NCBI GenBank assembly: GCA_018828145.1
Contig: JAHJWO010000042.1
Coordinates: 62,001 to 126,000, forward strand
Direction: 5' to 3'
Source: Alphaproteobacteria bacterium
GTDB taxonomy: Bacteria > Pseudomonadota > Alphaproteobacteria > Rhizobiales > Devosiaceae
Length of the DNA: 64,000 nt
The first letter of the stretch is position 1, and the number at the start of each line of letters is the position of its first letter. The position numbers and the translations under genes are program-made. Below, piece by piece: positions 1-64,000 of the stretch. The notes beneath the pieces are model-generated. The model saw nothing but the letters and a program-made list of their open reading frames with translations. It had not been told where the DNA came from and ran no database searches.

Positions 1-191
1 GCGAACCGATCGAGCACTTCGCCCAGCCCGGCAAACAGGATCGCGAGCCGCTCGGCCAGCGAGCCATCGACCGGCGGCGTCACCGTGCCGGCCGCCACGA
101 AGGTCAGCCGGTTGCCCAGGGTCTCGATCACCCCCCAGCCGCAGCGGCGCAGGCCAGGATCGATGCCAATGATTCGGGTAGCAGCACTCAT
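1..191 (-). CDS. ruvC: Holliday junction resolvase RuvC, N-terminal part (cut by window edge)
   Basis: RuvC is the endonuclease that resolves four-way DNA junctions with the RuvAB motor. Only the first 63 or so residues are in the window; the rest lies to the left. The visible N-terminus reads MSAATRIIGIDPGLRRCGWG, the RuvC signature. Asp11 in the IGIDPG motif matches the first catalytic acidic residue (Asp7 in E. coli); the other acidic residues are out of view. The ATG at 191 is the first in frame and gives a normal N-terminus. RuvA and RuvB would be expected just beyond the edge but cannot be seen. Confidence 0.93.
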   Translation of the reverse strand, partial: MSAATRIIGIDPGLRRCGWGVIETLGNRLTFVAAGTVTPPVDGSLAERLAILFAGLGEVLDRF

Positions 192-632
192 GCGCCCATC
201 CTTAATGAAGCCGCCGCAGCCTACCAAGCCCGATGTGAACAAAAAGGCAACAAGGCAGGTGGAAAAGTCGTGGATCGATAAAATTGTGGCCGACACGAAA
301 AGATCGTCTTCACGCCCCCTGCTTAGCCTCGCCCGTGGGATGGCAGGGGCAAACAATGACGGAACTTCGCACGGAATTACCCAGGCGAGCGTGGCGGCGC
401 ATTGGCCGCCTCATCCGTCGATGATTTTTGAGCAGTTTGAATATGTGAATTTCTGCGCGGGCTTGACCGCAAGGCAAACCAATACCGGATCGCGCGGCCA
501 TGATGCATGCCGCCTGATCGCGGCGTGACCAACCGCCCCACGCCAGCCGCATCGCCCTGGACCCGCCAGGCATCCGCCTTCCCTGCCGGTGGCAGGGAAA
601 CGATCCGTCACTCCAGCCGCGAGAGCCGCGCG
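192..632. other. 440-base intergenic region between ruvC and the GGDEF gene
   Basis: This is a divergent intergenic region, so it should hold promoters for ruvC (minus) and the GGDEF gene (plus); I could not assign either confidently. It has a perfect 9-bp stem with a 3-base loop at 579-599 (arms TTCCCTGCC/GGCAGGGAA), ending about 33 bases before the GGDEF start codon. It could be an operator or a 5'-UTR hairpin. A 22-codon open frame at 356-424 has an AGGGG sequence at suitable spacing and would encode an arginine-rich peptide, but nothing else supports it. No tRNA or known riboswitch was recognised. Confidence 0.5.
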
Positions 633-1415
633 ATGTTGCCGTCCAAGACTTTGACTGGTTTGCACAGCTGGTCCAGCGTCCGCCGCTGGACGCTCTTCGG
701 CACCCTGGCCTGCGTGGCGGTCTCCGTGGCGTTCAACGCCACCATATTCGGCGACCTGGGCGAAGCGGCGCTCCGCCGCTCGATTGTCAGCGCCGTGGTC
801 CTGCCCATCCTGCTCGGCGCGCCGCTGTTTCTCTACATGAGCCTGCGCATGCGCGGCCTGGCCATCACCAATCTGCGGCTGGGCCTCGTCGCACGGACCG
901 ACAGCCTGACGGCCTGCCTCAACCGCGGCGCCTTTACCAGCAAGGTCAGCACGATCCTCGCCCAGAACCCGGGCTCAACGGGCGGCGCGCTGCTGATGAT
1001 CGACGCCGACAACTTCAAGGCCATCAACGACCAGTTCGGACACAATGCCGGCGACGAGGCGCTGACCGTCATCGCGCGCTCGATCCGCACCATCCTGCGC
1101 GCCGGCGATCTCGTTGGGCGCATGGGCGGGGAGGAATTCGGCGTCTACCTGCCCGATGTCGACCAGAAGAACGCCGAAGCCATTGCCGAGCGCATCCGCC
1201 GCTCGGTGAACCTTGCCGTCTTCGCGCCCGAAGGGCAGCAGCGCCCCCTCTCCGTCAGCATTGGCGGCGTGGTGTTCGAGGGCGAGGCGAGCTTTGCCGA
1301 ACTGTTCCGCATCGCCGACCAGCGGCTCTATGGGGCCAAGCAGGCTGGTCGCAATCGCTTTGCCATGGTCCATGCGGACGATCATCCGGCAATCGTCCTC
1401 AAGCGCAGCGCATGA
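633..1415 (+). CDS. membrane-anchored GGDEF diguanylate cyclase
   Basis: Predicted to make cyclic di-GMP from two GTP. The 260-residue protein has two hydrophobic segments near the N-terminus (roughly residues 20-40 and 50-70), then a GGDEF domain. The active-site loop reads GRMGGEEFGV, the GGEEF form that supports activity. An RAGD sequence lies exactly five residues before GGEEF, matching the RxxD inhibitory I-site, so product inhibition is likely. There is no PAS, REC or EAL domain, so any signal would come through the membrane part. The ATG at 633 was preferred because an upstream in-frame start would add a low-complexity stretch unlike a GGDEF N-terminus. It converges on yebC. Confidence 0.9.
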   Translation: MLPSKTLTGLHSWSSVRRWTLFGTLACVAVSVAFNATIFGDLGEAALRRSIVSAVVLPILLGAPLFLYMSLRMRGLAITNLRLGLVARTDSLTACLNRGAFTSKVSTILAQNPGSTGGALLMIDADNFKAINDQFGHNAGDEALTVIARSIRTILRAGDLVGRMGGEEFGVYLPDVDQKNAEAIAERIRRSVNLAVFAPEGQQRPLSVSIGGVVFEGEASFAELFRIADQRLYGAKQAGRNRFAMVHADDHPAIVLKRSA

Positions 1416-1442
1416 AAAAGGGCGGCGCCGCGGCACCGCCCT
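1415..1442 (-). terminator. intrinsic terminator for yebC
   Basis: The arms GGGCGG (1420-1425) and CCGCCC (1436-1441) can form a longer GC-rich hairpin with one mismatch. On the minus strand the stem is followed by five T residues, so it terminates yebC transcription. It abuts the stop codon of the convergent GGDEF gene and may act weakly in that direction too. Confidence 0.75.
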
Positions 1443-1466
1443 CAAACAACTGAAACTGAGCTTGAA

Positions 1467-2213
1467 TCAGGCTTCGAGCTTGGCCGCGTCTTCGTCGCTC
1501 ATCTCGAAATTCGAATAGACGTTCTGCACGTCATCGTCTTCCTCGAGCGTGGCGATCAGCTTCATCAGGGTCGCGCCCTTTTCGGCATCGATCGGCGTAT
1601 TGGTCTGCGGCTTCCACACGGCTTTGACCGATTCGGCTTCGCCCAGCACCTTTTCCAGCGCCGCTGCCACCTCCACCATCGCTTCGAACGTGGTGGTGAT
1701 ATAGTGGCCTTCCTCATCGCTTTCGACGTCGTCTGCGCCCGCCTCGATGGCGGCTTCCATGACCTTGTCTTCCGAGCCGGCGCTCAGCGGATAGGTGATC
1801 TCGCCCACCTTGTCGAACATGAAGCCGACCGAGTTGGTTTCGCCCATGGCCCCGCCATGCTTGGAAAAGTAGGAGCGAACATTGGAGGCGGTACGGTTGC
1901 GGTTGTCGGTCAGCGTCTCGACGATCAGCGCCACCCCGCCCGGGCCATAGCCCTCATAGCGGATCTCGTCATAGTTATCGCCGTCCGAGCCGATGGCCTT
2001 CTTGATGGCGCGGTCGATATTGTCCTTGGGCATGGAGAGCGCGCGGGCATTGGTGACCGCCAGGCGCAGCCGGGAATTGAAGGCCGGATCGGGCATGCCC
2101 ATCTTGGCCGCGACGGTGATTTCGCGCGCCAGCTTGGAGAAGATCTTGGAGCGCACCGCGTCGGACTTGCCTTTGCGGTGCATGATGTTTTTGGCGTGTG
2201 AATGGCCGGCCAT
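1467..2213 (-). CDS. yebC: YebC/PmpR (TACO1) family protein
   Basis: A 248-residue member of the YebC/PmpR/TACO1 family, recognised from the N-terminus [18 protein letters not shown] and the internal [13 protein letters not shown] and [12 protein letters not shown] segments. Family members have been described as transcriptional regulators and, more recently, as ribosome-associated factors that help synthesis of difficult proline-rich stretches; the second role would complement the EF-P encoded further along. The C-terminal part is acidic, as usual. A GAGGGGA ribosome site precedes the ATG at good spacing. In many alphaproteobacteria yebC lies near ruvCAB, as here. Confidence 0.95.
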
Positions 2214-2289
2214 CGGTCACTCCCCTCGTAGCTGGAATTTTGGATTGGTGGCGCGTTATAGGCAAGCGCGGCAAAAAAGTGAAGCGGGG

Positions 2290-2712
2290 CTAACGGGCAA
2301 ACCGCTGCACCATCACGGGCATGGTCACGACGCCGGTGACGCCCTCGGTGGCCGCAACCCGATCGCGCACCGCCTGCAGTGCCGCCGCGTCGCGTCCCTC
2401 GACAGTCAGCACCATGTCGGTTTCCCCCGCCACTGAGTCACAACGGACGATCTGGGCAATGTCGAGCAGGCGCGGGGCGACAGACGCGCATTGGGCGCCG
2501 GAGGTGGTGACCAGCATATAGGCACGAGCCGTCGTCTCCACGGCGCCGCGGCGGATGGAGAACCCTTCTATCGTGCCGTTGGCGACCAGCCGGGCGATGC
2601 GCTCCTGCACACTGGATGCCGACAGGCCCACCAAAGCGGCGATCTGCTTGAGCGGTGCCCGGCTGTCGGCGCTGAGGGCATCGACAATGGCAGCATCCTT
2701 GGCATCGGCCAT
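2290..2712 (-). CDS. Lrp/AsnC family transcriptional regulator
   Basis: A 140-residue protein with an N-terminal winged helix-turn-helix of the AsnC type (residues about 5-55, with APLKQIAALVGLSASSVQER as the recognition region) and a C-terminal RAM/Lrp ligand-binding domain of four beta strands. The effector is unknown; family members usually sense amino acids. The start at 2712 has a strong GGAGGA site. It is divergent from the DUF1272 gene, and the 99-base region between them has several TCCGG-containing half-sites, so autoregulation and control of the neighbour are plausible. Confidence 0.9.
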   Translation of the reverse strand: MADAKDAAIVDALSADSRAPLKQIAALVGLSASSVQERIARLVANGTIEGFSIRRGAVETTARAYMLVTTSGAQCASVAPRLLDIAQIVRCDSVAGETDMVLTVEGRDAAALQAVRDRVAATEGVTGVVTMPVMVQRFAR

Positions 2713-2811
2713 GGCTGGTTCCTCCGGAAAACATCCGGCCCGCGCCGGACATTATCCGGATTTAGCCAAGCCGGCTCCATGCCACAAGCCTTGGTATCAC
2801 CGGAGGCCCCA
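2713..2811. promoter_or_regulatory. possible operator region between lrp-like gene and DUF1272 gene
   Basis: The motif TCCGG, or its complement, recurs four times within about 40 bases (around 2725-2762), including ATCCGGAT near 2755-2762 and an ATCCGG/CCGGA pair around GCCCGCG. Spaced repeated half-sites in a divergent promoter beside an Lrp-type gene fit cooperative binding by that regulator. No base-level footprint can be assigned from sequence alone. Confidence 0.35.
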
Positions 2812-3120
2812 ATGCTCGAACTCAGACCCAATTGCGAATGCTGCGACACGGACCTGCCGCCCGCCTCGGCCTATGCGCGCATCTGCAGCTATGAATGCAC
2901 CTTCTGCGCCGACTGTGTGGACAACGTCCTCCACAATGTCTGTCCCAATTGCGGTGGCGGTTTCGTGCCACGCCCAATCAGGCCAGCAGGTGAGTGGCGT
3001 CCCGGGGAGGGCCTTGGCCATCACCCGGCAGGAACGAGGCGGCGCCAGCTGCGGTTCACCGCAGAAGAAGTCGCAGCCCTCAGTGACAAATTGCGCGCCG
3101 TGCCGCCCGCCGAACGCTAG
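2812..3120 (+). CDS. DUF1272 family small zinc-ribbon-like protein
   Basis: A 102-residue protein of the DUF1272 family (COG3813). The first 60 residues hold eight or more cysteines in closely spaced pairs (NCECCD, ICSYECTFCADC and VCPNCGGG), a pattern consistent with bound zinc. The C-terminal 40 residues are basic and less conserved. No biochemical role is known to me. The ATG at 2812 follows a GGAGG sequence about seven bases upstream. The stop codon overlaps the convergent ymdB-like stop by three bases. Confidence 0.85.
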   Translation: MLELRPNCECCDTDLPPASAYARICSYECTFCADCVDNVLHNVCPNCGGGFVPRPIRPAGEWRPGEGLGHHPAGTRRRQLRFTAEEVAALSDKLRAVPPAER

Positions 3121-3935
3121 TCGAATACCGGTTCGGCCTGCGCCAGCGTGCCGCCGAGGCGGACCGGCAGCACCTTGACGGCGAGCCCGCTGCGCGGATC
3201 GGTTTCCACGGCCACCCCGCACAGGGTCGCCTCGCCCTCGGCGGGCGTGAACCGTCCATTGGCAATGCCGGTGAGGAACCGGTTGAGCGGCTCTTCGGCA
3301 TCGACGCCGATGATGGAATCGAAATCCCCGCACATGCCGGCATCGGCCATCAGCGCCGTGCCGCCCTTGAGAATGCGATGATCGGCGGTGGGAATATGGG
3401 TATGCGTGCCCACGACGAGGCTCACCCGCCCATCCATGAAGAAGCCCATGCCCTGGATTTCCGAAGTCGCCTCGGTATGGAAGTCGACAATGATGGCGTC
3501 GGCCTGCTCGCCCAGCGGACAGGCCGCCACCGCCGCCTCGACGGCGCGGAAGGGATCGTCGGCCGGCCCCATGAACACGCGGCCCAGCGCATTGATGACC
3601 AGCACGCGGTGCCCATTGCGTCCCTCGACGAACATGGCGCCACGCCCCGGCGTGCCGGGCGCCATGTTGAGGGGACGGATCAGCGTGGTTTCCCGCTCGA
3701 TGAAGGAAAGCGTGTCACGCTGGTCAAAGGCGTGGTCGCCCAGCGTCACGATATCGGCGCCCGCATCGCGCAGGCCCTTGAAATGCGGCTCGGTCAGGCC
3801 GCGGCCATGGCTGGCATTCTCGCCATTGACGACCACGAAGTCGAATTTGTAGCGATCGATGATGCCCGGCAAGCGCTCGGCAACCGCATCCCGGCCGGAC
3901 CGGCCCACTACATCGCCCAGAAACAGAAACCTCAT
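3117..3935 (-). CDS. YmdB-family metallophosphoesterase
   Basis: A 272-residue protein of the TIGR00282/YmdB family, whose B. subtilis member is a 2',3'-cyclic-nucleotide phosphodiesterase. Metal-binding motifs are visible in order: LGDVVGRSGRD at residues 6-16, VNGENASHGRG, TLGDHAFD, IIVDFHTEATSE and VVGTHTHIPTAD. The third motif has GDH where many relatives have GNH; I do not know whether this affects activity. The start overlaps the stop of the preceding 5-FCL gene by four bases (ATGA), so the two are translationally coupled. Confidence 0.88.
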   Translation of the reverse strand: MRFLFLGDVVGRSGRDAVAERLPGIIDRYKFDFVVVNGENASHGRGLTEPHFKGLRDAGADIVTLGDHAFDQRDTLSFIERETTLIRPLNMAPGTPGRGAMFVEGRNGHRVLVINALGRVFMGPADDPFRAVEAAVAACPLGEQADAIIVDFHTEATSEIQGMGFFMDGRVSLVVGTHTHIPTADHRILKGGTALMADAGMCGDFDSIIGVDAEEPLNRFLTGIANGRFTPAEGEATLCGVAVETDPRSGLAVKVLPVRLGGTLAQAEPVFD

Positions 3936-4519
3936 GCCGCAGCGCCGAAATGGCGCACACCGGCTTCGGTGACGATGGTATCGAGCGGCACGTCATGCGC
4001 GTCGCGCGGAATATGCTCCAGCTCCTGGGCGGCAAAGGCCAGGCCCACCAGCCGGGGCTTCTTCTTCATCCTGGCGAGTGTGCGATCATAATAGCCGCCA
4101 CCATAGCCCAGGCGCGTCCCCTGGCTGTCAAAGCCGAGCAGCGGCATGATGACGATGTCGGGCTCGGCCTTGGGCGCCAGCTCGGCCGGCGCCAAGGTGC
4201 CGAAGCCGGCCTCGTAGAGCGAGGCGCCCTGCTCCCAGACCCGCAGGTCCAGCGGCGCCTCGGGACCGAGCACGACGGGCAGCACCACGATCTGGTTGCT
4301 GTCCATCAGCCGCACGAGAATGGGCTGGCAGTCGAGTTCGTCGCGGATACGCCAATAGGCGGCGACCACATCGGATGGCCTGAGGGCAATGCCGTCGAAG
4401 AAATGGTTGGCCGCCGCACGCGCCGCTTCGGCGCGCTCCTGATGGTCCAGCGCAGCCCGGGCCGCATGGGCCCTGATGCGCAGCGCCGCCTTGGCTTGCT
4501 CGATCGTCTCGTCAACCAT
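3932..4519 (-). CDS. 5-formyltetrahydrofolate cyclo-ligase
   Basis: Converts 5-formyltetrahydrofolate to 5,10-methenyltetrahydrofolate with ATP, recycling folate. The 195-residue length is normal. The C-terminal phosphate/substrate loop reads LGYGGGYYDRTLA, preceded by IIMPLLGFD-like residues (IVIMPLLGFDSQGTR), as in the family. It lies just downstream of the 6S RNA gene in the same direction, the zapA-ssrS-fau arrangement known from gamma- and alphaproteobacteria, and upstream of the ymdB-like gene with a four-base overlap. Confidence 0.93.
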   Translation of the reverse strand: MVDETIEQAKAALRIRAHAARAALDHQERAEAARAAANHFFDGIALRPSDVVAAYWRIRDELDCQPILVRLMDSNQIVVLPVVLGPEAPLDLRVWEQGASLYEAGFGTLAPAELAPKAEPDIVIMPLLGFDSQGTRLGYGGGYYDRTLARMKKKPRLVGLAFAAQELEHIPRDAHDVPLDTIVTEAGVRHFGAAA

Positions 4520-4552
4520 GGGGCGTACTGCAAACCTGCTTCAACAATAAGG

Positions 4553-4702
4553 TGCCGCCCTGGCCGTGTGATACACGATCCCGGGAACCTACTTTACGTA
4601 GGTGGGCGCCGTATGTCTGAGCCCAGGAGCCCAGTCAGGGACAGCTCCCTTAGGATCGTTAAGGCCCCGGGGATATAGGTATCCATCACGCGCCGGGCAG
4701 CC
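4553..4702 (-). ncRNA. ssrS: 6S RNA
   Basis: 6S RNA mimics an open promoter and binds sigma70 RNA polymerase. The minus strand here can fold into one long hairpin of about 150 nt: an outer stem pairs GCTGCCC (near 4700) with GGGCGGC (near 4555); further in, ATAC pairs with GTAT, GTG with CAC, and ACGATCC (about 4653-4659) with GGATCGT (about 4575-4581). Inside are a GGAGC/GCTCC hairpin and a small CCTA-CGTAAAG-TAGG hairpin on the 3' side, typical of the central bubble. It sits upstream of the 5-FCL gene as in many proteobacteria and has its own promoter at the right distance. Ends are approximate; a covariance search was not run. Confidence 0.75.
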
Positions 4703-4707
4703 AATGA

Positions 4708-4735
4708 GATATAGGCGCTTTGGCTGGCCATGCAA
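4708..4735 (-). promoter_or_regulatory. promoter of the 6S RNA gene
   Basis: On the minus strand there is TTGCAT (4735-4730), a 16-base spacer and TATATC (4713-4708). The predicted start, six or seven bases after the -10 box, falls at about 4701-4702, exactly where the outer 6S stem begins. The promoter lies immediately downstream of the parE stop codon, so the RNA need not depend on read-through from zapA or parDE. Confidence 0.6.
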
Positions 4736-4741
4736 AGGGTG

Positions 4742-5029
4742 TTAGAGGAGTTCCAACCAGTCTTGGCTCTGGTGGAAAACGCGCATGATAACGACCTCGT
4801 CCTCAATCAGTTGATAGACAAGAAGATGGGCGCCGAAGTAGCGCACACGCAGCGGAATAGAAATTTCGGTTCGTTCCGGTGAAGCAAGCGGATGATCAGC
4901 CGCGAACTGCGCTGCGTTCAGCATGATGGCGAAGTAGCGGTCTGCAGCGCGCTGACCAAACTGAATCAGGCTGGCTTCATATAGCGCTTCGGTATCGAGA
5001 ATGGCCCGCTCCGAAAAGCGATACCCCAT
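4742..5029 (-). CDS. parE: ParE/RelE family toxin
   Basis: A 95-residue protein with the ParE/RelE fold pattern: N-terminal helices (YRFSERAILDTEALYEASL), then beta strands around IPLRVRYFGAHLLVYQLIED and EVVIMRVFHQSQDW. ParE toxins inhibit DNA gyrase; the fold alone does not exclude an mRNase. Its start codon overlaps the antitoxin stop as TGATG, the usual coupling. The pair sits between zapA and the 6S RNA gene, genes that are normally neighbours, so the module was probably inserted there. Confidence 0.88.
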   Translation of the reverse strand: MGYRFSERAILDTEALYEASLIQFGQRAADRYFAIMLNAAQFAADHPLASPERTEISIPLRVRYFGAHLLVYQLIEDEVVIMRVFHQSQDWLELL

Positions 5030-5286
5030 CAGGCAGCGTCCGAAGTCTTGACGCCTGCCTTCCGACGAGCGTTAGCGAAGACTTCTTCTGGCGTCAGCGG
5101 ACTAATGCCACTGTCAATGCCCTCTTGAACAAGACGTTCAAATTCGGCCAACTTCGCCGCTCGCTCCTGATCCCTGCGCACCAGATCACGCACATAGTCG
5201 CTGCTATTGCCGTACCGTCCGGTCTGGACCTGTTCTTCCACCCAGGCTTTCATCGCGGCGGGCAGGGAAACATTCATCGTGGCCAT
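5029..5286 (-). CDS. parD: ParD-type antitoxin (CopG/ribbon-helix-helix)
   Basis: An 85-residue antitoxin with an N-terminal ribbon-helix-helix (MATMNVSLPAAMKAWVEE, then GRYGNSSDYVRDLVRRDQ), and a C-terminal toxin-binding region with charged helices. It should bind the parDE promoter and neutralise ParE. The ATG at 5286 was chosen because AAAGGAG lies eight bases before it; an upstream in-frame ATG lacks such a site and would add 13 atypical residues. It is translationally coupled to parE. Confidence 0.9.
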   Translation of the reverse strand: MATMNVSLPAAMKAWVEEQVQTGRYGNSSDYVRDLVRRDQERAAKLAEFERLVQEGIDSGISPLTPEEVFANARRKAGVKTSDAA

Positions 5287-5346
5287 AGCGGGTCTCCTTT
5301 GGCCGGAGACTAGCAAGATTGGCAAACTTTGCCAACAATGCCCGAG

Positions 5347-5724
5347 TTACCCCTGCGGCACCGGCGCAGCCTCATCCAGCACGCTCGCCACGCCCTCCAG
5401 GGTCCTGGCGGCTTCGCTTAGCCTCGCGGCAAACTGGCCCTCCAGCGCCTCGATCTCGGCCGCGACTTCCTGGCCAGCCCGCGTCAGCACCAGAACGTCG
5501 TTTTCCAGTGCCTTGATCTTGCGTTCGGCCTCGGCCAGTTCGTCCACCACGGCAATGCCGGCCATCACCGTCAGGCGGTTGTCGCCGATCTCGCCGACCG
5601 CGCCCTTGAGCTGTTCGACATGGGTGTTGAACCGCTCGGCCAGCCCGATCAGGTGCTGCTGCTGGCCCTCTTCGCAGGCCATGCGGTACTTGCGGCCATT
5701 GATCTCGACATTGACTTCGGGCAC
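5347..5724 (-). CDS. zapA: cell division protein ZapA
   Basis: A 125-residue ZapA-family protein that should bind and bundle FtsZ at the division site. The N-terminal domain is recognised from VEINGRKYRMACEEGQ and the following LAERFNTHVEQLKG; the rest (about residues 60-115) is a long amphipathic coiled coil used for dimer and tetramer formation. The start is taken as GTG at 5724, because GGCGGAG precedes it and the family usually begins a few residues before the first strand. It follows a DUF4164 gene with a five-base gap. Confidence 0.88.
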   Translation of the reverse strand: MPEVNVEINGRKYRMACEEGQQQHLIGLAERFNTHVEQLKGAVGEIGDNRLTVMAGIAVVDELAEAERKIKALENDVLVLTRAGQEVAAEIEALEGQFAARLSEAARTLEGVASVLDEAAPVPQG

Positions 5725-5728
5725 CGCG

Positions 5729-6016
5729 CTACTCCGCCTTGGCCAAAACTTCGCGGACGGTTTCCATCGCCTCGACCAACCGGCGCGACACGTCATGCGC
5801 GCTGTCGTCGAGCCGCTTGGCCCGCGCCGCGGTCTTGTCGAGTTCGGTCGCCAGCCGGGCGCGTTCCTGCACCAGCCGCTGCGTATCGACTTCGATGCGG
5901 TTCTGCTGGCGCATGCGCGTGCCGAGATTTTTCACGCTCTGGTCCAGCCGCGCCATGGCGCGATCGAACCGCGCGGTGGCGGCGGTCAGCCCGTCCTCAA
6001 GTTCCGTCTCACTCAT
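5729..6016 (-). CDS. DUF4164 coiled-coil protein
   Basis: A 95-residue, highly charged, almost entirely helical protein, DUF4164-like, found directly upstream of zapA in many Hyphomicrobiales. Heptad patterns run from about residue 10 to 90 (LTAATARFDRAMARLDQSV onward). No enzymatic motif is present. The position suggests a role connected with ZapA and the divisome, but that is only an inference from gene order. Confidence 0.8.
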   Translation of the reverse strand: MSETELEDGLTAATARFDRAMARLDQSVKNLGTRMRQQNRIEVDTQRLVQERARLATELDKTAARAKRLDDSAHDVSRRLVEAMETVREVLAKAE

Positions 6017-6222
6017 TGCTACTACGGTCCTCAGCGTGCGACGATTCCAGCGCTTGCAGCGTGCCCCAGCACCGGCCGTATTGCAACCGGCACGCCACGC
6101 GAAGCGGTGGGCCTTGTCATTGACACGATAGGCGAACCTGTTATGCCTCGAACCCGCCTTTGGGAGGAGGCTTCTGGCGCCTCTTCTCCCCAGATTTCAG
6201 CCCTGACGAAAGCGCGAGCCCG

Positions 6223-8196
6223 ATGACGAACACCGCCCAGCAGAACGACTTGGCCAATGCGATCCGTTCCCTCTCCATGGACGCGGTCGAAAAAGCCAAT
6301 TCCGGCCATCCCGGCCTGCCCATGGGCTGCGCCGACATTGTGACGGTGCTGTTCACCAAGGTGATGAAGTTCGATCCCGCCGACAGCAAATGGGCTGACC
6401 GCGACCGCTTCATCCTCTCGGCCGGCCACGGCTCGATGCTGCTCTATTCCTCGCTCTACCTCCTGGGCTACGAGGACATGACCATCGACCAGGTCAAGAA
6501 TTTCCGCCAGCTTGGCTCCAAGACCGCCGGCCACCCGGAATACCATTTCGCCCAGGGCATCGAGACCACGACCGGCCCGCTCGGCCAGGGCCTCGCCAAT
6601 TCGGTGGGCTTTGCCGTTGCCGAAGCCAAGCTTGCCGCCGAATTCGGCGCGGACCTCGTCGATCACCACACCTGGGTCCTGGCCGGTGACGGCTGTCTGA
6701 TGGAAGGCATTTCCCAGGAAGCCATCGCGCTGGCCGGCCACCTCAAGCTCAACAAGCTGACCGTCATCTGGGACAATAACTCGATCACCATCGATGGCGC
6801 CGTCTCCAACTCGGACAGCACCGACCAGATCGCCCGTTTCAAGGCCGTGCAGTGGAACACCATCGAAATCGATGGCCACGACCAGGACGCCATCGAAGCC
6901 GCCCTGCTGGCCGCCAAGAAGAGTGACAAGCCGACCCTGATCGCCGCCAAGACCACGATCGGCTTTGGCGCGCCCAAGAAGGCCGGCACCGAAAAGGTGC
7001 ATGGCGCCCCGCTCGGCGCCGAGGAATTGGCCGGCGCCAAGGCCGCGCTGGGCATCACCTATCCCGCCTTCGAAATCCCCGCCGAAATCCTCAACACCTG
7101 GCGCGCCGCCTGTACACGCTCGCAGAATATCCGCGGCGAATGGCAGTCCCGCCTCGCCGCCTCGCCGCACAAGGCCGAGTTCGAGCGCCGCATCAAGGGC
7201 GACCTGCCGGCCGACTTCAAGTCCGCCATCGACGCCTTCAAGAAGAAGCTGGTCGAGGACAAGCCCAAGGTTGCGACCCGCAAGTCCAGCCAGATGGCGC
7301 TCGACGTCATCAATGCCGCCCTGCCCGAAACGCTGGGCGGCTCGGCCGACCTGACCCATTCGAACCTGACCAATACCAAGGAAATGGTGCCCTTCCAGGC
7401 TGACAACCGCCTCGGGCGCTACATGATGTATGGCATCCGCGAGCACGAAATGGCCGCGGCCATGAACGGTGTCGCCCTGCATGGCGGCCTCATTCCCTAT
7501 GGCGGCACCTTCATGGTCTTTACCGACTATGCCCGCCCCGCCATCCGCCTCGCCGCGCTGATGGAACAGCGTGCCATCTATGTCATGACCCATGACTCGA
7601 TCGGCCTGGGCGAAGACGGCCCGACGCACCAGCCGGTGGAACACCTGACCGCGCTGCGCGCCATTCCGAACCTGCTGGTCTTCCGCCCGGCCGATGCCGT
7701 GGAAGCCCTCGAATGCTGGCAGCTGGCGCTGGAATCCACCACCGCGCCGTCCATCCTGGCCCTGTCGCGCCAGAACCTGCCGGCCCTGCGCACCGAATAC
7801 CAGGCCGAAAACCTCTGCGCCAAGGGCGCCTATGTCATCGCCGGCGACAAGAATGCCGATGTCGTGATCTTCGCGACGGGCTCGGAAGTTGCCATCGCCG
7901 TCGAGGGCCTCAAGCAGCTGGCCGAACAGGGCATTGCCGCCAAGGTCGTGTCGGTGCCGTCCATGGAACTGCTGGCCAGGCAGTCCGACGCCTACAAGGC
8001 CGAGCTCTACGGCAATGCCAAGGCACGCGTCGCCATCGAGGCGGGCATCGAGATGAGCTGGAGCAAGCTGCTGGGCGACAAGGGCCGCTTTGTCGGGATG
8101 AACAGCTTCGGCGCTTCCGGCCCGATCGATGCGCTCTACGAGCACTTTGGTATTACGGCCATGGCCGTGGTTGAAGCTGTCACAGCACAGTTGTAA
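6223..8196 (+). CDS. tkt: transketolase
   Basis: Transfers two-carbon ketol units between sugar phosphates using thiamine diphosphate (pentose phosphate pathway). The protein has 657 residues, a normal length. Visible motifs include SGHPGLPMG near the N-terminus, the ThDP motif [13 protein letters not shown]...[17 protein letters not shown] in the central domain and [17 protein letters not shown], which holds catalytic histidines. The ATG at 6223 gives the usual N-terminus. Upstream, TTGACA (6120-6125) with TTATGC 15 bases later is a possible promoter with short spacing. It heads the tkt-gap-pgk-fba cluster of central carbon metabolism. Confidence 0.97.
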
Positions 8197-8243
8197 GACA
8201 GCCTCGCCCTCCCTCCCCCAACTCCCCTCTAGGAGCGTCTAAT

Positions 8244-9251
8244 ATGGCAGTTCGCGTCGCCATCAACGGATTTGGCCGCATCGGCCGCAACGTCCTGCGC
8301 GCCATCATGGAATCCGGCCGCACCGACATCGAAGTCGTGGCCATCAACGATCTCGGCCCGGTCGAGACCAATGCCCACCTGTTCCGCTTCGACAGCGTGC
8401 ATGGCCGCTTCAACGGCACCGTGACCGTCGACGGCGACACCATCGACGTGGGCCGCGGCCCGATCAAGGTGACCGCCGTGCGCGATCCGGCCGAGCTGCC
8501 GCATGCCGCCATGGGCGTCGACATCGCGCTCGAATGCACGGGCATTTTCACCAGCAAGGAAAAGGCCAGCGCCCATCTCAAGGCCGGCGCCAAGAAGGTG
8601 CTGATCTCGGCCCCCGGCGATGGCGCCGACCTCACGGTCGTCTACGGCATCAACCACGCGCAGCTTTCCAAGGACCACATCGTGGTCTCCAACGCCTCCT
8701 GCACCACCAACTGCCTGGCGCCGGTGGCCTATGTGCTGCACAAGGAATTCGGCATCGAGAAGGGAATGATGACCACCATCCATTCCTATACCGGTGACCA
8801 GCCGACGCTCGACACAATGCACAAGGATCTCTATCGCGGCCGCGCGGCTGCGCTCAGCCAGATCCCGACCTCGACCGGCGCTGCCAAGGCCATTGGCCTC
8901 GTGCTGCCCGAGCTCAAGGGCAAGCTGGACGGCGTCTCCATCCGTGTGCCGACCCCCAATGTCTCCTGCGTCGACTTCAAGTTCATCACCAGCCGCGATG
9001 TGACCGCCGACGAGATCAACCAAGCGATCAAGAAGTACGCCGATGGCGAGCTCAAGGGCATCCTGGGCTATACGACCCAGCCCAATGTCTCGATCGACTT
9101 CAACCACGACAGCCACTCCTCGACCCTGGCCTTCGACCAGACCAAGGTGATGGGCGGCAATTTCGCCTCGATCCTGAGCTGGTACGACAATGAATGGGGC
9201 TTCTCCAACCGCATGGCCGACACGGCCGTTGCGCTGGGCAGGACGCTCTAG
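8244..9251 (+). CDS. gap: glyceraldehyde-3-phosphate dehydrogenase, type I
   Basis: Oxidises glyceraldehyde-3-phosphate to 1,3-bisphosphoglycerate. The 335-residue protein has the nucleotide-binding start [18 protein letters not shown], the acidic AINDL that favours NAD over NADP, and the catalytic [12 protein letters not shown] cysteine. [20 protein letters not shown] and [12 protein letters not shown] are also intact. An AGGAG site precedes the ATG. It follows tkt by 47 bases and ends at its own terminator, so tkt-gap is probably one unit. Confidence 0.98.
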
Positions 9252-9266
9252 CCAACCATTGACTGG

Positions 9267-9303
9267 CAAAGGCCCCGTCGCTCCGCGGCGGGGCCTTTGT
9301 CTT
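9267..9303 (+). terminator. terminator after gap
   Basis: A near-perfect stem AAAGGCCCCG/GCGGGGCCTTT with a loop around TCGCTCCGC, followed by a T-rich stretch (TTTGTCTT). It starts 16 bases after the gap stop codon and should end the tkt-gap transcript. Confidence 0.8.
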
Positions 9304-9388
9304 GCCCAGGAAACTCAGCCGCCGGCACTGTCTTGTCAGATCACCCTGCACAGGCAATGGTTTGCCGGACCAGCAACGGCGAGCGCAT

Positions 9389-9928
9389 ATGAGTCTTGAT
9401 CGATCCATCCGCTGGCGCGGCCTCGACCCCGCCACGCTCGAACACTGCCATGTCATCTCGACCCCGCGCGACACCCGCATTCGCGGCGCCATCATCACGC
9501 CGGCCTACGGCCTCTTCTACCGCATCAAGCTGGACGACAGCGAACATGTCCGGACCGTGCGGCTCGAACGCACCGATGGGGCGACGCTCGAACTCTTCTC
9601 CGATGGCGCCGGCAACTGGTCCGATGATCGCGCCGAGCCCCTGCCCGCCCTCAGGGGCTGCATCGATATCGACATCTGGCCAACGCCCCTGACCAATTCC
9701 CTGCCGCTCTGGCGCTGCCAATGGCAGATCGGCGAAGCCCAGCGCTTCGCCATGGCCTGGATCGACGCCGATGCCATGACGGTCAAGCGCAGCGAGCAGG
9801 TCTATACCCAGCTCGATGCCACCCGTTTCCGCTTCCAGTCCGCCGACTTCGAGCGTGTGCTGGACGTGGATGCCGACCGGCTGGTGGTGACCTATCCGGG
9901 CCTGTTCGAGCGCGTGGAAGAGCCCTGA
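9389..9928 (+). CDS. putative glycolipid-binding domain protein (COG3554/PF06475)
   Basis: A 179-residue protein resembling the glycolipid-binding family typified by P. aeruginosa PA1994. Landmarks are the N-terminal IRWRGLDPATLEHC, the central CIDIDIWPTPLTNSLPL that matches the family core, and the C-terminal LVVTYPGLFERV. There is no signal peptide. The PA1994 fold is related to the periplasmic LolA/LppX group, but the ligand here is unknown. It lies between the gap terminator and pgk, probably as a single gene. The ATG at 9389 starts just before the conserved region. Confidence 0.8.
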   Translation: MSLDRSIRWRGLDPATLEHCHVISTPRDTRIRGAIITPAYGLFYRIKLDDSEHVRTVRLERTDGATLELFSDGAGNWSDDRAEPLPALRGCIDIDIWPTPLTNSLPLWRCQWQIGEAQRFAMAWIDADAMTVKRSEQVYTQLDATRFRFQSADFERVLDVDADRLVVTYPGLFERVEEP

Positions 9929-10023
9929 ACGGCCTGACCGCCAGAGATTCTTCCCGCTCCCGCTTCCCCCCTTCGCCCTGCTCTGCTACGCCACGGGCGA
10001 CGACCTAGACCCGGGAGACCTTC

Positions 10024-11226
10024 ATGTCCGCGACCTTCAAGACCCTCGACGAGCTCGACCTCAAGAACAAGCGCGTGCTGCTCCGGGCCGATCTCAACGT
10101 TCCGGTCGCCGATGGCAAGGTCACGGACGCCACCCGCATCGAACGGCTGGTGCCCACCATCCGCGAGATCGTCAAATATGACAGCAAGGTCATCCTGCTC
10201 AGCCATTTCGGCCGTCCCAAGGGCAAGGTCGATCCGCAATTTTCGCTCGAACAGGTCTGCGAGGCCGTCGCCAACCAGACCGGCCATCCGGTGGGCTTCG
10301 TCGCCACCGACTGGGTCGATATGGCCGACGCCCAGAAAGCCATCGAGTCTGCTCCGCCCGGCTCGGTGCTGATCCTCGAAAACACCCGCTTCCACCCGGG
10401 CGAAGAGACCAATGACCTAGAGCTCGCGAAGCGCATGGCGAGCCTGGGCGATGTCTATGTCAACGACGCCTTCTCGGCCGCCCACCGTGCCCATGCCTCG
10501 ACCGAAGCGCTCGCCCACCTGCTGCCGGCCGCGGCGGGCCTGGCCATGCAGGCTGAGCTCGAAGCGCTCGAATCCGGCCTCGGCAAGCCCAAAAAGCCCG
10601 TGGTTGCCATTGTTGGCGGCGCCAAGGTCTCGTCCAAGATCGACCTGCTGGAAAACCTGGTGACCCGCGTCGATGGCCTCGTCATCGGCGGCGGCATGGC
10701 CAATACCTTCCTGCACGCCCAGGGCTATGGCGTCGGCAAGTCGCTCTGCGAAAAGGACCTGGCCGATACCGCCCGGCGCATCATGGACAAGGCCATCGAC
10801 AGCGGCTGTGCCATCATCCTGCCCATCGACGCGGTCGTCGCCTGGCACTTCAAGGCCGACACCCCCACCCGCCTCTATGGCGTCGACGCCATCGACAATG
10901 ACGGCATGATCCTCGATATCGGCCCCTCCTCGATCGAGCGCATCACCGGCGCCATCGACGATGCCCATACCGTGGTCTGGAACGGCCCCATGGGCGCCTT
11001 CGAGATGAACCCCTTCGATGCCGGCACCGTGGCCATCGCCAAGCATGTCGCCAAGCGCACCCATGACGGCAAGCTGGTCTCGGTGGCCGGCGGCGGCGAC
11101 ACCCTCTCTGCCCTCGCCCATGCCGGGGTCAAGGACGACTTCACCTATGTCTCGACCGCCGGCGGCGCCTTCCTCGAATGGATGGAAGGCAAGCCTTTGC
11201 CGGGTGTGGAAGCGCTGAAGAAGTAG
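10024..11226 (+). CDS. pgk: phosphoglycerate kinase
   Basis: Transfers phosphate from 1,3-bisphosphoglycerate to ADP. The 400-residue protein has [20 protein letters not shown] at the N-terminus, the substrate loop [18 protein letters not shown], and the C-terminal nucleotide site [13 protein letters not shown]...[14 protein letters not shown]. All are intact. A GGGAGA site precedes the ATG. The gene is separated from fba by a 225-base region with striking repeats. Confidence 0.98.
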
Positions 11227-11358
11227 GCTCTTGGCTGCCGGTGTGACCCACGGCAACGGACCGAGCGAGGCCCTGCTTCGCCACACCGGATTTGTGGCCA
11301 TCGATCGGTTTGAAACCTACGCGGTTCCACCGGTCGCTATGCTAGAATCTTCCATACA

Positions 11359-11421
11359 AGATTAGCCTTTCGTCGCATAAACGCAGGTCTAATCGCCGTC
11401 GCCGTAACGAAAGTCTAATCT
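11359..11421. promoter_or_regulatory. inverted and repeated octamer upstream of fba
   Basis: A 15-base sequence at 11359-11373 (AGATTAGCCTTTCGT) recurs inverted at 11407-11421 with one mismatch (ACGAAAGTCTAATCT). The core octamer GTCTAATC also occurs a third time, in direct orientation, at 11387-11394. The copies at 11387 and 11413 are spaced by 26 bases. The array lies 31-93 bases before the fba start codon, so it may be an operator for a dedicated regulator or a long stem in the leader. Confidence 0.6.
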
Positions 11422-11451
11422 GGGACCAATCCCTGATACCGAGGTTGGACC

Positions 11452-12480
11452 ATGACGAAGTCGCTCAATGCCATTGCCAAGAAGCTTATGGAGCCGGGAA
11501 AGGGGATCCTGGCAGCCGACGAATCCGAAGGCACCATTGCCAAGCGCTTTGCCAAGATCAACCTGCCCAACTCGCTGGATCTGCGCCGCGACTATCGCGA
11601 AATGCTATTCCGCTCCACCGAAGCGATGACCAACTATATCTCCGGCGTCATCCTCACCGAGGAAACCCTGGAGCAGCATGCCGCCGACGGCACGGCCTTC
11701 CGGTCCATCCTGGCCGATGCCGATGTCATTCCGGGCATCAAGGTCGACCGTGGCGCCTTCCCCATGCCCGGCGACAATGGCGAGAAGATCACCGAGGGCC
11801 TCGATGGCCTGCGCCAGCGTCTTGAGCGCTATGCCAGCCTCGGCGCCGGCTTTGCCAAGTGGCGCGCCGTCATCACCATCAATGACGTTGCCCCCACCCG
11901 CAACAATATCCGCGCCAATGCCCATGCGCTGGCCCGCTACGCCATCCTCTGCCAGGAAGCCGGCATTGTGCCCGTCGTCGAGCCCGAAGTGGTCGGCGAT
12001 GGCGATCCAGGCAACCATTCAATGGAGCGCTGCGCCCAGGTGACGGGCGACGTGCTGGAAAACACCTTCAAGGAACTGCGCCTCGCGGGCGTCGAACTCT
12101 CGGGCATGCTGCTCAAGCCCAATATGGTCCTGCCCGGCATCAATTCGCGCGAGCGCCCCTCCTTCGAGGACGTCGCCCGCCGCACCGTCGAAGTGCTGCG
12201 CGAGCATGTCCCGGCCGCCGTGCCCGGCATCGCCTTCCTTTCCGGCGGCCAGACCGATGAGGAAGCCACCGCGCATCTGTCGGCCATGAACCAGATTGCC
12301 GGCAAGCCCTGGCCGCTGACCTTCTCCTATGGCCGCGCGCTGCAAAACGTCGCCCTGCGCACCTGGGCCGGCCGTCGCGAGAACTTCCCCCAGGCCCAGG
12401 CCGCCTTCACCCACCGCGCCCACATGAACTCGCTGGCCGCCCTGGGCACCTGGACCGGCGAGCTCGACCGCGCCGCCTGA
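11452..12480 (+). CDS. fba: class I fructose-bisphosphate aldolase
   Basis: Cleaves fructose-1,6-bisphosphate into two triose phosphates by Schiff-base chemistry, without metal. The 342-residue protein has KGILAADESEGTIAKRF near the N-terminus, the VEPEVVGDGDPGNHSMERC segment, and LLKPNMVLPG, where Lys forms the Schiff base. FLSGGQTDEEAT and the phosphate-binding FSYGRALQ follow. Class I rather than class II is clear from these motifs. It has its own promoter region with repeated octamers and a strong terminator. Confidence 0.97.
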   Translation: MTKSLNAIAKKLMEPGKGILAADESEGTIAKRFAKINLPNSLDLRRDYREMLFRSTEAMTNYISGVILTEETLEQHAADGTAFRSILADADVIPGIKVDRGAFPMPGDNGEKITEGLDGLRQRLERYASLGAGFAKWRAVITINDVAPTRNNIRANAHALARYAILCQEAGIVPVVEPEVVGDGDPGNHSMERCAQVTGDVLENTFKELRLAGVELSGMLLKPNMVLPGINSRERPSFEDVARRTVEVLREHVPAAVPGIAFLSGGQTDEEATAHLSAMNQIAGKPWPLTFSYGRALQNVALRTWAGRRENFPQAQAAFTHRAHMNSLAALGTWTGELDRAA

Positions 12481-12514
12481 CACCGATCTACCTGACGTCC
12501 CAACGTCACCACTG

Positions 12515-12550
12515 ATGCGCATCCTCCTCCCGGGGATGCGCATTTTTCTT
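12515..12550 (+). terminator. terminator after fba
   Basis: Perfect 10-bp stem ATGCGCATCC/GGATGCGCAT (12515-12524 and 12534-12543) followed by TTTTCTTT. It lies 34 bases past the fba stop codon and is a strong intrinsic terminator. Confidence 0.88.
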
Positions 12551-12644
12551 TGCGCCTGCTGGGGGCTTCGCCTATTGGAAGGCGACCTCTTTGTCGCCAA
12601 AATGGCCAGACAAGAAGACGTCTCGCGTCGAGTACCCGGAAGCC

Positions 12645-13247
12645 ATGGCCCCCCAGCTTTATCTGATCACCCCTGCCACCGCCGATCCGGAGACGTTCCC
12701 CGCCACGCTGATGGCCGTGCTCAATGCCGCCGCGTTTTCCGCGCTGCTGGTCAGCCGCGGTACGCTCGATGACGCTGCCTATGCCCGGCTCGCCGCGGCC
12801 ATCATCAATGTCGGTCAGGGCGCGGGCTGCGCCGTGCTGCTTGAGGACGATATCGCGCTGGCAAAGCGCCTCGGCGCGGATGGCGTGCATGTGACGGGCG
12901 GCCCCGAGGCCATTGCCGATGCCGTGGCCGCCCTCAAGCCGGCCATGATCGTGGGCGCCGGCAATGTGCATTCCCGCCATGACGCCATGACGGCGGGCGA
13001 GATGGACATCGACTATGTCTTCTTCGGGCCGCTCGAGGGCGCCAGCGATCCGCAGGATGCCGACCTCGCCCAGTGGTGGGCGGAAACCTTCGAGGTGCCC
13101 GGCGTGCTGAGCCTGCCCGACGCCGCCCCCGGCGCGGCCGATGCACGTGGCGCCGAATTCCTGGCGCTGTCGCACAGCCTGTGGACCGCCGCCTCGCCCG
13201 CAGCGGCGATGCGCGCCATCGCCGACGACCTGGGAGTTTCCGCATGA
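12645..13247 (+). CDS. degenerate ThiE/TenI-like protein
   Basis: A 200-residue TIM-barrel-like protein related to thiamine phosphate synthase. The barrel end is recognisable: LAKRLGADGVHVTGG and DYVFFGPLEG match the LGADGVHLGQ and DY(I/V)G.GP motifs. However, the QLREK pyrophosphate/substrate motif is replaced by ALLVSRG and the LINDR motif by VLLEDD. It is therefore unlikely to be a normal ThiE. The next gene overlaps it by four bases, so the pair is coupled. The ATG at 12645 gives a start four residues before the first strand. Confidence 0.7.
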   Translation: MAPQLYLITPATADPETFPATLMAVLNAAAFSALLVSRGTLDDAAYARLAAAIINVGQGAGCAVLLEDDIALAKRLGADGVHVTGGPEAIADAVAALKPAMIVGAGNVHSRHDAMTAGEMDIDYVFFGPLEGASDPQDADLAQWWAETFEVPGVLSLPDAAPGAADARGAEFLALSHSLWTAASPAAAMRAIADDLGVSA

Positions 13248-14338
13248 TGGCGCGCCTCTTGCTCGCGGCGCTCCTGGCGCTGACCTCCCTCTCGGCCGTG
13301 GCGCAGGATGCCACCGACAGCCCGGAAGCCACCGAGAGCCCCGCCGACGCCATTTCCGACGAGATCTTCGGGCCGCGCGTACCGACCGACTATGCCTTCG
13401 GCGCCTTCCAGCGCGGCTATTTCCTGACGGCGCTCGAACTGGCACTGCCGCGCGCCGAACAGGGCGACCCGGCCGCCCAGACGCTGATTGCCGAGCTTTA
13501 TGCCAAGGGCCTGGGCGTCGCCCAGAACGACCAGCGCGCCGCCGGCTGGTACCAGCTTGCCGCCAATGGCGGCGATCGCCTCGCAATGTTCGAACTCGCG
13601 CTCTATTACCAGGACGGCATCGGCGTGCCCAAGAACCGCGCCCGCGCCGCCGACCTGTTCCGCCAGGCCGCCGAGGCGGGCTATATCCCGGCCAAGTACA
13701 ACATGGCGCTGCTCCATGTCGAAGGCGTCCATGCCGCGCCAAGCCTGGTCACCGCCGCAACCCTGATGAAGGAAGCTGCCGATGCCGAGCTGCCCGAGGC
13801 GCAGTATGACTATGGCAGCATGCTGATCGAGGGCGCCGGCGTTGCCCCCAATCCCGAGGAAGGCGCCCGCTATATTGCGCTGGCCGCCGAACAGAACCTG
13901 ATCGCCGCCCAGATCGACTATGCGACGCTGCTCTATCTCGGCCAGGGCGTGGACAGGAATGTGGAGGAAGCGGCGCGCTGGTATGGCATTGCGGCCGAGG
14001 CCGGCAATGCCGTGGCGCAGAACCGCTATGCCAAGCTGCTGGCCGTGGGCGAAGGTGTGCCGCTCGATCTCGAGGAGGCCGCGATGTGGCGGGCGCTGTC
14101 GCGGCGCCAGGGCCTGTCCGACCCTGCGCTCGACCGGCTGCTGGTCTCCATACCCCAGGCAGACCTCGCCAGCGCCGAGGAGCGAGCGCGCTTCTGGCCC
14201 TCCACTCCGCCGCAGATCGAAACCGTGCTTGAGATCCCCAGCGTCGATGCGCCAGCCAGCGACAGCCCTGCTTTGCCTGCCCCCACCGACGCGGGCGAGG
14301 CACCAGCCACCGCGCCCGTCGAAGCGCAAGACCCTTGA
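13244..14338 (+). CDS. exported Sel1-repeat protein
   Basis: A 364-residue protein with a signal peptide (MMARLLLAALLALTSLSAVA, cleavage near AQD) and about six Sel1-type TPR-like repeats between residues 60 and 280. Examples are AAQTLIAELYAKGLGVAQND, LAMFELALYYQDGIGVPKN and AQIDYATLLYLGQGVDRN. Sel1 repeats form an alpha solenoid for protein-protein contacts; some members act in signalling or envelope processes. The C-terminal 70 residues are proline- and alanine-rich and probably disordered. The start overlaps the previous stop as ATGA. Confidence 0.85.
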   Translation: MMARLLLAALLALTSLSAVAQDATDSPEATESPADAISDEIFGPRVPTDYAFGAFQRGYFLTALELALPRAEQGDPAAQTLIAELYAKGLGVAQNDQRAAGWYQLAANGGDRLAMFELALYYQDGIGVPKNRARAADLFRQAAEAGYIPAKYNMALLHVEGVHAAPSLVTAATLMKEAADAELPEAQYDYGSMLIEGAGVAPNPEEGARYIALAAEQNLIAAQIDYATLLYLGQGVDRNVEEAARWYGIAAEAGNAVAQNRYAKLLAVGEGVPLDLEEAAMWRALSRRQGLSDPALDRLLVSIPQADLASAEERARFWPSTPPQIETVLEIPSVDAPASDSPALPAPTDAGEAPATAPVEAQDP

Positions 14339-14460
14339 ACCCAAGGGCGTTCTGAGGCAATAAGCCCGCCACGCCCTCAAGCCCAATCAACCTTCGGCCA
14401 GCCGCATCCGGCGCGCGTGGCCCGAACCGACAATTTCGCGCACCCGAAAGCATCACCCGC

Positions 14461-15027
14461 ATGGCCAAGATCAACGGCAACGAAATCCGCCCCGGCAATG
14501 TCGTCAACCACCAGGACCGGCTCTGGGTCGCGGTCAAGGTCGATCACGTCAAGCCCGGCAAGGGCGGCGCCTATGCCCAGGTCGAACTCAAGGCCATCCT
14601 TGGCGGCACCAAGCTCAATGAGCGCTTCCGCTCCGCAGAGACGGTCGAGACCGTCGAGCTCGAATTCCGCGACTTCACCTATCTCTACGAGCAGGGCGAC
14701 AGCCTGGTCTTCATGGATCAGGACAGCTACGAGCAGGTCGAACTGGCCAAGGACTTTGTCGGCGAGCGCGCCGCATTCCTGCAGGACGGCATGAAGATCA
14801 CCCTCGAAATGCACGAGGAAACCCCGCTCGGCATCAAGTTCCCGCCCAACGTGATCCTTGAAGTTACCGAGGTCGATCCCGTGCAGAAGGGCCAGAGCGT
14901 CTCCAGCCAGTTCAAGCCGGCAATCCTGGCCAATGGCCTCAAGGTCATGGTGCCGCCCTTCATTGCCGTGGGCGAACGCATCGTCGTCGACACCACTGAA
15001 GCCACCTATATGCGCCGGGCCGACTGA
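14461..15027 (+). CDS. efp: translation elongation factor P
   Basis: EF-P relieves ribosome stalling on polyproline. The 188-residue protein has three beta-barrel domains. The loop carrying the modified lysine reads [10 protein letters not shown] with Lys34, the position beta-lysylated by EpmA/EpmB in E. coli; no epmA or epmB lies in this window. The C-terminal domain contains [17 protein letters not shown], as in the family. The inositol-monophosphatase gene follows after two bases, so they are cotranscribed. Confidence 0.97.
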
Positions 15028-15029
15028 CC

Positions 15030-15824
15030 ATGGCACGTTCTGCAATCCTCAATGTCATGGTCAACGCCGCCATCAAGGCCGGCAAGTCGCTGACCAAGGA
15101 CTTCAACGAAGTCGAAAACCTGCAGGTCTCCCGCAAGGGCCCCGCCGACTTTGTCTCCAAGGCCGACCTGCGCGCCGAACAGATCGTCTATGACGAACTG
15201 CTCAAGGCCCGCCCGACCTATGCCTTCCTGATGGAAGAGGGCGGCGAAGTCGCCGGCACCGATGGACAGCACCGCTGGATCATCGATCCGCTCGACGGCA
15301 CCACCAATTTCCTGCACTCGATCCCGCTCTTTGCCGTGGCGATTGCTCTCGAACGCGCCAACGAGATCGTCGCCTCGGTGATCTACAATCCCGTGATGGA
15401 CGAGCTCTATACCGCCGAAAAGGGCGGTGGCACCTGGCTGAACGACCGCAAGCGCCTGCGCGTGGCCGGCCGCAAGTCGCTGGCCGATGCCGTGGTCTGC
15501 ACCGGCATCAAGACCCAGGGCACGGCCAATGACGGCCTGCAGCTGCGCCAGCTGGCCCATATCAACCCCGCCGTCGCCGGCATCCGCCGCTCGGGCTCGA
15601 TCTCGGTGGACATGGCCTGGCTGGCCTCGGGCCGCTACGACGCCATCTGGGAAGCCGGCCTCGCCCCCTGGGACGTGGCCCCCGGCCTGCTGATGGTCAA
15701 GGAAGCCGGTGGCTTCGTCTCCGACTTCGCCGGCAGCCCCGGCTCGGTGTGGAACGGCCAGGTCGTCGCCGGCAACGAGACATTGCAGGCCGCCCTGCTC
15801 AAGCAGCTCAAGCCGATCGCCTAG
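15030..15824 (+). CDS. suhB: inositol monophosphatase family protein
   Basis: A 264-residue Mg-dependent phosphatase of the inositol monophosphatase/SuhB family. Metal-binding motifs are all present: SKADLRAE, MEEGGE, WIIDPLDGTTNFLH and the C-terminal WDVAPGLLMVKEAGG. Substrates in this family include inositol-1-phosphate, and E. coli SuhB also acts with ribosomal antitermination complexes; the sequence alone does not choose. It is tightly linked to efp. Confidence 0.92.
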   Translation: MARSAILNVMVNAAIKAGKSLTKDFNEVENLQVSRKGPADFVSKADLRAEQIVYDELLKARPTYAFLMEEGGEVAGTDGQHRWIIDPLDGTTNFLHSIPLFAVAIALERANEIVASVIYNPVMDELYTAEKGGGTWLNDRKRLRVAGRKSLADAVVCTGIKTQGTANDGLQLRQLAHINPAVAGIRRSGSISVDMAWLASGRYDAIWEAGLAPWDVAPGLLMVKEAGGFVSDFAGSPGSVWNGQVVAGNETLQAALLKQLKPIA

Positions 15825-15829
15825 CCAGA

Positions 15830-15886
15830 GCGGGTTTGCCGGCAAACCGCAAGAAAACTACAGGCATGCTTGCGGCATGCCTGTAG
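15830..15886. repeat. two tandem palindromes downstream of suhB
   Basis: First a perfect 16-bp palindrome GGTTTGCCGGCAAACC (15833-15848), then a perfect 12-bp stem CTACAGGCATGC/GCATGCCTGTAG with a 5-base loop (15858-15886). No T-tract follows on the plus strand; instead the A-rich spacer AAGAAAAC gives TTTTCTT on the minus strand. Both flanking genes run plus, so this is not a normal terminator for either. It may be a REP-like element or a transcript-stabilising structure. Confidence 0.6.
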
Positions 15887-15999
15887 CAAGCTGGCGCGTG
15901 CATGCTGTTCCCGTTAACCTTTTGCATTGCCCCCGTCGTCCGCGCTGACTAGTCTGCAGCCTTGTGATTTGCGCGTGAGGGGCGAGGTTTGAGGCACAG

Positions 16000-16986
16000 A
16001 TGACGCAAGGCTACGATCCCTACCACCTCGCCAGTCCTACCGTTTACCTCGTCAAGATCGTGATTTTTCTGGTGTTGGTGGCCCTCGTCGGGGCGATCCT
16101 CTTCGCCAACATCGTCACCTTCTTCTGGGCCAATCCGTTCATCAATTCGATGATCTTCCTGGCCCTGTTCATCGGCATTTTCCTCAGCTTCCGCCAGGTT
16201 ATCCGGCTGTTTCCCGAGGTGAAGTGGGTCAATTCCCTGCAGGAAGGCACCACCACCAACGTGCGTCCGCCCATCCTGCTGGCCCCGGTCGCCGGCATCC
16301 TGCGCGAGCGGATCGGCGAGGCAGTCATCACGCCCTCATCCATGCGCTCGATCCTCGATTCGGTGGGCAACCGGCTCGACGAGGCCAAGGACACTTCCCG
16401 CTATCTGACGGGCCTGCTGGTGTTTCTGGGCCTCATGGGCACCTTCTACGGCCTGTTGGAAACCGTGAGCTCGGTCGCCGGCGTGATCAATGCGCTGGAC
16501 GTCACCTCGGCCGACACCACCGCGCTGTTTTCCAACCTCAAGGAAGGCCTCGCCGCGCCACTGGCCGGCATGGGCACGGCCTTCTCGTCATCGCTGTTCG
16601 GCCTCGCCGGCTCGCTGGTGCTGGGATTTCTCGATCTCCAGACCAGCCAGGCGCAGAACGCCTTCTACACGGACCTGGAAGACTGGATGACCTCGATGAC
16701 CGAGCTCGACCACCCGGTCACCGCCATGCAGGTCAATGCCGGCGGCCCCGACATGCAGGCCATGTTCGACAAGCTGGGCGACAGCATGCAGAACCAGAAT
16801 TCAAGCCAGAACGCCATCCGCGCCATGGCCGAACTGGCGCGCGGCATCGACGGGCTGGTCAAGCATATCCGCACCGAGCAGGACGACCTGCGCCGCCATA
16901 TCAACGAGCAGGGCGAGACCAACCAGAAGCTGCGCGAACTGATCGACGCCGTGCTGACGCAGGCCGATACCGAGCGGCGGAACTGA
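16000..16986 (+). CDS. MotA/TolQ/ExbB-like proton-channel family protein
   Basis: A 328-residue inner-membrane protein. Hydrophobic segments lie at about residues 18-40 and 48-66, and two more at about 138-158 and 190-212, the last pair holding the MotA/ExbB core (YLTGLLVFLGLMGTFYGL and GMGTAFSSSLFGLAGSLVLG). The C-terminal 100 residues are hydrophilic and probably helical. It forms an operon with a downstream MotB/OmpA-like partner, so the two should form an ion-driven 5:2-type motor or force-transducing complex. No flagellar or tolAB-pal genes are nearby, so the function is open. Confidence 0.8.
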   Translation: MTQGYDPYHLASPTVYLVKIVIFLVLVALVGAILFANIVTFFWANPFINSMIFLALFIGIFLSFRQVIRLFPEVKWVNSLQEGTTTNVRPPILLAPVAGILRERIGEAVITPSSMRSILDSVGNRLDEAKDTSRYLTGLLVFLGLMGTFYGLLETVSSVAGVINALDVTSADTTALFSNLKEGLAAPLAGMGTAFSSSLFGLAGSLVLGFLDLQTSQAQNAFYTDLEDWMTSMTELDHPVTAMQVNAGGPDMQAMFDKLGDSMQNQNSSQNAIRAMAELARGIDGLVKHIRTEQDDLRRHINEQGETNQKLRELIDAVLTQADTERRN

Positions 16987-16989
16987 TCC

Positions 16990-18015
16990 ATGCCGGGAGC
17001 CCGTTCCCGCCGGCGTATCGAGGCCAATTACTGGCCCGGCTTCGTCGACGCCCTGTCGAGCCTGCTGCTCGTCATCATCTTCATGCTGAGCCTCTTCATG
17101 CTGACCCAGTTCTTCCTGGGCCAGGAAATCCAGGGCCGCGACACCGCGCTTGCCCGGCTCAACAGCCAGATTGCCGAGCTGACCGACCTGCTGCAGCTTG
17201 AGCGCGCCAATTCGGACGATCTGTCCAGCCAGATTGCCACCCTGACCGCTACGCTCAGCAGCGCCCAGGCCGACAATGCGAGCCTCTCAAGCCAGCTGGC
17301 CGGCGTGGGCGCCGGCCTGGGCGACAAGGACGCGACCATTTCCGGCCTGCAGGATGACCTGCTGTCAGCCCAGGAGCTGTCCGACGAGGCCAATGCCCAG
17401 GTCGCGCTGCTCAACCAGCAGCTTGCGGCTTTGCGCACCCAGATCGGCGCCCTCGAAGCGGCGCTCGAAGCCTCCGAGGCGCGCGACACCGAGAGCCGCA
17501 CCCAGATTGCCGATCTCGGCCGGCGCCTCAACCTGGCCCTGGCGCAACGCGTACAGGACCTGACGCGCTATCGCTCCGACTTCTTCGGCCGCCTGCGCCA
17601 GATCCTCGAGGGTCGCGCCGATGTGCGCGTGGTGGGCGACCGCTTCGTCTTCCAGTCAGAGGTCCTGTTCGATCCGGGTCAGGCCGATATTTCGCCCGAG
17701 GGCACGCCCGATCTCGACGCCCTGGCCGCCGCCATATTGCAGCTCGAAACCGAGATTCCGCCAGATATCAACTGGGTGCTGCGCATCGACGGCCACACCG
17801 ATATCCGCCCGATTTCCAACGAGCGCTTCCCCTCCAACTGGGAGCTCTCGGCGGCCCGCGCTATCTCGGTCGCGCGCTATCTCGTCACCAAGGGCGTGTC
17901 TCCCAATCGTCTGGTGGCAGCCGGTTTCGGGGAGTTCACTCCGCTCGACCCGGCCGAGAATGACGACGCCTACCGGCGCAACCGCCGCATCGAGTTCAAG
18001 CTGACTGAAGGCTGA
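16990..18015 (+). CDS. MotB/OmpA-like protein with long coiled coil
   Basis: A 341-residue protein. One transmembrane helix near residues 18-42 (WPGFVDALSSLLLVIIFML) carries Asp20 where MotB and TolR have the ion-binding aspartate. Residues about 50-190 form a coiled coil (repeated LNSQIAEL, LTATLSSAQ, LEAALEASE). An OmpA-type peptidoglycan-binding domain follows, with IDGHTDIRP and the NWELSAARA...NRRIEF motif. The coiled coil would place the OmpA domain far from the membrane. It is the evident stator partner of the preceding MotA-like protein, three bases upstream. Confidence 0.8.
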   Translation: MPGARSRRRIEANYWPGFVDALSSLLLVIIFMLSLFMLTQFFLGQEIQGRDTALARLNSQIAELTDLLQLERANSDDLSSQIATLTATLSSAQADNASLSSQLAGVGAGLGDKDATISGLQDDLLSAQELSDEANAQVALLNQQLAALRTQIGALEAALEASEARDTESRTQIADLGRRLNLALAQRVQDLTRYRSDFFGRLRQILEGRADVRVVGDRFVFQSEVLFDPGQADISPEGTPDLDALAAAILQLETEIPPDINWVLRIDGHTDIRPISNERFPSNWELSAARAISVARYLVTKGVSPNRLVAAGFGEFTPLDPAENDDAYRRNRRIEFKLTEG

Positions 18016-18025
18016 TCGGCTCACA

Positions 18026-18150
18026 CCTCTCCCTTGGGGGAGAGGTCGACCCCTCTTGGGGGCGGGTGAGGGGGCCTTCCCCACGCACCTCACCCAGTAA
18101 AGGCCCCCTCACCTGGCGCTGCGCGCCGACCTCTCCCCCAAAGGGAGAGG
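18026..18150. repeat. composite palindromic intergenic repeat
   Basis: Between two convergent genes there is a nested structure. The outer arms are CCTCTCCCTTGGGGGAGAGG (18026-18045) with TCG following, and its inverse at 18130-18150. The inner arms GGTGAGGGGGCCTT (18065-18078) and AAGGCCCCCTCACC (18100-18113) match perfectly. A single 21-base unit of the same family recurs at 28839-28859. This looks like a dispersed palindromic repeat of the kind common in rhizobial-group genomes; it probably also ends both transcripts. Confidence 0.8.
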
Positions 18151-18161
18151 TAAGGCAAGCA

Positions 18162-19976
18162 CTAGCCCGGCAGGTCATCCAGCCGGAACTGCAGCTTGGC
18201 CAGTTCGGCATAGCGCCCGCCCTTGGCGACCAGCTGCTCATGGGTGCCCTGGTCGATGATGCGGCCGCTGTCCAGCACCAGGATCTTGTCGGCATCACGG
18301 ATGGTCGCGAGGCGGTGGGCAATCACCAGCGTGGTGCGCCCCTCCATCAGATGCTCCAGCGCCACCTGCACCAGCCGCTCGCTCTGCGCGTCGAGCGCAC
18401 TGGTCGCCTCGTCGAGCAGCAGAATCGGGGCGTTCTTGAGGATGGCGCGGGCGATGGCGAGACGCTGCTTCTGCCCGCCGGACAGCATCACGCCGCGCTC
18501 GCCGACCAGCGACTGGTAGCCCAACGGCAGGTCGAGCACGAAGTCATGCACCAGCGCTGCCTTGGCTGCCGCCTCGACCTCGGCATCGCTCGCCTCGGGT
18601 TTGCCGAAGCGGATATTCTCGGCAATGGTGCCGGCGAAGATGATCGGCTCCTGCTCGACATAGGCGAAACGCTGGCGCAGATCGCTGAGCCGGACATCGC
18701 GGATATCGATGCCGTCGACCAGGATGGCGCCGGCAGTGACATCATAGAAGCGCTGCAGGAGAGACAGCGTGGTCGACTTGCCCGATCCCGAGGCCCCGAC
18801 CAGGGCAACCGTCTCGCCGCGCCCCACGGTGAAATCGAGCCCGTGCAGCACCGGCTCGGTACCGTTATAGGAAAAATCCACATTGTCGAAGGTGACCGTA
18901 CCCAGCGCCGGCACCGGCAAAGCCTTGGGCTGCGCGGCCTCGCGGATGGTCGTCTCGGTATCGAGGATTTCCGTCAGCCGCTCGGTTGCGCCGGCCACCG
19001 ATTGCAGCGTGCCCAGCACTTCGCTGACATTGGTCAGTGCCCCCGAAGCCATCAGCGCATAGACGAGGAACTGCGCCAGCTGCCCGGCCGTGACCGTGCC
19101 CTCGAACACCGAGCGGGCACCCCACCAGACGAGGAAGACCAGCGCCGCCGTGCCCAGGAAGATCACCATGCCGACCAGCACCGAGCGGGCCAGCAGCCGC
19201 TTGACCTCGGCCCGGTAGCTCGCCTCGCTGCGCTCGTCATACTGGGCGGCCTGGATCGGCTCCTGGGTAAAGGACTTGACCGTGCGCGTGGCGCCCAGCA
19301 TCTCGGTCGCCATGGCGGAGAGGTCGGCCAGCGCATCCTGGGTCTTGCGCGACATGCCGCGCAGGCGGCGCGCAAAGGTAATGACGGGGAACAGGATAGC
19401 CGGCGCCGCGATGACCACGGCCAGGGTCAGAACCGGGCTGGTCAGCAGCATCATGGTCAGCGCGCCGATGATGGTGACCATGGAGCGCAGGGCCAGCGAG
19501 AAGCTCGATCCCACCGCGCCGCGGATCATCGCCACGTCGCCATTGAGCCGACTGGTCAGCTCGCCCACGCGATGGGTATCGAAATAGCGCGCGTCGAGGC
19601 TCAGCAGATGCGCGAATACCGCCTGGCGCAGATCGGCGAGCACGCGCTCGCCCACCACCGAGATGAAATAGAACCGCGCCCCGCTTGCCACCGCCATGAC
19701 GGCTGCGACAGCGATGATGATCCAGCCATAGCGGCCGACATTTTCCAGATTCTGCGCGACGAAACCCTGGTCGATGGCACCGCCCAGCAGCGCCGGAATG
19801 GCCAGCGACGACACGGTCGAAATCAGCATGAAGGCCACGGTGAGGCCCAGCCGCCATGGATAGCGCAGCATGAAGGGAACGAGCTTGCGCAGGGGCTGCA
19901 GCTTGCGCGGGTTGACCACCGGGGTCAGCGCGATTGTTTCGGGATCAGCCTCAACCGGGACGGCCTGGTCTGTCAT
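18162..19976 (-). CDS. ABC exporter, fused permease-ATPase (MsbA/MDR type)
   Basis: A 604-residue half-transporter expected to work as a homodimer. Six transmembrane segments span about residues 40-325. The ATPase domain has GASGSGKSTTLSLL (Walker A), VMLSGGQKQRLAIARA (signature), ILLLDEATSALD (Walker B) and the H-loop VIAHRLAT. The substrate may be a lipid or a drug; sequence does not decide. The N-terminus is cytoplasmic and proline-containing. It is divergent from rpmE, a linkage I know from other Hyphomicrobiales. Confidence 0.93.
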   Translation of the reverse strand: MTDQAVPVEADPETIALTPVVNPRKLQPLRKLVPFMLRYPWRLGLTVAFMLISTVSSLAIPALLGGAIDQGFVAQNLENVGRYGWIIIAVAAVMAVASGARFYFISVVGERVLADLRQAVFAHLLSLDARYFDTHRVGELTSRLNGDVAMIRGAVGSSFSLALRSMVTIIGALTMMLLTSPVLTLAVVIAAPAILFPVITFARRLRGMSRKTQDALADLSAMATEMLGATRTVKSFTQEPIQAAQYDERSEASYRAEVKRLLARSVLVGMVIFLGTAALVFLVWWGARSVFEGTVTAGQLAQFLVYALMASGALTNVSEVLGTLQSVAGATERLTEILDTETTIREAAQPKALPVPALGTVTFDNVDFSYNGTEPVLHGLDFTVGRGETVALVGASGSGKSTTLSLLQRFYDVTAGAILVDGIDIRDVRLSDLRQRFAYVEQEPIIFAGTIAENIRFGKPEASDAEVEAAAKAALVHDFVLDLPLGYQSLVGERGVMLSGGQKQRLAIARAILKNAPILLLDEATSALDAQSERLVQVALEHLMEGRTTLVIAHRLATIRDADKILVLDSGRIIDQGTHEQLVAKGGRYAELAKLQFRLDDLPG

Positions 19977-20157
19977 CGCTCGGTTACGCCATTGTGCTTT
20001 GGGTCCGCGACGGGGCTGGACCGCGTTGAGGCTTCGATATAGGCACTAGGCGCTGGAGCGGCAACCGCTTTGTCTGGCGTGAAATTGCCGCGCCCGCGCC
20101 CTTGCGGAATGCCCGGCCTTTCTGTATGAAGCCGCCAACACCAGTTTAGATGCTCTC

Positions 20158-20179
20158 CGGGCGCCACGGCGCCCGTTTG
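20158..20179 (+). promoter_or_regulatory. hairpin with T-rich tail in the rpmE leader
   Basis: A strong GC-rich hairpin CGGGCGCC/GGCGCCCG (20158-20175) followed by TTTGATTT, ending about 16 bases before the rpmE start codon. This resembles an intrinsic terminator in a leader, or a protein-binding stem used for L31 feedback. Leader motifs for L31 are known in other bacterial groups; I am not aware of one defined for alphaproteobacteria. Confidence 0.45.
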
Positions 20180-20195
20180 ATTTGAGGCGACACCG

Positions 20196-20417
20196 ATGAA
20201 GGCAGATACCCATCCGGACTACCACATGATCACCGTGGTAATGACCGACGGCACCAAGTACGAGACCCGTTCGACCTACGGCAAGGCCGGCGATACGCTG
20301 CAGCTCGACATCGATCCCAACACGCACCCGGCCTGGACCGGCGGCACGGGCCAGCTGCTCGACCGCGGCGGCCGCGTCTCGCGCTTCAAGGAGCGCTTCA
20401 AGGGCCTCGGTCTCTAG
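20196..20417 (+). CDS. rpmE: 50S ribosomal protein L31
   Basis: A 73-residue L31 protein, recognised by [20 protein letters not shown] near the N-terminus and the C-terminal [12 protein letters not shown]. It contains no cysteine, so it is the zinc-independent (C-minus) type. A GAGGCGA site lies before the ATG. The gene has its own terminator, and its leader contains a hairpin with a T-rich tail. It is divergent from the ABC exporter gene. Confidence 0.95.
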
Positions 20418-20442
20418 GACCAGTCCTGATCGGAATTCGAAG

Positions 20443-20468
20443 AGCCCGGCCATCGAGCCGGGCTTTTT
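20443..20468 (+). terminator. terminator after rpmE
   Basis: Perfect 8-bp stem AGCCCGGC/GCCGGGCT (20443-20450, 20457-20464) followed by TTTTT, 26 bases past the rpmE stop codon. Confidence 0.9.
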
Positions 20469-20566
20469 GTTGTCGCGCGTCGGCAAATTGCCACGACCTC
20501 CTCCGTCGACAGGCTCGGGATGAGGTCTACTGGGGGCGAGTAGCGCGTGGTCAAACCACGGATACC

Positions 20567-21082
20567 TTAGCGCCCGAAGGCCGCCTTGAGCCGCGCCAGC
20601 TGGTCGGCGATGCCGTTGGCGGTGCCGGGATCAAGTTCGGGCATCTTGCCGCGTTCCAGCGTGTCGAACTGCATCACCCGGTCGAACAGCCGGTCGCCCT
20701 TGTCGATATAGCGACGCAGCGTCTCGGGAAGCTGGTCATAGCCCGGCCCGCCACGTTCCGATGGTGTGGCCGAGAACTTGACCTTCTCCTTCTCGGAGCG
20801 GGCATTTTCCTTGGTGATCTCGCCTTCATTGACCGCGCGCTGCAACAGCAGCCAGGAAGCCAGCTGCATCAGGCGTGTGGTCAGGCGCATGGATTCTGTG
20901 GCGTAGAGAAACGAGGCTTCGCGCGACAGGATGCGGCTATCGGCGCGGCCCTCGGCATCGAGATAGGTCGCGACCTCCTCGATCAGGCCCATGCCCTCGC
21001 GATAGAGCACGTCAAAGCCCCCCGACGCCACGATGCGCGGCCCGATGGCAATCGCCGGTCCCGTTTCTTTCACATCGCTCAA
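20567..21082 (-). CDS. rcdA: DUF1465 family protein, RcdA (CtrA-degradation adaptor)
   Basis: A 171-residue helical protein of the DUF1465/RcdA family. In Caulobacter RcdA is a ClpXP adaptor component that promotes timed degradation of CtrA and other substrates. Family landmarks are FDVLYREGMGLIEEVATYLD, SRILSREASFLYATESMRLT and MQLASWLLLQRAV. I take the TTG at 21082 as start, because AGAGGAG lies seven bases before it; longer in-frame ATG starts lack this. It follows the minus-strand terminator at 21201, so it has its own promoter. Confidence 0.85.
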   Translation of the reverse strand: MSDVKETGPAIAIGPRIVASGGFDVLYREGMGLIEEVATYLDAEGRADSRILSREASFLYATESMRLTTRLMQLASWLLLQRAVNEGEITKENARSEKEKVKFSATPSERGGPGYDQLPETLRRYIDKGDRLFDRVMQFDTLERGKMPELDPGTANGIADQLARLKAAFGR

Positions 21083-21200
21083 GCCGTGGCTCCTCTCATG
21101 CGCGCCATGGTAGGCGCAAACCTGTGGGGCGTCATCCCTCGGGGTCAATCAAGCTGAAAAGAGCTTTAAGAACAGGGCCGTACGATGGCAGCAGACGCCC

Positions 21201-21233
21201 AAAAAGAAAAAAGAGCGGCACGAAACCGCTCTC
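21201..21233 (-). terminator. minus-strand intrinsic terminator upstream of rcdA
   Basis: Stem AGAGCGG/CCGCTCT (21212-21218 and 21226-21232) with a 7-base loop. On the minus strand it runs straight into TTTTTTCTTTTT, an excellent terminator. No annotated minus-strand gene ends here: the nearest upstream one, DUF1192, stops about 480 bases away. This implies a separate minus-strand transcript. Confidence 0.8.
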
Positions 21234-21340
21234 GAAGTTAACAGGGAGGCGTCAAACAGAGGGAGAAACCACTCTGCAAAATCCAGAACAATCTGAATAA
21301 TCCAAGGTTACCGGGAACAGATTAATTGCACGTTAACAGG
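21201..21340 (-). ncRNA. candidate small regulatory RNA
   Basis: Inferred from an orphan terminator on the minus strand and no coding gene in about 440 bases (21083-21526). The 100 bases before the terminator contain two pyrimidine stretches, CTCCCTC and CCTCC, that could pair with ribosome-binding sites, a feature of many alphaproteobacterial sRNAs. CCTGTTAAC occurs twice, about 95 bases apart (near 21332 and 21237). The promoter is not clear, so the 5' end is a guess. No known family was recognised. Confidence 0.35.
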
Positions 21341-21526
21341 ACTCGATTTCTTAACCCTGCCGATTGCCGAATCGTTGACTGCAAGGACCGCCCGGGTTCA
21401 CCCCAAACCAGCTTGAATGGTCCTGCGGCACCCGGTGAATGAAACATGAATGCGTCGTTCCAACCTCATGCAGATGCCGTGGTGTCTCATCCCGCCATGG
21501 CAGCATGCCAAACGGAAGAGGGAACG

Positions 21527-21715
21527 ATGACCACACTGTCTGCTGGAGCCGCCGCCGGCCTGCTTGTCGCGCTCATGGTGATATCCACCACTGACGGCCA
21601 CGAGGGCGGTCCCATGCCCGCCGCCAGAAAGGCTGACCGCCTCCTGCACCCGGGAGAGGCGCGCGGCTTCAATCCCCAGCCGGATCCGCCCGTCGAAGCA
21701 TCTGCTCAGCGCTAG
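21527..21715 (+). CDS. small exported or membrane protein of unknown function
   Basis: A 62-residue open frame preceded by GAGGGAACG before the ATG. It starts with a hydrophobic segment (TTLSAGAAAGLLVALMVIST) that could be a signal peptide or membrane anchor, then a short charged region ending with GFNPQPDPP. I do not recognise a family with known function. An upstream in-frame ATG exists but lacks a comparable ribosome site. It is convergent with the DUF1192 gene, overlapping by four bases. Confidence 0.5.
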   Translation: MTTLSAGAAAGLLVALMVISTTDGHEGGPMPAARKADRLLHPGEARGFNPQPDPPVEASAQR

Positions 21716-21894
21716 AGCTTGAAGGCCGATTCGGCGGCCTTGCGCGTCGCGTCCCGCGCCGCGATGGCAGCCTTGAGCCGCGCAATCTCGGCCTCCAGCA
21801 GGCCGATGCGCTCGGCCAGTTCCTCCACCGACATGGTGTCGATGGACATGCCCACTTCATGGCCTTTGGGCTTTTTGATTTCCTCGTCGAACAT
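21712..21894 (-). CDS. DUF1192 small coiled-coil protein
   Basis: A 60-residue protein of the DUF1192 family: MFDEEIKKPKGHEVGMSIDT, followed by a coiled coil (VEELAERIGLLEAEIARLKA). Such peptides are widespread in Hyphomicrobiales next to a quinone oxidoreductase and trcR, as here. No function is known. It is divergent from the quinone oxidoreductase gene. Confidence 0.85.
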   Translation of the reverse strand: MFDEEIKKPKGHEVGMSIDTMSVEELAERIGLLEAEIARLKAAIAARDATRKAAESAFKL

Positions 21895-21976
21895 GGAAAG
21901 CCTCCTTCGCCAGCTTTGCGCACCAGCTTAGCCGCAAAGGCTTGCGGAGCAAATCGGCATCAGCCAGCATGGCGGC

Positions 21977-22990
21977 ATGACCCTGCCCGCAGACATGAAT
22001 GCCATTGTCATCGCCCGCCCAGGCGGCCCGGAAGAACTGGAACTCCAGCGCTACCCCCTGCCGGTCTGCCGCGATGGAGAGGTGCTGATCCGCATTGCCG
22101 CCGCCGGCGTCAACGGCCCCGACCTGGCGCAGCGCCGCGGGCATTACGATCCCCCGCCTGACGCCTCACCCCTGCTGGGGCTGGAAGTGGCCGGTGAAAT
22201 CGCCGCGCTCGGCCATGGTGTATCCGGCTGGCAAGTGGGCGACCAGGCCATGGCGCTGGCCAATGGCGGTGGCTATGCCGAATATGTCGCCGTGCCGGCC
22301 GGGCAGATCCTGCCCGTGCCCGACAACTGGACATTGCGGGAAGCGGCGGCCCTGCCGGAAACCTGGTTTACCGTCACCCAGACCCTGGTGATGCGGGCCG
22401 GGCTCGAACCGGGCATGTGGGTTCTGGTGCATGGCGCAGCTGGTGGCATCGGCGGCGCGGCCATCCAGATCGCGACCATATTGGGGGCCAGGGCCATCGC
22501 CGTGGTCTCTTCGCCCGCCAAGGCGGACTATGCCCGCCGTCTCGGCGCCATGGCCACCATCGACCATACCAGTGAGGATATCGTCGCTCGTGCCCTTGCG
22601 CTGACGGGCGGCACCGGCGTGGACCGCGTCCTCGACATCATCGGCGGGCCCATGGCCGAGCGCAATATTGCCGCCTCTGCGCGGGGCGGCCACATCGTGC
22701 AGGTCTCGACGCTCGATGGCGCCTCTGCCAGCATCTCGCTGCGCGCCATCATGGCAAAGCAGCTGACACTGTCGGGCTCGACGCTGCGACCGCAGACGCC
22801 GGCCACCAAGGCCGCCATCGCCGACCGCATCCGCGCCGACCTGCTGTCCGCCCTGTCGCGGCCCGGCTTCGTCAAACCGGCCATCACCAGCTTTCCGCTG
22901 GAGGCAGCAGCGGAGGCCCACCGCGCCATGGAGGCGCGCAGCCATGTCGGCAAGATCGTGCTGGAGACCGCGTTCGGGGCGGAGCGATAA
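21977..22990 (+). CDS. zinc-independent NAD(P)H quinone oxidoreductase (MDR family)
   Basis: A 337-residue medium-chain dehydrogenase/reductase of the quinone-oxidoreductase (PIG3-like) type. The N-terminal GroES-like domain has VLIRIAAAGVNGPDLAQRRG, where catalytic zinc ligands of alcohol dehydrogenases are absent. The Rossmann domain shows VLVHGAAGGIGGAAIQIA. Expected to use NADPH to reduce quinones or enones. It is followed by trcR with its own promoter. Confidence 0.9.
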   Translation: MTLPADMNAIVIARPGGPEELELQRYPLPVCRDGEVLIRIAAAGVNGPDLAQRRGHYDPPPDASPLLGLEVAGEIAALGHGVSGWQVGDQAMALANGGGYAEYVAVPAGQILPVPDNWTLREAAALPETWFTVTQTLVMRAGLEPGMWVLVHGAAGGIGGAAIQIATILGARAIAVVSSPAKADYARRLGAMATIDHTSEDIVARALALTGGTGVDRVLDIIGGPMAERNIAASARGGHIVQVSTLDGASASISLRAIMAKQLTLSGSTLRPQTPATKAAIADRIRADLLSALSRPGFVKPAITSFPLEAAAEAHRAMEARSHVGKIVLETAFGAER

Positions 22991-23023
22991 CGGATACGCG
23001 GTGAGCAACCACCCACATTGTCA

Positions 23024-23052
23024 TTGCGGATCGGCCCTCAAAGCCATATATT
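23024..23052 (+). promoter_or_regulatory. sigma70-type promoter for trcR
   Basis: TTGCGG (23024-23029), an exact 17-base spacer and TATATT (23047-23052). The predicted start lies about 75 bases before the trcR ATG at 23135. Confidence 0.5.
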
Positions 23053-23134
23053 ACAGACTGTTCCCCCTCAGCATGAAGCAAAGAGGCGGAGCGGCCCGGT
23101 GGAAAACCGGCCGCGCCTGCAGGAGAGATTTACC

Positions 23135-23863
23135 ATGACCCAGCCCCTGTTGATGCCCAAGGCGACCGCTGTCTGGCTCGTCGACAACACTGCGCTGTCG
23201 TTCGAGCAGATCGCCGCCTTCTGCACGCTGCACCCCCTTGAAGTCCAGGGTATCGCCGATGGCGATGTCGCCGGCGGCATCATGGGTGCCAATCCGATCC
23301 AGAACGGGCAACTGACCCGCGAGGAGATCGAAAAGGCCGAGGCCGACCCCGAATACCGCATGAAGCTGAGCGAGCCCAAGGTTCGCGTCGCCGCGGCCAA
23401 GCGCAAGGGCCCGCGCTACACCCCCATTTCGCGCCGCAACGAGCGCCCCAATGCCATCAAGTGGCTGGTGCGCAACCATCCCGAGCTCAAGGACGCCCAG
23501 ATCATGCGCTTGGTCGGCACCACCAAGTCGACCATCGATTCGGTGCGTGAATCGACCCACTGGAACTCGGCAAACCTGGCCGCCATGGATCCGGTAACGC
23601 TGGGCCTCTGCAGCCAGATCGACCTCGACCTCGAGGTCAAGCGCGCCTCCAAGGGCTCGACCGGTCCCGATGAGGCCGAAGAAGGCACCATGCTGATGAC
23701 GGCGGAGGAAGCCCTGGCCCGCTCCGGTGGCCGCGGCCATGCCGAAGGTGAAGAGAACGAATTCGCCGCCAATGACCACCGCCCCGAGCAGGCACAGGAC
23801 GATTTCGACGCGGACTCGGTCTTCGCCAAGCTCAAGTCTGTCAAGAGCGATACCGACAACTAG
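23135..23863 (+). CDS. trcR: DUF1013 family cell-cycle regulator TrcR
   Basis: A 242-residue protein of the DUF1013 family, annotated in alphaproteobacteria as the cell-cycle transcriptional regulator TrcR. Landmarks: KATAVWLVDNTALSFEQIAA, FCTLHPLEVQGIADG, RNERPNAIKWLVRNHPELKD and IMRLVGTTKSTIDSVRE, the last a probable helix-turn-helix. The C-terminal 60 residues are acidic and variable. The ATG at 23135 has AGGAGA before it; earlier in-frame starts give a non-conserved N-terminus. Confidence 0.9.
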   Translation: MTQPLLMPKATAVWLVDNTALSFEQIAAFCTLHPLEVQGIADGDVAGGIMGANPIQNGQLTREEIEKAEADPEYRMKLSEPKVRVAAAKRKGPRYTPISRRNERPNAIKWLVRNHPELKDAQIMRLVGTTKSTIDSVRESTHWNSANLAAMDPVTLGLCSQIDLDLEVKRASKGSTGPDEAEEGTMLMTAEEALARSGGRGHAEGEENEFAANDHRPEQAQDDFDADSVFAKLKSVKSDTDN

Positions 23864-23887
23864 AAACGGCGCCAGCAGGAGCAATCG

Positions 23888-25732
23888 TTGGAAAACAACC
23901 TCCTGCTGGCTATTTTCGTTCTTCTGGCAGCCAGCGTCGCGCTGGTGCCGCTGGCCAAGGCCGCCGGCCTTGGCACCGTCCTGGGCTATCTCGCCGCGGG
24001 CGTCCTGATCGGCCCCTATGGTCTGGGCCTGGTTTCCGACAGCGAGCTGATCCACCAGATCGCCGATTTCGGCATCGTCATGATGCTGTTTCTCATCGGC
24101 CTGGACCTGCAGCCCACCGAACTCTGGCGCATGCGCAACAAGGTGCTGGGCCTGGGCGTGACCCAGATGCTCGCGACATCGACCATTATCGCACTGGCGC
24201 TGCTGGCCACCGGCTTTGCACCCGGCGTCGCCGTGATCATCGGCATGGCCCTGTCCATGTCTTCCACCGCCATTGCCATGCAATCGGCCCAGCAACGCGA
24301 TATCACCCGCACCGATGCGGGGCGCGCCAGCCTCGCCGTGCTGCTGGTGCAGGATGTATCGGTCATCCCCATCCTGGCGGCCGTGCCCCTGCTCGCCATG
24401 TCGATCGTCGCGCTCGACATCGAAGTGGCCGAAGCCGTCGAGGCCATGGCCAATCCGCTCGACTGGATCACCCCGCTCATCATCATCGGCGCCTTCATCG
24501 CCGCCGTGGTGGCAGGCCGCTACCTGGTGCGGCCGCTGCTGGGCTTCGTCGCCCGCACGGGCGTGCGCGAGGCCTTCACGGCGCTGGGCCTGGCCATGGT
24601 GGCCGGGGCGGCGCTGCTGGCCCAGGCGCAGGGCTTCTCGCCGGCCCTGGGCGCCTTTATCGGTGGGGTACTGCTGGCCGACAGCGAATATCGGCACGAA
24701 ATCGAGAGCAATCTGGAGCCCTTCAAGGGCCTCCTGCTCGGGCTGTTCTTCATCTCGGTGGGCATGTCGATCGCCTTCGACGTGCTGTGGTCCGAGCCGG
24801 TCCGGCTCGTGGCGCTGGTCATCGGCTTCGTCGGCATCAAGATCGCGGTGCTCTTCACCCTCACCAGCATCTTCCGCATGCATCTGGCCGATCGGCTGCT
24901 GGTCGCCATCCTGCTGAGCCAGGCCGGCGAATTCGCCTTTGTCATCTTCCAGTTCGCCGAGCGCGCCGGCGCCATGACCAGCCAGGACCATGCCCTGCTG
25001 GCCGTGGCGGTGGCGCTGTCGATGGCCACGACGCCGCTTCTGCTGCTGGCCTTCGACCGGCTGGTGGCACCGCGCATCGATGCCCGCAAGCAGGCCAAGG
25101 CGCATGACCCGATCGACGAGCACCGCAATATCGTCGTGCTCGGCTATGGCCGCTTCGGCCAGATCATCACCCGCATGCTGCGCAGCCAGGGCTTCGAGAT
25201 GACGCTGATCGACGATGATCCAGCCCAGATCGAACTGGTGCGCAAATTCGGCGTCAAGGTCTTCTATGGCGACGCATCCCGGCTGGGCCTGCTGCATGCC
25301 GCCGGCGTGGCACGGGCCGATCTCGTCGTCATCGCCGTGGGCGGCCATTCGCGCATTCTCGACATTGCGCGGACCCTGCGCCGGCATTTCCCCGATGTCC
25401 CGGTCGCCTCGCGCGCCATCGACCGGGGCCATGCCCATGAGCTGATGGCGCTGGGCGTCGAGATCTTCGAGCGCGAGACCTTCCTGTCGGCGGTGAGCCT
25501 GGGCGCCAAGGTGCTGACCCAGCTCGGCATCGCGCCTATCGACGCCATGCACATGGCCCAGGCCTTCGAGCGCCACGACAACAAGCTGCTCGAGGAGAGC
25601 TTTGCCGTGCGCAACGACGATGCCGCCTATCTGGGAATGGTGCGCGATTCCATGGGGCTGCTCGACGACGCCATGCGCGGCGACAAGCCTACCATTCCAG
25701 TTGACATTACAGTCCCGAAGCGTACCGAGTAG
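23888..25732 (+). CDS. Kef-type K+/H+ antiporter (CPA2) with TrkA-N domain
   Basis: A 614-residue protein: about 12 transmembrane segments in residues 1-390, then a cytosolic TrkA-N nucleotide-binding domain starting at NIVVLGYGRFGQIITRML. It belongs to the monovalent cation:proton antiporter-2 family with KefB/KefC. No separate KefF/KefG ancillary protein is nearby, so glutathione gating is uncertain. It starts with TTG at 23888, seven bases after AGGAG, 25 bases beyond trcR. Confidence 0.92.
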   Translation: MENNLLLAIFVLLAASVALVPLAKAAGLGTVLGYLAAGVLIGPYGLGLVSDSELIHQIADFGIVMMLFLIGLDLQPTELWRMRNKVLGLGVTQMLATSTIIALALLATGFAPGVAVIIGMALSMSSTAIAMQSAQQRDITRTDAGRASLAVLLVQDVSVIPILAAVPLLAMSIVALDIEVAEAVEAMANPLDWITPLIIIGAFIAAVVAGRYLVRPLLGFVARTGVREAFTALGLAMVAGAALLAQAQGFSPALGAFIGGVLLADSEYRHEIESNLEPFKGLLLGLFFISVGMSIAFDVLWSEPVRLVALVIGFVGIKIAVLFTLTSIFRMHLADRLLVAILLSQAGEFAFVIFQFAERAGAMTSQDHALLAVAVALSMATTPLLLLAFDRLVAPRIDARKQAKAHDPIDEHRNIVVLGYGRFGQIITRMLRSQGFEMTLIDDDPAQIELVRKFGVKVFYGDASRLGLLHAAGVARADLVVIAVGGHSRILDIARTLRRHFPDVPVASRAIDRGHAHELMALGVEIFERETFLSAVSLGAKVLTQLGIAPIDAMHMAQAFERHDNKLLEESFAVRNDDAAYLGMVRDSMGLLDDAMRGDKPTIPVDITVPKRTE

Positions 25733-25755
25733 TACGACCCTCCCCGGACTGCCCC

Positions 25756-26523
25756 ATGCCCCTTATCGATCCCTATTTCGTCACGGTTGCCGTGATCGCC
25801 GTGCTTATCGTTGGCCTCAGCAAGGCCGGCCTGCTCGGCAGCCTCGGCATGGTCGGCGTGCCGCTGCTGACCCTGGTCATGCCCGCCCGCGACGCTGCCG
25901 GCATGATGCTGCCGGTGCTGCTGGCCATGGATGCCATTGCCATCTATGCCTATCGCAAGGAGGTGAACTGGAAGATCCTGTGGATCATGCTGCCGGGTGC
26001 CGCCATTGGCACCCTTATCGGCTGGGTCCTCTGGGCCTTCGTCTCCGATGCCGCCGTGCTGCTGTTCGTGGGCGTGGTGACGCTGCTGTTCATCCTCGAT
26101 GCCCTGCTGCCGCTGCGCAAGAAGCTCGAGGGCCTGCCGCCGTCCCGGCCGTGGGGCGCGTTCTGGGGTGGCTTTGCCGGCTTTACCAGCTTCATCAGCC
26201 ATACCGGCGGCCCGCCCTTCCAGATCTATGTGCTGCCCCAGCGCCTGCCGCCGGCCCACTATTCGGGGACCTCGGCCTTCTTCTTTGCCATCGTCAACTC
26301 GGCCAAGCTGATCCCCTATTTCTTCCTGGGGCAGCTCAGCGTCGCCAATCTGACCCTGTCGGCCGCACTGATCCCCGTCGGCATCCTCGGCGTGCTGATC
26401 GGCATCTTCATGGTCCGCCGCATCTCGATGGCGCTGTTCTACCGCATCGCCTACTGGCTGGTTTTCCTGCTGGCCCTCAAGCTGATCTGGGACGGCGCCA
26501 GGGGCGTCTTCTGGGGGCTTTGA
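25756..26523 (+). CDS. TauE/SafE family permease (sulfite exporter type)
   Basis: A 255-residue integral membrane protein with seven or eight helices. Family landmarks are the N-terminal GLSKAGLLGSLGMVGVPLLT and the central GFTSFISHTGGPPFQIY repeat motif. TauE/SafE members export sulfite, sulfoacetate or related anions, but many have no assigned substrate. It follows the Kef gene by 23 bases and is probably cotranscribed. Confidence 0.9.
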   Translation: MPLIDPYFVTVAVIAVLIVGLSKAGLLGSLGMVGVPLLTLVMPARDAAGMMLPVLLAMDAIAIYAYRKEVNWKILWIMLPGAAIGTLIGWVLWAFVSDAAVLLFVGVVTLLFILDALLPLRKKLEGLPPSRPWGAFWGGFAGFTSFISHTGGPPFQIYVLPQRLPPAHYSGTSAFFFAIVNSAKLIPYFFLGQLSVANLTLSAALIPVGILGVLIGIFMVRRISMALFYRIAYWLVFLLALKLIWDGARGVFWGL

Positions 26524-26554
26524 GCCGTCAGGCCCATGCCCGAATGATGGACAA

Positions 26555-26588
26555 TAAAAAAGGGCCGCAGCACATGCTGTGACCCTTT
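26555..26588. terminator. bidirectional terminator between tauE-like gene and ydcH
   Basis: Symmetrical hairpin: AAAGGG pairs with CCCTTT, and within it CAGCA pairs with TGCTG. On the minus strand it is followed by TTTTTTATT, so it strongly terminates the YdcH-type gene. On the plus strand it is followed by CGTCC, so it is weaker for the permease gene. Confidence 0.8.
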
Positions 26589-26617
26589 CGTCCCGATTGG
26601 GGAATTCTGCGCCGCTT

Positions 26618-26791
26618 TTATTGGGTCGTCGTCGTAAACTTGTAGATTTCGTCCTTCACTTCGAGCTTCTTGCGCTTCAGCGCCGCTACCGTGAGATCGT
26701 CGTACCGGGAACTCTGCATCTCGGTCTGGATCTGGCGGTCCAACTCCTGATGGCGCCGTTCGAGCGCCGCGATATGCCCTTCAGTCGTCAT
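26618..26791 (-). CDS. YdcH/DUF465 family peptide
   Basis: A 57-residue charged helical peptide of the DUF465/YdcH family: MTTEGHIAALERRHQELDRQ..., then DDLTVAALKRKKLEVKDEIY. The family pattern is two antiparallel helices with a conserved LKKRKL-like segment. Function unknown. It is divergent from a second member of the same family 157 bases away, an arrangement seen before purE in related genomes. Confidence 0.85.
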   Translation of the reverse strand: MTTEGHIAALERRHQELDRQIQTEMQSSRYDDLTVAALKRKKLEVKDEIYKFTTTTQ

Positions 26792-26948
26792 GACAACTCC
26801 TTGAAAGCCTAGTGGACGACTCTGATCGTCACAAATAATTCACGACTTGTCGACTGCCTTCCCGGACCCGCTTGAAATCGGGTGCAAAACTTCCCGTGAT
26901 CGGTTAACCAAGGATGACGGCCGGAGCGTGAAAGGTACGCGGGTAGAG

Positions 26949-27164
26949 ATGCTTTCGCTCACCAAGGAACAGGAAGCCAGCCTGGGTCTGGAACTGGCAA
27001 CAAAACGCCAGGAACACAGCGATCTCAACGCCGCGATCGATACGCTGACCGAGTCCCATGTCGCCGACCGCATGCTGATTCAGCGCCTCAAGAAGCGCAA
27101 GCTGGCGCTCAAGGATCGCATCGTCCAACTCGAGAATATTCTGCTGCCCGATATCATCGCCTGA
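26949..27164 (+). CDS. second YdcH/DUF465 family peptide
   Basis: A 71-residue peptide with the same two-helix pattern (LATKRQEHSDLNAAIDTL, then MLIQRLKKRKLALKDRIVQ). It is a paralogue of the minus-strand member next to it. The ATG at 26949 has a modest GGTAGAG before it; a GTG seven codons upstream is an alternative start. It precedes purE by 76 bases. Confidence 0.8.
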   Translation: MLSLTKEQEASLGLELATKRQEHSDLNAAIDTLTESHVADRMLIQRLKKRKLALKDRIVQLENILLPDIIA

Positions 27165-27240
27165 TGGGGTTCGCCACCTTGAGTTGTGGCGAAATCTGGG
27201 CTAAATGCGCGCTTTGTGGAGCTTGAGGGACCAAGGCTCT

Positions 27241-27735
27241 ATGCTGACCAAACCGCAAGTCGCCATCGTCATGGGCAGCCAGTCGGACTGGCCGACCATG
27301 CGCCTCGCCGCCGAGACGCTCGAAGCGCTCGAAGTCGAATATGAGGCGCGCATCGTCTCCGCCCACCGCACGCCCGAGCGCCTCGTCGAATTTGCCACCA
27401 GCGCCCGCGCCGACGGCTTCAAGGTCATCATTGCCGGCGCCGGCGGCGCAGCGCATCTGCCCGGCATGATCGCCGCCATGACCCCGCTGCCGGTCTTCGG
27501 CGTGCCGGTCAAATCCAAGGCGCTCAACGGGCAGGATAGCCTGCTCTCCATCGTGCAGATGCCTGGCGGCATTCCGGTCGGCACGCTGGCCATCGGCGAG
27601 CCAGGAGCCATCAATGCCGCCCTGATCGCCGCGGCCGTCCTGGCCCTCTCCGACGACGACCTGGCCGACCGTCTCGACTCCTACCGCGCCCGCCAGACCG
27701 CCTCCGTCCCGCTTTTTCCCGCAGATACCGAGTAG
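27241..27735 (+). CDS. purE: N5-carboxyaminoimidazole ribonucleotide mutase
   Basis: Converts N5-CAIR to CAIR in purine synthesis. The 164-residue class I PurE has [14 protein letters not shown], the active-site SAHRTPERL histidine, [12 protein letters not shown] and [13 protein letters not shown]. The ATG at 27241 gives the usual N-terminus; a longer in-frame start is not conserved. purK follows after three bases. Confidence 0.97.
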
Positions 27736-27738
27736 ACC

Positions 27739-28827
27739 TTGGCTGACGACATTTCTCCGCTGCCGGCCGGCAGCACGATCGGTATTCTCGGTGGTGGCCA
27801 GCTGGGCCGCATGCTGTCTCTGGCGGCCAGCAGGCTGGGCATGCGCACCCATATCTTCTGCCCCGACCCCGATAGCCCCGCCTTCGAGGTCACCCCGCAC
27901 AAGACAGTCGCCGCCTATGACGACGAGGCCGCGCTGGCAGCCTTTGCCGACGCCGTCGATGTCATCACCTATGAATTCGAGAACGTGCCGGCCGCCACCG
28001 CCGAATTCCTGGCCGCCCGCAAGCCGCTGCGCCCCGGCGCCAACGCGTTGGCCGTATCGCAGGACCGACTGGCGGAGAAGGGCTTCCTCGCCTCCAAGAA
28101 CATTCCGGTCGCCCCCTATCGCGCGGTAGAGACGCTGGCCGACCTCGACGCCGCCATGGACGCGCTCGGCCTGCCTGCCGTGCTCAAGACCACCCGGCTG
28201 GGCTATGACGGCAAGGGCCAGCGCGTGATCCGCGAGCGCGCCGACGCCGCTGCCGCCTTCGCGGAGCTATCGCCCAAGCCGCTGGTGCTCGAAGCCTTCA
28301 TTCCCTTCGACAAGGAAATCTCGGTTGTCGTCGCCCGCAATGTCGCCGGCGAAGTGCGCGCCTTCGATGCCGCCGAGAATGTGCATCGCCACCACATCCT
28401 CTTCACCAGCACCGTGCCGGCCGATATCGCGCCGGGCCTCGAAAAACACGCCGCCATGCTGGCCAAGGTCATCGTCGTGGCGCTGGACTATGTCGGCGTG
28501 CTTGGCGTCGAATTCTTCGTCGTCCCCGGCGAGCGCCCGACCCTGCTGGTCAACGAGATTGCCCCGCGCGTGCACAATTCCGGCCACTGGACGGAGGCGG
28601 TCTGTCTCACCGACCAGTTCGAACAGCATATCCGCGCCGTGCTCGGCTGGCCGCTCGGCGACCCCGCCCGCATGGCCGATGTGGTGATGGAAAACCTCGT
28701 GGGTGACGAAGTGCTCACCGTCCCCACCGGCCTCGACGGCAACACCCAGCCCCATCTCTACGGCAAGACGGCAGTGCGGGCCGGGCGCAAGATGGGGCAC
28801 GTCAACCGCATCGTTCGGCGCGGTTGA
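27739..28827 (+). CDS. purK: N5-carboxyaminoimidazole ribonucleotide synthase
   Basis: Uses ATP and bicarbonate to carboxylate AIR, the step before PurE. The 362-residue ATP-grasp protein has TIGILGGGQLGRMLSLAASR at the N-terminus, KTTRLGYDGKGQ in the ATP-grasp region and VNEIAPRVHNSGHWT near the C-terminus. It starts with TTG at 27739, three bases after the purE stop. Confidence 0.96.
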   Translation: MADDISPLPAGSTIGILGGGQLGRMLSLAASRLGMRTHIFCPDPDSPAFEVTPHKTVAAYDDEAALAAFADAVDVITYEFENVPAATAEFLAARKPLRPGANALAVSQDRLAEKGFLASKNIPVAPYRAVETLADLDAAMDALGLPAVLKTTRLGYDGKGQRVIRERADAAAAFAELSPKPLVLEAFIPFDKEISVVVARNVAGEVRAFDAAENVHRHHILFTSTVPADIAPGLEKHAAMLAKVIVVALDYVGVLGVEFFVVPGERPTLLVNEIAPRVHNSGHWTEAVCLTDQFEQHIRAVLGWPLGDPARMADVVMENLVGDEVLTVPTGLDGNTQPHLYGKTAVRAGRKMGHVNRIVRRG

Positions 28828-28838
28828 GGCCAACCCCA

Positions 28839-28859
28839 CCTCTCCCTTTGGGGGAGAGG
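28839..28859. repeat. single palindromic repeat unit
   Basis: CCTCTCCCTTTGGGGGAGAGG lies between the convergent purK and hydrolase genes. It is the same 21-base unit that forms the outer arms of the composite repeat at 18026-18150. It may act as a simple bidirectional stop between the two genes, although no T-tract follows. Confidence 0.7.
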
Positions 28860-28866
28860 CGGGAAG

Positions 28867-29553
28867 CTACCGCGCCAGCCAGGCCTTCATCGCCTCAACG
28901 ACCGCCGAGGGGTTCTCCATCGTCGGCAGATGTGCGCTGTCGGGAAAGCGCACCAGTTCAGCTCCAGCTATTCCCGCCGCCATCTCCTCGGCCAGTTCGG
29001 GCGGGGTCAGCTTGTCGCTCTCGCCCACGCCCACCAGCGTCGGTACCTGGATGTCCCCCAGCGTCGGCCGGGAATCCACGCGGTTCATGATCGCCACCTG
29101 CTGGCGCATATAGGCTGCCTGCCCCACCCGCTCGGACATGGCCTGCACGTCGCCGGCGACAGGCGTCCCCATATGCTGGGGCGCGACGAGGCTGCCAAGC
29201 AACCCTCGCGATACGCCGATGAACTTTCCCTGCCCCACCATTTCGATGCCCTTGCGCCGCGTCTCCTTGCGCGCATCGTCATCAGCCCGTGCCGAAGTAT
29301 CGAACAATGCCAGATGCGTTACCCGCTCCGGTGCCTGCCGCATGATCTCGAATGCCACATAGCCGCCCATGGAAAGACCCGCCAGGGCGAATCGGGCCGG
29401 CGCCGCTGCCAGCGCCCGTTGCGCCATGGCGCCGATCGAGTCGTCCTGCGTCAGGTCGGCCACGACAGAGCGGGCATCAAGCCCGGCAATGACGTCGCGC
29501 CACAGCCGTTCGTCACAGATCAATCCCGGCAGCAGCAGCAGATCGCTTGCCAT
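28867..29553 (-). CDS. alpha/beta hydrolase
   Basis: A 228-residue soluble alpha/beta-hydrolase. The nucleophile elbow reads ALAGLSMGGYVA (Ser in GLSMGG), a GES(D) acid near VGVGESDKLTPP, and the catalytic histidine is in FPDSAHLPTMENP. There is no lid insertion of note and no signal peptide. The substrate is unknown. A GGGAGGG site precedes the ATG at 29553. Confidence 0.88.
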   Translation of the reverse strand: MASDLLLLPGLICDERLWRDVIAGLDARSVVADLTQDDSIGAMAQRALAAAPARFALAGLSMGGYVAFEIMRQAPERVTHLALFDTSARADDDARKETRRKGIEMVGQGKFIGVSRGLLGSLVAPQHMGTPVAGDVQAMSERVGQAAYMRQQVAIMNRVDSRPTLGDIQVPTLVGVGESDKLTPPELAEEMAAGIAGAELVRFPDSAHLPTMENPSAVVEAMKAWLAR

Positions 29554-29787
29554 TCCGGCCCTCCCTTGGCAAAATCACCGGGCTCGACTGTTTCGCTGGA
29601 GTGCCGTCAGGGCAAGCCCGGACTGACCAAATCCGCGGTTTTTCTCGTCGGCACAGTGGACAAGCCCGGATAGCTGGGCTATAGAGCGGCCCACGGTGAC
29701 TGGCTCTGCTGGTCGGCGATGGGGTCTTATGGCTCCAGAGCTCATATCCAAACCCACATGTCTAAGCTTCGAAAGGGCGGTTGACCT

Positions 29788-30060
29788 TTGCAAGTAGTCG
29801 TTCGCGATAATAACGTTGATCAGGCGCTGCGCGCGCTCAAGAAGAAGTTGCAGCGCGAAGGCGTCTTCCGTGAGATGAAGCTGCGCAACTACTACGAGAA
29901 GCCCTCTGAGAAGAAGGCTCGTCAGAAGGCCGAGGCCGTTCGTCGTGCCCGCAAGCTGGCGCGCAAGCGTCTGCAGCGCGAGGGTGGCCTGCCTGCCCCG
30001 ACCGCCACGGCGCGTCCCGGCCAGCCCGGTCGTCCGCCCGCAGCAATGCCGCGCACCTAA
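29788..30060 (+). CDS. rpsU: 30S ribosomal protein S21
   Basis: A 90-residue S21 protein: [20 protein letters not shown] and the basic helix [20 protein letters not shown]. It has a C-terminal extension of about 25 residues rich in Pro, Ala and Gly, as in other Hyphomicrobiales. The start is TTG at 29788, matching the family N-terminus; no ATG is available in frame. It ends at a strong terminator. Confidence 0.94.
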
Positions 30061-30080
30061 GCGCTGGAACAGCAGTTTTG

Positions 30081-30111
30081 AAAACGCCGTCCTTCGGGGC
30101 GGCGTTTTTGT
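30081..30111 (+). terminator. terminator after rpsU
   Basis: Stem AACGCC(G)TCC/GGGCGGCGTT with a TTCG tetraloop, followed by TTTG. A-residues on the other side make it partly bidirectional, serving the convergent hydrolase gene as well. Confidence 0.88.
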
Positions 30112-30130
30112 TTGCCGGATCGCTGGCTGC

Positions 30131-30967
30131 CTAGTCCGCCATCACGCGTTCGAAGAACGGCCTTGCATGGCCCCAGATGCCGCGCCGCCACAGATCGCCA
30201 TGCCCGGCCCCGGGCTCGATCCACAGCTCATCCTTGTTGGGCGCCAGGGCATGCACCCGCTCGCCATTGCTGACGCCGATGGTCACGTCGCCCGTGCCAT
30301 GCGCCACCAGCACCGGCTCGGCTACGTCGACGATCCACTCATTGACCGGAAACTGGTCCTGCATCACCCAATGGACCGGCAGATAGGGATAGCGCTCCGC
30401 CGCCACCGTCACGGCAGAGAGAAAGGGCGTCTCCAGCAGCAATGCGCTGGCGTCGCGCATGCTCGCCACGAAGCTCGACGGACCCGACCCCAGCGATCGC
30501 CCCCAGATCACCAGGGGAAAGCCCTTCGCCGCCGCCCAGTCATAAACGGCGATAGCGTCTTCGAGCATGCCATCCTGGGTGATGGTGCCGGGTGAAGCGG
30601 GAAAGCCGCGATAGTCGAAGGCCACAAAGCCATAGCCATCGGCCACGAACTGCTCGTAGCGGATATGCTCCGCGCTGAAGCTGCCCGAATTGCCCTTGTA
30701 GTAGACGATCAGCGGCTTGCCTGCCCGCGGCGCCTGATACCAGCCATGGACCGTCCCATCGCCCACCGGGATGGCAATCTCCTCGGCATTGCCCAGCGCG
30801 GTGTCGGCCAGGGCCGTGATCGGCCCCTGGGCGTCATACTGCAGGTTGCGCTGGTTGACATACATATAGGTCACCACCCCGGCATAGAGCACGGCAACCA
30901 GGATTACGGCACTGACAAGGATACGGCGCAGCAGCTTCACGACGGGGACCTCGGAGAGATTCGACAC
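30131..30967 (-). CDS. membrane-anchored alpha/beta hydrolase (BEM46/ABHD13-like)
   Basis: A 278-residue protein with an N-terminal membrane anchor (about residues 13-35, LLRRILVSAVILVAVLYAGV) and an alpha/beta-hydrolase domain. The nucleophile elbow is VIWGRSLGSGPS and the last histidine is in PGAGHGDLW. In place of the usual HGNxG oxyanion segment it has YYKGNSGSF, with lysine at the histidine position. The family has no firm substrate. A GTG a few codons downstream is an alternative start. Confidence 0.83.
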   Translation of the reverse strand: MSNLSEVPVVKLLRRILVSAVILVAVLYAGVVTYMYVNQRNLQYDAQGPITALADTALGNAEEIAIPVGDGTVHGWYQAPRAGKPLIVYYKGNSGSFSAEHIRYEQFVADGYGFVAFDYRGFPASPGTITQDGMLEDAIAVYDWAAAKGFPLVIWGRSLGSGPSSFVASMRDASALLLETPFLSAVTVAAERYPYLPVHWVMQDQFPVNEWIVDVAEPVLVAHGTGDVTIGVSNGERVHALAPNKDELWIEPGAGHGDLWRRGIWGHARPFFERVMAD

Positions 30968-31020
30968 AAAGCCTACACGAGATGAATGACTTTTCGTCCC
31001 CCCGTTGAGGGGCTAGAGCC

Positions 31021-31659
31021 CTAGAGTTCGTCGATCGTCTGGCGCAGCGCGCGCTCGAACACTTCATCCGGTTGCGCGCCGGACAGGGCATACTTCTCCC
31101 CGAAGACGAAGAAGGGCACGCCGCGAATACCCTGCGCGGCCGCGTCATTGGCCAGCTGCTCGGTAATCGCCAGCTCGTTCTCGTCATTCATCGCATCAAG
31201 CGCGTCACCGCGATCAAAGCCGTATTCGACCGCGATATCGGCCAGCACATTGTCGTCGTTGACCTGCCGATGCTCGAGGAAATAGGCATTGGCGATGGCA
31301 TTGGCCAGTTCATGCTGGATACCCAGGGGCCTGGCCAGCCGGGTGATGGTGTGAACCTTCTTGGTCGGGAACATGCGCGGCTGCTGGCTGAGATCGAGAT
31401 CTATGCCGGCCTTCTTCGCCTCGCTCTCGACGCGCTCCCACATTTCCTTGGGATCGCGGCCATATTTCTCGCGCAGCATATCTGCGACCACAACACCCTC
31501 CTCGGGCGTATTGGGATCGAGATAGAAGGGGTGGTTTTCGACGACGACGTCGACATCCTCAGGCAGCGCCGCAATGGCCTTGTCGAGGCGCGCAGAGCCC
31601 ACCAGGCACCAGGGGCATACCACGTCTGTGAACACGTCGATCTTGAGAACTTTGGTCAT
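31021..31659 (-). CDS. DsbA family oxidoreductase (FrnE-like)
   Basis: A 212-residue cytoplasmic thioredoxin-fold protein of the DsbA/FrnE type: IDVFTDVVCPWCLVGSARLD with the CPWC active site near residue 15, the helical insertion, and RGVPFFVFGEKYALSGAQ with the cis-proline. Lacking a signal peptide, it is probably a cytosolic disulfide or glutathione-linked enzyme. The ATG at 31659 has AGGA before it; an upstream ATG adds eight non-conserved residues. Confidence 0.9.
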   Translation of the reverse strand: MTKVLKIDVFTDVVCPWCLVGSARLDKAIAALPEDVDVVVENHPFYLDPNTPEEGVVVADMLREKYGRDPKEMWERVESEAKKAGIDLDLSQQPRMFPTKKVHTITRLARPLGIQHELANAIANAYFLEHRQVNDDNVLADIAVEYGFDRGDALDAMNDENELAITEQLANDAAAQGIRGVPFFVFGEKYALSGAQPDEVFERALRQTIDEL

Positions 31660-31727
31660 GGGACAATCCTGTTTGTCCCTCACATGGCTTGGAAAGGCCC
31701 GGCCTGCAAGAACGCACCGCGAGGTAA

Positions 31728-32270
31728 CTAGGCCGCAGCCTGACTATTGGTTACCGCAAAGGGCGGCGACCAGGCCGCAGCAAAGCTCAGTCCGACAAAG
31801 GCACTAAAGCCCATCCAGGCAAGGCCCGGCGCCATGACCAGGGCCGCCTTCGCGTCCACGGCAGCCACGCGAACCATGGTTCCCAGGGCCACCACCAGCA
31901 GTGCAAAGGCGAATAGCGCCAGCATCAGCGCATCGAGCGGCATGACGAGGAAAGGGAAGGCAATGGTACCGGCCATCAATGCGACCAGCCACCAGCCGGC
32001 CACCCGGCCCGTGGCCCCGCGCGATGCCACCATCCAGCGGGAAATACCGAACAGCGGCAGCGCCGCCAGATGTAAAGCCGCCCCGACCCAGCCGGGCAGG
32101 CCCAGCGGCGAAAAGAACAGCGGCAGGACACCATTGAGTTCGGCAATGCCATTGGCAATGACGAATACCGCCAGCGGCAGCGCAGCGCTCAGAACGAGAC
32201 CAAGAGCATTGTGCCGGTCCGCATCGAGAACCGAAAGATACTGCTTCGATATTGCCCTGCTGGTGGCCAT
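31728..32270 (-). CDS. TspO/MBR-like membrane protein
   Basis: A 180-residue protein with five predicted transmembrane helices. The pattern NGVLPLFFSPLGLPGWVGAA, then GWW-L and AAVDAKAALVMAPGLAWMGF follows the TspO/MBR layout, although several signature Trp residues are replaced, so it is divergent. TspO proteins bind porphyrins and act in stress or tetrapyrrole regulation; whether this copy does is unknown. It is divergent from slyX. Confidence 0.7.
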   Translation of the reverse strand: MATSRAISKQYLSVLDADRHNALGLVLSAALPLAVFVIANGIAELNGVLPLFFSPLGLPGWVGAALHLAALPLFGISRWMVASRGATGRVAGWWLVALMAGTIAFPFLVMPLDALMLALFAFALLVVALGTMVRVAAVDAKAALVMAPGLAWMGFSAFVGLSFAAAWSPPFAVTNSQAAA

Positions 32271-32401
32271 TACCGGCTCCCGCTCTTGCCATTGACTGGC
32301 AAATCAATGGCCTTGGTGGAAAAGGGTTCCGTTAACGTCAATCACGCTCTGCTGTGCGGGCGGCGTGTTCTAGGCTAGAACCGCGCCAAAGGATGCCCAC
32401 C

Positions 32402-32608
32402 ATGACCGACTTTGCCGAACGCCTCGAGGCGCTGGAAACCCGCATTGCCTTCCAGGATCAGACCATCGAGGAACTCAATGCCACCATCACCGCGCAGTGG
32501 CGGCAGATCGACCTGCTGACCCGCAAACTCGAAACGGTCGAGCAGCAGGTGCGCAGCGGCGTGCATATCGCCGATCCCAGCACCGAACCGCCACCGCCGC
32601 ACTACTGA
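32402..32608 (+). CDS. slyX: SlyX family protein
   Basis: A 68-residue coiled-coil protein: MTDFAERLEALETRIAFQDQ, then a long helix and the C-terminal PPPPHY that is typical of SlyX. Function remains unclear. The ATG at 32402 has AAGGA eight bases upstream; an ATG three codons earlier is possible. Confidence 0.92.
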   Translation: MTDFAERLEALETRIAFQDQTIEELNATITAQWRQIDLLTRKLETVEQQVRSGVHIADPSTEPPPPHY

Positions 32609-32611
32609 AAC

Positions 32612-32641
32612 AAAAAAGGCCCGCCGAAGCGGGCCTTTCGA
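32612..32641. terminator. bidirectional terminator between slyX and pntB
   Basis: Perfect stem AAAGGCCCGC/GCGGGCCTTT with a CGAA loop. The minus-strand side runs into TTTTTTG, so it mainly terminates the pnt operon; on the plus strand it ends slyX. Confidence 0.87.
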
Positions 32642-32653
32642 AGTCTTGCCGGG

Positions 32654-34060
32654 CTAGTGCCCCAGCGCCTTGACGATCTCCTCGGTCATCTTCTTGGCAT
32701 CGCCGAACAGCATCATCGTGTTGTCGCGGTAGAACAGCTCGTTCTGCACGCCGGCATAGCCGGCGGCCATGCCGCGCTTGATGAACAGGACCGTGCCCGC
32801 ATCCTCGACATTGAGCACGGGCATGCCATAGATGGGCGAGGTCTTGTCGGTCTTGGCCGAGGGGTTGGTCACGTCATTGGCGCCGATGACGAAGGCAACG
32901 TCGGACTGGGCGAATTCCGAGTTGATGTCCTCGAGCTCGAACACTTCGTCATAGGGCACATTGGCTTCCGCCAGTAGCACGTTCATGTGGCCCGGCATGC
33001 GACCCGCCACCGGATGGATGGCATATTTGACCGTGACGCCTTCCGCCTTGAGCAGATCGGCCATTTCACGCAGGGCGTGCTGGGCCTGCGCCACTGCCAT
33101 GCCATAACCGGGCACGATGATGACCTTGCTCGCATTCTTCATCAGGAAGGCCGCATCATCGGCCGCACCCTGCTTGACCGGACGATCGTCCTCGCCAGCT
33201 GCAGCCGCCGAAGCGCTGTCGCCGCCAAAGCCGCCCAGGATCACCGAGATGAAGCTGCGGTTCATGGCCTTGCACATGATGTAGCTGAGGATCGCGCCGG
33301 ACGAGCCCACCAGGGCGCCGGTAATGATCAGCGCCGTATTGCCCAGCGTGAAACCAATGCCCGCCGCCGCCCAGCCCGAATAGGAATTGAGCATGGAGAC
33401 AACCACCGGCATGTCGGCGCCGCCGATCGGGATGATCATCAGCCCGCCCAACGCCAGCGCCAGCAGGGTGATGGCCCAGAACAGCCAGGGGTCGGCCGAT
33501 ACGGTGAAAGCCCAGACCAGCAGCACGATGGCCACGCCCATCACGATATGGATGGCATGGCGCGCCGGCAGCAGGATCGGCTTGCCGCTCATATTGCCGT
33601 TGAGCTTGGCAAAAGCGATGACCGAGCCGGTGAAGGTGAAGGCGCCAATGGCCGTACCAATGCTCATCTCGATCAGCGCCTGGGCATGGATGTCGCCCGG
33701 AATGCCAATGCCGAAGGCCTCGGGGGCATAGAGCGCCGCCGCCGCCACGAACACTGCCGCAAGGCCGACCAGCGAGTGGAAAGCCGCAACGAGCTGGGGC
33801 ATGTCGGTCATCTTGACCGTGCGGGCCATATAAGCGCCGATGCCGCCACCAAGGCCGATGCCGCCGATGATCAGCACCCAGCTGACCCAGTCCGACGGCG
33901 CCGCGACCGCCAGCGTGGTGACGATGGCAATGCCCATGCCCACCATGCCGAACGTATTACCCTGGCGGGAGGATCTGGGGCTGGAGAGCCCGCGCAGGGC
34001 GAGAATGAACAGCACGCCCGAGACGAGATAGAGAAGGGCTGCAATATCTGCAGAGATCAT
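32654..34060 (-). CDS. pntB: NAD(P) transhydrogenase subunit beta
   Basis: A 468-residue protein: eight or nine membrane helices (domain II) and a C-terminal NADP(H)-binding domain III with VIIVPGYGMAVAQAQHAL, HPVAGRMPGHMNVLL and VIGANDVTNPSA. With PntAA and PntAB it couples proton entry to NADP+ reduction by NADH. The ATG at 34060 gives the usual MISADIAALLYLVS start. It follows pntAB by four bases. Confidence 0.97.
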   Translation of the reverse strand: MISADIAALLYLVSGVLFILALRGLSSPRSSRQGNTFGMVGMGIAIVTTLAVAAPSDWVSWVLIIGGIGLGGGIGAYMARTVKMTDMPQLVAAFHSLVGLAAVFVAAAALYAPEAFGIGIPGDIHAQALIEMSIGTAIGAFTFTGSVIAFAKLNGNMSGKPILLPARHAIHIVMGVAIVLLVWAFTVSADPWLFWAITLLALALGGLMIIPIGGADMPVVVSMLNSYSGWAAAGIGFTLGNTALIITGALVGSSGAILSYIMCKAMNRSFISVILGGFGGDSASAAAAGEDDRPVKQGAADDAAFLMKNASKVIIVPGYGMAVAQAQHALREMADLLKAEGVTVKYAIHPVAGRMPGHMNVLLAEANVPYDEVFELEDINSEFAQSDVAFVIGANDVTNPSAKTDKTSPIYGMPVLNVEDAGTVLFIKRGMAAGYAGVQNELFYRDNTMMLFGDAKKMTEEIVKALGH

Positions 34061-34064
34061 CGGC

Positions 34065-34427
34065 TCAACCCTTCTTCTTGTACATGGCCAGCATGCGCTG
34101 GGTGACGAGGAACCCGCCAAAGATGTTCACGCTGGCAAAGACCAGGGCGATGAAACCGAAGGCCTTGGAAACCCAGTTGCCGTCGGCCGCCAGCTGCACG
34201 CCCACGGCGAGCAGGGCACCCACCACGATCACCGAGGAGATCGCATTGGTGACGCTCATCAGCGGGGTATGCAGCGCCGGGGTCACCGACCACACCACGA
34301 AATAGCCCACGAAAATGGCCAGCACGAAGATGGCTAGGCGGAAGGTGAAGGGGTCGATCGCCCCGCCAATGGCCGCATGTGCCGCCGCGGCGATCACATC
34401 GGCGGTCTGTTCTGCCGTCGCTTCCAT
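34065..34427 (-). CDS. pntAB: NAD(P) transhydrogenase subunit alpha, part 2
   Basis: A 120-residue membrane subunit with three or four helices ([20 protein letters not shown], then [17 protein letters not shown], the conserved HTPLMS motif). In E. coli this is the C-terminal part of PntA; the separate gene is usual in alphaproteobacteria. Its ATG directly follows the pntAA stop codon. Confidence 0.96.
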
Positions 34428-36029
34428 TTACTTGGCTCCCTTGGGTGCTGCAGGCTTTTTGGCGGCGGCAGGCTTCTTTTCTGCTGCCGGTTTGCTGGCA
34501 ACAGGCTTGGCTTCTGCTGGCGCTTTGCTTGCTTCAGGCTTGGCGGTTGCTGCCGGTTTGGCGGCGGATGGCTTCTTCACTGCTGCCGGCTTCTTGACCG
34601 GGGATGACGCGGCCTTGGCCGCCGTGTCCATGACCGCGGTCGCCTTCCTGGTGGCAGCACGCTTGGCCGGCGTCGCAGGGGCTTCGGCAGCCGCGGGAAC
34701 GGACTGTTCAACACCTTCGGCGGCCTTGTTGGGCGTGTCGGCCATTGCGGCTATGACGGCAGGCTTGGCCGCGGCTGCCTTCTTGGCCGGCGCGGCCTTG
34801 GTCGCACCCGTCTTGGCCGGCGTGGCCTTGGCTTCGACAGTCTTGGCCGCAGCCTTCGGCGCCGCCTTGGCGACGGCAACCGGCTTGGCCTCGACGGCGG
34901 GAGCCGCGAAGTTCGGATGCACCACCTGGCCGTCGCGCGTCAGCACGGTCGCCTTGACCAGCTCGTCATCCCAGTTGATGGCGAGCTTCTTTTCCTTGGC
35001 GTCGATCAACGTCGTAACGAAAGCCAGGAGGTTGCGCGCATAGAGCTGGCTGGCCGTGGTCGGGATGCGACCCTGCACATTGGTGTAGCCGATGATCTTG
35101 ACGCCGTTATGCTCGATGACCTTGCCGGGCACCGTGAGCTCGACATTGCCGCCGCGCTCGGCAGCCAGATCGACGATCACCGAACCGGGCGCCATCGACT
35201 CGACCATCGCTTTGGTGATCAGCCGCGGCGCCGGACGCCCCGGGATCAGCGCGGTGGTGATGACAATGTCCTGCTTGGCGATATGGGTTGCGGTGAGCTC
35301 GGCCTGCTTGGCCTGGTATTCGGCGCTCATCTGCTTGGCATAGCCGCCGGCCGTTTCGGCCTGCTTGAATTCGTCGTCCTCGACGGCAATGAACTTGCCG
35401 CCCAATGACTCGACCTGTTCCTTGGCGGCGGGACGCACGTCGGTCGCCGACACCACGGCGCCGAGGCGCTTGGCGGTGGCAATGGCCTGGAGGCCAGCAA
35501 CGCCCGCGCCCATGACGAAGGCCTTGGCCGGACGCACCGTGCCGGCGGCCGTCATCATCATCGGCAGGGCGCGGTCGAATTCCGCCGCCGCCTCGATGAC
35601 ACCCTGATAGCCGGCAAGATTGGCCTGGCTGGAGAGGATATCCATCACCTGCGCACGGGTGATGCGCGGCATGAATTCCATGCTGACAGCGGTGACACCG
35701 GCCTTGGCGAGCGCCGCCACATCCTTGTCATTGCCATAGGGATCCAGCGCACCGATCACCAGCGCGCCCTTGGCGACACCACCGAGCGAAGCCGCCGTCG
35801 GCCGCCGCACGGTCAAGACGACCTCGGCACCCTTGAGCGCCGCATCGGCGCTGGCCGCAATCGTGGCGCCGGCCGCCGTGTATTCCTTGTCGAGGATGCG
35901 AGAGCCGAGCCCGGCACCTTTTTCCACCGCAACGCTGGCGCCGAGCGCAATCAGCTTGCCGACCGTTTCGGGGGTGGCCGCAACGCGGTTTTCTCCCTCG
36001 ACACGTTCGCGGACGATCGCAATTTTCAT
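34428..36029 (-). CDS. pntAA: NAD(P) transhydrogenase subunit alpha, part 1, with long basic tail
   Basis: A 533-residue protein. Residues 1 to about 374 are a normal NAD(H)-binding domain I: ENRVAATPETVGKLIALGA, FVMGAGVAGLQAIATAKRLG and IVDLAAERGGNVELT. About 159 further residues follow (375-533), consisting mostly of Ala, Lys and Pro in runs like AAKKPAAPKGAK, resembling a histone-H1 tail. Typical PntAA is about 380 residues, so the tail is an addition. The tail reads in frame without interruption to the stop codon, and pntAB follows immediately. Its function is unknown; it may bind nucleic acid, acidic lipid or a partner protein. Confidence 0.95.
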   Translation of the reverse strand: MKIAIVRERVEGENRVAATPETVGKLIALGASVAVEKGAGLGSRILDKEYTAAGATIAASADAALKGAEVVLTVRRPTAASLGGVAKGALVIGALDPYGNDKDVAALAKAGVTAVSMEFMPRITRAQVMDILSSQANLAGYQGVIEAAAEFDRALPMMMTAAGTVRPAKAFVMGAGVAGLQAIATAKRLGAVVSATDVRPAAKEQVESLGGKFIAVEDDEFKQAETAGGYAKQMSAEYQAKQAELTATHIAKQDIVITTALIPGRPAPRLITKAMVESMAPGSVIVDLAAERGGNVELTVPGKVIEHNGVKIIGYTNVQGRIPTTASQLYARNLLAFVTTLIDAKEKKLAINWDDELVKATVLTRDGQVVHPNFAAPAVEAKPVAVAKAAPKAAAKTVEAKATPAKTGATKAAPAKKAAAAKPAVIAAMADTPNKAAEGVEQSVPAAAEAPATPAKRAATRKATAVMDTAAKAASSPVKKPAAVKKPSAAKPAATAKPEASKAPAEAKPVASKPAAEKKPAAAKKPAAPKGAK

Positions 36030-36093
36030 GAATGTCTCCTGCCCGCCTGCCCGACGGACAGGCTCGGTTCAAATGCCTGTATGCGCTGGATGA

Positions 36094-36261
36094 TCAGGGA
36101 TTGATCAGAAAATAGAGGATGACCACGGAGACAGCCAGAGCGATGATGCTCCACTTCACGGCAGTGAGGAAGCCGTTGTAGGTGGCTTCGTGCTGGGCAT
36201 AATCCATCGGCGATTCAACCTGCAATTCTGCGTGGTGTTCGGGGCGGTGCTTAGTGGCCAT
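36094..36261 (-). CDS. aa3-type cytochrome c oxidase subunit IV
   Basis: A 55-residue peptide of the bacterial aa3-oxidase subunit IV family. The N-terminal half is hydrophilic (MATKHRPEHHAELQVES) followed by the hallmark MDYAQHEATYNGFL, then a single transmembrane helix (WSIIALAVSVVILYFL). The main oxidase genes are not in the window. Its position just upstream of pntAA is common in Hyphomicrobiales. Confidence 0.88.
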   Translation of the reverse strand: MATKHRPEHHAELQVESPMDYAQHEATYNGFLTAVKWSIIALAVSVVILYFLINP

Positions 36262-36315
36262 GTCGTCCTCGTTAGTCCAGTCGTCATAAAGTCTGAGAGC
36301 CGAAAGTCGCGCCCC

Positions 36316-38118
36316 TCAGGGTGAGGTCGCTTCCAGCTCGTCGATCAGCCCCTCGATCATGGAAAGGCCAAGCGACCAGAATTGGGGGTCCTTGGCGTCC
36401 AGTCCGAACGGCGCCAACAGCTCGGAATGGTGCTTGCTTCCCCCGGCCTTGAGCAGCTCGAAATAGCGCTCCGCAAAGCCCTCATTGGCTTTCTCATACT
36501 GTGCGTAGAGCGAGTTCACAAGACAGTCGCCGAAGGCATAGGCATAGACATAGAAGGGCGAGTGGATGAAGTGCGGGATATAGGCCCAGAAGATGTCATA
36601 GCCTTCATTGGCGATGATCGCGTCACCCAGCGATTCCTGCTGCACATCGAGCCAGATCTGGTTGATCTCTTCGGTCTTTAGCTCGCCCTGCCGGCGTGCC
36701 GTGTGGACCCGCCGCTCGAAGGTGTAGAACGCGATCTGCCGCACCACCGTATTGAGCATGTCCTCGACCTTGCTCGACAGCAGGGCAAAGCGCTGCCGGG
36801 GATCAGTGGTATTGTTGAGCAGGTGCCGGAAGGTCAGCATCTCGCCGAAGACCGATGCCGTCTCGGCCAGCGTCAGCGGCGTATTGGCCAGGATCGGCCC
36901 CTGCGCCGCCGCCAGCCGCTGATGCACGCCATGGCCCAGCTCATGCGCCAGCGTCATGATATCGCGCGAGCGCCCGAGATAGTTGAGCATCAGATAGGGA
37001 TGCGCGCTCGGCACGGTGGGGTGGGCAAAGGCGCCTGACAGCTTGCCGTCGCCGGTCGGCGCATCGATCCAGCCGCTGTCGAAGAATGGCGCGGCCACTT
37101 CCGCCAGCTGCGGCGAGAACTTGCCATAGGCCTCCATCACGGTCGACTTGGCGCTCTCCCAGTCCCAGGTCCGCTCGTCGCTGGTGGGCAGCGGCGCATT
37201 GCGGTCCCAGGCATTGAGCTTGTCCTTGCCGAACCACTTGGCCTTCATCCGGTAGTAGCGGTGGCTGAGCCGCGGATAGGCTGCCTGTACCGCCTCCTGC
37301 AGCGCATCGACCACTTCGCGCTCGACCGAATTGGCCATGTGGCGGCTGTCGGCAATGTCCTGATAGCCACGCCAGCGGTCGGAGATTTCCTTGTCCTTGG
37401 CCAGCACATTGGTGATGTGGGTGAAAAGACGGCTATTGGCCTTGAGCGTCTTGCCCAGCGCCTTGAACGCTGCTTCGCGCTTGGTCTCGTCTTTCTCGGA
37501 CAGCAGATGGAGCGTGGACTCCATGTTGAGCGTCTCGCCATCAACCTCGAATTCGAGGCTGCTGAGCGTCTCGTCGAACAGCCTGTTCCAGGCCGAATAG
37601 GCCGTGGTCGACTTGTCGTGGAACAACTCTTCAAGCTTGTCATCGAGTTGATAGGGCTTGGCCTTGCGCAGCTCGGCAAACCAGGTGCGATAGCGCGCCA
37701 GTTCCGCATCGCCGGCAAAGGCTGCTTCGAGGTCGGCATCCTCGATGCGGTTCAGTTCCAGTTCGAAAAACAGGGTTCGGGTCGAGAGGTTGGTCAGCGC
37801 CTCATTGGTATCGCCCATGAACTTGGCGCGGTCCGGATCTGTCGATTTCTGCGCATATTGCAGGAAGGCAAACGAGCCGATACGGCCACTGAGATCGCCC
37901 AGCGCCTCACTGTCCTTGATCGCCGCGATCAGCTTGCCGGCCTTGGTCAGCTCGACCAGCTTGCCCTTGTAGGTCGCCTCGAACGTCGCGGCGTCGGCCT
38001 TGGCCTTTTCAAGGTCCGCCTTGAACTCGGCGCTGTCACGACCGGGATAGAGATCGGACAGGTCCCATACCGGCAGGTTGCCGAGCTGGTTGTGGCCTTT
38101 CTGGGCGGCGGCGGTCAT
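36316..38118 (-). CDS. pepF: M3 family oligoendopeptidase F
   Basis: A 600-residue zinc metallopeptidase. The catalytic HEXXH motif is in MTLAHELGHGVHQ, with the third ligand Glu in ETASVFGEMLTF downstream. The C-terminal DIFWAYIPHFIHSPFYVYAY segment matches the M3B oligoendopeptidase F group. It should degrade short cytosolic peptides. A CGGAGAA site precedes the ATG. Confidence 0.95.
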   Translation of the reverse strand: MTAAAQKGHNQLGNLPVWDLSDLYPGRDSAEFKADLEKAKADAATFEATYKGKLVELTKAGKLIAAIKDSEALGDLSGRIGSFAFLQYAQKSTDPDRAKFMGDTNEALTNLSTRTLFFELELNRIEDADLEAAFAGDAELARYRTWFAELRKAKPYQLDDKLEELFHDKSTTAYSAWNRLFDETLSSLEFEVDGETLNMESTLHLLSEKDETKREAAFKALGKTLKANSRLFTHITNVLAKDKEISDRWRGYQDIADSRHMANSVEREVVDALQEAVQAAYPRLSHRYYRMKAKWFGKDKLNAWDRNAPLPTSDERTWDWESAKSTVMEAYGKFSPQLAEVAAPFFDSGWIDAPTGDGKLSGAFAHPTVPSAHPYLMLNYLGRSRDIMTLAHELGHGVHQRLAAAQGPILANTPLTLAETASVFGEMLTFRHLLNNTTDPRQRFALLSSKVEDMLNTVVRQIAFYTFERRVHTARRQGELKTEEINQIWLDVQQESLGDAIIANEGYDIFWAYIPHFIHSPFYVYAYAFGDCLVNSLYAQYEKANEGFAERYFELLKAGGSKHHSELLAPFGLDAKDPQFWSLGLSMIEGLIDELEATSP

Positions 38119-38226
38119 GGCTGTTCTCCGGCTGGTCCAATTGCGGGCGGACCTTAGCCAGCGGGACCCGCGCTGTGAAGGGCGGGTCCGACAATTCCAT
38201 CGCGCTGCGACAAGCCGCCTGGGGCT

Positions 38227-38406
38227 TTATTGCGTCGGCATCTCCGCCACCGGCGTCTGGTTGGCGGCCGGGGTCACCGATCCCATACGCGCGCTGCCCA
38301 TCATCACCAGGGTGCCCACAGCCAGGGCACCAATGATCCAGAGGGCCCCCGCCAGCAGCGAAAAGCCCTCCATGAATTCCAGTCCAGTATAACCGCGATG
38401 TTCCAT
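38227..38406 (-). CDS. small single-helix membrane protein
   Basis: A 59-residue protein with one transmembrane helix (FSLLAGALWIIGALAVGTLV) and a proline-rich C-terminus. AGGAGG lies five bases before the ATG at 38406, strong support for translation. No family was recognised. It follows the LysR gene in the same direction. Confidence 0.65.
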   Translation of the reverse strand: MEHRGYTGLEFMEGFSLLAGALWIIGALAVGTLVMMGSARMGSVTPAANQTPVAEMPTQ

Positions 38407-38456
38407 GGCATCCTCCTGCCACAGCAACACCGGATCGGGCATTTCGGTTGCCTGGC

Positions 38457-39368
38457 TCAGTCTCGCCGCGCCGCCCCGGCCAGTGCGGCGACCAGCATGT
38501 CGATGAAGTGGCGGACCTTGCCCTCCAGATGCCGTCGATGGGGATAGAGCGCTACGATCGATACCGTGCCTGCATTGACCGATGGCAGCAGCAAGCGCAG
38601 GCGCCCCGCCTGCACATCGTCATCGACCAGAAAGCCCGGCAACAGGCCGATCCCCATCCCGGCCAGCGCCGCATCCCGCAAGGCCTCGCCGCTATCGAGC
38701 CGAAGTCGGCTGCGTCCCTGCGCAACCACGCTGGTGCCATCCGCCTCCTGCAGGTGCCAGGTCATCCGCTCGTTGCTTCTGGCATGGAAGAGCAGATCAT
38801 GTCTGGTCAGGTGTTCGGTCGAGGCAGGCTGGCCGCGCCGATCCAGATAGGCAGGGGAGGCACAGAGCCGGACCGGGTCGCGCAGGATGACGCGGGAAAT
38901 CAGGCCTGGACTCGGATCGGTGACGCCGATGCGAATGGCCAGGTCAAACCCGTCCTCGACAATGCCAGCGACATGGTCGGAAAAACTCATCTCGACCTGC
39001 ATACCTGGCCATGCCTCGAGATAGTGGCGCACGACGGGCAATACCAGCCGGCGTCCGAAGGCATCGGCTACGGTGACACGCAACACGCCGCGCGGTTGCC
39101 CGGACGCCGGCCCGATGCTCCGCTCTGCAGCGTCCATCGCCTCCCGAATGCCCTGCCCTGCGGCATAGAGGCTGCGACCATCATCGGTCAGGCTCAATGC
39201 GCGTGTCGTGCGGTTCAACAGGCGGGTGGCGAACCGCGTCTCGAGCCTTGCGACCGCCTTGCCGGCGGCCGAGCGCGAGAGACCCAGCGCCCTGCCCCCG
39301 GCGACGAAACTGCCGCTGTCCAGAACAGACATGAAGATCAGGATGTCGTTGACGTCGGAGCTGTTCAT
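38457..39368 (-). CDS. LysR family transcriptional regulator
   Basis: A 303-residue LysR-type regulator. The N-terminal winged helix-turn-helix covers residues about 6-65 (GSFVAGGRALGLSRSAAGKA as HTH), followed by a periplasmic-binding-protein-like effector domain. It belongs to the CrgA-like group by overall look. It is divergent from a RidA family gene over a 119-base region containing a dyad, so RidA is its likely target. The start at 39368 is preferred over an upstream ATG, which adds 20 non-conserved residues. Confidence 0.92.
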   Translation of the reverse strand: MNSSDVNDILIFMSVLDSGSFVAGGRALGLSRSAAGKAVARLETRFATRLLNRTTRALSLTDDGRSLYAAGQGIREAMDAAERSIGPASGQPRGVLRVTVADAFGRRLVLPVVRHYLEAWPGMQVEMSFSDHVAGIVEDGFDLAIRIGVTDPSPGLISRVILRDPVRLCASPAYLDRRGQPASTEHLTRHDLLFHARSNERMTWHLQEADGTSVVAQGRSRLRLDSGEALRDAALAGMGIGLLPGFLVDDDVQAGRLRLLLPSVNAGTVSIVALYPHRRHLEGKVRHFIDMLVAALAGAARRD

Positions 39369-39375
39369 GGTCCCG

Positions 39376-39429
39376 ATTGACGAATCTTGGTCGCCGCTAA
39401 CGGGACGCCTGTTCGCCCAAGAAATCAAT
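39376..39429. promoter_or_regulatory. dyad in the lysR-ridA divergent promoter
   Basis: ATTGA-N4-TCTTGG at 39376-39390 is mirrored by CCAAGA-N2-TCAAT at 39417-39429. Two related inverted half-sites 26 bases apart between a LysR gene and its neighbour fit the two-site binding typical of LysR tetramers. Confidence 0.5.
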
Positions 39430-39487
39430 ACATGGACTCAGATGGCGACGCCCAGTGGCGCCGCCGATGCAACCAGAGGACAGAACC

Positions 39488-39892
39488 ATGAACCCGATAG
39501 CCCGCATCAACCCCACAACCTTGCCCGATGCCGCGAGCGCCGGTTACGCCCAGATATCGGTAGTCCCGCCCGGACCGCTGGCATTCGTATCCGGACAGGT
39601 GGCATGGCGGCGCATGGGGGGCGCAAAGCCCGGCACCCTGTCCGAGCAGACCGATACCGTGATCGAAAACCTGTCCGCCGCTCTTGAGGCCCTGGCCGCC
39701 CGCCCCAGCGACATTGTCCAGTTGCGCATCTACCTGACGGACCTGCGCGCCGAGACGCAGGACATCGTCATGGGCAAGCTTGCGGCATTTCTGGATGGTA
39801 CCCTGCCCAGCCTCACCGGCGTCGGCGTCGTCAACCTTGCCGCGCCCGACCTGCAGATCGAGATCGAGATGGTGGTCCGTATTCCAGATTGA
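39488..39892 (+). CDS. RidA/YjgF-YER057c family protein
   Basis: A 134-residue protein. Landmarks are the N-terminal INPTTLPDA, LAFVSGQVAW, the long helix VIENLSAALEALAARPSDIV and the C-terminal LQIEIEMVVRI. RidA hydrolyses reactive enamine/imine intermediates; many paralogues have other deaminase-like roles. The canonical arginine near the C-terminus (IE..A.A) is partly changed, so the subclass is uncertain. The gene is divergent from a LysR regulator. Confidence 0.85.
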   Translation: MNPIARINPTTLPDAASAGYAQISVVPPGPLAFVSGQVAWRRMGGAKPGTLSEQTDTVIENLSAALEALAARPSDIVQLRIYLTDLRAETQDIVMGKLAAFLDGTLPSLTGVGVVNLAAPDLQIEIEMVVRIPD

Positions 39893-40031
39893 CGCGACGG
39901 GCGGCGGCGGCATTGACGCTGTCGCCCGGCCATCCAAATGCCCATGCTTAATCGCCCCTTAACTCCCTCCGCCCATCTTGTTCCCAAAACGGCACACGAT
40001 TCGATGCCGCATCAAGAAGACTGGAGCCTGG

Positions 40032-41519
40032 ATGACGCGTGTTCTCGTAGTTGATGATGATCCGGTTCAGCTGCGCCTCACGGCCGAGGTCGCCAACCGG
40101 GCCGGCTTCAAGCCGCTGACCGCGACCGGCGGCGAGCAGGCGCTCGCCATCCTGCGCGATGACCGCAATATCGGCGCCATGATCCTCGACCTCGTCATGC
40201 CCGACCTCGACGGCATGGGCGTGATGGACGCCATGCGCCGCGAAGGACTGACCACGCCGGTCATCATCCAGACTGCCAATGCCTCGCTCGAAACGGTCAT
40301 CTCGGCCATGCGCAATGGCGCCGCCGACTATTTCGTCAAGCCCGTGGCGCCCGAGCGGCTGGTCATCTCGCTGCGCAATGCGATGAAGCTCGACGCGCTC
40401 GAGGCCGCCATCCGCTCCGAACGTGCCCGCAAGAGCGGCACCTTTACCAGCGCCGACATGATCGCCAAGGCGCCGCCCATGGCGCGCGTCCTGACGCTCT
40501 GCGCCAAGGCCGGCAAATCCAATATCCCGGTGCTGGTCGAGGGCGAGACCGGCGTCGGCAAGGAGCTGATCGCCCGCATCATCCAGGGCAGCGGTGACCG
40601 CGCCGGCAAGCCCTTCATCACCGTCAACTGCGGCGCCATCCCGCCCAACCTGGTCGAGTCGGTGCTGTTCGGCCACAAGAAGGGCGCCTTTACCGGCGCC
40701 GTGGCGGACCAGCAGGGCAAGTTTGCCGATGCCCATGGCGGCACGCTGTTTCTCGATGAGGTGGGTGAGCTGCCGCTCGACACCCAGGTCAAGCTGCTCC
40801 GCGTGCTGCAGGAGGGCGAGATCGAGCCCATCGGCGCGACCCGCCCCGAGCGGGTCAATGTCCGCGTCATCTCGGCGACCAATCGGCGCCTGCTGAACCT
40901 GGCCAAATCCGGCGAATTCCGCGAAGACCTCTACTACCGGCTCAACGTCTTTCCCATCTACGTGCCGCCGCTGCGCGAGCGCATGGAAGATGTCCCGGCG
41001 CTGGTCGCCATGTTCATCGCGCGGTTCAGCGCCGAGGCGGGCAAGCGCATCCTGGGCATTTCCCCGCCCGCCCTCGACCTGCTGCTGTCCTATGACTGGC
41101 CGGGCAATATCCGCCAGCTGGAAAACGCGGTCTACCGCGCCATCGTGCTGACCGATGGCGCCTTCCTCGAAACCGTCGACTTCCCGCAGATCTTCTCCCA
41201 GACCGCCGGTCGCGACCAGGCGGTCAGGGCCATCGAGGCCGTGCCGGTGCCGGCTGCCCCGACCCATATCGACATCGCCTCCGCCCGCCAGCGCGCCATC
41301 TTCGACATGCCCGCCCCGGCGCCCGACCGCTTCCTCGCGCCGACCGGGGAAATCGCAGCCCTATCCGACATCGAACGCGCCGCAATCGTCTTCGCGATCG
41401 AGCATCATGGCGGCCGCATGTCGCGGGTTGCCCGCGCGCTCAAGATCGGCCGCTCGACGCTCTACCGCAAGCTGCACGAATATGGCCTCGCCGACGAGCT
41501 GATCAACGACGCCGCCTGA
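40032..41519 (+). CDS. sigma54-dependent response regulator (NtrC family)
   Basis: A 495-residue protein with three domains: a receiver domain (residues 1-120, VLVVDDDP, phosphoacceptor in MILDLVMPD, Lys in FVKPV), an AAA+ sigma54-activation domain (residues about 145-375, GETGVGKE, the sigma54 contact loop GAFTGA, and LFLDEVGELP), and a C-terminal Fis-type helix-turn-helix (RVARALKIGRSTLYRKLHEY). No histidine kinase gene is adjacent. The ATG at 40032 starts directly at the receiver domain. It precedes an exporter cassette by 64 bases. Confidence 0.94.
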   Translation: MTRVLVVDDDPVQLRLTAEVANRAGFKPLTATGGEQALAILRDDRNIGAMILDLVMPDLDGMGVMDAMRREGLTTPVIIQTANASLETVISAMRNGAADYFVKPVAPERLVISLRNAMKLDALEAAIRSERARKSGTFTSADMIAKAPPMARVLTLCAKAGKSNIPVLVEGETGVGKELIARIIQGSGDRAGKPFITVNCGAIPPNLVESVLFGHKKGAFTGAVADQQGKFADAHGGTLFLDEVGELPLDTQVKLLRVLQEGEIEPIGATRPERVNVRVISATNRRLLNLAKSGEFREDLYYRLNVFPIYVPPLRERMEDVPALVAMFIARFSAEAGKRILGISPPALDLLLSYDWPGNIRQLENAVYRAIVLTDGAFLETVDFPQIFSQTAGRDQAVRAIEAVPVPAAPTHIDIASARQRAIFDMPAPAPDRFLAPTGEIAALSDIERAAIVFAIEHHGGRMSRVARALKIGRSTLYRKLHEYGLADELINDAA

Positions 41520-41583
41520 GACCGTAGCATCCATCTGACGGCGCCGGAGAATCGGCTAATGTTCCCCGCCAGGGGGACATGAC

Positions 41584-42585
41584 ATGACGGCGCTGATCGA
41601 GGCACGGGGCGTTTCCAAGCGCTTCCGGCAGCACAAGAGGTTTCCCGGCCTGCTGGGTGCCCTCAAGACACTGGTGACCACCGAATATACCGAAGTCGCC
41701 GCCGTCTCCGATGTCAGCTTCGACATCGCGGCCGGCGAGGCCGTCGGCTATCTCGGCCCCAATGGCGCCGGCAAATCCACCATGATCAAGATGATGACCG
41801 GCATCCTGGTGCCCAGCGCCGGGACGCTTTCCGTGCTTGGCCGTACGCCGCATCAGGAGCGCATGGCCAATGCGCGCCAGATCGGCGTGGTCTTCGGCCA
41901 GCGCAGCCAGCTCTGGTGGGACCTGCCGGTGGTCGACAGCTTCACCCTGCACCAGCGCATCTACGACATTCCCGCCGCGCGCTATGCCGACAATCTCAAG
42001 CGCTTCAGCGACCTGCTCGACCTGACGCCCTTCCTCGATCGCGCCGTGCGCCAGCTCAGCCTGGGCCAGCGCATGCGCGCCGAAATCGTCATGTCCCTGC
42101 TGCATGATCCCAAGATCCTGTTTCTCGACGAACCCACCATCGGGCTGGATGTGGTAGCCAAGGATGCGGTGCGGCGCTTTCTCGCCGAGATCAACCGCGA
42201 ACGCGGCGTCACCATCATCCTCACGACCCATGACCTGCAGGATATCGAGACCATCTGTCCCCGCCTCATCATGGTGGATCACAGCCAGCTGATCTTTGAC
42301 GGCGAACTTGGGCGGCTACGCGCCGCGCTGGGCTCTGCCCGCCGGCTGACGCTGGAATTTGCCACCGATCCAGGCCCGCTGCCGCTCGGCACCGCGACGC
42401 TCACCAGCGATGAAGGCCTGCTCAAGCACTATCTGCTCGAACGCGAGGACGTGTCGCTCGTGCAGGTGCTGAGCGAAGTGGGCAGCGAGCGTGGCCTCAA
42501 GGACGTGGCGCTGCACGAGCCCGATATCGAAGAGGTCATCCGCACCTTCTACCAGCGCCGCAACGCGGCCGCGGCCGCCCAATGA
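41584..42585 (+). CDS. ABC-2 type exporter, ATP-binding protein
   Basis: A 333-residue ATPase of the COG4586 type. Walker A GPNGAGKSTMIKMMTG, signature QLSLGQRMRAEIVMSLL, Walker B ILFLDEPTIGLD, and H-loop ILTTHDLQ. The signature reads LSLGQ, which is usual for this group. The C-terminal 100 residues form an accessory domain. It is coupled to two permease genes by four-base overlap and a three-base gap; substrate unknown. Confidence 0.92.
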   Translation: MTALIEARGVSKRFRQHKRFPGLLGALKTLVTTEYTEVAAVSDVSFDIAAGEAVGYLGPNGAGKSTMIKMMTGILVPSAGTLSVLGRTPHQERMANARQIGVVFGQRSQLWWDLPVVDSFTLHQRIYDIPAARYADNLKRFSDLLDLTPFLDRAVRQLSLGQRMRAEIVMSLLHDPKILFLDEPTIGLDVVAKDAVRRFLAEINRERGVTIILTTHDLQDIETICPRLIMVDHSQLIFDGELGRLRAALGSARRLTLEFATDPGPLPLGTATLTSDEGLLKHYLLEREDVSLVQVLSEVGSERGLKDVALHEPDIEEVIRTFYQRRNAAAAAQ

Positions 42586-43376
42586 TCGCCTATGCCGCCT
42601 TTGCCCGCAGCGGCTTTCTCACTAGCCTCGCCTATCGCAACGAGGTCTGGGCCAATATTTTCGGCAAGCTGGTGCAGGTCTTTGCCCGTGTCGCCATCTG
42701 GCTGGCGGTCTATGCCGGCGTCACCGCCGTCGACGGCATAAGCATCAGCGACATGATCACCTATGCCCTGCTGGGCGGCGTGGTCATGGGCGCCACGCGC
42801 TATGATCGCATCGTCCGTCAGGTCGGCAACGCGCTCAAGACGGGCGATGTGGCGATCTGGCTGCTCAAGCCGGTGCACTACCCGCTCTACCTGCTGGCCA
42901 TCGAAGCCGGCATGTCCGCCTACACCTTCCTGCTGGCCGTCGTGCCCACCATCGCCATCGTCGCGCTGATCTACGGCATGCAGCCGCCGGCCAGCCTGTT
43001 GCATGGCCTCATGTTTGTCGGCTTCTGCGCGCTGAGTTTCATCATCCACTTTCTCTGCGCCGCGATCTTCGGCGTACTGGCCTTCTGGCTGATGACGGTC
43101 TTCTCGCTGGAATGGCTGCTGCAGAGCCTGATCTCGCTGCTGTCGGGCCTGCTCATACCCTTCTGGTTCTTCCCCGAGCCCTTCGGCACCATTGCCAGCC
43201 ACCAGCCGCTCGCCTGGCTGGTCTACTACCCATCCGCGGTGTGGCTGGGTCGCCTGGATATGGGTGCGACGCTGCTCTATTTCGGCATCGGGTTGGGATG
43301 GGCCGGCCTGCTTGCCACCGTGCTGGCCCTGCTCTGGCATCGTGCCTCCTCGCGCATCACCGTGCAGGGAGGGTGA
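42582..43376 (+). CDS. ABC-2 exporter permease 1
   Basis: A 264-residue membrane protein with six predicted helices, of the ABC-2 (DUF990/COG4587-like) permease type. The start overlaps the ATPase stop by four bases. It should pair with the following permease as a heterodimer. Confidence 0.87.
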   Translation: MIAYAAFARSGFLTSLAYRNEVWANIFGKLVQVFARVAIWLAVYAGVTAVDGISISDMITYALLGGVVMGATRYDRIVRQVGNALKTGDVAIWLLKPVHYPLYLLAIEAGMSAYTFLLAVVPTIAIVALIYGMQPPASLLHGLMFVGFCALSFIIHFLCAAIFGVLAFWLMTVFSLEWLLQSLISLLSGLLIPFWFFPEPFGTIASHQPLAWLVYYPSAVWLGRLDMGATLLYFGIGLGWAGLLATVLALLWHRASSRITVQGG

Positions 43377-43379
43377 ACC

Positions 43380-44180
43380 ATGCTGCATCGCCTCGGCATC
43401 CTGCCGCTGCTGGTCAAGATGTTCATCAAGTCGCAGATGGAGTATCGCGGCGCCTTCTGGCTCGATCGGCTGGCGCAGATCATTTCCTATGGCGCCGTCC
43501 TGCTCGGCATGTGGATATTGCTGCAAAAGTTCGAATTGCTCGGGGGGTGGAACTGGCCGCAACTCGCGCTGCTGTTTTCCTTCCAGCTGCTCGCCTATTC
43601 CCTGGGGGCTTCGGTGAGCTTCACCCAGTTGCGCGATCTCGAGGAACTGGTGCGCCTGGGCACGCTCGATGCCCTGCTCACCAAACCGGTCAATACCTGG
43701 GCCTATCTGATCTTTTCCGGCCTCAATATCGGCTATGCCGGCCACATCATCCTCGCCGTTCCCGTGCTGATCTGGGCCCTGCTGGCTGCGCAGGTGGAAT
43801 GGTCCATCGGCAATGCCCTATTCTTTGCCGGCAGCCTGCTCAGTGCCACCCTGGTGACCGGCGCGGTGATCACCATGATCGGCGCCACGGCGCTGATCTG
43901 GGTCCGATCCAATCACCTGTTTGCCATCTTCTTCGGCTTCTGGGAGCTGACGCGCTATCCGCTCAACATCTTCCCCGGCGGCATTCAGGTGGTGATGCTC
44001 ACCGTGGTGCCGCTCGCCTATATCAGCGCGGTGCCGGTGGCCGTGCTGCTGGGCAAGCCCGTGCCCCTGCTCGGCGACCTTGCAGCGCCAGCCGCCCTGC
44101 TGGCAGGACCGCTGCTCGTGCTGCTCGCCGTCGCCCATTGGCGCTATGCCCTCAGCCGCTATCAGGGCGCCGGCGGCTGA
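43380..44180 (+). CDS. ABC-2 exporter permease 2
   Basis: A 266-residue membrane protein with six predicted helices, COG3694-like. The segment VSFTQLRDLEELVRLGTLDA and the following TKPVNTW match the related permease pattern. The set of COG4586 ATPase with two such permeases is a known exporter arrangement without a general substrate. A halogenase gene follows 100 bases downstream. Confidence 0.87.
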   Translation: MLHRLGILPLLVKMFIKSQMEYRGAFWLDRLAQIISYGAVLLGMWILLQKFELLGGWNWPQLALLFSFQLLAYSLGASVSFTQLRDLEELVRLGTLDALLTKPVNTWAYLIFSGLNIGYAGHIILAVPVLIWALLAAQVEWSIGNALFFAGSLLSATLVTGAVITMIGATALIWVRSNHLFAIFFGFWELTRYPLNIFPGGIQVVMLTVVPLAYISAVPVAVLLGKPVPLLGDLAAPAALLAGPLLVLLAVAHWRYALSRYQGAGG

Positions 44181-44280
44181 CCGGGATCGTCACGGAGATT
44201 TTCGGTTTCCTAAGATTGTGCATCCGCCCCTTGCCCGCCTCGGGACGGCCCACTAGCCTCCTGCGCGGAGGAGACGACGC

Positions 44281-45822
44281 ATGGCCCGGCAATCCCATTT
44301 CGTGGTCGTCGGCGGGGGCACCGCCGGCTGGATCGCGGCTTTCATCATTCAGGATTCGGCACGCCGCAAGGGCATCAACGCCCGCATCAGCGTCATCGAG
44401 CCATCCAGCATCCCCACGGTGGGCGTGGGTGAGGCGACCACCGCCGCGTTTCGCGTCCTGCTCAAGCATTTCGGCATCGACGAATTCGAGTTCTTCCGCA
44501 AGACCGAGGCGACGTTCAAGCTGGGCATCCGGCACGAGGACTGGCGCCGCAAGGGATACAGATATTACGGCCCGATCGACGACCCGCACCAGGTCATCCA
44601 GGCGCCGCCCGGCGCGCCGTCGGATTATCTCAATGTCTACGCCATTGCCGCTGGCCGGCCGATCACCGACATGCACCTGTTCGGGCCTCTGCTCGAGCAG
44701 AAGAAGGCGCCCTATGCCCGCAAGGCGGATGGCTCGCTGATCCCGCTCGGCCCCTTCCACCACGCCTACCATTTCGACCAGGCCAAGGTCGGCCGGTTCT
44801 TCGCGAGCAAGTCAAAGGGCGTCGACATCATCGACGCCGTGGTCTCGGGCGTGCATCGCAGTCCGCAGACCGGCGACATCACCGCGCTCGAACTCGACAA
44901 TGGCCAGAAGCTGGACGCCGATTTCTTCATCGACGCCACTGGCTTTCGCAAGCAGCTGATCGTCAAGGAAATGCAGGCGCCGTGGATTTCCTATGCCCAT
45001 GAACTGCCGGTCAACCGCGCACTGCCGTTCTGGCTCGATATCAAGCCGGGCGAGGAAATCGCCAACTACACCCGCGCCTGGGCCCAGGATGCCGGCTGGA
45101 TGTGGCAGATCCCGACCCAGACCCGCTATGGTTGCGGCTATGTCTATTCCGACGAATTCTGCACGCTCGAACAGGCCAAGGCCGAGGTCGAACGGGTGCT
45201 TGGCCGCGAGATCGAGGTGCGCAGCGACATCCGCTTCCAGATCGGCCGGCTGGAAAACGCCTGGGTCGGCAATGTCTTAGCGGTGGGGCTGAGTTCGAGC
45301 TTTCTCGAACCGCTGGAATCCACCTCGATCCATGGCACCATCGTGCAGATGATGCTGTTCGCCGACCGTCATCTAAAGCACCCCGCCGATATGACGCCCG
45401 CCGACCGCGACGACTACAACACCCGCGTCGGCCGCCAGGTCGATGACTTCCGCACCTTCGTCAATACGCACTACATGGTCGAGCGCGACGACACGCCCTT
45501 CTGGCGCGAAGTGCGCGCCAACCGCATCCATCCCGAAACCCGGGAGCGCCTGGCCTATTGGAAAAGCCACATGCCCCGGCATGAGCATTTCCCCGACACG
45601 CTGTTCGGCCTCCCCCATATCCAGACCCAGTTGCATTACCCGGTGCTGGCCGGGCTTGGCCTGCTCGACCCGGCCCTGGCCCGCAAGGAAATGGACCGCG
45701 ATCCCAAGCTGCGCCAATTCGCCCGTGAGGCCTATGACAGCCTCGCCCGAGAGTATCGGGCAGCTGCCCAGCAGGCCCTGGGACACGCCGAATTCCTCGA
45801 GACGGTCCGCGCCATGGCTTAA
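44281..45822 (+). CDS. flavin-dependent halogenase (tryptophan halogenase family)
   Basis: A 513-residue FAD protein. The dinucleotide motif is VVVGGGTAGWIAA (residues 8-20). The residues needed for halogenation in PrnA/RebH are all present: Lys80 in TEATFKLGIRHEDW (PrnA Lys79), W273-M-W275-Q-I277-P278 forming WxWxIP, and Glu346 in FLEPLESTSIHG (PrnA Glu346). It should need a separate flavin reductase, not seen nearby, and a substrate that cannot be predicted (indole-like is common). It follows an ABC exporter and precedes the Mrp operon. A GGAGGAGACG site lies before the ATG. Confidence 0.9.
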   Translation: MARQSHFVVVGGGTAGWIAAFIIQDSARRKGINARISVIEPSSIPTVGVGEATTAAFRVLLKHFGIDEFEFFRKTEATFKLGIRHEDWRRKGYRYYGPIDDPHQVIQAPPGAPSDYLNVYAIAAGRPITDMHLFGPLLEQKKAPYARKADGSLIPLGPFHHAYHFDQAKVGRFFASKSKGVDIIDAVVSGVHRSPQTGDITALELDNGQKLDADFFIDATGFRKQLIVKEMQAPWISYAHELPVNRALPFWLDIKPGEEIANYTRAWAQDAGWMWQIPTQTRYGCGYVYSDEFCTLEQAKAEVERVLGREIEVRSDIRFQIGRLENAWVGNVLAVGLSSSFLEPLESTSIHGTIVQMMLFADRHLKHPADMTPADRDDYNTRVGRQVDDFRTFVNTHYMVERDDTPFWREVRANRIHPETRERLAYWKSHMPRHEHFPDTLFGLPHIQTQLHYPVLAGLGLLDPALARKEMDRDPKLRQFAREAYDSLAREYRAAAQQALGHAEFLETVRAMA

Positions 45823-45964
45823 CCCGGCACGCGCGCTCAACTTTTCCGGTCGCGCGGCAATATTCGGGGTTGCGCAAAGCAGTGGCACAGATGAAAACGG
45901 GTAGCCGCTCTCTCCCAGGGTCGCGCTGCCCACAATCCATCATCGGAAGGTCACCGCCGCGATA

Positions 45965-48907
45965 ATGACGCCACCCGTCTTGCTCACGCTTGTTTTGCTC
46001 TTGCCGTTCGTAGCCAGCCTGCTGGCTGCCGTCCTGCCCTCGAATGCACGCAATGCGGAAGCCTGGTTGGCCGGATCGATCGCCGTGACGGGCTTTGCAG
46101 CCATGATGTGGCTGTTTCCCCATATCGCCAATGGCGGCATCGTGCGTCAGGAGATTGCCTGGATCCCAGCGCTCGGGCTGAACCTCGTGCTGCGGCTCGA
46201 TGGCTTTTCCTGGCTGTTTGGCGTGCTGGTGACCGGTGTCGGGTTTCTGGTCGTGCTCTATGCGCGCTACTACATGTCGCCCAAGGACCCGGTGCCGCGC
46301 TTTTTTGCCTTCTTCCTGGCTTTCATGGGCTCGATGCTGGGCCTGGTCATGTCCGGCAACATCATCCAGCTGGTGGTGTTCTGGGAGCTGACCTCGATCA
46401 CCTCCTTCCTGCTGATCGGCTACTGGTTTCACCTGGCGCAGGCCCGCGATGGCGCGCGCATGGCGCTCACCGTGACCGGCCTGGGCGGGCTCGGCCTGCT
46501 CGTCGGCATGCTGATCATCGGCCACATCGTGGGCAGCTACGACCTCGACGTGGTGCTGACCTCCGGCGATACTATCCGCGAGCACGCGCTCTATCTGCCC
46601 GCGCTGCTGCTGATCCTGCTCGGCGCCCTGACCAAGAGCGCGCAGTTCCCCTTCCATTTCTGGCTGCCCCACGCCATGGCGGCGCCTACCCCGGTTTCGG
46701 CTTATCTGCACTCTGCCACCATGGTGAAGGCCGGCGTCTTTCTGCTGGTGCGCTTCTGGCCGGTCATGGCGGGCACCGACGAGTGGTTCTGGATTGTCAC
46801 CTTTGCCGGGCTCGCCACGCTGATCTTTGGCGCCTATGCCGCCATCTTCCAGACCGACATGAAGGGGCTGCTGGCCTATTCGACCATCAGCCATCTCGGA
46901 CTGATCACCACCCTCTTGGGCATGTCGAGCCCGCTCGCCACGGTGGCGGCGATCTTCCACATCGCCAACCACGCCACCTTCAAGGCCTCGCTGTTCATGG
47001 CCGCCGGCATCATCGACCACGAGACCGGTACGCGTGACATCCGCAAGCTGAGCGGTCTGTTCCGCTTCATGCCCTTCACCGCCACCCTGGCCATGGTGGC
47101 CAGTGCCGCCATGGCGGGCGTGCCGCTGCTCAACGGCTTCCTCTCCAAGGAAATGTTCTTCGCCGAAACGGCCGAGCGCGATGCCAATCCCTTCGTCAAC
47201 ATCGCCCTGCCGCTTGGCGCGACCCTGGGCAGCATGTTCGCCGTCGTCTATTCGCTGCGCTTCGTGCATGGCGTCTTCTTCGGCCCGCGGCCGCATGGCC
47301 TGAGCAAGGTGCCACACGAACCGCCGGCCCTGATGCGCCGGCCCATCGAAATCCTGGTGCTGTTGTGCCTGATCGTCGGCATCATTCCGGGCATCACCGT
47401 CGGCCCCTATCTGGCCGCCGCGGTCGTGGCGGTAACCGGCCCCGATACGCCCTATTACAGCCTCTCGGTCTGGCACGGCTTCAACTACGCGCTGGCCATG
47501 AGCATCACCGCCCTGGTGGGCGGCGTGCTGCTCTACTGGGCGCTGCATGGCTACCTGGCCAAGGGCATTGAAGGACCGCCGATCCTGCGCCGGCTCAAGG
47601 GCCAGCGCATCTTCGAGCGCATCATGCTGATCGTCACCTCGAAATGGGCGCGGCGGCTCGAATCCAGGCTCGGCACGCGCGGCCTGCAACCGCAGCTCTT
47701 CCTGCTGTTTCTCTTCGCAGTGGGCACCGCCGCCACGGTCATGATCGGGCGGCTGGGCCCTATCGAGCTCTCATTTGCCGGTTTCGACCCGGCCTTCGCC
47801 CTGCTCTGGAGCGTCGGCATCGTCTGCGCCGTAGCGGCCGCCCACCAGGCCAAGTTCCACCGGCTCGTGGCGCTGGTGCTGCTTGGCGGTACCGGCATCG
47901 TCTCCTGCATCACCTTCGTCTGGTTCTCCGCCCCTGACCTTGCCATCACCCAATTGCTGGTCGAGATCGTCACCACCGTACTGATCCTGCTCGGTCTGCG
48001 CTGGCTGCCCAAGCGCGTGGAAGACCTGCGCGACCAGGTGCTGGTACGGCGCGCCCGCTTCCGCCGCTATCGCGACGTAGCGCTGGCCAGCGCGGCCGGC
48101 CTGGGCATGGGCATCGCGTCCTATGCCGTCATGACGCGCGGCATTCCCGAAGGCATCTCGGAATTCTTCCTCGAAAACGCCTATGCGCTGGGCGGTGGCA
48201 CCAATGTGGTCAATGTCATGCTGGTGGATTTCCGCGCCTTCGACACGCTGGGCGAAATCACCGTGCTCGGGATCGTGGCGCTGACCGTCTTCGCCGTGCT
48301 GCGCCGCTTCCGACCGGCCAGCGAGTCGATCCCCAAGCCCGAGCAGCAGCGCATCCAGAACGCCTTCGACACCCGCGCGCCGGAGCGCCACCCGGGCGAC
48401 ACCGTCAACGAATATCTGCTGATCCCCGCCGTGATCATGCAGTGGATGTTCCCGGTCATCATCGTGCTGGCCATGTACCTCTTCCTGCGCGGGCACGACC
48501 AGCCGGGCGGCGGCTTTGCCGCCGGCATCGTCATGTCCATCGGCTTCATCCTGCAATATATGGCCGGCGGCACCCGCTGGGTGGAGGATCGCCTGCGCAT
48601 CCTGCCCCTGCGCTGGATCGGCTCCGGCCTGCTGCTGGCGCTCGTGGTCGGCGTGGCCTCCCAACTGCTGGGCTACCCCTTCATGACCACGGCCTTCCAA
48701 TATGCCGAACTGCCCTATATCGGCCGCGTGCCGCTGGCCAGCGCGCTGCTGTTCGACCTCGGCGTCTTCAGCCTGGTTGTTGGCGCCACGGTGCTGATCC
48801 TGATCGCCCTGGCCCACCAATCGGTGCGCTCGCCCAAGGCCGGACGCCGCCAGGCGCCGATCAAGGAACCCGAAGTCTCGCCCGATGCACCGGTGGAGCT
48901 GCGCTGA
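45965..48907 (+). CDS. mrpA: Na+/H+ antiporter Mrp subunits A and B, fused
   Basis: A 980-residue protein. The first ~780 residues are MrpA (NuoL-like core plus the extra C-terminal helices), with conserved LVVFWELTSITSFLLIGYW, a proton-channel Lys in TKSAQFPFHFWLPHAM and HATFKASLFM. The last 150 residues are the MrpB domain (DQPGGGFAAGIVMSIGFILQ). The A-B fusion is the form found in rhizobial Pha systems. It starts the mrpAB-C-D-E-F-G operon, which exchanges Na+ (or K+) for protons. Confidence 0.96.
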   Translation: MTPPVLLTLVLLLPFVASLLAAVLPSNARNAEAWLAGSIAVTGFAAMMWLFPHIANGGIVRQEIAWIPALGLNLVLRLDGFSWLFGVLVTGVGFLVVLYARYYMSPKDPVPRFFAFFLAFMGSMLGLVMSGNIIQLVVFWELTSITSFLLIGYWFHLAQARDGARMALTVTGLGGLGLLVGMLIIGHIVGSYDLDVVLTSGDTIREHALYLPALLLILLGALTKSAQFPFHFWLPHAMAAPTPVSAYLHSATMVKAGVFLLVRFWPVMAGTDEWFWIVTFAGLATLIFGAYAAIFQTDMKGLLAYSTISHLGLITTLLGMSSPLATVAAIFHIANHATFKASLFMAAGIIDHETGTRDIRKLSGLFRFMPFTATLAMVASAAMAGVPLLNGFLSKEMFFAETAERDANPFVNIALPLGATLGSMFAVVYSLRFVHGVFFGPRPHGLSKVPHEPPALMRRPIEILVLLCLIVGIIPGITVGPYLAAAVVAVTGPDTPYYSLSVWHGFNYALAMSITALVGGVLLYWALHGYLAKGIEGPPILRRLKGQRIFERIMLIVTSKWARRLESRLGTRGLQPQLFLLFLFAVGTAATVMIGRLGPIELSFAGFDPAFALLWSVGIVCAVAAAHQAKFHRLVALVLLGGTGIVSCITFVWFSAPDLAITQLLVEIVTTVLILLGLRWLPKRVEDLRDQVLVRRARFRRYRDVALASAAGLGMGIASYAVMTRGIPEGISEFFLENAYALGGGTNVVNVMLVDFRAFDTLGEITVLGIVALTVFAVLRRFRPASESIPKPEQQRIQNAFDTRAPERHPGDTVNEYLLIPAVIMQWMFPVIIVLAMYLFLRGHDQPGGGFAAGIVMSIGFILQYMAGGTRWVEDRLRILPLRWIGSGLLLALVVGVASQLLGYPFMTTAFQYAELPYIGRVPLASALLFDLGVFSLVVGATVLILIALAHQSVRSPKAGRRQAPIKEPEVSPDAPVELR

Positions 48908-49245
48908 TGGAACTCATCCTTGCCATTGGTATCGGCGTGCTGGGCGGAAGCGGCGTCTATCTGATGCTGCGTCCCCGCACCTTTCAGGTGATCATCGGGC
49001 TGTCGCTGCTGTCCTACGCGGTCAATCTCTTCATCTTCTCCATGGGTCGTCTCACCGTGGACGGCGCCCCCGTCATCGGCCACGATCCGGTAGACCCCGG
49101 CCTTTATGCCGACCCGGTGCCCCAGGCCCTGGTGCTGACCGCCATCGTCATCGGCTTTGCCATGACGGCGCTGTTTCTCGTCGTGCTGCTGGCCGCTCGA
49201 GGCCTGACCGGCACCGACCATGTCGATGGACGCGAGCAACCCTGA
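48907..49245 (+). CDS. mrpC: Mrp antiporter subunit C
   Basis: A 112-residue NuoK-like protein with three helices, including GSGVYLMLRPRTFQVIIGLS and DPVPQALVLTAIVIGFAMTA, the MrpC/NuoK signature. The start overlaps the mrpA stop as TGATG. Confidence 0.95.
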   Translation: MELILAIGIGVLGGSGVYLMLRPRTFQVIIGLSLLSYAVNLFIFSMGRLTVDGAPVIGHDPVDPGLYADPVPQALVLTAIVIGFAMTALFLVVLLAARGLTGTDHVDGREQP

Positions 49246-49246
49246 C

Positions 49247-50881
49247 ATGGCAGCGCTATTCGACCATCTGATCGTCCTCCCTATTCTGCTGCCGCTGGCC
49301 ACAGGCGCCATGCTGCTGATGCTCAATGATCGGCGGCGCGCCACCAAGGCCTTCATCAGCGTCTTGTCGACCCTGCTTCTGGTGGTGGTCGGGTTTCTGC
49401 TCGTGACCGAGGCGTCCGGGCAAGGCGTTGCTGCCATGCCTGTCGCCACCTACCCCATCGGCAACTGGCCGGTGCCCTTCGGCATCGTCCTTGTGGCCGA
49501 TCGCCTGTCCGCCATGATGGTCCTGCTGACGGCAATCCTGGGTGCTTCGGCGCTGGTCTATTCGCTGGCGCGCTGGCACGCGGCAGGCCCGAGCTTTCAC
49601 AGCCTGTTCCAGTTCCTGCTCATGGGGCTCAATGGCGCCTTCCTCACCGGCGACATCTTCAACCTCTTCGTCTTCTTCGAGGTCATGCTGGCGGCCTCCT
49701 ACGGGCTGGCCCTGCACGGCGTCGGCGTCGCGCGGGTCAAGGGCGGGCTGCACTATATCGCGGTCAACCTGGGCGCCTCATTCCTCTTCCTCATTGGCGC
49801 GGCGCTGATCTATGGCGTCACCGGGACGCTCAACATGGCCGACCTGGCCGCGCGGGTCGCCACCATCCCGGAAATGGATCGCGGCCTGCTCGAAGCGGGG
49901 GCGGCCATTCTGGGCGTCGCCTTCCTGCTCAAGGCAGGCATGTGGCCGCTCGGCTTCTGGCTGCCGACGACCTATGCGGCGGCAACGGCGCCTGTGGCAG
50001 CCGTCTTTGCCATCATGACCAAAGTCGGGGTCTATGCCGTGCTGCGGGTGTCGACGCTCGCCTTCGGCGCCGAGGCCGGTACGTCGGCCGGCTTTGGCCA
50101 GACCCTGTTGCTGTTCGGGGGCATGGCCACCATCGCCTTTGGCGCCATCGGCGTCCTTGCGGCCCAGACCACGGCGCGCCTGGCAGGCTATTGCGTGCTC
50201 GTCTCCTCCGGCACGCTGCTGGCCGCCATCGGCCTTGGCAATGCCGCTGTCACCGGTGGCGCGCTCTACTATCTCCTCGTCTCGACCCTGGCGATCAGCG
50301 CCTTCTTCCTGCTCGTCGAATTGCTGGATCGGGTGCGCATCGAAGGCGCGCATGTCCTGGCCGTCACGCTCGAGGCCTATGGCGACGATGATGACGAGGC
50401 CGAGCACGAAGAAGTCGGGCTGGCTATTCCCGGCGCTCTGGCCGTGCTGGGCATCAGCTTCGGGCTCTGCATGCTGCTGCTCGCCGGCCTGCCGCCGCTG
50501 GCCGGATTCCTCGCCAAATTCGCCATGATTTCGGCCATGTTCAACCCCGCCGGCCTTGAGAACACTGCTCCGATTACCGCCTCGGCCTGGTGGCTCTCGG
50601 GCCTGCTGATCTTCTCCGGCTTTGCCGCGCTGGTCGCTTTGACCCGCACCGGCATCAATACTTTCTGGGTGACCATGTCGGACACGCCGGCGCCTGTCCG
50701 AGTCATCGAGATCGCGCCGGTCCTGCTGCTGCTGGCACTGACGATTGCCCTTACCGTCATGGCTGGCCCGGCCATGGACTACATGCAGGCCATGGCGGCG
50801 TCGCTCTATGCGCCGGCCGGCCATATCGGTGACGTCCTGGCGACGCCCCTCATCGTCGGGCCGGGGGAGGTCACGCCATGA
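49247..50881 (+). CDS. mrpD: Mrp antiporter subunit D
   Basis: A 544-residue NuoN/NuoM-like subunit with about 14 helices. Conserved parts: FNLFVFFEVMLAASYGLALH (with the channel Glu), LLKAGMWPLGFWLPTTYAAA and AGLPPLAGFLAKFAMI. I take the ATG at 49247, one base after the mrpC stop; an earlier in-frame ATG would overlap mrpC by 26 bases. Confidence 0.95.
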   Translation: MAALFDHLIVLPILLPLATGAMLLMLNDRRRATKAFISVLSTLLLVVVGFLLVTEASGQGVAAMPVATYPIGNWPVPFGIVLVADRLSAMMVLLTAILGASALVYSLARWHAAGPSFHSLFQFLLMGLNGAFLTGDIFNLFVFFEVMLAASYGLALHGVGVARVKGGLHYIAVNLGASFLFLIGAALIYGVTGTLNMADLAARVATIPEMDRGLLEAGAAILGVAFLLKAGMWPLGFWLPTTYAAATAPVAAVFAIMTKVGVYAVLRVSTLAFGAEAGTSAGFGQTLLLFGGMATIAFGAIGVLAAQTTARLAGYCVLVSSGTLLAAIGLGNAAVTGGALYYLLVSTLAISAFFLLVELLDRVRIEGAHVLAVTLEAYGDDDDEAEHEEVGLAIPGALAVLGISFGLCMLLLAGLPPLAGFLAKFAMISAMFNPAGLENTAPITASAWWLSGLLIFSGFAALVALTRTGINTFWVTMSDTPAPVRVIEIAPVLLLLALTIALTVMAGPAMDYMQAMAASLYAPAGHIGDVLATPLIVGPGEVTP

Positions 50882-51366
50882 GGCGCGTCCTGCCGTTCCC
50901 CGTGCTCACGCTTGCCCTGCTCGCCATGTGGCTCCTGCTGCAGCAGTCGCTCGCGCCCGGCCAGATCATCCTGGGCAGCATCATCGCCATCTTCGCCAGC
51001 CGGGGCCTCGCCGCGCTGCAGCCCGAGCGCCCCCGCATCCGCAATCCCGCCAGCATCATCAAGCTGATCTACTTCGTGACCGTCGACGTGTTCCGCTCCA
51101 ACGTCGCCGTGGCCCGCATTATCCTCGAAGGCAGGCGCCACGAACAGACCGCCGGCTTCCTGACCGTCCCCCTCGACCTGCACGATCGCACGGCGCTGGC
51201 GATCCTTTCCTGCATCATCACCGCCACACCCGGCAGTGCCTGGCTGGAATATGACTCGCTGCGCGGCGTGGTGCTTATCCACATGCTCGATCTGGTGGAC
51301 GAGCAGGCTTGGATCGACACCATCAAGAACCGCTACGAGCGCCTGTTGCTGGAGATCTTCCAATGA
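50878..51366 (+). CDS. mrpE: Mrp antiporter subunit E
   Basis: A 162-residue protein with two or three N-terminal helices and a cytosolic C-terminus. Recognised by ITATPGSAWLEYD and the preceding LTVPLDLHDRTALAILSCI. It overlaps mrpD by four bases. Confidence 0.94.
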   Translation: MRRVLPFPVLTLALLAMWLLLQQSLAPGQIILGSIIAIFASRGLAALQPERPRIRNPASIIKLIYFVTVDVFRSNVAVARIILEGRRHEQTAGFLTVPLDLHDRTALAILSCIITATPGSAWLEYDSLRGVVLIHMLDLVDEQAWIDTIKNRYERLLLEIFQ

Positions 51367-51644
51367 GCGCCGCCATTCTGCATTGGTTGCTGCTGCTGTC
51401 GCAGGTGCTGTTGGCTCTGGCCATGATTGCCGCCGCCTCGCGCATGATCCGTGGTCCGCGCGCGCAGGACCGCATCCTTGCGCTCGATGCCTTCTATGTC
51501 GCGGCCATGCTCATGCTGGTACTGTTCGGCATCCGCGTCGGCACGGCAGTCTATTTCGAGGTGGCGCTGGTCATCGGCATCCTGGGCTTTGTCAGCACAG
51601 TTGCCCTGGCCAAATTCCTCATGCGCGGCGAGGTGATCGAATGA
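51363..51644 (+). CDS. mrpF: Mrp antiporter subunit F
   Basis: A 93-residue protein with three helices; MIRGPRAQDRILALDAFYV is the typical MrpF motif. It overlaps mrpE by four bases. Confidence 0.94.
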   Translation: MSAAILHWLLLLSQVLLALAMIAAASRMIRGPRAQDRILALDAFYVAAMLMLVLFGIRVGTAVYFEVALVIGILGFVSTVALAKFLMRGEVIE

Positions 51645-52015
51645 CGGACATTCCGGTCTGGCTCGCCATTGTGGTCGGCCTGCTGTCCCTGGCCGGCGCG
51701 CTGCTGACCCTGGTCGGTTGCATCGGCCTTGCCCGCTTCGAGAGCTTCTACGAGCGCATCCACGCCCCGACCCTGGGCACGAGCTTTGGCACCGTGGCCG
51801 TGCTGCTCGCGTCGATCCTCTATTTCTCGGTGACCGGCCAGCGCCCTGCAATCCACGAAGTCCTGCTGCTGGTCTTTGTTTCCGTCACCACCCCGGTGAC
51901 CCTGATGCTGCTGGCCCGGGCTGCGCTCTACCGCGACCGGGCGGAGCGGAACGGCACCGTGCCGCCCTCCGTCGGACAGGACATCGTCGTCCCGCCAACC
52001 GACGCCAAGTCCTAG
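51641..52015 (+). CDS. mrpG: Mrp antiporter subunit G
   Basis: A 124-residue protein with three helices; LVGCIGLARFESFYERIHAP and the following TLGTSFGTVAVLLAS match MrpG. It overlaps mrpF by four bases and completes the operon. Its stop codon touches an 18-bp palindrome that belongs to the next gene's control region. Confidence 0.95.
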   Translation: MTDIPVWLAIVVGLLSLAGALLTLVGCIGLARFESFYERIHAPTLGTSFGTVAVLLASILYFSVTGQRPAIHEVLLLVFVSVTTPVTLMLLARAALYRDRAERNGTVPPSVGQDIVVPPTDAKS

Positions 52016-52067
52016 TTTCGATAAATATCGAAATAGCATTTGACAGGTCGGCCGCGACCGCTATGGT
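52016..52067 (+). promoter_or_regulatory. arsR promoter with palindromic operator
   Basis: TTTCGATAAATATCGAAA (52016-52033) is a perfect 18-bp palindrome. Seven bases later TTGACA (52040-52045), a 16-base spacer and TATGGT (52062-52067) form a good sigma70 promoter. The predicted transcription start is about 52073-52075, which coincides with the ATG at 52074. No ribosome site is visible, so the arsR transcript may be leaderless. Confidence 0.65.
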
Positions 52068-52073
52068 ATTTCC

Positions 52074-52391
52074 ATGAAGATCGAAACAGCAGCCGCCCAG
52101 TTGGAAGCGCTGGGCAACACGACCCGACTCACCATCTACCGCACGCTGGTCCGCGCGGGCGAAGGCGGCCTTGCTGTCGGCAAGCTGCAGCTCAAGCTGG
52201 ACATTGCCGGCTCCACCCTCTCCCACCACATTCGCAAGCTGGTGGAGGTCGACCTGGTCAGCCAGGAGCGGCAGGCCACCACGCTGATCTGCCGCGCCAA
52301 CTATGCCAGCATGAACGGCCTGATCGGCTATCTGGCCGATGAGTGCTGTGCCGATACGTCGGGCTGCGCGCCCAGCGACGCGGCCGCCTGA
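52074..52391 (+). CDS. arsR: ArsR family repressor
   Basis: A 105-residue winged-helix protein. The recognition region is AGSTLSHHIRKLVEVDLVSQ. The Cys-x-Val-Cys metal site of classical ArsR is absent (the alpha-3 region reads KLQLKLDIAGS). Instead there are cysteines near the C-terminus (DECCADTSGC), as in some arsenite sensors that bind metal at other sites. It has its own promoter with a palindromic operator and heads a short operon with a flavoprotein and an MFS transporter. Confidence 0.87.
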   Translation: MKIETAAAQLEALGNTTRLTIYRTLVRAGEGGLAVGKLQLKLDIAGSTLSHHIRKLVEVDLVSQERQATTLICRANYASMNGLIGYLADECCADTSGCAPSDAAA

Positions 52392-52440
52392 ACCTCTTCT
52401 ATTTCTCTTATTATTCGAAAATTCTAGAAGGATCGAAACC

Positions 52441-53844
52441 ATGACCGAACGCGACCTGCCCATCGCCGTCATCGGCGCCGGCCCGGTTGGCCTCGCCGCC
52501 ACAGCACAGCTCGTCCACAGGAGCATCACGCCCATCGTCTTCGAGCGTGGTCCCAGCGTTGGCGCATCGCTGCAGGAGTGGTCCCATGTCCGGGTCTTCT
52601 CGCCCTGGCAATACAACATCGATGCGGCCGCCCGCGACCTTCTCGAGGCCTCCGGCTGGATTGCCCCTCCGGACACCGACCTCCCCACCGGCGGCGAAAT
52701 CGTCGCCCGATACCTGCAGCCCCTGGCCGACCTGCCGGCCATCGCCGCCCATCTCCATCTTGGCGCCACGGTGACCGCGATCACCCGGGGGGGCCTCGAC
52801 AAGGTGTCCAACGCTGGCCGCGACACGGCGCCCTTCGAACTGCGCTGGACCGATGCCACAGGCCAGGAACAGGCAACGCTGGCCCGAGCCGTGATCGACG
52901 CCTCCGGCACCTGGACCCAGCCCAACCCCATGGGCGTGGATGGCCTGCCTGTGCCCGGCGAAGGCAAGCTGCGCGACCGCATCGCCTACGGCATTCCCGA
53001 TGTTGCGGGCGCCGACCGCGACGCCTATGCCGGCAGGACCGTGCTCGTCGTCGGCAGCGGCCACTCGGCCATCAACACGGCGCTCGCCCTGCTCACCCTG
53101 CAGGACCGCCACCCCGATACGAAAATCCTCTGGGCCCTGCGCCGCAATCGCCTGGAAAAACTGCTTGGCGGCGGGCTCAACGATCAACTGCCCGAGCGCG
53201 GCGCCCTAGGCCTCGCGGCCAAGCGGGCCATCGACGCCGGGCGACTGCAGATCCTGGCGCCCTTCGCGGCAACACGCCTGGGCGCATCCGGCGATGGCGT
53301 GGCTGTGACCGGGACACTGGGAGAGGCACCCGTAACCCTGCAGGTTGACCGCATTGTCGTCGCCACCGGGTTCCGCCCCGACCTTGCCCTGCTGTCCGAA
53401 CTCCGGGTCGCCATCGACCCGGCAACCGAAGCGCCCCCGGCGCTGTCGCCGCTGATCGATCCCAATTTCCACTCCTGCGGCACCGTGCCCCCGCATGGTG
53501 TTGTCGAGCTGACCCAGCCCGAACCCGGCTTTTTCATTGTCGGCTCCAAATCCTATGGAAGGGCCCCGACCTTCCTGATGGCAACCGGCTACGAGCAGGC
53601 GCGGTCGGTGGTCGCCGAACTGGCCGGCGACCCTGTCGCCGCTAGACAGGTCCACCTTGTCCTGCCCGAGACGGGTGTCTGCAGCGTCCCCGCGGCCGAG
53701 GCGACATCGAGCTGTTGCGGCGGCCCGGCGAGCACGGCCTCGTCCTGCTGCGCCGCCGACGAGGCTGCCAAGGCGGAAGGCGAGGCCGGCTGCGGCTGCG
53801 GCTCATCCACAGCCAGTCCGGCACGCCGCCGCGAACCCGCCTGA
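52441..53844 (+). CDS. FAD/NAD(P)-dependent flavoprotein with Cys-rich C-terminal tail
   Basis: A 467-residue protein. Two Rossmann motifs are present: IAVIGAGPVGLAATAQL (FAD) near residue 8 and TVLVVGSGHSAINTALALL (NADPH) near residue 200. The family is the flavin monooxygenase-like group often found in arsenic operons. The last 60 residues contain cysteine pairs: SSCCGGPAS, SSCCAAD and GCGCGSS. These could bind a thiophilic metal or metalloid. Upstream (about 52402-52435) are T-rich sequence and TTCGAAAAT, resembling half of the arsR operator. It is probably cotranscribed with arsR. Confidence 0.8.
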   Translation: MTERDLPIAVIGAGPVGLAATAQLVHRSITPIVFERGPSVGASLQEWSHVRVFSPWQYNIDAAARDLLEASGWIAPPDTDLPTGGEIVARYLQPLADLPAIAAHLHLGATVTAITRGGLDKVSNAGRDTAPFELRWTDATGQEQATLARAVIDASGTWTQPNPMGVDGLPVPGEGKLRDRIAYGIPDVAGADRDAYAGRTVLVVGSGHSAINTALALLTLQDRHPDTKILWALRRNRLEKLLGGGLNDQLPERGALGLAAKRAIDAGRLQILAPFAATRLGASGDGVAVTGTLGEAPVTLQVDRIVVATGFRPDLALLSELRVAIDPATEAPPALSPLIDPNFHSCGTVPPHGVVELTQPEPGFFIVGSKSYGRAPTFLMATGYEQARSVVAELAGDPVAARQVHLVLPETGVCSVPAAEATSSCCGGPASTASSCCAADEAAKAEGEAGCGCGSSTASPARRREPA

Positions 53845-53855
53845 CCGGAAACGCC

Positions 53856-55061
53856 ATGTCCGCATATGCAATTCCGCGCGCGCCCGCCCTGGTGATCTGG
53901 GCGCTGGGGCTGACCCAGATCATTGGCTATGGCACGCTTTACTATAGCTTCAGCGCGCTGGCCCCGGCCATGGCGCGGGACTTCGGCTGGTCGGAAGAAT
54001 GGGTCTATGGCGTGCTGTCCGGCTCGCTGCTGATTGGGGGCCTCATGGCGCCCATTTCAGGCAGCTGGGCCGACCGCTTCGGCGCCGCCCGCGTCATGGT
54101 CTGGGGCTCCCTGGCGGCCGCCCTGTCACTGGTGGCCTGCGCCCTGGCCCCAACTGGCATCGCCTTTGTCGCCGGGCTTGTCGCAATGGAAGTGGCTTCC
54201 GGCTTCGTGCTCTATACCACCGCCTTTGCCGCGCTGGCGCAGATCGCCGGACAGGGCGCCCAGCGCAGCATCACCCATCTGACGCTGATCGCCGGCTTCG
54301 CCTCGACCATCTTCTGGCCGCTCACCACCACGCTGCATGAATACCTTTCCTGGCGCGACATCTACCTCGCCTTTGCCGCGCTGACCCTTATCGTCTGCGT
54401 GCCCGTGCATGCCTGGCTGGCGCGCCAGGACACGGGTGCGCGCGCCACCGGCACGACCATGGCGCTTGAGGACGCACCGCTGGTGCCGCCCGGACAGGAG
54501 CAATGGGCGCAGATAGTAATGCTGCTGGGATTCGCCTTGCTGGGATTCATGTCCTCGGCCGTGCTGGTCCACATGATCCCAATGCTCGCCTCGCTGGGCC
54601 TGGGGGCCGCCGGCGTCTTCGTCACCACGCTGTTCGGCCCGGCCCAGGTGCTGAGCCGCCTCATCAATATGCAATTCGGCAGGGGCCTGTCGCAGCCGGC
54701 CCTTGGCGTCGTGGCAGCAAGCCTCATGCCGTTGGCTTTGGTTGTCCTCGTGACCACCGCCCCCCTGCTGCCCGGCGCGGCGGTTTTCGCCCTGCTGTTC
54801 GGCCTGGGCTCGGGCCTGTCCAGCATTGTCAGCGGCACCCTGCCGCTGGCCCTGTTCGGGCGCGTCGGCTACGGCCGCCGCCTGGGGACGATCAGTTCGG
54901 CGCGGTTGATCGTGTCATCCTTCGCCCCGGTCGTCTTCGCCGTGGTGGCGGGCGCCACAACGACGCCGGCCACGCTGTGGATGGTGGCCGGCGCCGGTGC
55001 AATGAGCGCGCTCTGCTTCGGGTCTATCTGGCACCGCTTCAGCCGCGTGGCTCCGGCCTGA
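53856..55061 (+). CDS. MFS transporter
   Basis: A 401-residue major-facilitator protein with 12 predicted helices. The loop 2-3 motif is GSWADRFGAARVM. Its position after an arsR and a Cys-tailed flavoprotein suggests export of an arsenical or of a product of the flavoprotein, but no substrate motif is known. The ATG at 53856 follows the previous stop by 11 bases. Its stop codon abuts that of the convergent phnE gene. Confidence 0.88.
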   Translation: MSAYAIPRAPALVIWALGLTQIIGYGTLYYSFSALAPAMARDFGWSEEWVYGVLSGSLLIGGLMAPISGSWADRFGAARVMVWGSLAAALSLVACALAPTGIAFVAGLVAMEVASGFVLYTTAFAALAQIAGQGAQRSITHLTLIAGFASTIFWPLTTTLHEYLSWRDIYLAFAALTLIVCVPVHAWLARQDTGARATGTTMALEDAPLVPPGQEQWAQIVMLLGFALLGFMSSAVLVHMIPMLASLGLGAAGVFVTTLFGPAQVLSRLINMQFGRGLSQPALGVVAASLMPLALVVLVTTAPLLPGAAVFALLFGLGSGLSSIVSGTLPLALFGRVGYGRRLGTISSARLIVSSFAPVVFAVVAGATTTPATLWMVAGAGAMSALCFGSIWHRFSRVAPA

Positions 55062-55910
55062 TCAGGCCTGCGGCGCCGCGTCGATCAGCCTGGCCCGGAT
55101 GCGGCGCGAGATGTTGTCGATGATCGCAACGGTGACCAGGATCATCAGGATGATGAAGGCCGCTTCCTGCCAGTTGTTGATGCGCATGCGGTCCGACAGC
55201 TGCAGCCCGATGCCGCCCGCCCCCACAATGCCCAGGATCGTGGCCGACCGGACATTGGACTCAAAGAAGTAGAGCACGTGGCTCATCATCACCGGCAGGA
55301 CCTGCGGAAACACGCCCAGCCGCATGACATGGGTGTCATTTCCGCCAGCGGCGCGAACCCCCTCCACCTGCTTGGTTTCGACATTCTCGATGGCTTCGGC
55401 AAAGAGCTTGGCGAAGATCATCAAGTCGCCCACCGCAATGGCCAGCACGCCGGCAAACGGCCCCAGCCCGACGGCGGAAACGAAGATCAGCGCCCAGACC
55501 AGCCCGTCAATGCCGCGGAAACCGTCATAGATGCGGCGCAGCCCGAAGTGGAACAGCCAGTTCGGCATGACGTTCTTGGCGCCGAGAAAGCCCAGCGGGA
55601 CGGCGAGCACCGCAGCGATGATTGTGCCGAGGAATGCCATGCCAAGCGTTTCGAGCATGGCGTGGACATAGTCCCAGAAGCCGTCGCCGGGATGGGGCGG
55701 GATCATCAGGCTAACCAGCAGCCCCAGCTTGTTGAGACCGTTGACGATCCGCATGGGATTGGCATCGACCCACCACAGCCCATAGGCCAGAGTGCCAACA
55801 AATCCGAGCCAGAGAGCCCAGGTCCTGACCCGCGTGATCAGCGGAGTGGAAAACAGTTCCGGATTGCTGCGGCGCAGGCGCGCCATTTCGCCATAGGTGA
55901 TGGTGTTCAT
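55062..55910 (-). CDS. phnE: phosphonate ABC transporter permease PhnE (second copy)
   Basis: A 282-residue permease with five or six helices. The EAA loop that contacts the ATPase is in AIENVETKQVEGVRAAGGN. It pairs with the preceding permease gene, which ends one base upstream. The S. meliloti phoCDET system has the same layout and carries phosphate and phosphonates. Confidence 0.93.
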   Translation of the reverse strand: MNTITYGEMARLRRSNPELFSTPLITRVRTWALWLGFVGTLAYGLWWVDANPMRIVNGLNKLGLLVSLMIPPHPGDGFWDYVHAMLETLGMAFLGTIIAAVLAVPLGFLGAKNVMPNWLFHFGLRRIYDGFRGIDGLVWALIFVSAVGLGPFAGVLAIAVGDLMIFAKLFAEAIENVETKQVEGVRAAGGNDTHVMRLGVFPQVLPVMMSHVLYFFESNVRSATILGIVGAGGIGLQLSDRMRINNWQEAAFIILMILVTVAIIDNISRRIRARLIDAAPQA

Positions 55911-55911
55911 G

Positions 55912-56820
55912 TCAGTGCCCTGCCTGCATGTCCTGCCCGATCAGCCGGTGGCGGATCGTCTCGCAGGTGATGTCGATGATGGAAGTGGTGGCGATCAGCA
56001 AAAGCATGATGGCCGAGATGTCGGTATATTCGAACTGCCGGATGGCGACATAGAGCTCCTGCCCGATGCCACCGGCGCCGACAATGCCGAGAGCGGAGGC
56101 GCCGCGCACATTGATTTCGAAGCGCAGCAGCAGGTAGCTGGCATAATTGGGCAATGCCTGGGGCACCACGCCCAGCCGCATCAGCATCGGCCAGTTGCCG
56201 CCGGCGGCACGGACACCCTCGATCGGCCGCGGATCGACATTCTCGTTCACTTCGGCAAACAGCTTGCCCAGAGAACCAGCCGTGTGCACCGCAATCGCCA
56301 GAACGCCGGCGAAGGGGCCAAGCCCGAAGGCGAAGACGAAGATGAGGGCAAAAACCAGCTCCGGCACGGTGCGCAGGAATTCAAGGCTCCGCCGTGCCGC
56401 AAAATAGATGCCCGTATTCTCCACCAGATTGCGCGAGGCCGGGAAACACAGCAGCAAGGCGACCAGGCCACCGAGCACGGTGCCAACAAAGCCCATCAGG
56501 ATAGTCTCGACCAGAAGGCGCAGCCAGAAGCGCAGCCCCCAATACCAGTCGGCAAGATCGGCACCGAGTGTCTCAAGCGAGAGACTTGGCAAGGTTCCGA
56601 CAATGTAGTTCCAGGCCTTGGGCAGGCCGTTCATCAGGCCGTTCAGATTGAAGTCGCTGACGACGATCGAGCCGGCCAGGGCAATGGAGAAGAGACCGAA
56701 TTGCAACAGGGTCCAAAGCCGCTTGCGGCGACGTTCTGCGGCAAAGCGCTGCTCGAATGCAACCAGCCGCTGCGGCCGGCCGGCGGCAAAGCCACCCTCT
56801 GAATGTCCCATCGTGGTCAT
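55912..56820 (-). CDS. phnE: phosphonate ABC transporter permease PhnE (first copy)
   Basis: A 302-residue permease with one extra N-terminal helix. Its EAA loop reads VNENVDPRPIEGVRAAGGN. AAGGA lies before the ATG at 56820. Together with the second PhnE it should form the heterodimeric membrane channel. Confidence 0.93.
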   Translation of the reverse strand: MTTMGHSEGGFAAGRPQRLVAFEQRFAAERRRKRLWTLLQFGLFSIALAGSIVVSDFNLNGLMNGLPKAWNYIVGTLPSLSLETLGADLADWYWGLRFWLRLLVETILMGFVGTVLGGLVALLLCFPASRNLVENTGIYFAARRSLEFLRTVPELVFALIFVFAFGLGPFAGVLAIAVHTAGSLGKLFAEVNENVDPRPIEGVRAAGGNWPMLMRLGVVPQALPNYASYLLLRFEINVRGASALGIVGAGGIGQELYVAIRQFEYTDISAIMLLLIATTSIIDITCETIRHRLIGQDMQAGH

Positions 56821-56888
56821 GTCGGACTGTCCTTGTCGCCAGAAAAAGCCGGCGCGCGGATGCCGCGCGCCGAGGGGTCTTGGCCCGA

Positions 56889-57812
56889 TCAGTTGCCGCC
56901 GGTGCGACGACGTTCCTGCGCGTTAAACTCGGTGATGGCGACCACGTCGAGATAGTCTTCGAGCTTGGCTTCGACATAGCCGCTGGAGGTGCCATTGGTG
57001 TAGGTGGCGAAACCCTCCGGGTTCTTTTCCGGGAAGGCGAGCAGCGCCGTCTTGAAGGCGTCCTGCAGTTCCTGCGGCAGGGTGGTCAGCATCATCACGG
57101 GAGTGTTGGGGATGATGGGCGAGGTCCAGATGATGCGGGTCGAGCCGGCGGGGATCAGGCCCTTCTTTTCCATGTTCTGGATATTGCCGGCTTCTTCATT
57201 GCGCCAATGGGTGGCGACGGCCTCGAACGTGCCGTTGACGAGCGCCATGACGCTCTGCTCATGGCCACCCGAGAAGGCGACTTCGCTGAAATATTCGTCG
57301 GCGCTGACATTGAGTTCGGTCGCCAGGTAGTAGGACGGAACGGCATAGCCCGAGGTCGAGTTCGGATCGGCAAAGGCAAAGGACTTGCCCTTGATGTCTT
57401 CGAGCGTCTGGTAGTCGCTGTCGGCGCGCACGGCGATCACCGAGTGGTAGCCCAGGTTGCCTTCGTTATCGAGCGTGACGGCGACGGGAGCGATGTCCTC
57501 GCCCATCACCTTGCGGGCCAGTGCATAGGCGGCCGGACCGACCGAGGCGAACTGGACATGGCCCGAACGCATGGCCTCGATGACGGCGGCATAGTCGGTA
57601 CCGCGCACGATCTTGACCGGTACGCCGAGCTCGGCGCTCAGGTAGTCGGCATAGGGCTGGGTGCGGGCGATGGCGTCGGTTTCGTTCTCGCTGGAGGAGA
57701 TACCGATGGTCAACTCGGGGAACTGCTCGCGCCAATCCTGGGCGACGGCGACGGAAACGAGGGCGGCCGAGATCAGTACGGCCGCAATGCTGCGGCGCAC
57801 GAGGGTAAACAT
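56889..57812 (-). CDS. phnD: phosphonate ABC transporter substrate-binding protein
   Basis: A 307-residue periplasmic protein with a signal peptide (FTLVRRSIAAVLISAALVSV, cleaved near VAQ). Binding-site landmarks are GTDYAAVIEAMRSGHVQFAS, and FADPNSTSGYAVP, the PhnD phosphonate loop. It delivers phosphonates (or phosphate/phosphite) to PhnE-PhnE. Confidence 0.94.
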   Translation of the reverse strand: MFTLVRRSIAAVLISAALVSVAVAQDWREQFPELTIGISSSENETDAIARTQPYADYLSAELGVPVKIVRGTDYAAVIEAMRSGHVQFASVGPAAYALARKVMGEDIAPVAVTLDNEGNLGYHSVIAVRADSDYQTLEDIKGKSFAFADPNSTSGYAVPSYYLATELNVSADEYFSEVAFSGGHEQSVMALVNGTFEAVATHWRNEEAGNIQNMEKKGLIPAGSTRIIWTSPIIPNTPVMMLTTLPQELQDAFKTALLAFPEKNPEGFATYTNGTSSGYVEAKLEDYLDVVAITEFNAQERRRTGGN

Positions 57813-57850
57813 AGCGATGGCTCCGGTGTTGGGACTGGGTTTGGTCGACG

Positions 57851-58681
57851 CTAGATCGCGTCGGCCATTTCGGGTTGCACGACGGGTTTTGCCGGCGCGT
57901 AGACGGCGCCCATGGTCGAGGTCAGGCTCTCGTCCACGGCGCTTTCCGCATCCCCGCCATAGATCTGCTGGATCACGCGGGATGTGAGTTGGGCGGGAGG
58001 ACCATCGAAGACGACATGCCCCTGGGCCATGCCGACGATGCGGTCACAATAGGCGCGGGCCGCATCCAGCGTATGCAGGTTGCAGATGATGGTCATCTTG
58101 TCCTGCTGGTTGATGGTGCGCAGAGCCTCCATGACCAGCCGCGCATTGCGCGGATCAAGCGATGCGATGGGCTCATCGGCGAGGATCAGCTTGGGATTCT
58201 GGATCAGGGCACGGGCAATGGCCACGCGCTGCTGCTGCCCGCCGGACAGCGTATCGGCCCTTTGCAGCGCCTGCGGCAGCAGGTCCAGACGATCGAGGGC
58301 CAGCGCCGCGGCGGCACGGTCGGCGGCAGAAAAGTGCTTGAACATGACCGGCATGGTGCCGAGATAGCCGATGCGGCCGATCAGGACATTGGTCAGCACA
58401 TCAAGCCGGTTCACCAGATTGAACTGCTGGAAAATCATCGCGCAGCGGGCACGCCATTCGCGCAGGGCCTTGCCCGAAAGCGCGGTAACATTGGCGCCCT
58501 CGAAGACAATATCCCCACTGCCTGAAGTGGCGAGGCGGTTGATCAGGCGGAGAAGGGTGGATTTGCCTGCCCCCGACCTTCCGATAATCCCCACCATCTG
58601 GCCGGGTTCGAAGCTCAGCGACACGTTGTTGACGGCGATGGTTTCGCCGAAGGCCTTGGTGATCTTGCGAAGCTCTAGCAC
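57851..58681 (-). CDS. phnC: phosphonate ABC transporter ATP-binding protein
   Basis: A 276-residue ATPase: Walker A IIGRSGAGKSTLLRLINR, signature TLSGGQQQRVAIARAL, Walker B LILADEPIASLD. The FQQFNLVNRLDVLTNVLIGR segment is typical of PhnC. It begins a block phnCDEE, 83 bases after phnM; the gap holds a palindrome and a Pho-box-like half-site. Confidence 0.95.
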   Translation of the reverse strand: MLELRKITKAFGETIAVNNVSLSFEPGQMVGIIGRSGAGKSTLLRLINRLATSGSGDIVFEGANVTALSGKALREWRARCAMIFQQFNLVNRLDVLTNVLIGRIGYLGTMPVMFKHFSAADRAAAALALDRLDLLPQALQRADTLSGGQQQRVAIARALIQNPKLILADEPIASLDPRNARLVMEALRTINQQDKMTIICNLHTLDAARAYCDRIVGMAQGHVVFDGPPAQLTSRVIQQIYGGDAESAVDESLTSTMGAVYAPAKPVVQPEMADAI

Positions 58682-58711
58682 CGCTTATCCTCCACCCGTT
58701 GATCGTTCCCC

Positions 58712-58757
58712 GGACTGGACCAGTCCATGATCCGGTTCTAGCGACCTCACATGACAG
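58712..58757 (-). promoter_or_regulatory. palindrome and Pho-box-like half-site before phnC
   Basis: GGACTGG-A-CCAGTCC (58712-58726) is a perfect 7+7 palindrome 31 bases upstream of phnC. Further upstream on the minus strand is CTGTCAT (58757-58751), one perfect half of the PhoB box, but the second half (GGTCGCT) is poor. This may allow phnCDEE expression separately from the upstream lyase genes. Confidence 0.4.
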
Positions 58758-58764
58758 CGTTAAC

Positions 58765-59959
58765 TCATCCGAATGACATGCTCGTGACGTTTGCGGCCCG
58801 GTGCGCGGCAATGGAGCCGTCGGAGTAGATCACCCGGCCCTTGCTCAGCACGCTGCGCACATGGCCCACCCCGCTATCGTCGGCAATGATGAGGTCGGCG
58901 CGAAGCCCGGCGCGGATTTCCCCGCGATCCTCAAGGCCCAGCGACCGCGCCGGATTGAGGGTGACCAATCGAGCCGCCCCCGCCAGTCCCATCGGATCGG
59001 TCTTGGCCAGCACCAGCACGGCCGGCAGCATGGCGGAGGGATGGTAATCGGCCGCCAGCAGATCAAGCAGACCCGCGGCATGCACGTCGCGGGCCGACAG
59101 GTTGCCGGAATAGGACGTGCCGCGCAGCGCATTGGGGCGCGCCCATGGCATTGAGCATGCCGCGACGCCGGGCCTCCCGTGCCGCCTCGATCGTCACAGG
59201 AAATTCGCTGATATTGGCGCCCAAGCCCTGCATCAGGGCCACCTTTTCCACCGTATCGTCGTCGTGGCTTGCCAGCGGCACGCCATGCAACGCGCAATAT
59301 TGCGCAATGGCGCGCAGCGTCTCGGTCAGGTCTCCCGCCGATTCCCGCCGCTCGCGAATGCGCTGCTGCAGGTTTTCGGCAGCCTGTTCGAGCGATATGC
59401 CCTTGGCCTTGGCCGCCATTTCCGCCTGCTTGGCGAGATCGCGATATTGCCCCTGTCCCGGCGTGTGATCGCACAGCGAGATGAGATCCACCGATCCCTC
59501 CGCGATCAGTTCCTTGACCACCGACAGGGCGGCCGGAAAGGTCACTTCAAAGCGGGCATGCACGCGATGATCGACCAGCAGGTCCTGCGCATAGGTGCGC
59601 AACGCGCGGATCATCTGGCTGGTGAAGTCATAGGACCGCATGTGCCCATATGTGGAGCCGGGGCTAAACGACACGGCGGCATAGGCCGTGGTGATGCCCG
59701 AATTGGCCAGCCGGCGATCGAGGTCCCGCAGACCGAGTTCCATCGGCATGCGCACATTGGGGCGGGGCTCCACCTCGCGCTCGATCATGTCGCCATGCAT
59801 GTCGATCATCCCCGCCATCAGGATCAGGCCATTGCCCTCGATATCGGCATTGGCCACCGGCGCCTCGCCGATTTCGGCGATCTGCCCACCCTCGATGCGC
59901 AGGGCTCCCCGCTCGATGACGCGGTCGGCCAGGACGATACGGAAATCAGACAGCCACAT
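58765..59959 (-). pseudogene. phnM: phnM, RPnTP hydrolase, split by a +1 frameshift
   Basis: PhnM removes diphosphate from ribose-1-phosphonate-5-triphosphate in the C-P lyase pathway; it is an amidohydrolase. The 5' part (59959 down to about 59135) encodes a normal start, MWLSDFRIVLADRVIERGA, the metal motif IDMHGDMIE and SLCDHTPGQGQYRD. At a run of four C (minus strand; plus 59134-59137) the frame changes. The continuing homologous sequence, PNALRGTSYSGNLSARDVHA, is in another frame, to 58765. Removing one C restores GAPNALRG exactly. The gene is otherwise full length (about 397 residues). It could be a real mutation, a phase-variable site or a sequencing error. The start overlaps the phnL stop by 14 bases. 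Confidence 0.88.
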
Positions 59960-60683
59960 GGGTCAGCTCGCTTGCAGCAGGAACGGGATGGGTCGCGAGA
60001 TCAATCTCGCGATCGATGAGATCGGCAACGTCGCCGGGGTGATGAAACACCCCGACAATGGCAACGCCCGCGGCCTTGAGATCGCCCAGCCGGCGCACCA
60101 GCGCCCGGCGTGCCCCGACATCGAGCGAGGCGGTGGGTTCATCCAGCAGCAGCAGGCGCTGCGGCAGGATCAGTGCCCTTGCCAGGTTGACCTTTTGTTG
60201 CTCGCCACCGGAAAACGTGCTGGGATAGGCGCGCCACAGCTCCGGACGCACGCCGAACTCGCCCAGCCAGTGCCGCGCCTGCTCCAAGGCGTCATCGGGC
60301 GCATAGCCGGCCAGCCGCAGTGGCTCGGCCACGATATCCTGCGCCGCAACGCGCGGGCGGGCATTGAGGAACTGCGTCACAAAGCCGATTTCCTGCCGCC
60401 GCAGCAGCGCGATATCGACGTCCGCGGCCCGCGCCAGATCGATCGTGCCGAACCTGGACTGGTACCAGATATGGCCCGCGACCGGCAGATAGCTGCGCCA
60501 CAGCGTGCGCAGCAACGTCGACTTGCCGGCGCCATTGCGGCCCTTGAGCAGCAGGAATTCGCCTTCGTGCAGATCAAAGCTGATGCCCTCGAAGGCGTGC
60601 AGCATGCTGGCGAGATGGAACATGGCAAAGGTCTTGCCGAGGCCTTCGACACGCAGCAGCGGCGGATGTTGGTTCTGTGTCAT
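59946..60683 (-). CDS. phnL: C-P lyase complex ATPase-like protein PhnL
   Basis: A 245-residue ABC-type protein. Walker A is LLKGRNGAGKSTLLRTLW, signature STFSGGEQQKVNLARAL, Walker B LLLLDEPTASLDVG. PhnL associates with the PhnGHIJ core and PhnK. It overlaps phnM and follows phnK by eight bases. Confidence 0.93.
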   Translation of the reverse strand: MTQNQHPPLLRVEGLGKTFAMFHLASMLHAFEGISFDLHEGEFLLLKGRNGAGKSTLLRTLWRSYLPVAGHIWYQSRFGTIDLARAADVDIALLRRQEIGFVTQFLNARPRVAAQDIVAEPLRLAGYAPDDALEQARHWLGEFGVRPELWRAYPSTFSGGEQQKVNLARALILPQRLLLLDEPTASLDVGARRALVRRLGDLKAAGVAIVGVFHHPGDVADLIDREIDLATHPVPAASELTHVAV

Positions 60684-60691
60684 TGCGGCCC

Positions 60692-61513
60692 CTAGAGCTT
60701 GGCGTGAACGAGTTGCTGGGTATAGGGGTGCTGGGGGTCCTGGAAAACCTGGTCGGCCAGGCCCTGCTCCACCACCTCGCCATGCCGCATCACCAGCACC
60801 CGATCGGCCATGGTGCGGATGACGCCAAGGTCGTGGCTCACCAGCACCATGGTGATATTCCGATCCCGCTGCAGGCGCTTCAGCGTATCGAGCACCAGCG
60901 CCTGCACGCTCACATCGAGCCCCGTGGTCGGCTCATCGAGCAACAGCAGCGCCGGCTCCAGCGCAATGGCCTTGGCCAGCTGCACCCGCTGCTGCATGCC
61001 GCCCGACAGCTCGGCCGGCCGCGCATCCATGCGCGAGAGCGGAAATTCCGACGCATCGAGCGCATCGCGCGCCTTGCTGCGCAGCACCTCAAAGCTGCGC
61101 TCGCCGGCGATCAGCAGCCGCTCGGCGACATTGCCGCTCGAACTATGCCGCATCAGCAGCCCCAGATGAGGGTTCTGATAGACGATGCCGATATGATGCG
61201 CGCACAGCATGCGCCGCTCATAGCGTCCGAGGTCAAACAGGTTGCCGTCGTCGCGCCCCCGCAGCCGAAGGCGATAATCGCCCCGGTCCGGCGTGTCCTC
61301 GAGGTTCATCATGCGCAGCAGCGTCGACTTGCCCGAGCCGCTCTCGCCCACAATGCCCAGCACTTCACCGGGATAGACGGTGACGTCGACATTGCGCAGC
61401 GCCCGCACCTCGCCATAGTGGCGCGTCACGCCGCGCATGCTGAGCAGCGCCTCGGTCTGCATCAGCTGCGGCGGCAGCAGCGGAGCCGGCGCCATGGTCA
61501 TGTCGATGCTCAT
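60692..61513 (-). CDS. phnK: C-P lyase complex ATPase PhnK
   Basis: A 273-residue ABC-type protein. Walker A GIVGESGSGKSTLLRMMN, signature AELSGGMQQRVQLAKAI, Walker B LLLLDEPTTGLDVSVQA. The C-terminal DPQHPYTQQLVHAKL matches PhnK. The segment between Walker A and the signature differs from E. coli PhnK (HHIGIVYQNPHLGLLMRHSS), in keeping with the divergent PhnJ it would contact. I use the ATG at 61513, which overlaps the phnJ stop by four bases. Confidence 0.9.
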   Translation of the reverse strand: MSIDMTMAPAPLLPPQLMQTEALLSMRGVTRHYGEVRALRNVDVTVYPGEVLGIVGESGSGKSTLLRMMNLEDTPDRGDYRLRLRGRDDGNLFDLGRYERRMLCAHHIGIVYQNPHLGLLMRHSSSGNVAERLLIAGERSFEVLRSKARDALDASEFPLSRMDARPAELSGGMQQRVQLAKAIALEPALLLLDEPTTGLDVSVQALVLDTLKRLQRDRNITMVLVSHDLGVIRTMADRVLVMRHGEVVEQGLADQVFQDPQHPYTQQLVHAKL

Positions 61514-62424
61514 GCCGAATACTCCCCGTTTTCGTACCAGGTGGCGCCGATCTCGACCGCTTCGCCCTCGGCCCGGCGGATGGCCTTGATGCCCAGATTG
61601 CTGTCGGAGACTTCGAACACCGACCCGCCACTGTCCTGCGGAATCTCGTTCATGAAATAGCCGGCAATGCCGGAGCGGCGGCACACCAGATCGGCATGAT
61701 CCTCGACACGATAGGGCCGGTCCGAAAACACCAGCGGCTCGACACGTGTAAAGGGCGGCACGGCATGCAGCCGCTTCTCGCGCCCGGCCGACAGGAAGGT
61801 CAGGTGCCTGGCCATGTTGAGCTTGGGCACATCCCAGCGCGGGATCGGCGATGGCGTCATCACATGCCGTCCGTTGACCAGGCTCGGATAGGCGGCGCCC
61901 TGCATGATGCGGCCCTTGCGCACGAGCTGCTCATAGAGCGTCAGCCACAGCCGGCCATAGTCGGCATCGGCATGCATCTGCCGGGCGATCGACATATTGG
62001 GCTCCACCCCGCGCAGCGGCTCGGGATTGGGCACCTGCAGCACGAGGATCTGGTCCTCGCGCATCGTCTCTTCCGGCACGCGATGCCGCGACTGGACGAT
62101 CGATGCATCGAGCGTGTCCCAGGTCTCGGCAGCCCCCGAGACGCGGCTGATGAAGCGGCGGATCGAGGCGGCGTTGACGCCATCGTCAGCGCCCTGGTCG
62201 ATGACCTTGATGGTCGATTGCGGATTGACCAGTGTCAGCGTGACCTGGAGGCCCCCCGTGCCCCAGCCGCGCGCCATCGGCACTTCGCGGCTGGCATAGG
62301 GCATCTGGCAGCCAGGCACGGCGATGGCCTTGAGCATCTTGCGGCGCAGTTCGCGCTTGGCCGATGCGTCGAGAAAACCATAGCTGGTGGCAGCCCAGGG
62401 CTTGGTGAGTGCAGCAAGGGTCAT
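61510..62424 (-). CDS. phnJ: PhnJ-like C-P lyase subunit lacking the iron-sulfur cysteines
   Basis: A 304-residue protein aligning with C-P lyase PhnJ along its whole length: YGFLDASAKRELRRKMLKAI, WGTGGLQVTLTLV, KVIDQGADDGVNAASIRRF, PSPIPRWDVPK and AGREKRLHAVPPFTRVEPL. Gly38 matches E. coli Gly32, proposed radical site. However, by my alignment E. coli Cys241, Cys244, Cys266 and Cys272 correspond to Val247, Arg250, Val272 and Gly278. Only Cys39 and Cys248 exist in the whole protein. The reading frame is continuous and homologous on both sides (GYFMNEIPQDSGGSVFEVSD), so this is not a frameshift. Radical-SAM C-P cleavage as known in E. coli is therefore doubtful. It is coupled to phnI and phnK by four-base overlaps. 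Confidence 0.9.
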   Translation of the reverse strand: MTLAALTKPWAATSYGFLDASAKRELRRKMLKAIAVPGCQMPYASREVPMARGWGTGGLQVTLTLVNPQSTIKVIDQGADDGVNAASIRRFISRVSGAAETWDTLDASIVQSRHRVPEETMREDQILVLQVPNPEPLRGVEPNMSIARQMHADADYGRLWLTLYEQLVRKGRIMQGAAYPSLVNGRHVMTPSPIPRWDVPKLNMARHLTFLSAGREKRLHAVPPFTRVEPLVFSDRPYRVEDHADLVCRRSGIAGYFMNEIPQDSGGSVFEVSDSNLGIKAIRRAEGEAVEIGATWYENGEYSA

Positions 62425-63512
62425 TCTGCGGGCTCCGTCTGGCGTTCGACCGCCACATCTTGATTGGCTTTGGCAGCGGCCGCCTTGGCCTTGGCATCGC
62501 GCATGGCGTCCAGCACCGACTGGAAGGTGACGTAGTGCGGCAGCTTGAAGTGGATGCAGAAGCCCGAGGCTTCGACGCTTTCGGTATGGGAGAGATAGAA
62601 TTCCTCATGCACCGGCGAACCCACGGGCGCTTCCGCCGAATTGAGATCAAGCGTTGCCGCGGCGATCACCTTGACCTCGTTCCAGCCAAAGCTGGCGGCA
62701 AAACCGAGCTCAAGAAAGCCGCCCTTCTCCTTGGACGTCACCTCGGCCTGGCAGACCCGCACCCGGCCCGCCGAAAACTCGGTGCCGCTCGGATGGCGCA
62801 CCATCACTTCGGCTTCGGCGAGTCGCAACTCATTGACCGTGGGATGGGCATTGCCATAGCCGCGCATTGCCGCATAACCAAGCGCCAGCACGCCACCCGT
62901 CTCCGCCCGCGCCAGGCTCTGCAGCCGATGGGCGCGCGAGGCGGGAAACAGCAGCGGTTCCCGCGTCAGGTCGGGGATGTCATCGGGCGCGACAGTGCTG
63001 TCATTGGCCGGGGCCACCAGGCCCTGCTGCCGCTGCCAGTCGGCCAGCGACGGCTGCCGCATGGGCGCCGCTGTTGCCGCCGGATCCACCGATGGCGGAT
63101 TGTAGGGCTTGCCCTCGAGCACATCGGTCGCCAGCACACGGTGGGAATAATCCAGCGTCGGCCCGAGGATTTGCCCGCCCGGAATATCCTTGAACGCCGC
63201 CGAGATGCGCCGAACCGTCAGCAGGTCCTCCTGCAGCAGCGGCGCAGCGACCGCCAGGCGCGGCTGGGTGGTGCGCCAGGCGCGCAGTACCAGCACGGCC
63301 TCGGAGAGTTCGCCCCCGGTTTGCGCCAGCGCCAGGGCCGCCATGTCCTCGTCATAGAGCGAGGCTTCGCCCATCACGCGGTCGACGAGATAGGGCATGG
63401 ACTGCCGGATCGCCTCGACGCGGGCGGCGTCGATCGTGCCCAGGTCCTGGCGGAACAGGCGCTCGGCCTGCTCGATGGCCTTTTCGCCACCGCGGGTTGC
63501 GACATAGGCCAT
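62421..63512 (-). CDS. phnI: C-P lyase complex subunit PhnI
   Basis: A 363-residue PhnI. Landmarks: YVATRGGEKAIEQAERL, EAVLVLRAWRTTQPRLAV, ISAAFKDIPGGQILGPTLDY, LALGYAAMRGYGNAHP and FCIHFKLPHYVTFQSVLD. PhnI with PhnGHL attaches methylphosphonate to ribose of ATP, releasing adenine. Its ATG follows the phnH stop directly. Confidence 0.94.
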   Translation of the reverse strand: MAYVATRGGEKAIEQAERLFRQDLGTIDAARVEAIRQSMPYLVDRVMGEASLYDEDMAALALAQTGGELSEAVLVLRAWRTTQPRLAVAAPLLQEDLLTVRRISAAFKDIPGGQILGPTLDYSHRVLATDVLEGKPYNPPSVDPAATAAPMRQPSLADWQRQQGLVAPANDSTVAPDDIPDLTREPLLFPASRAHRLQSLARAETGGVLALGYAAMRGYGNAHPTVNELRLAEAEVMVRHPSGTEFSAGRVRVCQAEVTSKEKGGFLELGFAASFGWNEVKVIAAATLDLNSAEAPVGSPVHEEFYLSHTESVEASGFCIHFKLPHYVTFQSVLDAMRDAKAKAAAAKANQDVAVERQTEPAE

Positions 63513-64000
63513 TCAGAGCACCTCTATCTGGGTGGAGCGGGGAATGCCGATAACCGAACGGCCGTCGACAAGCAGCAGGTCAAAGCCTTCGGGATAGGCA
63601 CAGAGCTGTTCGCGCATGGCCCAGAATTCGGCCGGCAAGGCGAGCGCCATGTCGCGCGCGCCGTCGATGCCGGGGCCAGTCAGGCGCAGCCGCTGGCCGG
63701 AGCCATGGGCAACCTGCGCGACGAGCGTGGCACCATCGTCGGGATAGAGCGCACTGCCGCACCGAATGCCGGCCAGCGCATCCGACGCCCCCTCCAGACG
63801 ATCGAGGAACAGATGGTCTGCCGTGGCCGGATCACCCAGAACCGCGCCGGTATCGGCAATCTGCCGGCTCAGATCCGGACTATCCGCATAGGCCACGCAT
63901 TCGCGGTCGATCAGCGCTTCGACGATGGACGTCAAGCCGGCTTCGGGCAGTTCGCGCACATCGCCCGGCCGGGCCATTGACCACATCAGGGCTTCGAACG
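63513..64000 (-). CDS. phnH: C-P lyase complex subunit PhnH, 5' end outside window
   Basis: At least 162 residues are visible; the frame stays open to the edge with FEALMWSMARPGDVRELPEA, matching the PhnH N-terminal FR.LL.ALARPG motif, so the true start is just outside. The C-terminal GFDLLLVDGRSVIGIPRST matches the family end (PRTT/S). PhnG would be expected next upstream but is not in the window. Confidence 0.9.
   Translation of the reverse strand, partial: FEALMWSMARPGDVRELPEAGLTSIVEALIDRECVAYADSPDLSRQIADTGAVLGDPATADHLFLDRLEGASDALAGIRCGSALYPDDGATLVAQVAHGSGQRLRLTGPGIDGARDMALALPAEFWAMREQLCAYPEGFDLLLVDGRSVIGIPRSTQIEVL

Follow-up and report, generated by a model that had tools for sequence, protein, structure and literature searches.

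We analysed a 64,000-nucleotide stretch of DNA (the window) that carries a phn operon on its minus strand. The phnJ gene is an uninterrupted open reading frame, continuous as a preliminary description of this DNA had stated, and it encodes a PhnJ homologue of 304 amino acids. This protein scored far above the cut-off of 25 bits for the Pfam PhnJ model (Table 1) and so belongs to the PhnJ family; no NCBIfam model matched it at an E-value of 0.001, and NCBIfam may have no PhnJ model. The window PhnJ is 94% identical to that of Devosia sp. FKR38 (named relatives, best 80 of 545), which makes the host Devosia-like. The genes are arranged in the order phnF-G-H-I-J-K-L-M-C-D-E-E, with phnF and phnG just beyond the window edge on the same contig, and phnJ and phnI overlap by four bases. 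All the genes of the C-P lyase complex (phnGHIJKLM) are present, with phnM frameshifted in the window genome.

Table 1. Features of the phn operon in the window (positions are those of the window)
Feature	Position	Strand	Evidence and remarks
phnJ, cysteine-poor type	61510..62424	-	PF06007 374 bits; 94-member group
PhnJ residues 240-285, former Fe-S domain	61570..61707	-	C248 (= C241) kept; S251, V272, G278 replace C244, C266, C272
Codons Gly38 (= E. coli Gly32 radical site) and Cys39 (E. coli Tyr33)	62308..62313	-	Gly 94/94, Cys 89/94
phnI	62421..63512	-	PF05861 352 bits; zinc ligands H219, H328, H333 kept; Cys at E. coli 326
phnH, continues past window edge, 178 aa in total	63513..64000	-	TIGR03292 100.8 bits, cut-off 91.5
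phnK, ABC ATPase	60692..61516	-	best match TIGR02323 227 bits, below cut-off 302.85; motifs intact in relatives
phnL, ABC ATPase	59946..60683	-	best match TIGR02324 220.8 bits, below cut-off 256.3
phnM, two frames (59063-59959 and 58765-59151)	58765..59959	-	one frameshift
phnC, phosphonate ABC transporter ATPase	57851..58681	-	TIGR02315 329 bits
phnD, phosphonate-binding protein	56889..57812	-	TIGR03431 283 bits
phnE, first permease	55912..56820	-	TIGR01097 260 bits
phnE, second permease	55062..55910	-	TIGR01097 282 bits

The neighbours of phnJ had been described as complete. This held for phnI, phnK and phnL, and for phnH when followed past the window edge, but phnM is split by a frameshift near position 59130, at a run of C. 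As phnM is in one frame in all four relatives compared, the break is a sequencing error or a recent mutation. We also observed that the PhnI profile weakly matches phnG (26 bits; G000:C36:126148-126456, and like places in other genomes), which may point to a domain common to PhnG and PhnI. Upstream of phnF in locus L158, a gene that looks cysteine-synthase-like by eye lies at 5397-6656 on the minus strand; a 69% identical counterpart occurs near the operon in Aliiroseovarius (L122), one of 80 loci.

The window PhnJ contains two cysteines, C39 and C248, and no others, as had been reported. The preliminary description had further claimed that Val, Arg, Val and Gly occupy the positions of the four cysteines C241, C244, C266 and C272 of E. 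coli PhnJ. In a phmmer comparison with E. coli PhnJ (4XB6/7Z15) and in the family alignments, however, C248 aligned with C241, and the loss of all four cysteines was thus rejected. The other three are missing, with S251 in place of C244; the assignments of V272 and G278 stand, while V247 and R250 each lie one residue before the aligned position.

We aligned 152 distinct PhnJs with MAFFT, and found that 58 carry C241, C244, C266 and C272, while 94 carry C241 alone of these four. In the cysteine-poor set, C241 is present in 94/94 proteins and C244, C266 and C272 in none. Position 244 is Ser in 92 and Thr in 2; position 266 is Val (56), Leu (21), Ile (8), Ala (5), Met (3) or one other; and the thiyl position 272 is Gly in 90, Ala in 3 and Met in 1. 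Position 243 is Arg in all 94, compared with 3/58 of the four-cysteine proteins. The cysteine-poor type therefore differs from E. coli PhnJ in keeping C241 only and in having Arg at 243 and Ser or Thr at 244 throughout. A cysteine adjoins the radical-site glycine (C39; Tyr33 in E. coli) in 89 of the 94, Tyr or Ser taking its place in Thermus and in four proteins (L040-L043) that are the first-branching rows in the alphaproteobacterial part of the PhnJ tree. Four of the 94 proteins have one cysteine in total. These counts were sorted by residues; a first sorting by best BLAST hit had put a four-cysteine protein (L045) in the cysteine-poor set. We read the cysteine state directly from the sequences of the 152 alignment rows and of four more proteins, namely those of Thermus SNM1-1 and Microvirga (cysteine-poor) and of Mesobacillus and Methylibium (four-cysteine); in the genome searches, score and identity decided the PhnJ type.

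We then asked where the missing cysteines could have gone. Alignment columns that are more than half cysteine number none in PhnG and PhnL, one each in PhnI, PhnK and PhnM, and two in PhnH; PhnJ has two, C39 and C248. No replacement cluster is visible in these columns, from PhnG to PhnM, and a move of the cysteines to another subunit was rejected on these counts. The possibility that equivalent cysteines had been shifted is thus realized for one residue, C241. In Thermus HB8, PhnG, PhnH and PhnI are free of cysteine and PhnJ contains one, and a single cysteine in the whole GHIJ core is too few for the cluster as described.

Searches with the window protein showed a score gap, the cysteine-poor type scoring 479–687 bits and other PhnJs at most 301. 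By score, the cysteine-poor type was found in 16/397 genomes of the order, 2/385 of the class and 5/398 of the phylum, the last all Alphaproteobacteria, and in 23/75 genomes of the genus (two with a partial gene); each of these counts includes the window's own genome. The best 80 of 545 relatives come from Devosia, Nitratireductor, Agrobacterium, Paracoccus, Pannonibacter, Marivita, Salipiger, Maritalea and others, and as only these were retained, relatives less than 76% identical are under-represented in this set. The 79 distinct PhnJs from these 80 loci include none with the four cysteines. The order phnI-J-K-L-M is kept in 80/80 of these loci (best 80 of 545), phnF to phnM in 75 and phnF to the two phnE genes in 64, some loci being truncated at contig ends. 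A cysteine-poor clade with its own phnGHIKLM, which the preliminary description had set as a test, thus exists. Plasmid carriers, by identity, are Nitratireductor, Haematobacter, Mesorhizobium, Sinorhizobium sp. B11, Rhizobium and Microvirga; the plasmid PhnJ sequences of Nitratireductor and Microvirga were read and are cysteine-poor. Viral contigs gave no match. Plasmid pVV8 of Thermus thermophilus HB8 carries a phn operon with a cysteine-poor PhnJ, and the phn operon of T. thermophilus SNM1-1 encodes a PhnJ that is 85% identical to it, with one cysteine in each.

Many Rhodobacteraceae operons are adjoined, on the other strand, by a second phnM-type gene, often with its own phosphonate-type transporter genes (L077, L083, L085, L086, L090, L102, L112 and others). 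The one in L090 scores above the PhnM cut-off, and a methyltransferase gene lies nearby in L077 and L090.

In an IQ-TREE tree of the 152 rows using all columns, the cysteine-poor rows fall on one side of a branch with an SH-aLRT of 90. In a tree built without the C-terminal domain the corresponding branch has an SH-aLRT of 83; this tree has 100 rows, 41 cysteine-poor (35 of them randomly drawn) and 59 four-cysteine, two rows having been dropped where the cutting motif was missing. Both were quick runs, and in both the Thermus branch was flagged as long, so that its join may be false. By these trees, in which the support for the group is moderate, a single origin of the cysteine-poor PhnJ is favoured. 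The nearest rows to the clade are three PhnJs, from Thiothrix (L162) and two further genomes (L045 in G374 and L168 in G1097), yet all three keep the four cysteines.

Next, we considered how the gene is maintained. The dN/dS of the window phnJ against ten relatives is 0.07–0.13, and the median over 55 pairs is 0.090, indicating purifying selection; the four-cysteine phnJ copies of the genus gave 0.056 (12 sequences, computed on anchored, ungapped sequences). Sequencing error or decay of a single copy was rejected given this ratio and the 94 distinct sequences. Within the gene, the former cluster region changes more rapidly than the remainder (median pN/pS 0.239 versus 0.094) and is still constrained. 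The preliminary description had also raised a normal second phnJ as an explanation. Such a gene is present in the window genome (G000:C28:191-1006; 494 bits; four cysteines), on a short contig that also carries phnG, phnH, phnI, phnM and phnN. Other genomes, however, have only the cysteine-poor type. Among the 75 genomes of the genus, 15 have both types, eight only the cysteine-poor (one of them 78% complete), 31 only the normal one and 21 no PhnJ. Of the 23 carrier genomes then known, nine lack a normal PhnI, two of the nine being from another family, and we therefore rejected the idea of an accessory subunit of the normal complex. We consider it highly probable that the cysteine-poor PhnJ is a real, selected branch of C-P lyase.

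The rest of the machinery closely resembles Phn(GHIJKL)2 of E. coli (4XB6, 7Z15-7Z19): all the subunits are present in the order GHIJKLM, and the PhnJs are 46–47% identical. The radical-site glycine and the core motifs of PhnJ are retained, as the preliminary description had found, and Gly38 (= Gly32) is invariant in the 94 cysteine-poor proteins. Excerpts of PMC9947105 describe an E. coli zinc site made of PhnI H328 and H333 (with H219 when open), and residues of PhnJ (R107, H108, Q124 and loop 47-50) that hold a ligand modelled as 5-phosphoribosyl 1,2-cyclic phosphate; growth of E. coli on phosphonate needs both H328 and H333. All these PhnJ residues are kept in 94/94 cysteine-poor proteins, and PhnI H219, H328 and H333 in 90/90 PhnIs that accompany the type. 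The Walker A, signature and Walker B motifs are intact in the PhnK of 80/80 and the PhnL of 79/79 relatives, and among 77 PhnMs the motifs HxD, SHDD and DHxPGQ were found in 76, 73 and 60, respectively.

The predicted model of the window PhnJ (pLDDT 68.6, pTM 0.75) has E. coli PhnJ as its first match (7z19/4xb6; TM 0.70–0.71 on the query), and its former cluster domain appears confidently folded, with a pLDDT of 81–91 per ten-residue block over 241-300. An AlphaFold model of PhnI with a pLDDT of 50 was set aside. Thus, the likeness to the E. coli core extends to the predicted PhnJ fold, the zinc-site and ligand residues and the ABC motifs.

Two further features of the cysteine-poor type set it apart from E. 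coli, an extended C terminus and a PhnI cysteine two residues before H328 (C326), which is found in 91/92 PhnIs. We asked whether C326 could stand in for the thiyl cysteine. The position is Ala in both Thermus PhnIs, and C326 is already present in two four-cysteine relatives, the two PhnIs read for the three nearest rows of the tree. C326 is therefore not tied to cysteine loss, and it was rejected as the replacement. New histidines at PhnI positions 191 and 237 were set aside, since 237 shifts between alignments and Thermus lacks H191.

Turning to the downstream pathway, we found at least one PhnN above cut-off in all 49 genomes tested. At least one extra PhnN occurs in 7/7 genomes of the genus with only the cysteine-poor type, in 10/11 with only the normal type and in 0/15 without PhnJ. 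In the five cysteine-poor-only Devosia genomes read, the extra phnN and the cysteine-poor operon stand back to back, and in the four scanned a TIGR03308 acetyltransferase gene follows this phnN. Both genes are constrained (dN/dS medians of 0.123 for the extra phnN and 0.082 for the TIGR03308 gene, 5 genomes). This association suggests that a ribose bisphosphate is still an output of the cysteine-poor pathway. The association may reflect one event, since the seven Devosia genomes with only this type group together as a single clade in the PhnJ tree. Beside the extra phnN, a redundant normal-type phnM survives as a remnant in D. subaequoris, and none was found in L072. A TIGR03308-like family, of which one member was scanned, occurs at 51 of the 80 loci (best 80 of 545), mostly after the phnE genes. 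In these 80 named loci (best 80 of 545), phnO and phnP gave no match and phnN lies beside the operon in six. PhnP was above cut-off in 0/23 genomes, five of which have a full-length weak match of 50–56 bits. A DUF1045 gene was considered as an alternative marker. It is present in 30/30 genomes (including G002, G004, G007 and G013), four of which have no PhnJ, and so says nothing about the C-P lyase pathway. In several genomes it lies ~1–2 kb from a PhnN gene, and the two together may have a role unconnected with C-P lyase.

As three of the four cysteines held to be essential are lost while the zinc pocket and the ATP motors are kept, the enzyme probably works differently from the textbook one. 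We tentatively propose that it is an old C-P lyase branch that dispensed with the iron-sulfur/thiyl half, kept the zinc half and uses a non-radical mechanism. The order of the steps would be that of the E. coli pathway. PhnCDE would import a phosphonate-like compound, PhnGHI would join it to ribose taken from ATP, and PhnM would trim the triphosphate. Opening and closing of the complex would fall to PhnK and PhnL. The 2'-OH of the ribose would attack the phosphorus at the Zn/His site that lies between PhnI and PhnJ and displace the substituent directly, and the product, 5-phosphoribosyl 1,2-cyclic phosphate, would be converted to ribose bisphosphate and, via PhnN, to PRPP. We infer that the cyclic phosphate forms at the zinc site by direct displacement, because the clade keeps this ligand-bearing site and cannot build the cluster as described. 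Since no carbon radical would be made, the substituent would have to be a leaving group in its own right, so that the likely substrate is an activated phosphonate, or a compound with a P-N or P-S bond, and not methylphosphonate. The cysteine-poor type, present in Alphaproteobacteria and Thermus, may then be a naturally occurring C-P lyase that works without iron-sulfur cluster, SAM or radical and, driven by zinc and ATP, removes phosphorus from activated phosphonates or P-N/P-S compounds through 2'-OH attack. Several observations count against this reading. Gly32 is invariant, and a non-radical enzyme has no obvious need for that glycine; partial relaxation would equally give the faster evolution of the cluster domain; PhnP is above cut-off in none of the 23 genomes; and the window phnM is frameshifted.

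The invariant glycine and C241, together with the new cysteine beside the glycine in most members, leave room for an enzyme that still cuts unactivated C-P bonds through a Gly38 radical started in another way, by a separate activase, a differently held cluster or a C248/C39 thiyl. In the same excerpts of PMC9947105, Gly32 of E. coli lies ~30 Å from the putative cluster site and 31 Å from the zinc, and how the distant cluster reaches the glycine is unexplained by the structures. A comparison is offered by the glycyl radical enzymes that have a separate activase. The cysteine-poor PhnJ is like them in its invariant glycine, next to a cysteine in most members, and unlike them in its fold, which is that of PhnJ, and in the result of a search for the PFL-type partner: such activases (TIGR02493, TIGR02494) were above cut-off in 0/9 genomes that rely on the cysteine-poor type, the best sub-threshold radical-SAM match reaching 68 bits against 231.75, and none was among ten neighbour families scanned. 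As C39 is also absent from Thermus and the early-branching L040-L043, we consider a radical started otherwise unlikely, and a start in trans less likely than displacement at the zinc site.

The cysteines lost are among those named as catalytic in E. coli PhnJ in the available part of PMC11978286, and the parts of the machinery for ribosylation, trimming and ATP hydrolysis remain conserved. Both would suit a catalytically dead PhnJ in a complex that only ribosylates phosphonates, for storage, detoxification or priming, and cuts no P-X bond. We regard this as improbable: the PhnJ ligand residues are invariant, and ribosylation alone leaves unexplained the association with phnN, a downstream sugar-phosphate enzyme kept beside the operon in strains without another C-P lyase. 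The same ribosylation logic might instead serve another substrate class, e.g. sulfonates, arsonates or a nucleotide-derived compound. PhnD is the most divergent protein between subclades (~34–43% identity between the window and Rhodobacteraceae loci, compared with 76–85% for PhnJ), and the imported compound may accordingly vary. The window PhnC, PhnD and PhnE, however, score above the cut-offs of phosphonate-transporter models, and a change of class seems decidedly improbable. A decaying copy temporarily kept beside a normal C-P lyase would fit the normal PhnJ and the broken phnM of the window genome, but it is very improbable and already contradicted for the clade, because this copy is the sole one in other genomes and under purifying selection, in a gene order conserved across the named loci.

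The excerpts of PMC11978286 describe two major PhnJ clades, with four conserved cysteines in the proteins studied. In the available portions of other papers, phosphonate genes on Thermus pVV8 were noted (PMC5529391), phn genes in Devosia were surveyed (PMC6981132) and sequences were filtered by essential residues (PMC9381506); the last step might have dropped the cysteine-poor type. Among the matches listed from the open-licence full-text literature, no description of a cysteine-poor PhnJ was found, and subscription papers may report one. The accessible text of PMC8774927 counts phnJ (KO K06163) as a methane step, e.g. in Marivita, and the cysteine-poor PhnJ occurs in genomes of Marivita (L123), among them the SBSPR2 assembly that this paper names.

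The mechanism of C-P lyase is unsettled, the putative cluster site, the radical glycine and the zinc pocket of the E. coli enzyme lying apart from one another (PMC9947105). A clade without the cluster site and with the zinc pocket separates these two halves and makes the question of mechanism testable, and Thermus is an organism in which this could be done for a cysteine-poor C-P lyase. If the proposed non-radical mechanism is true, a C-P lyase that dispenses with radical chemistry is today counted as methane-producing phnJ.
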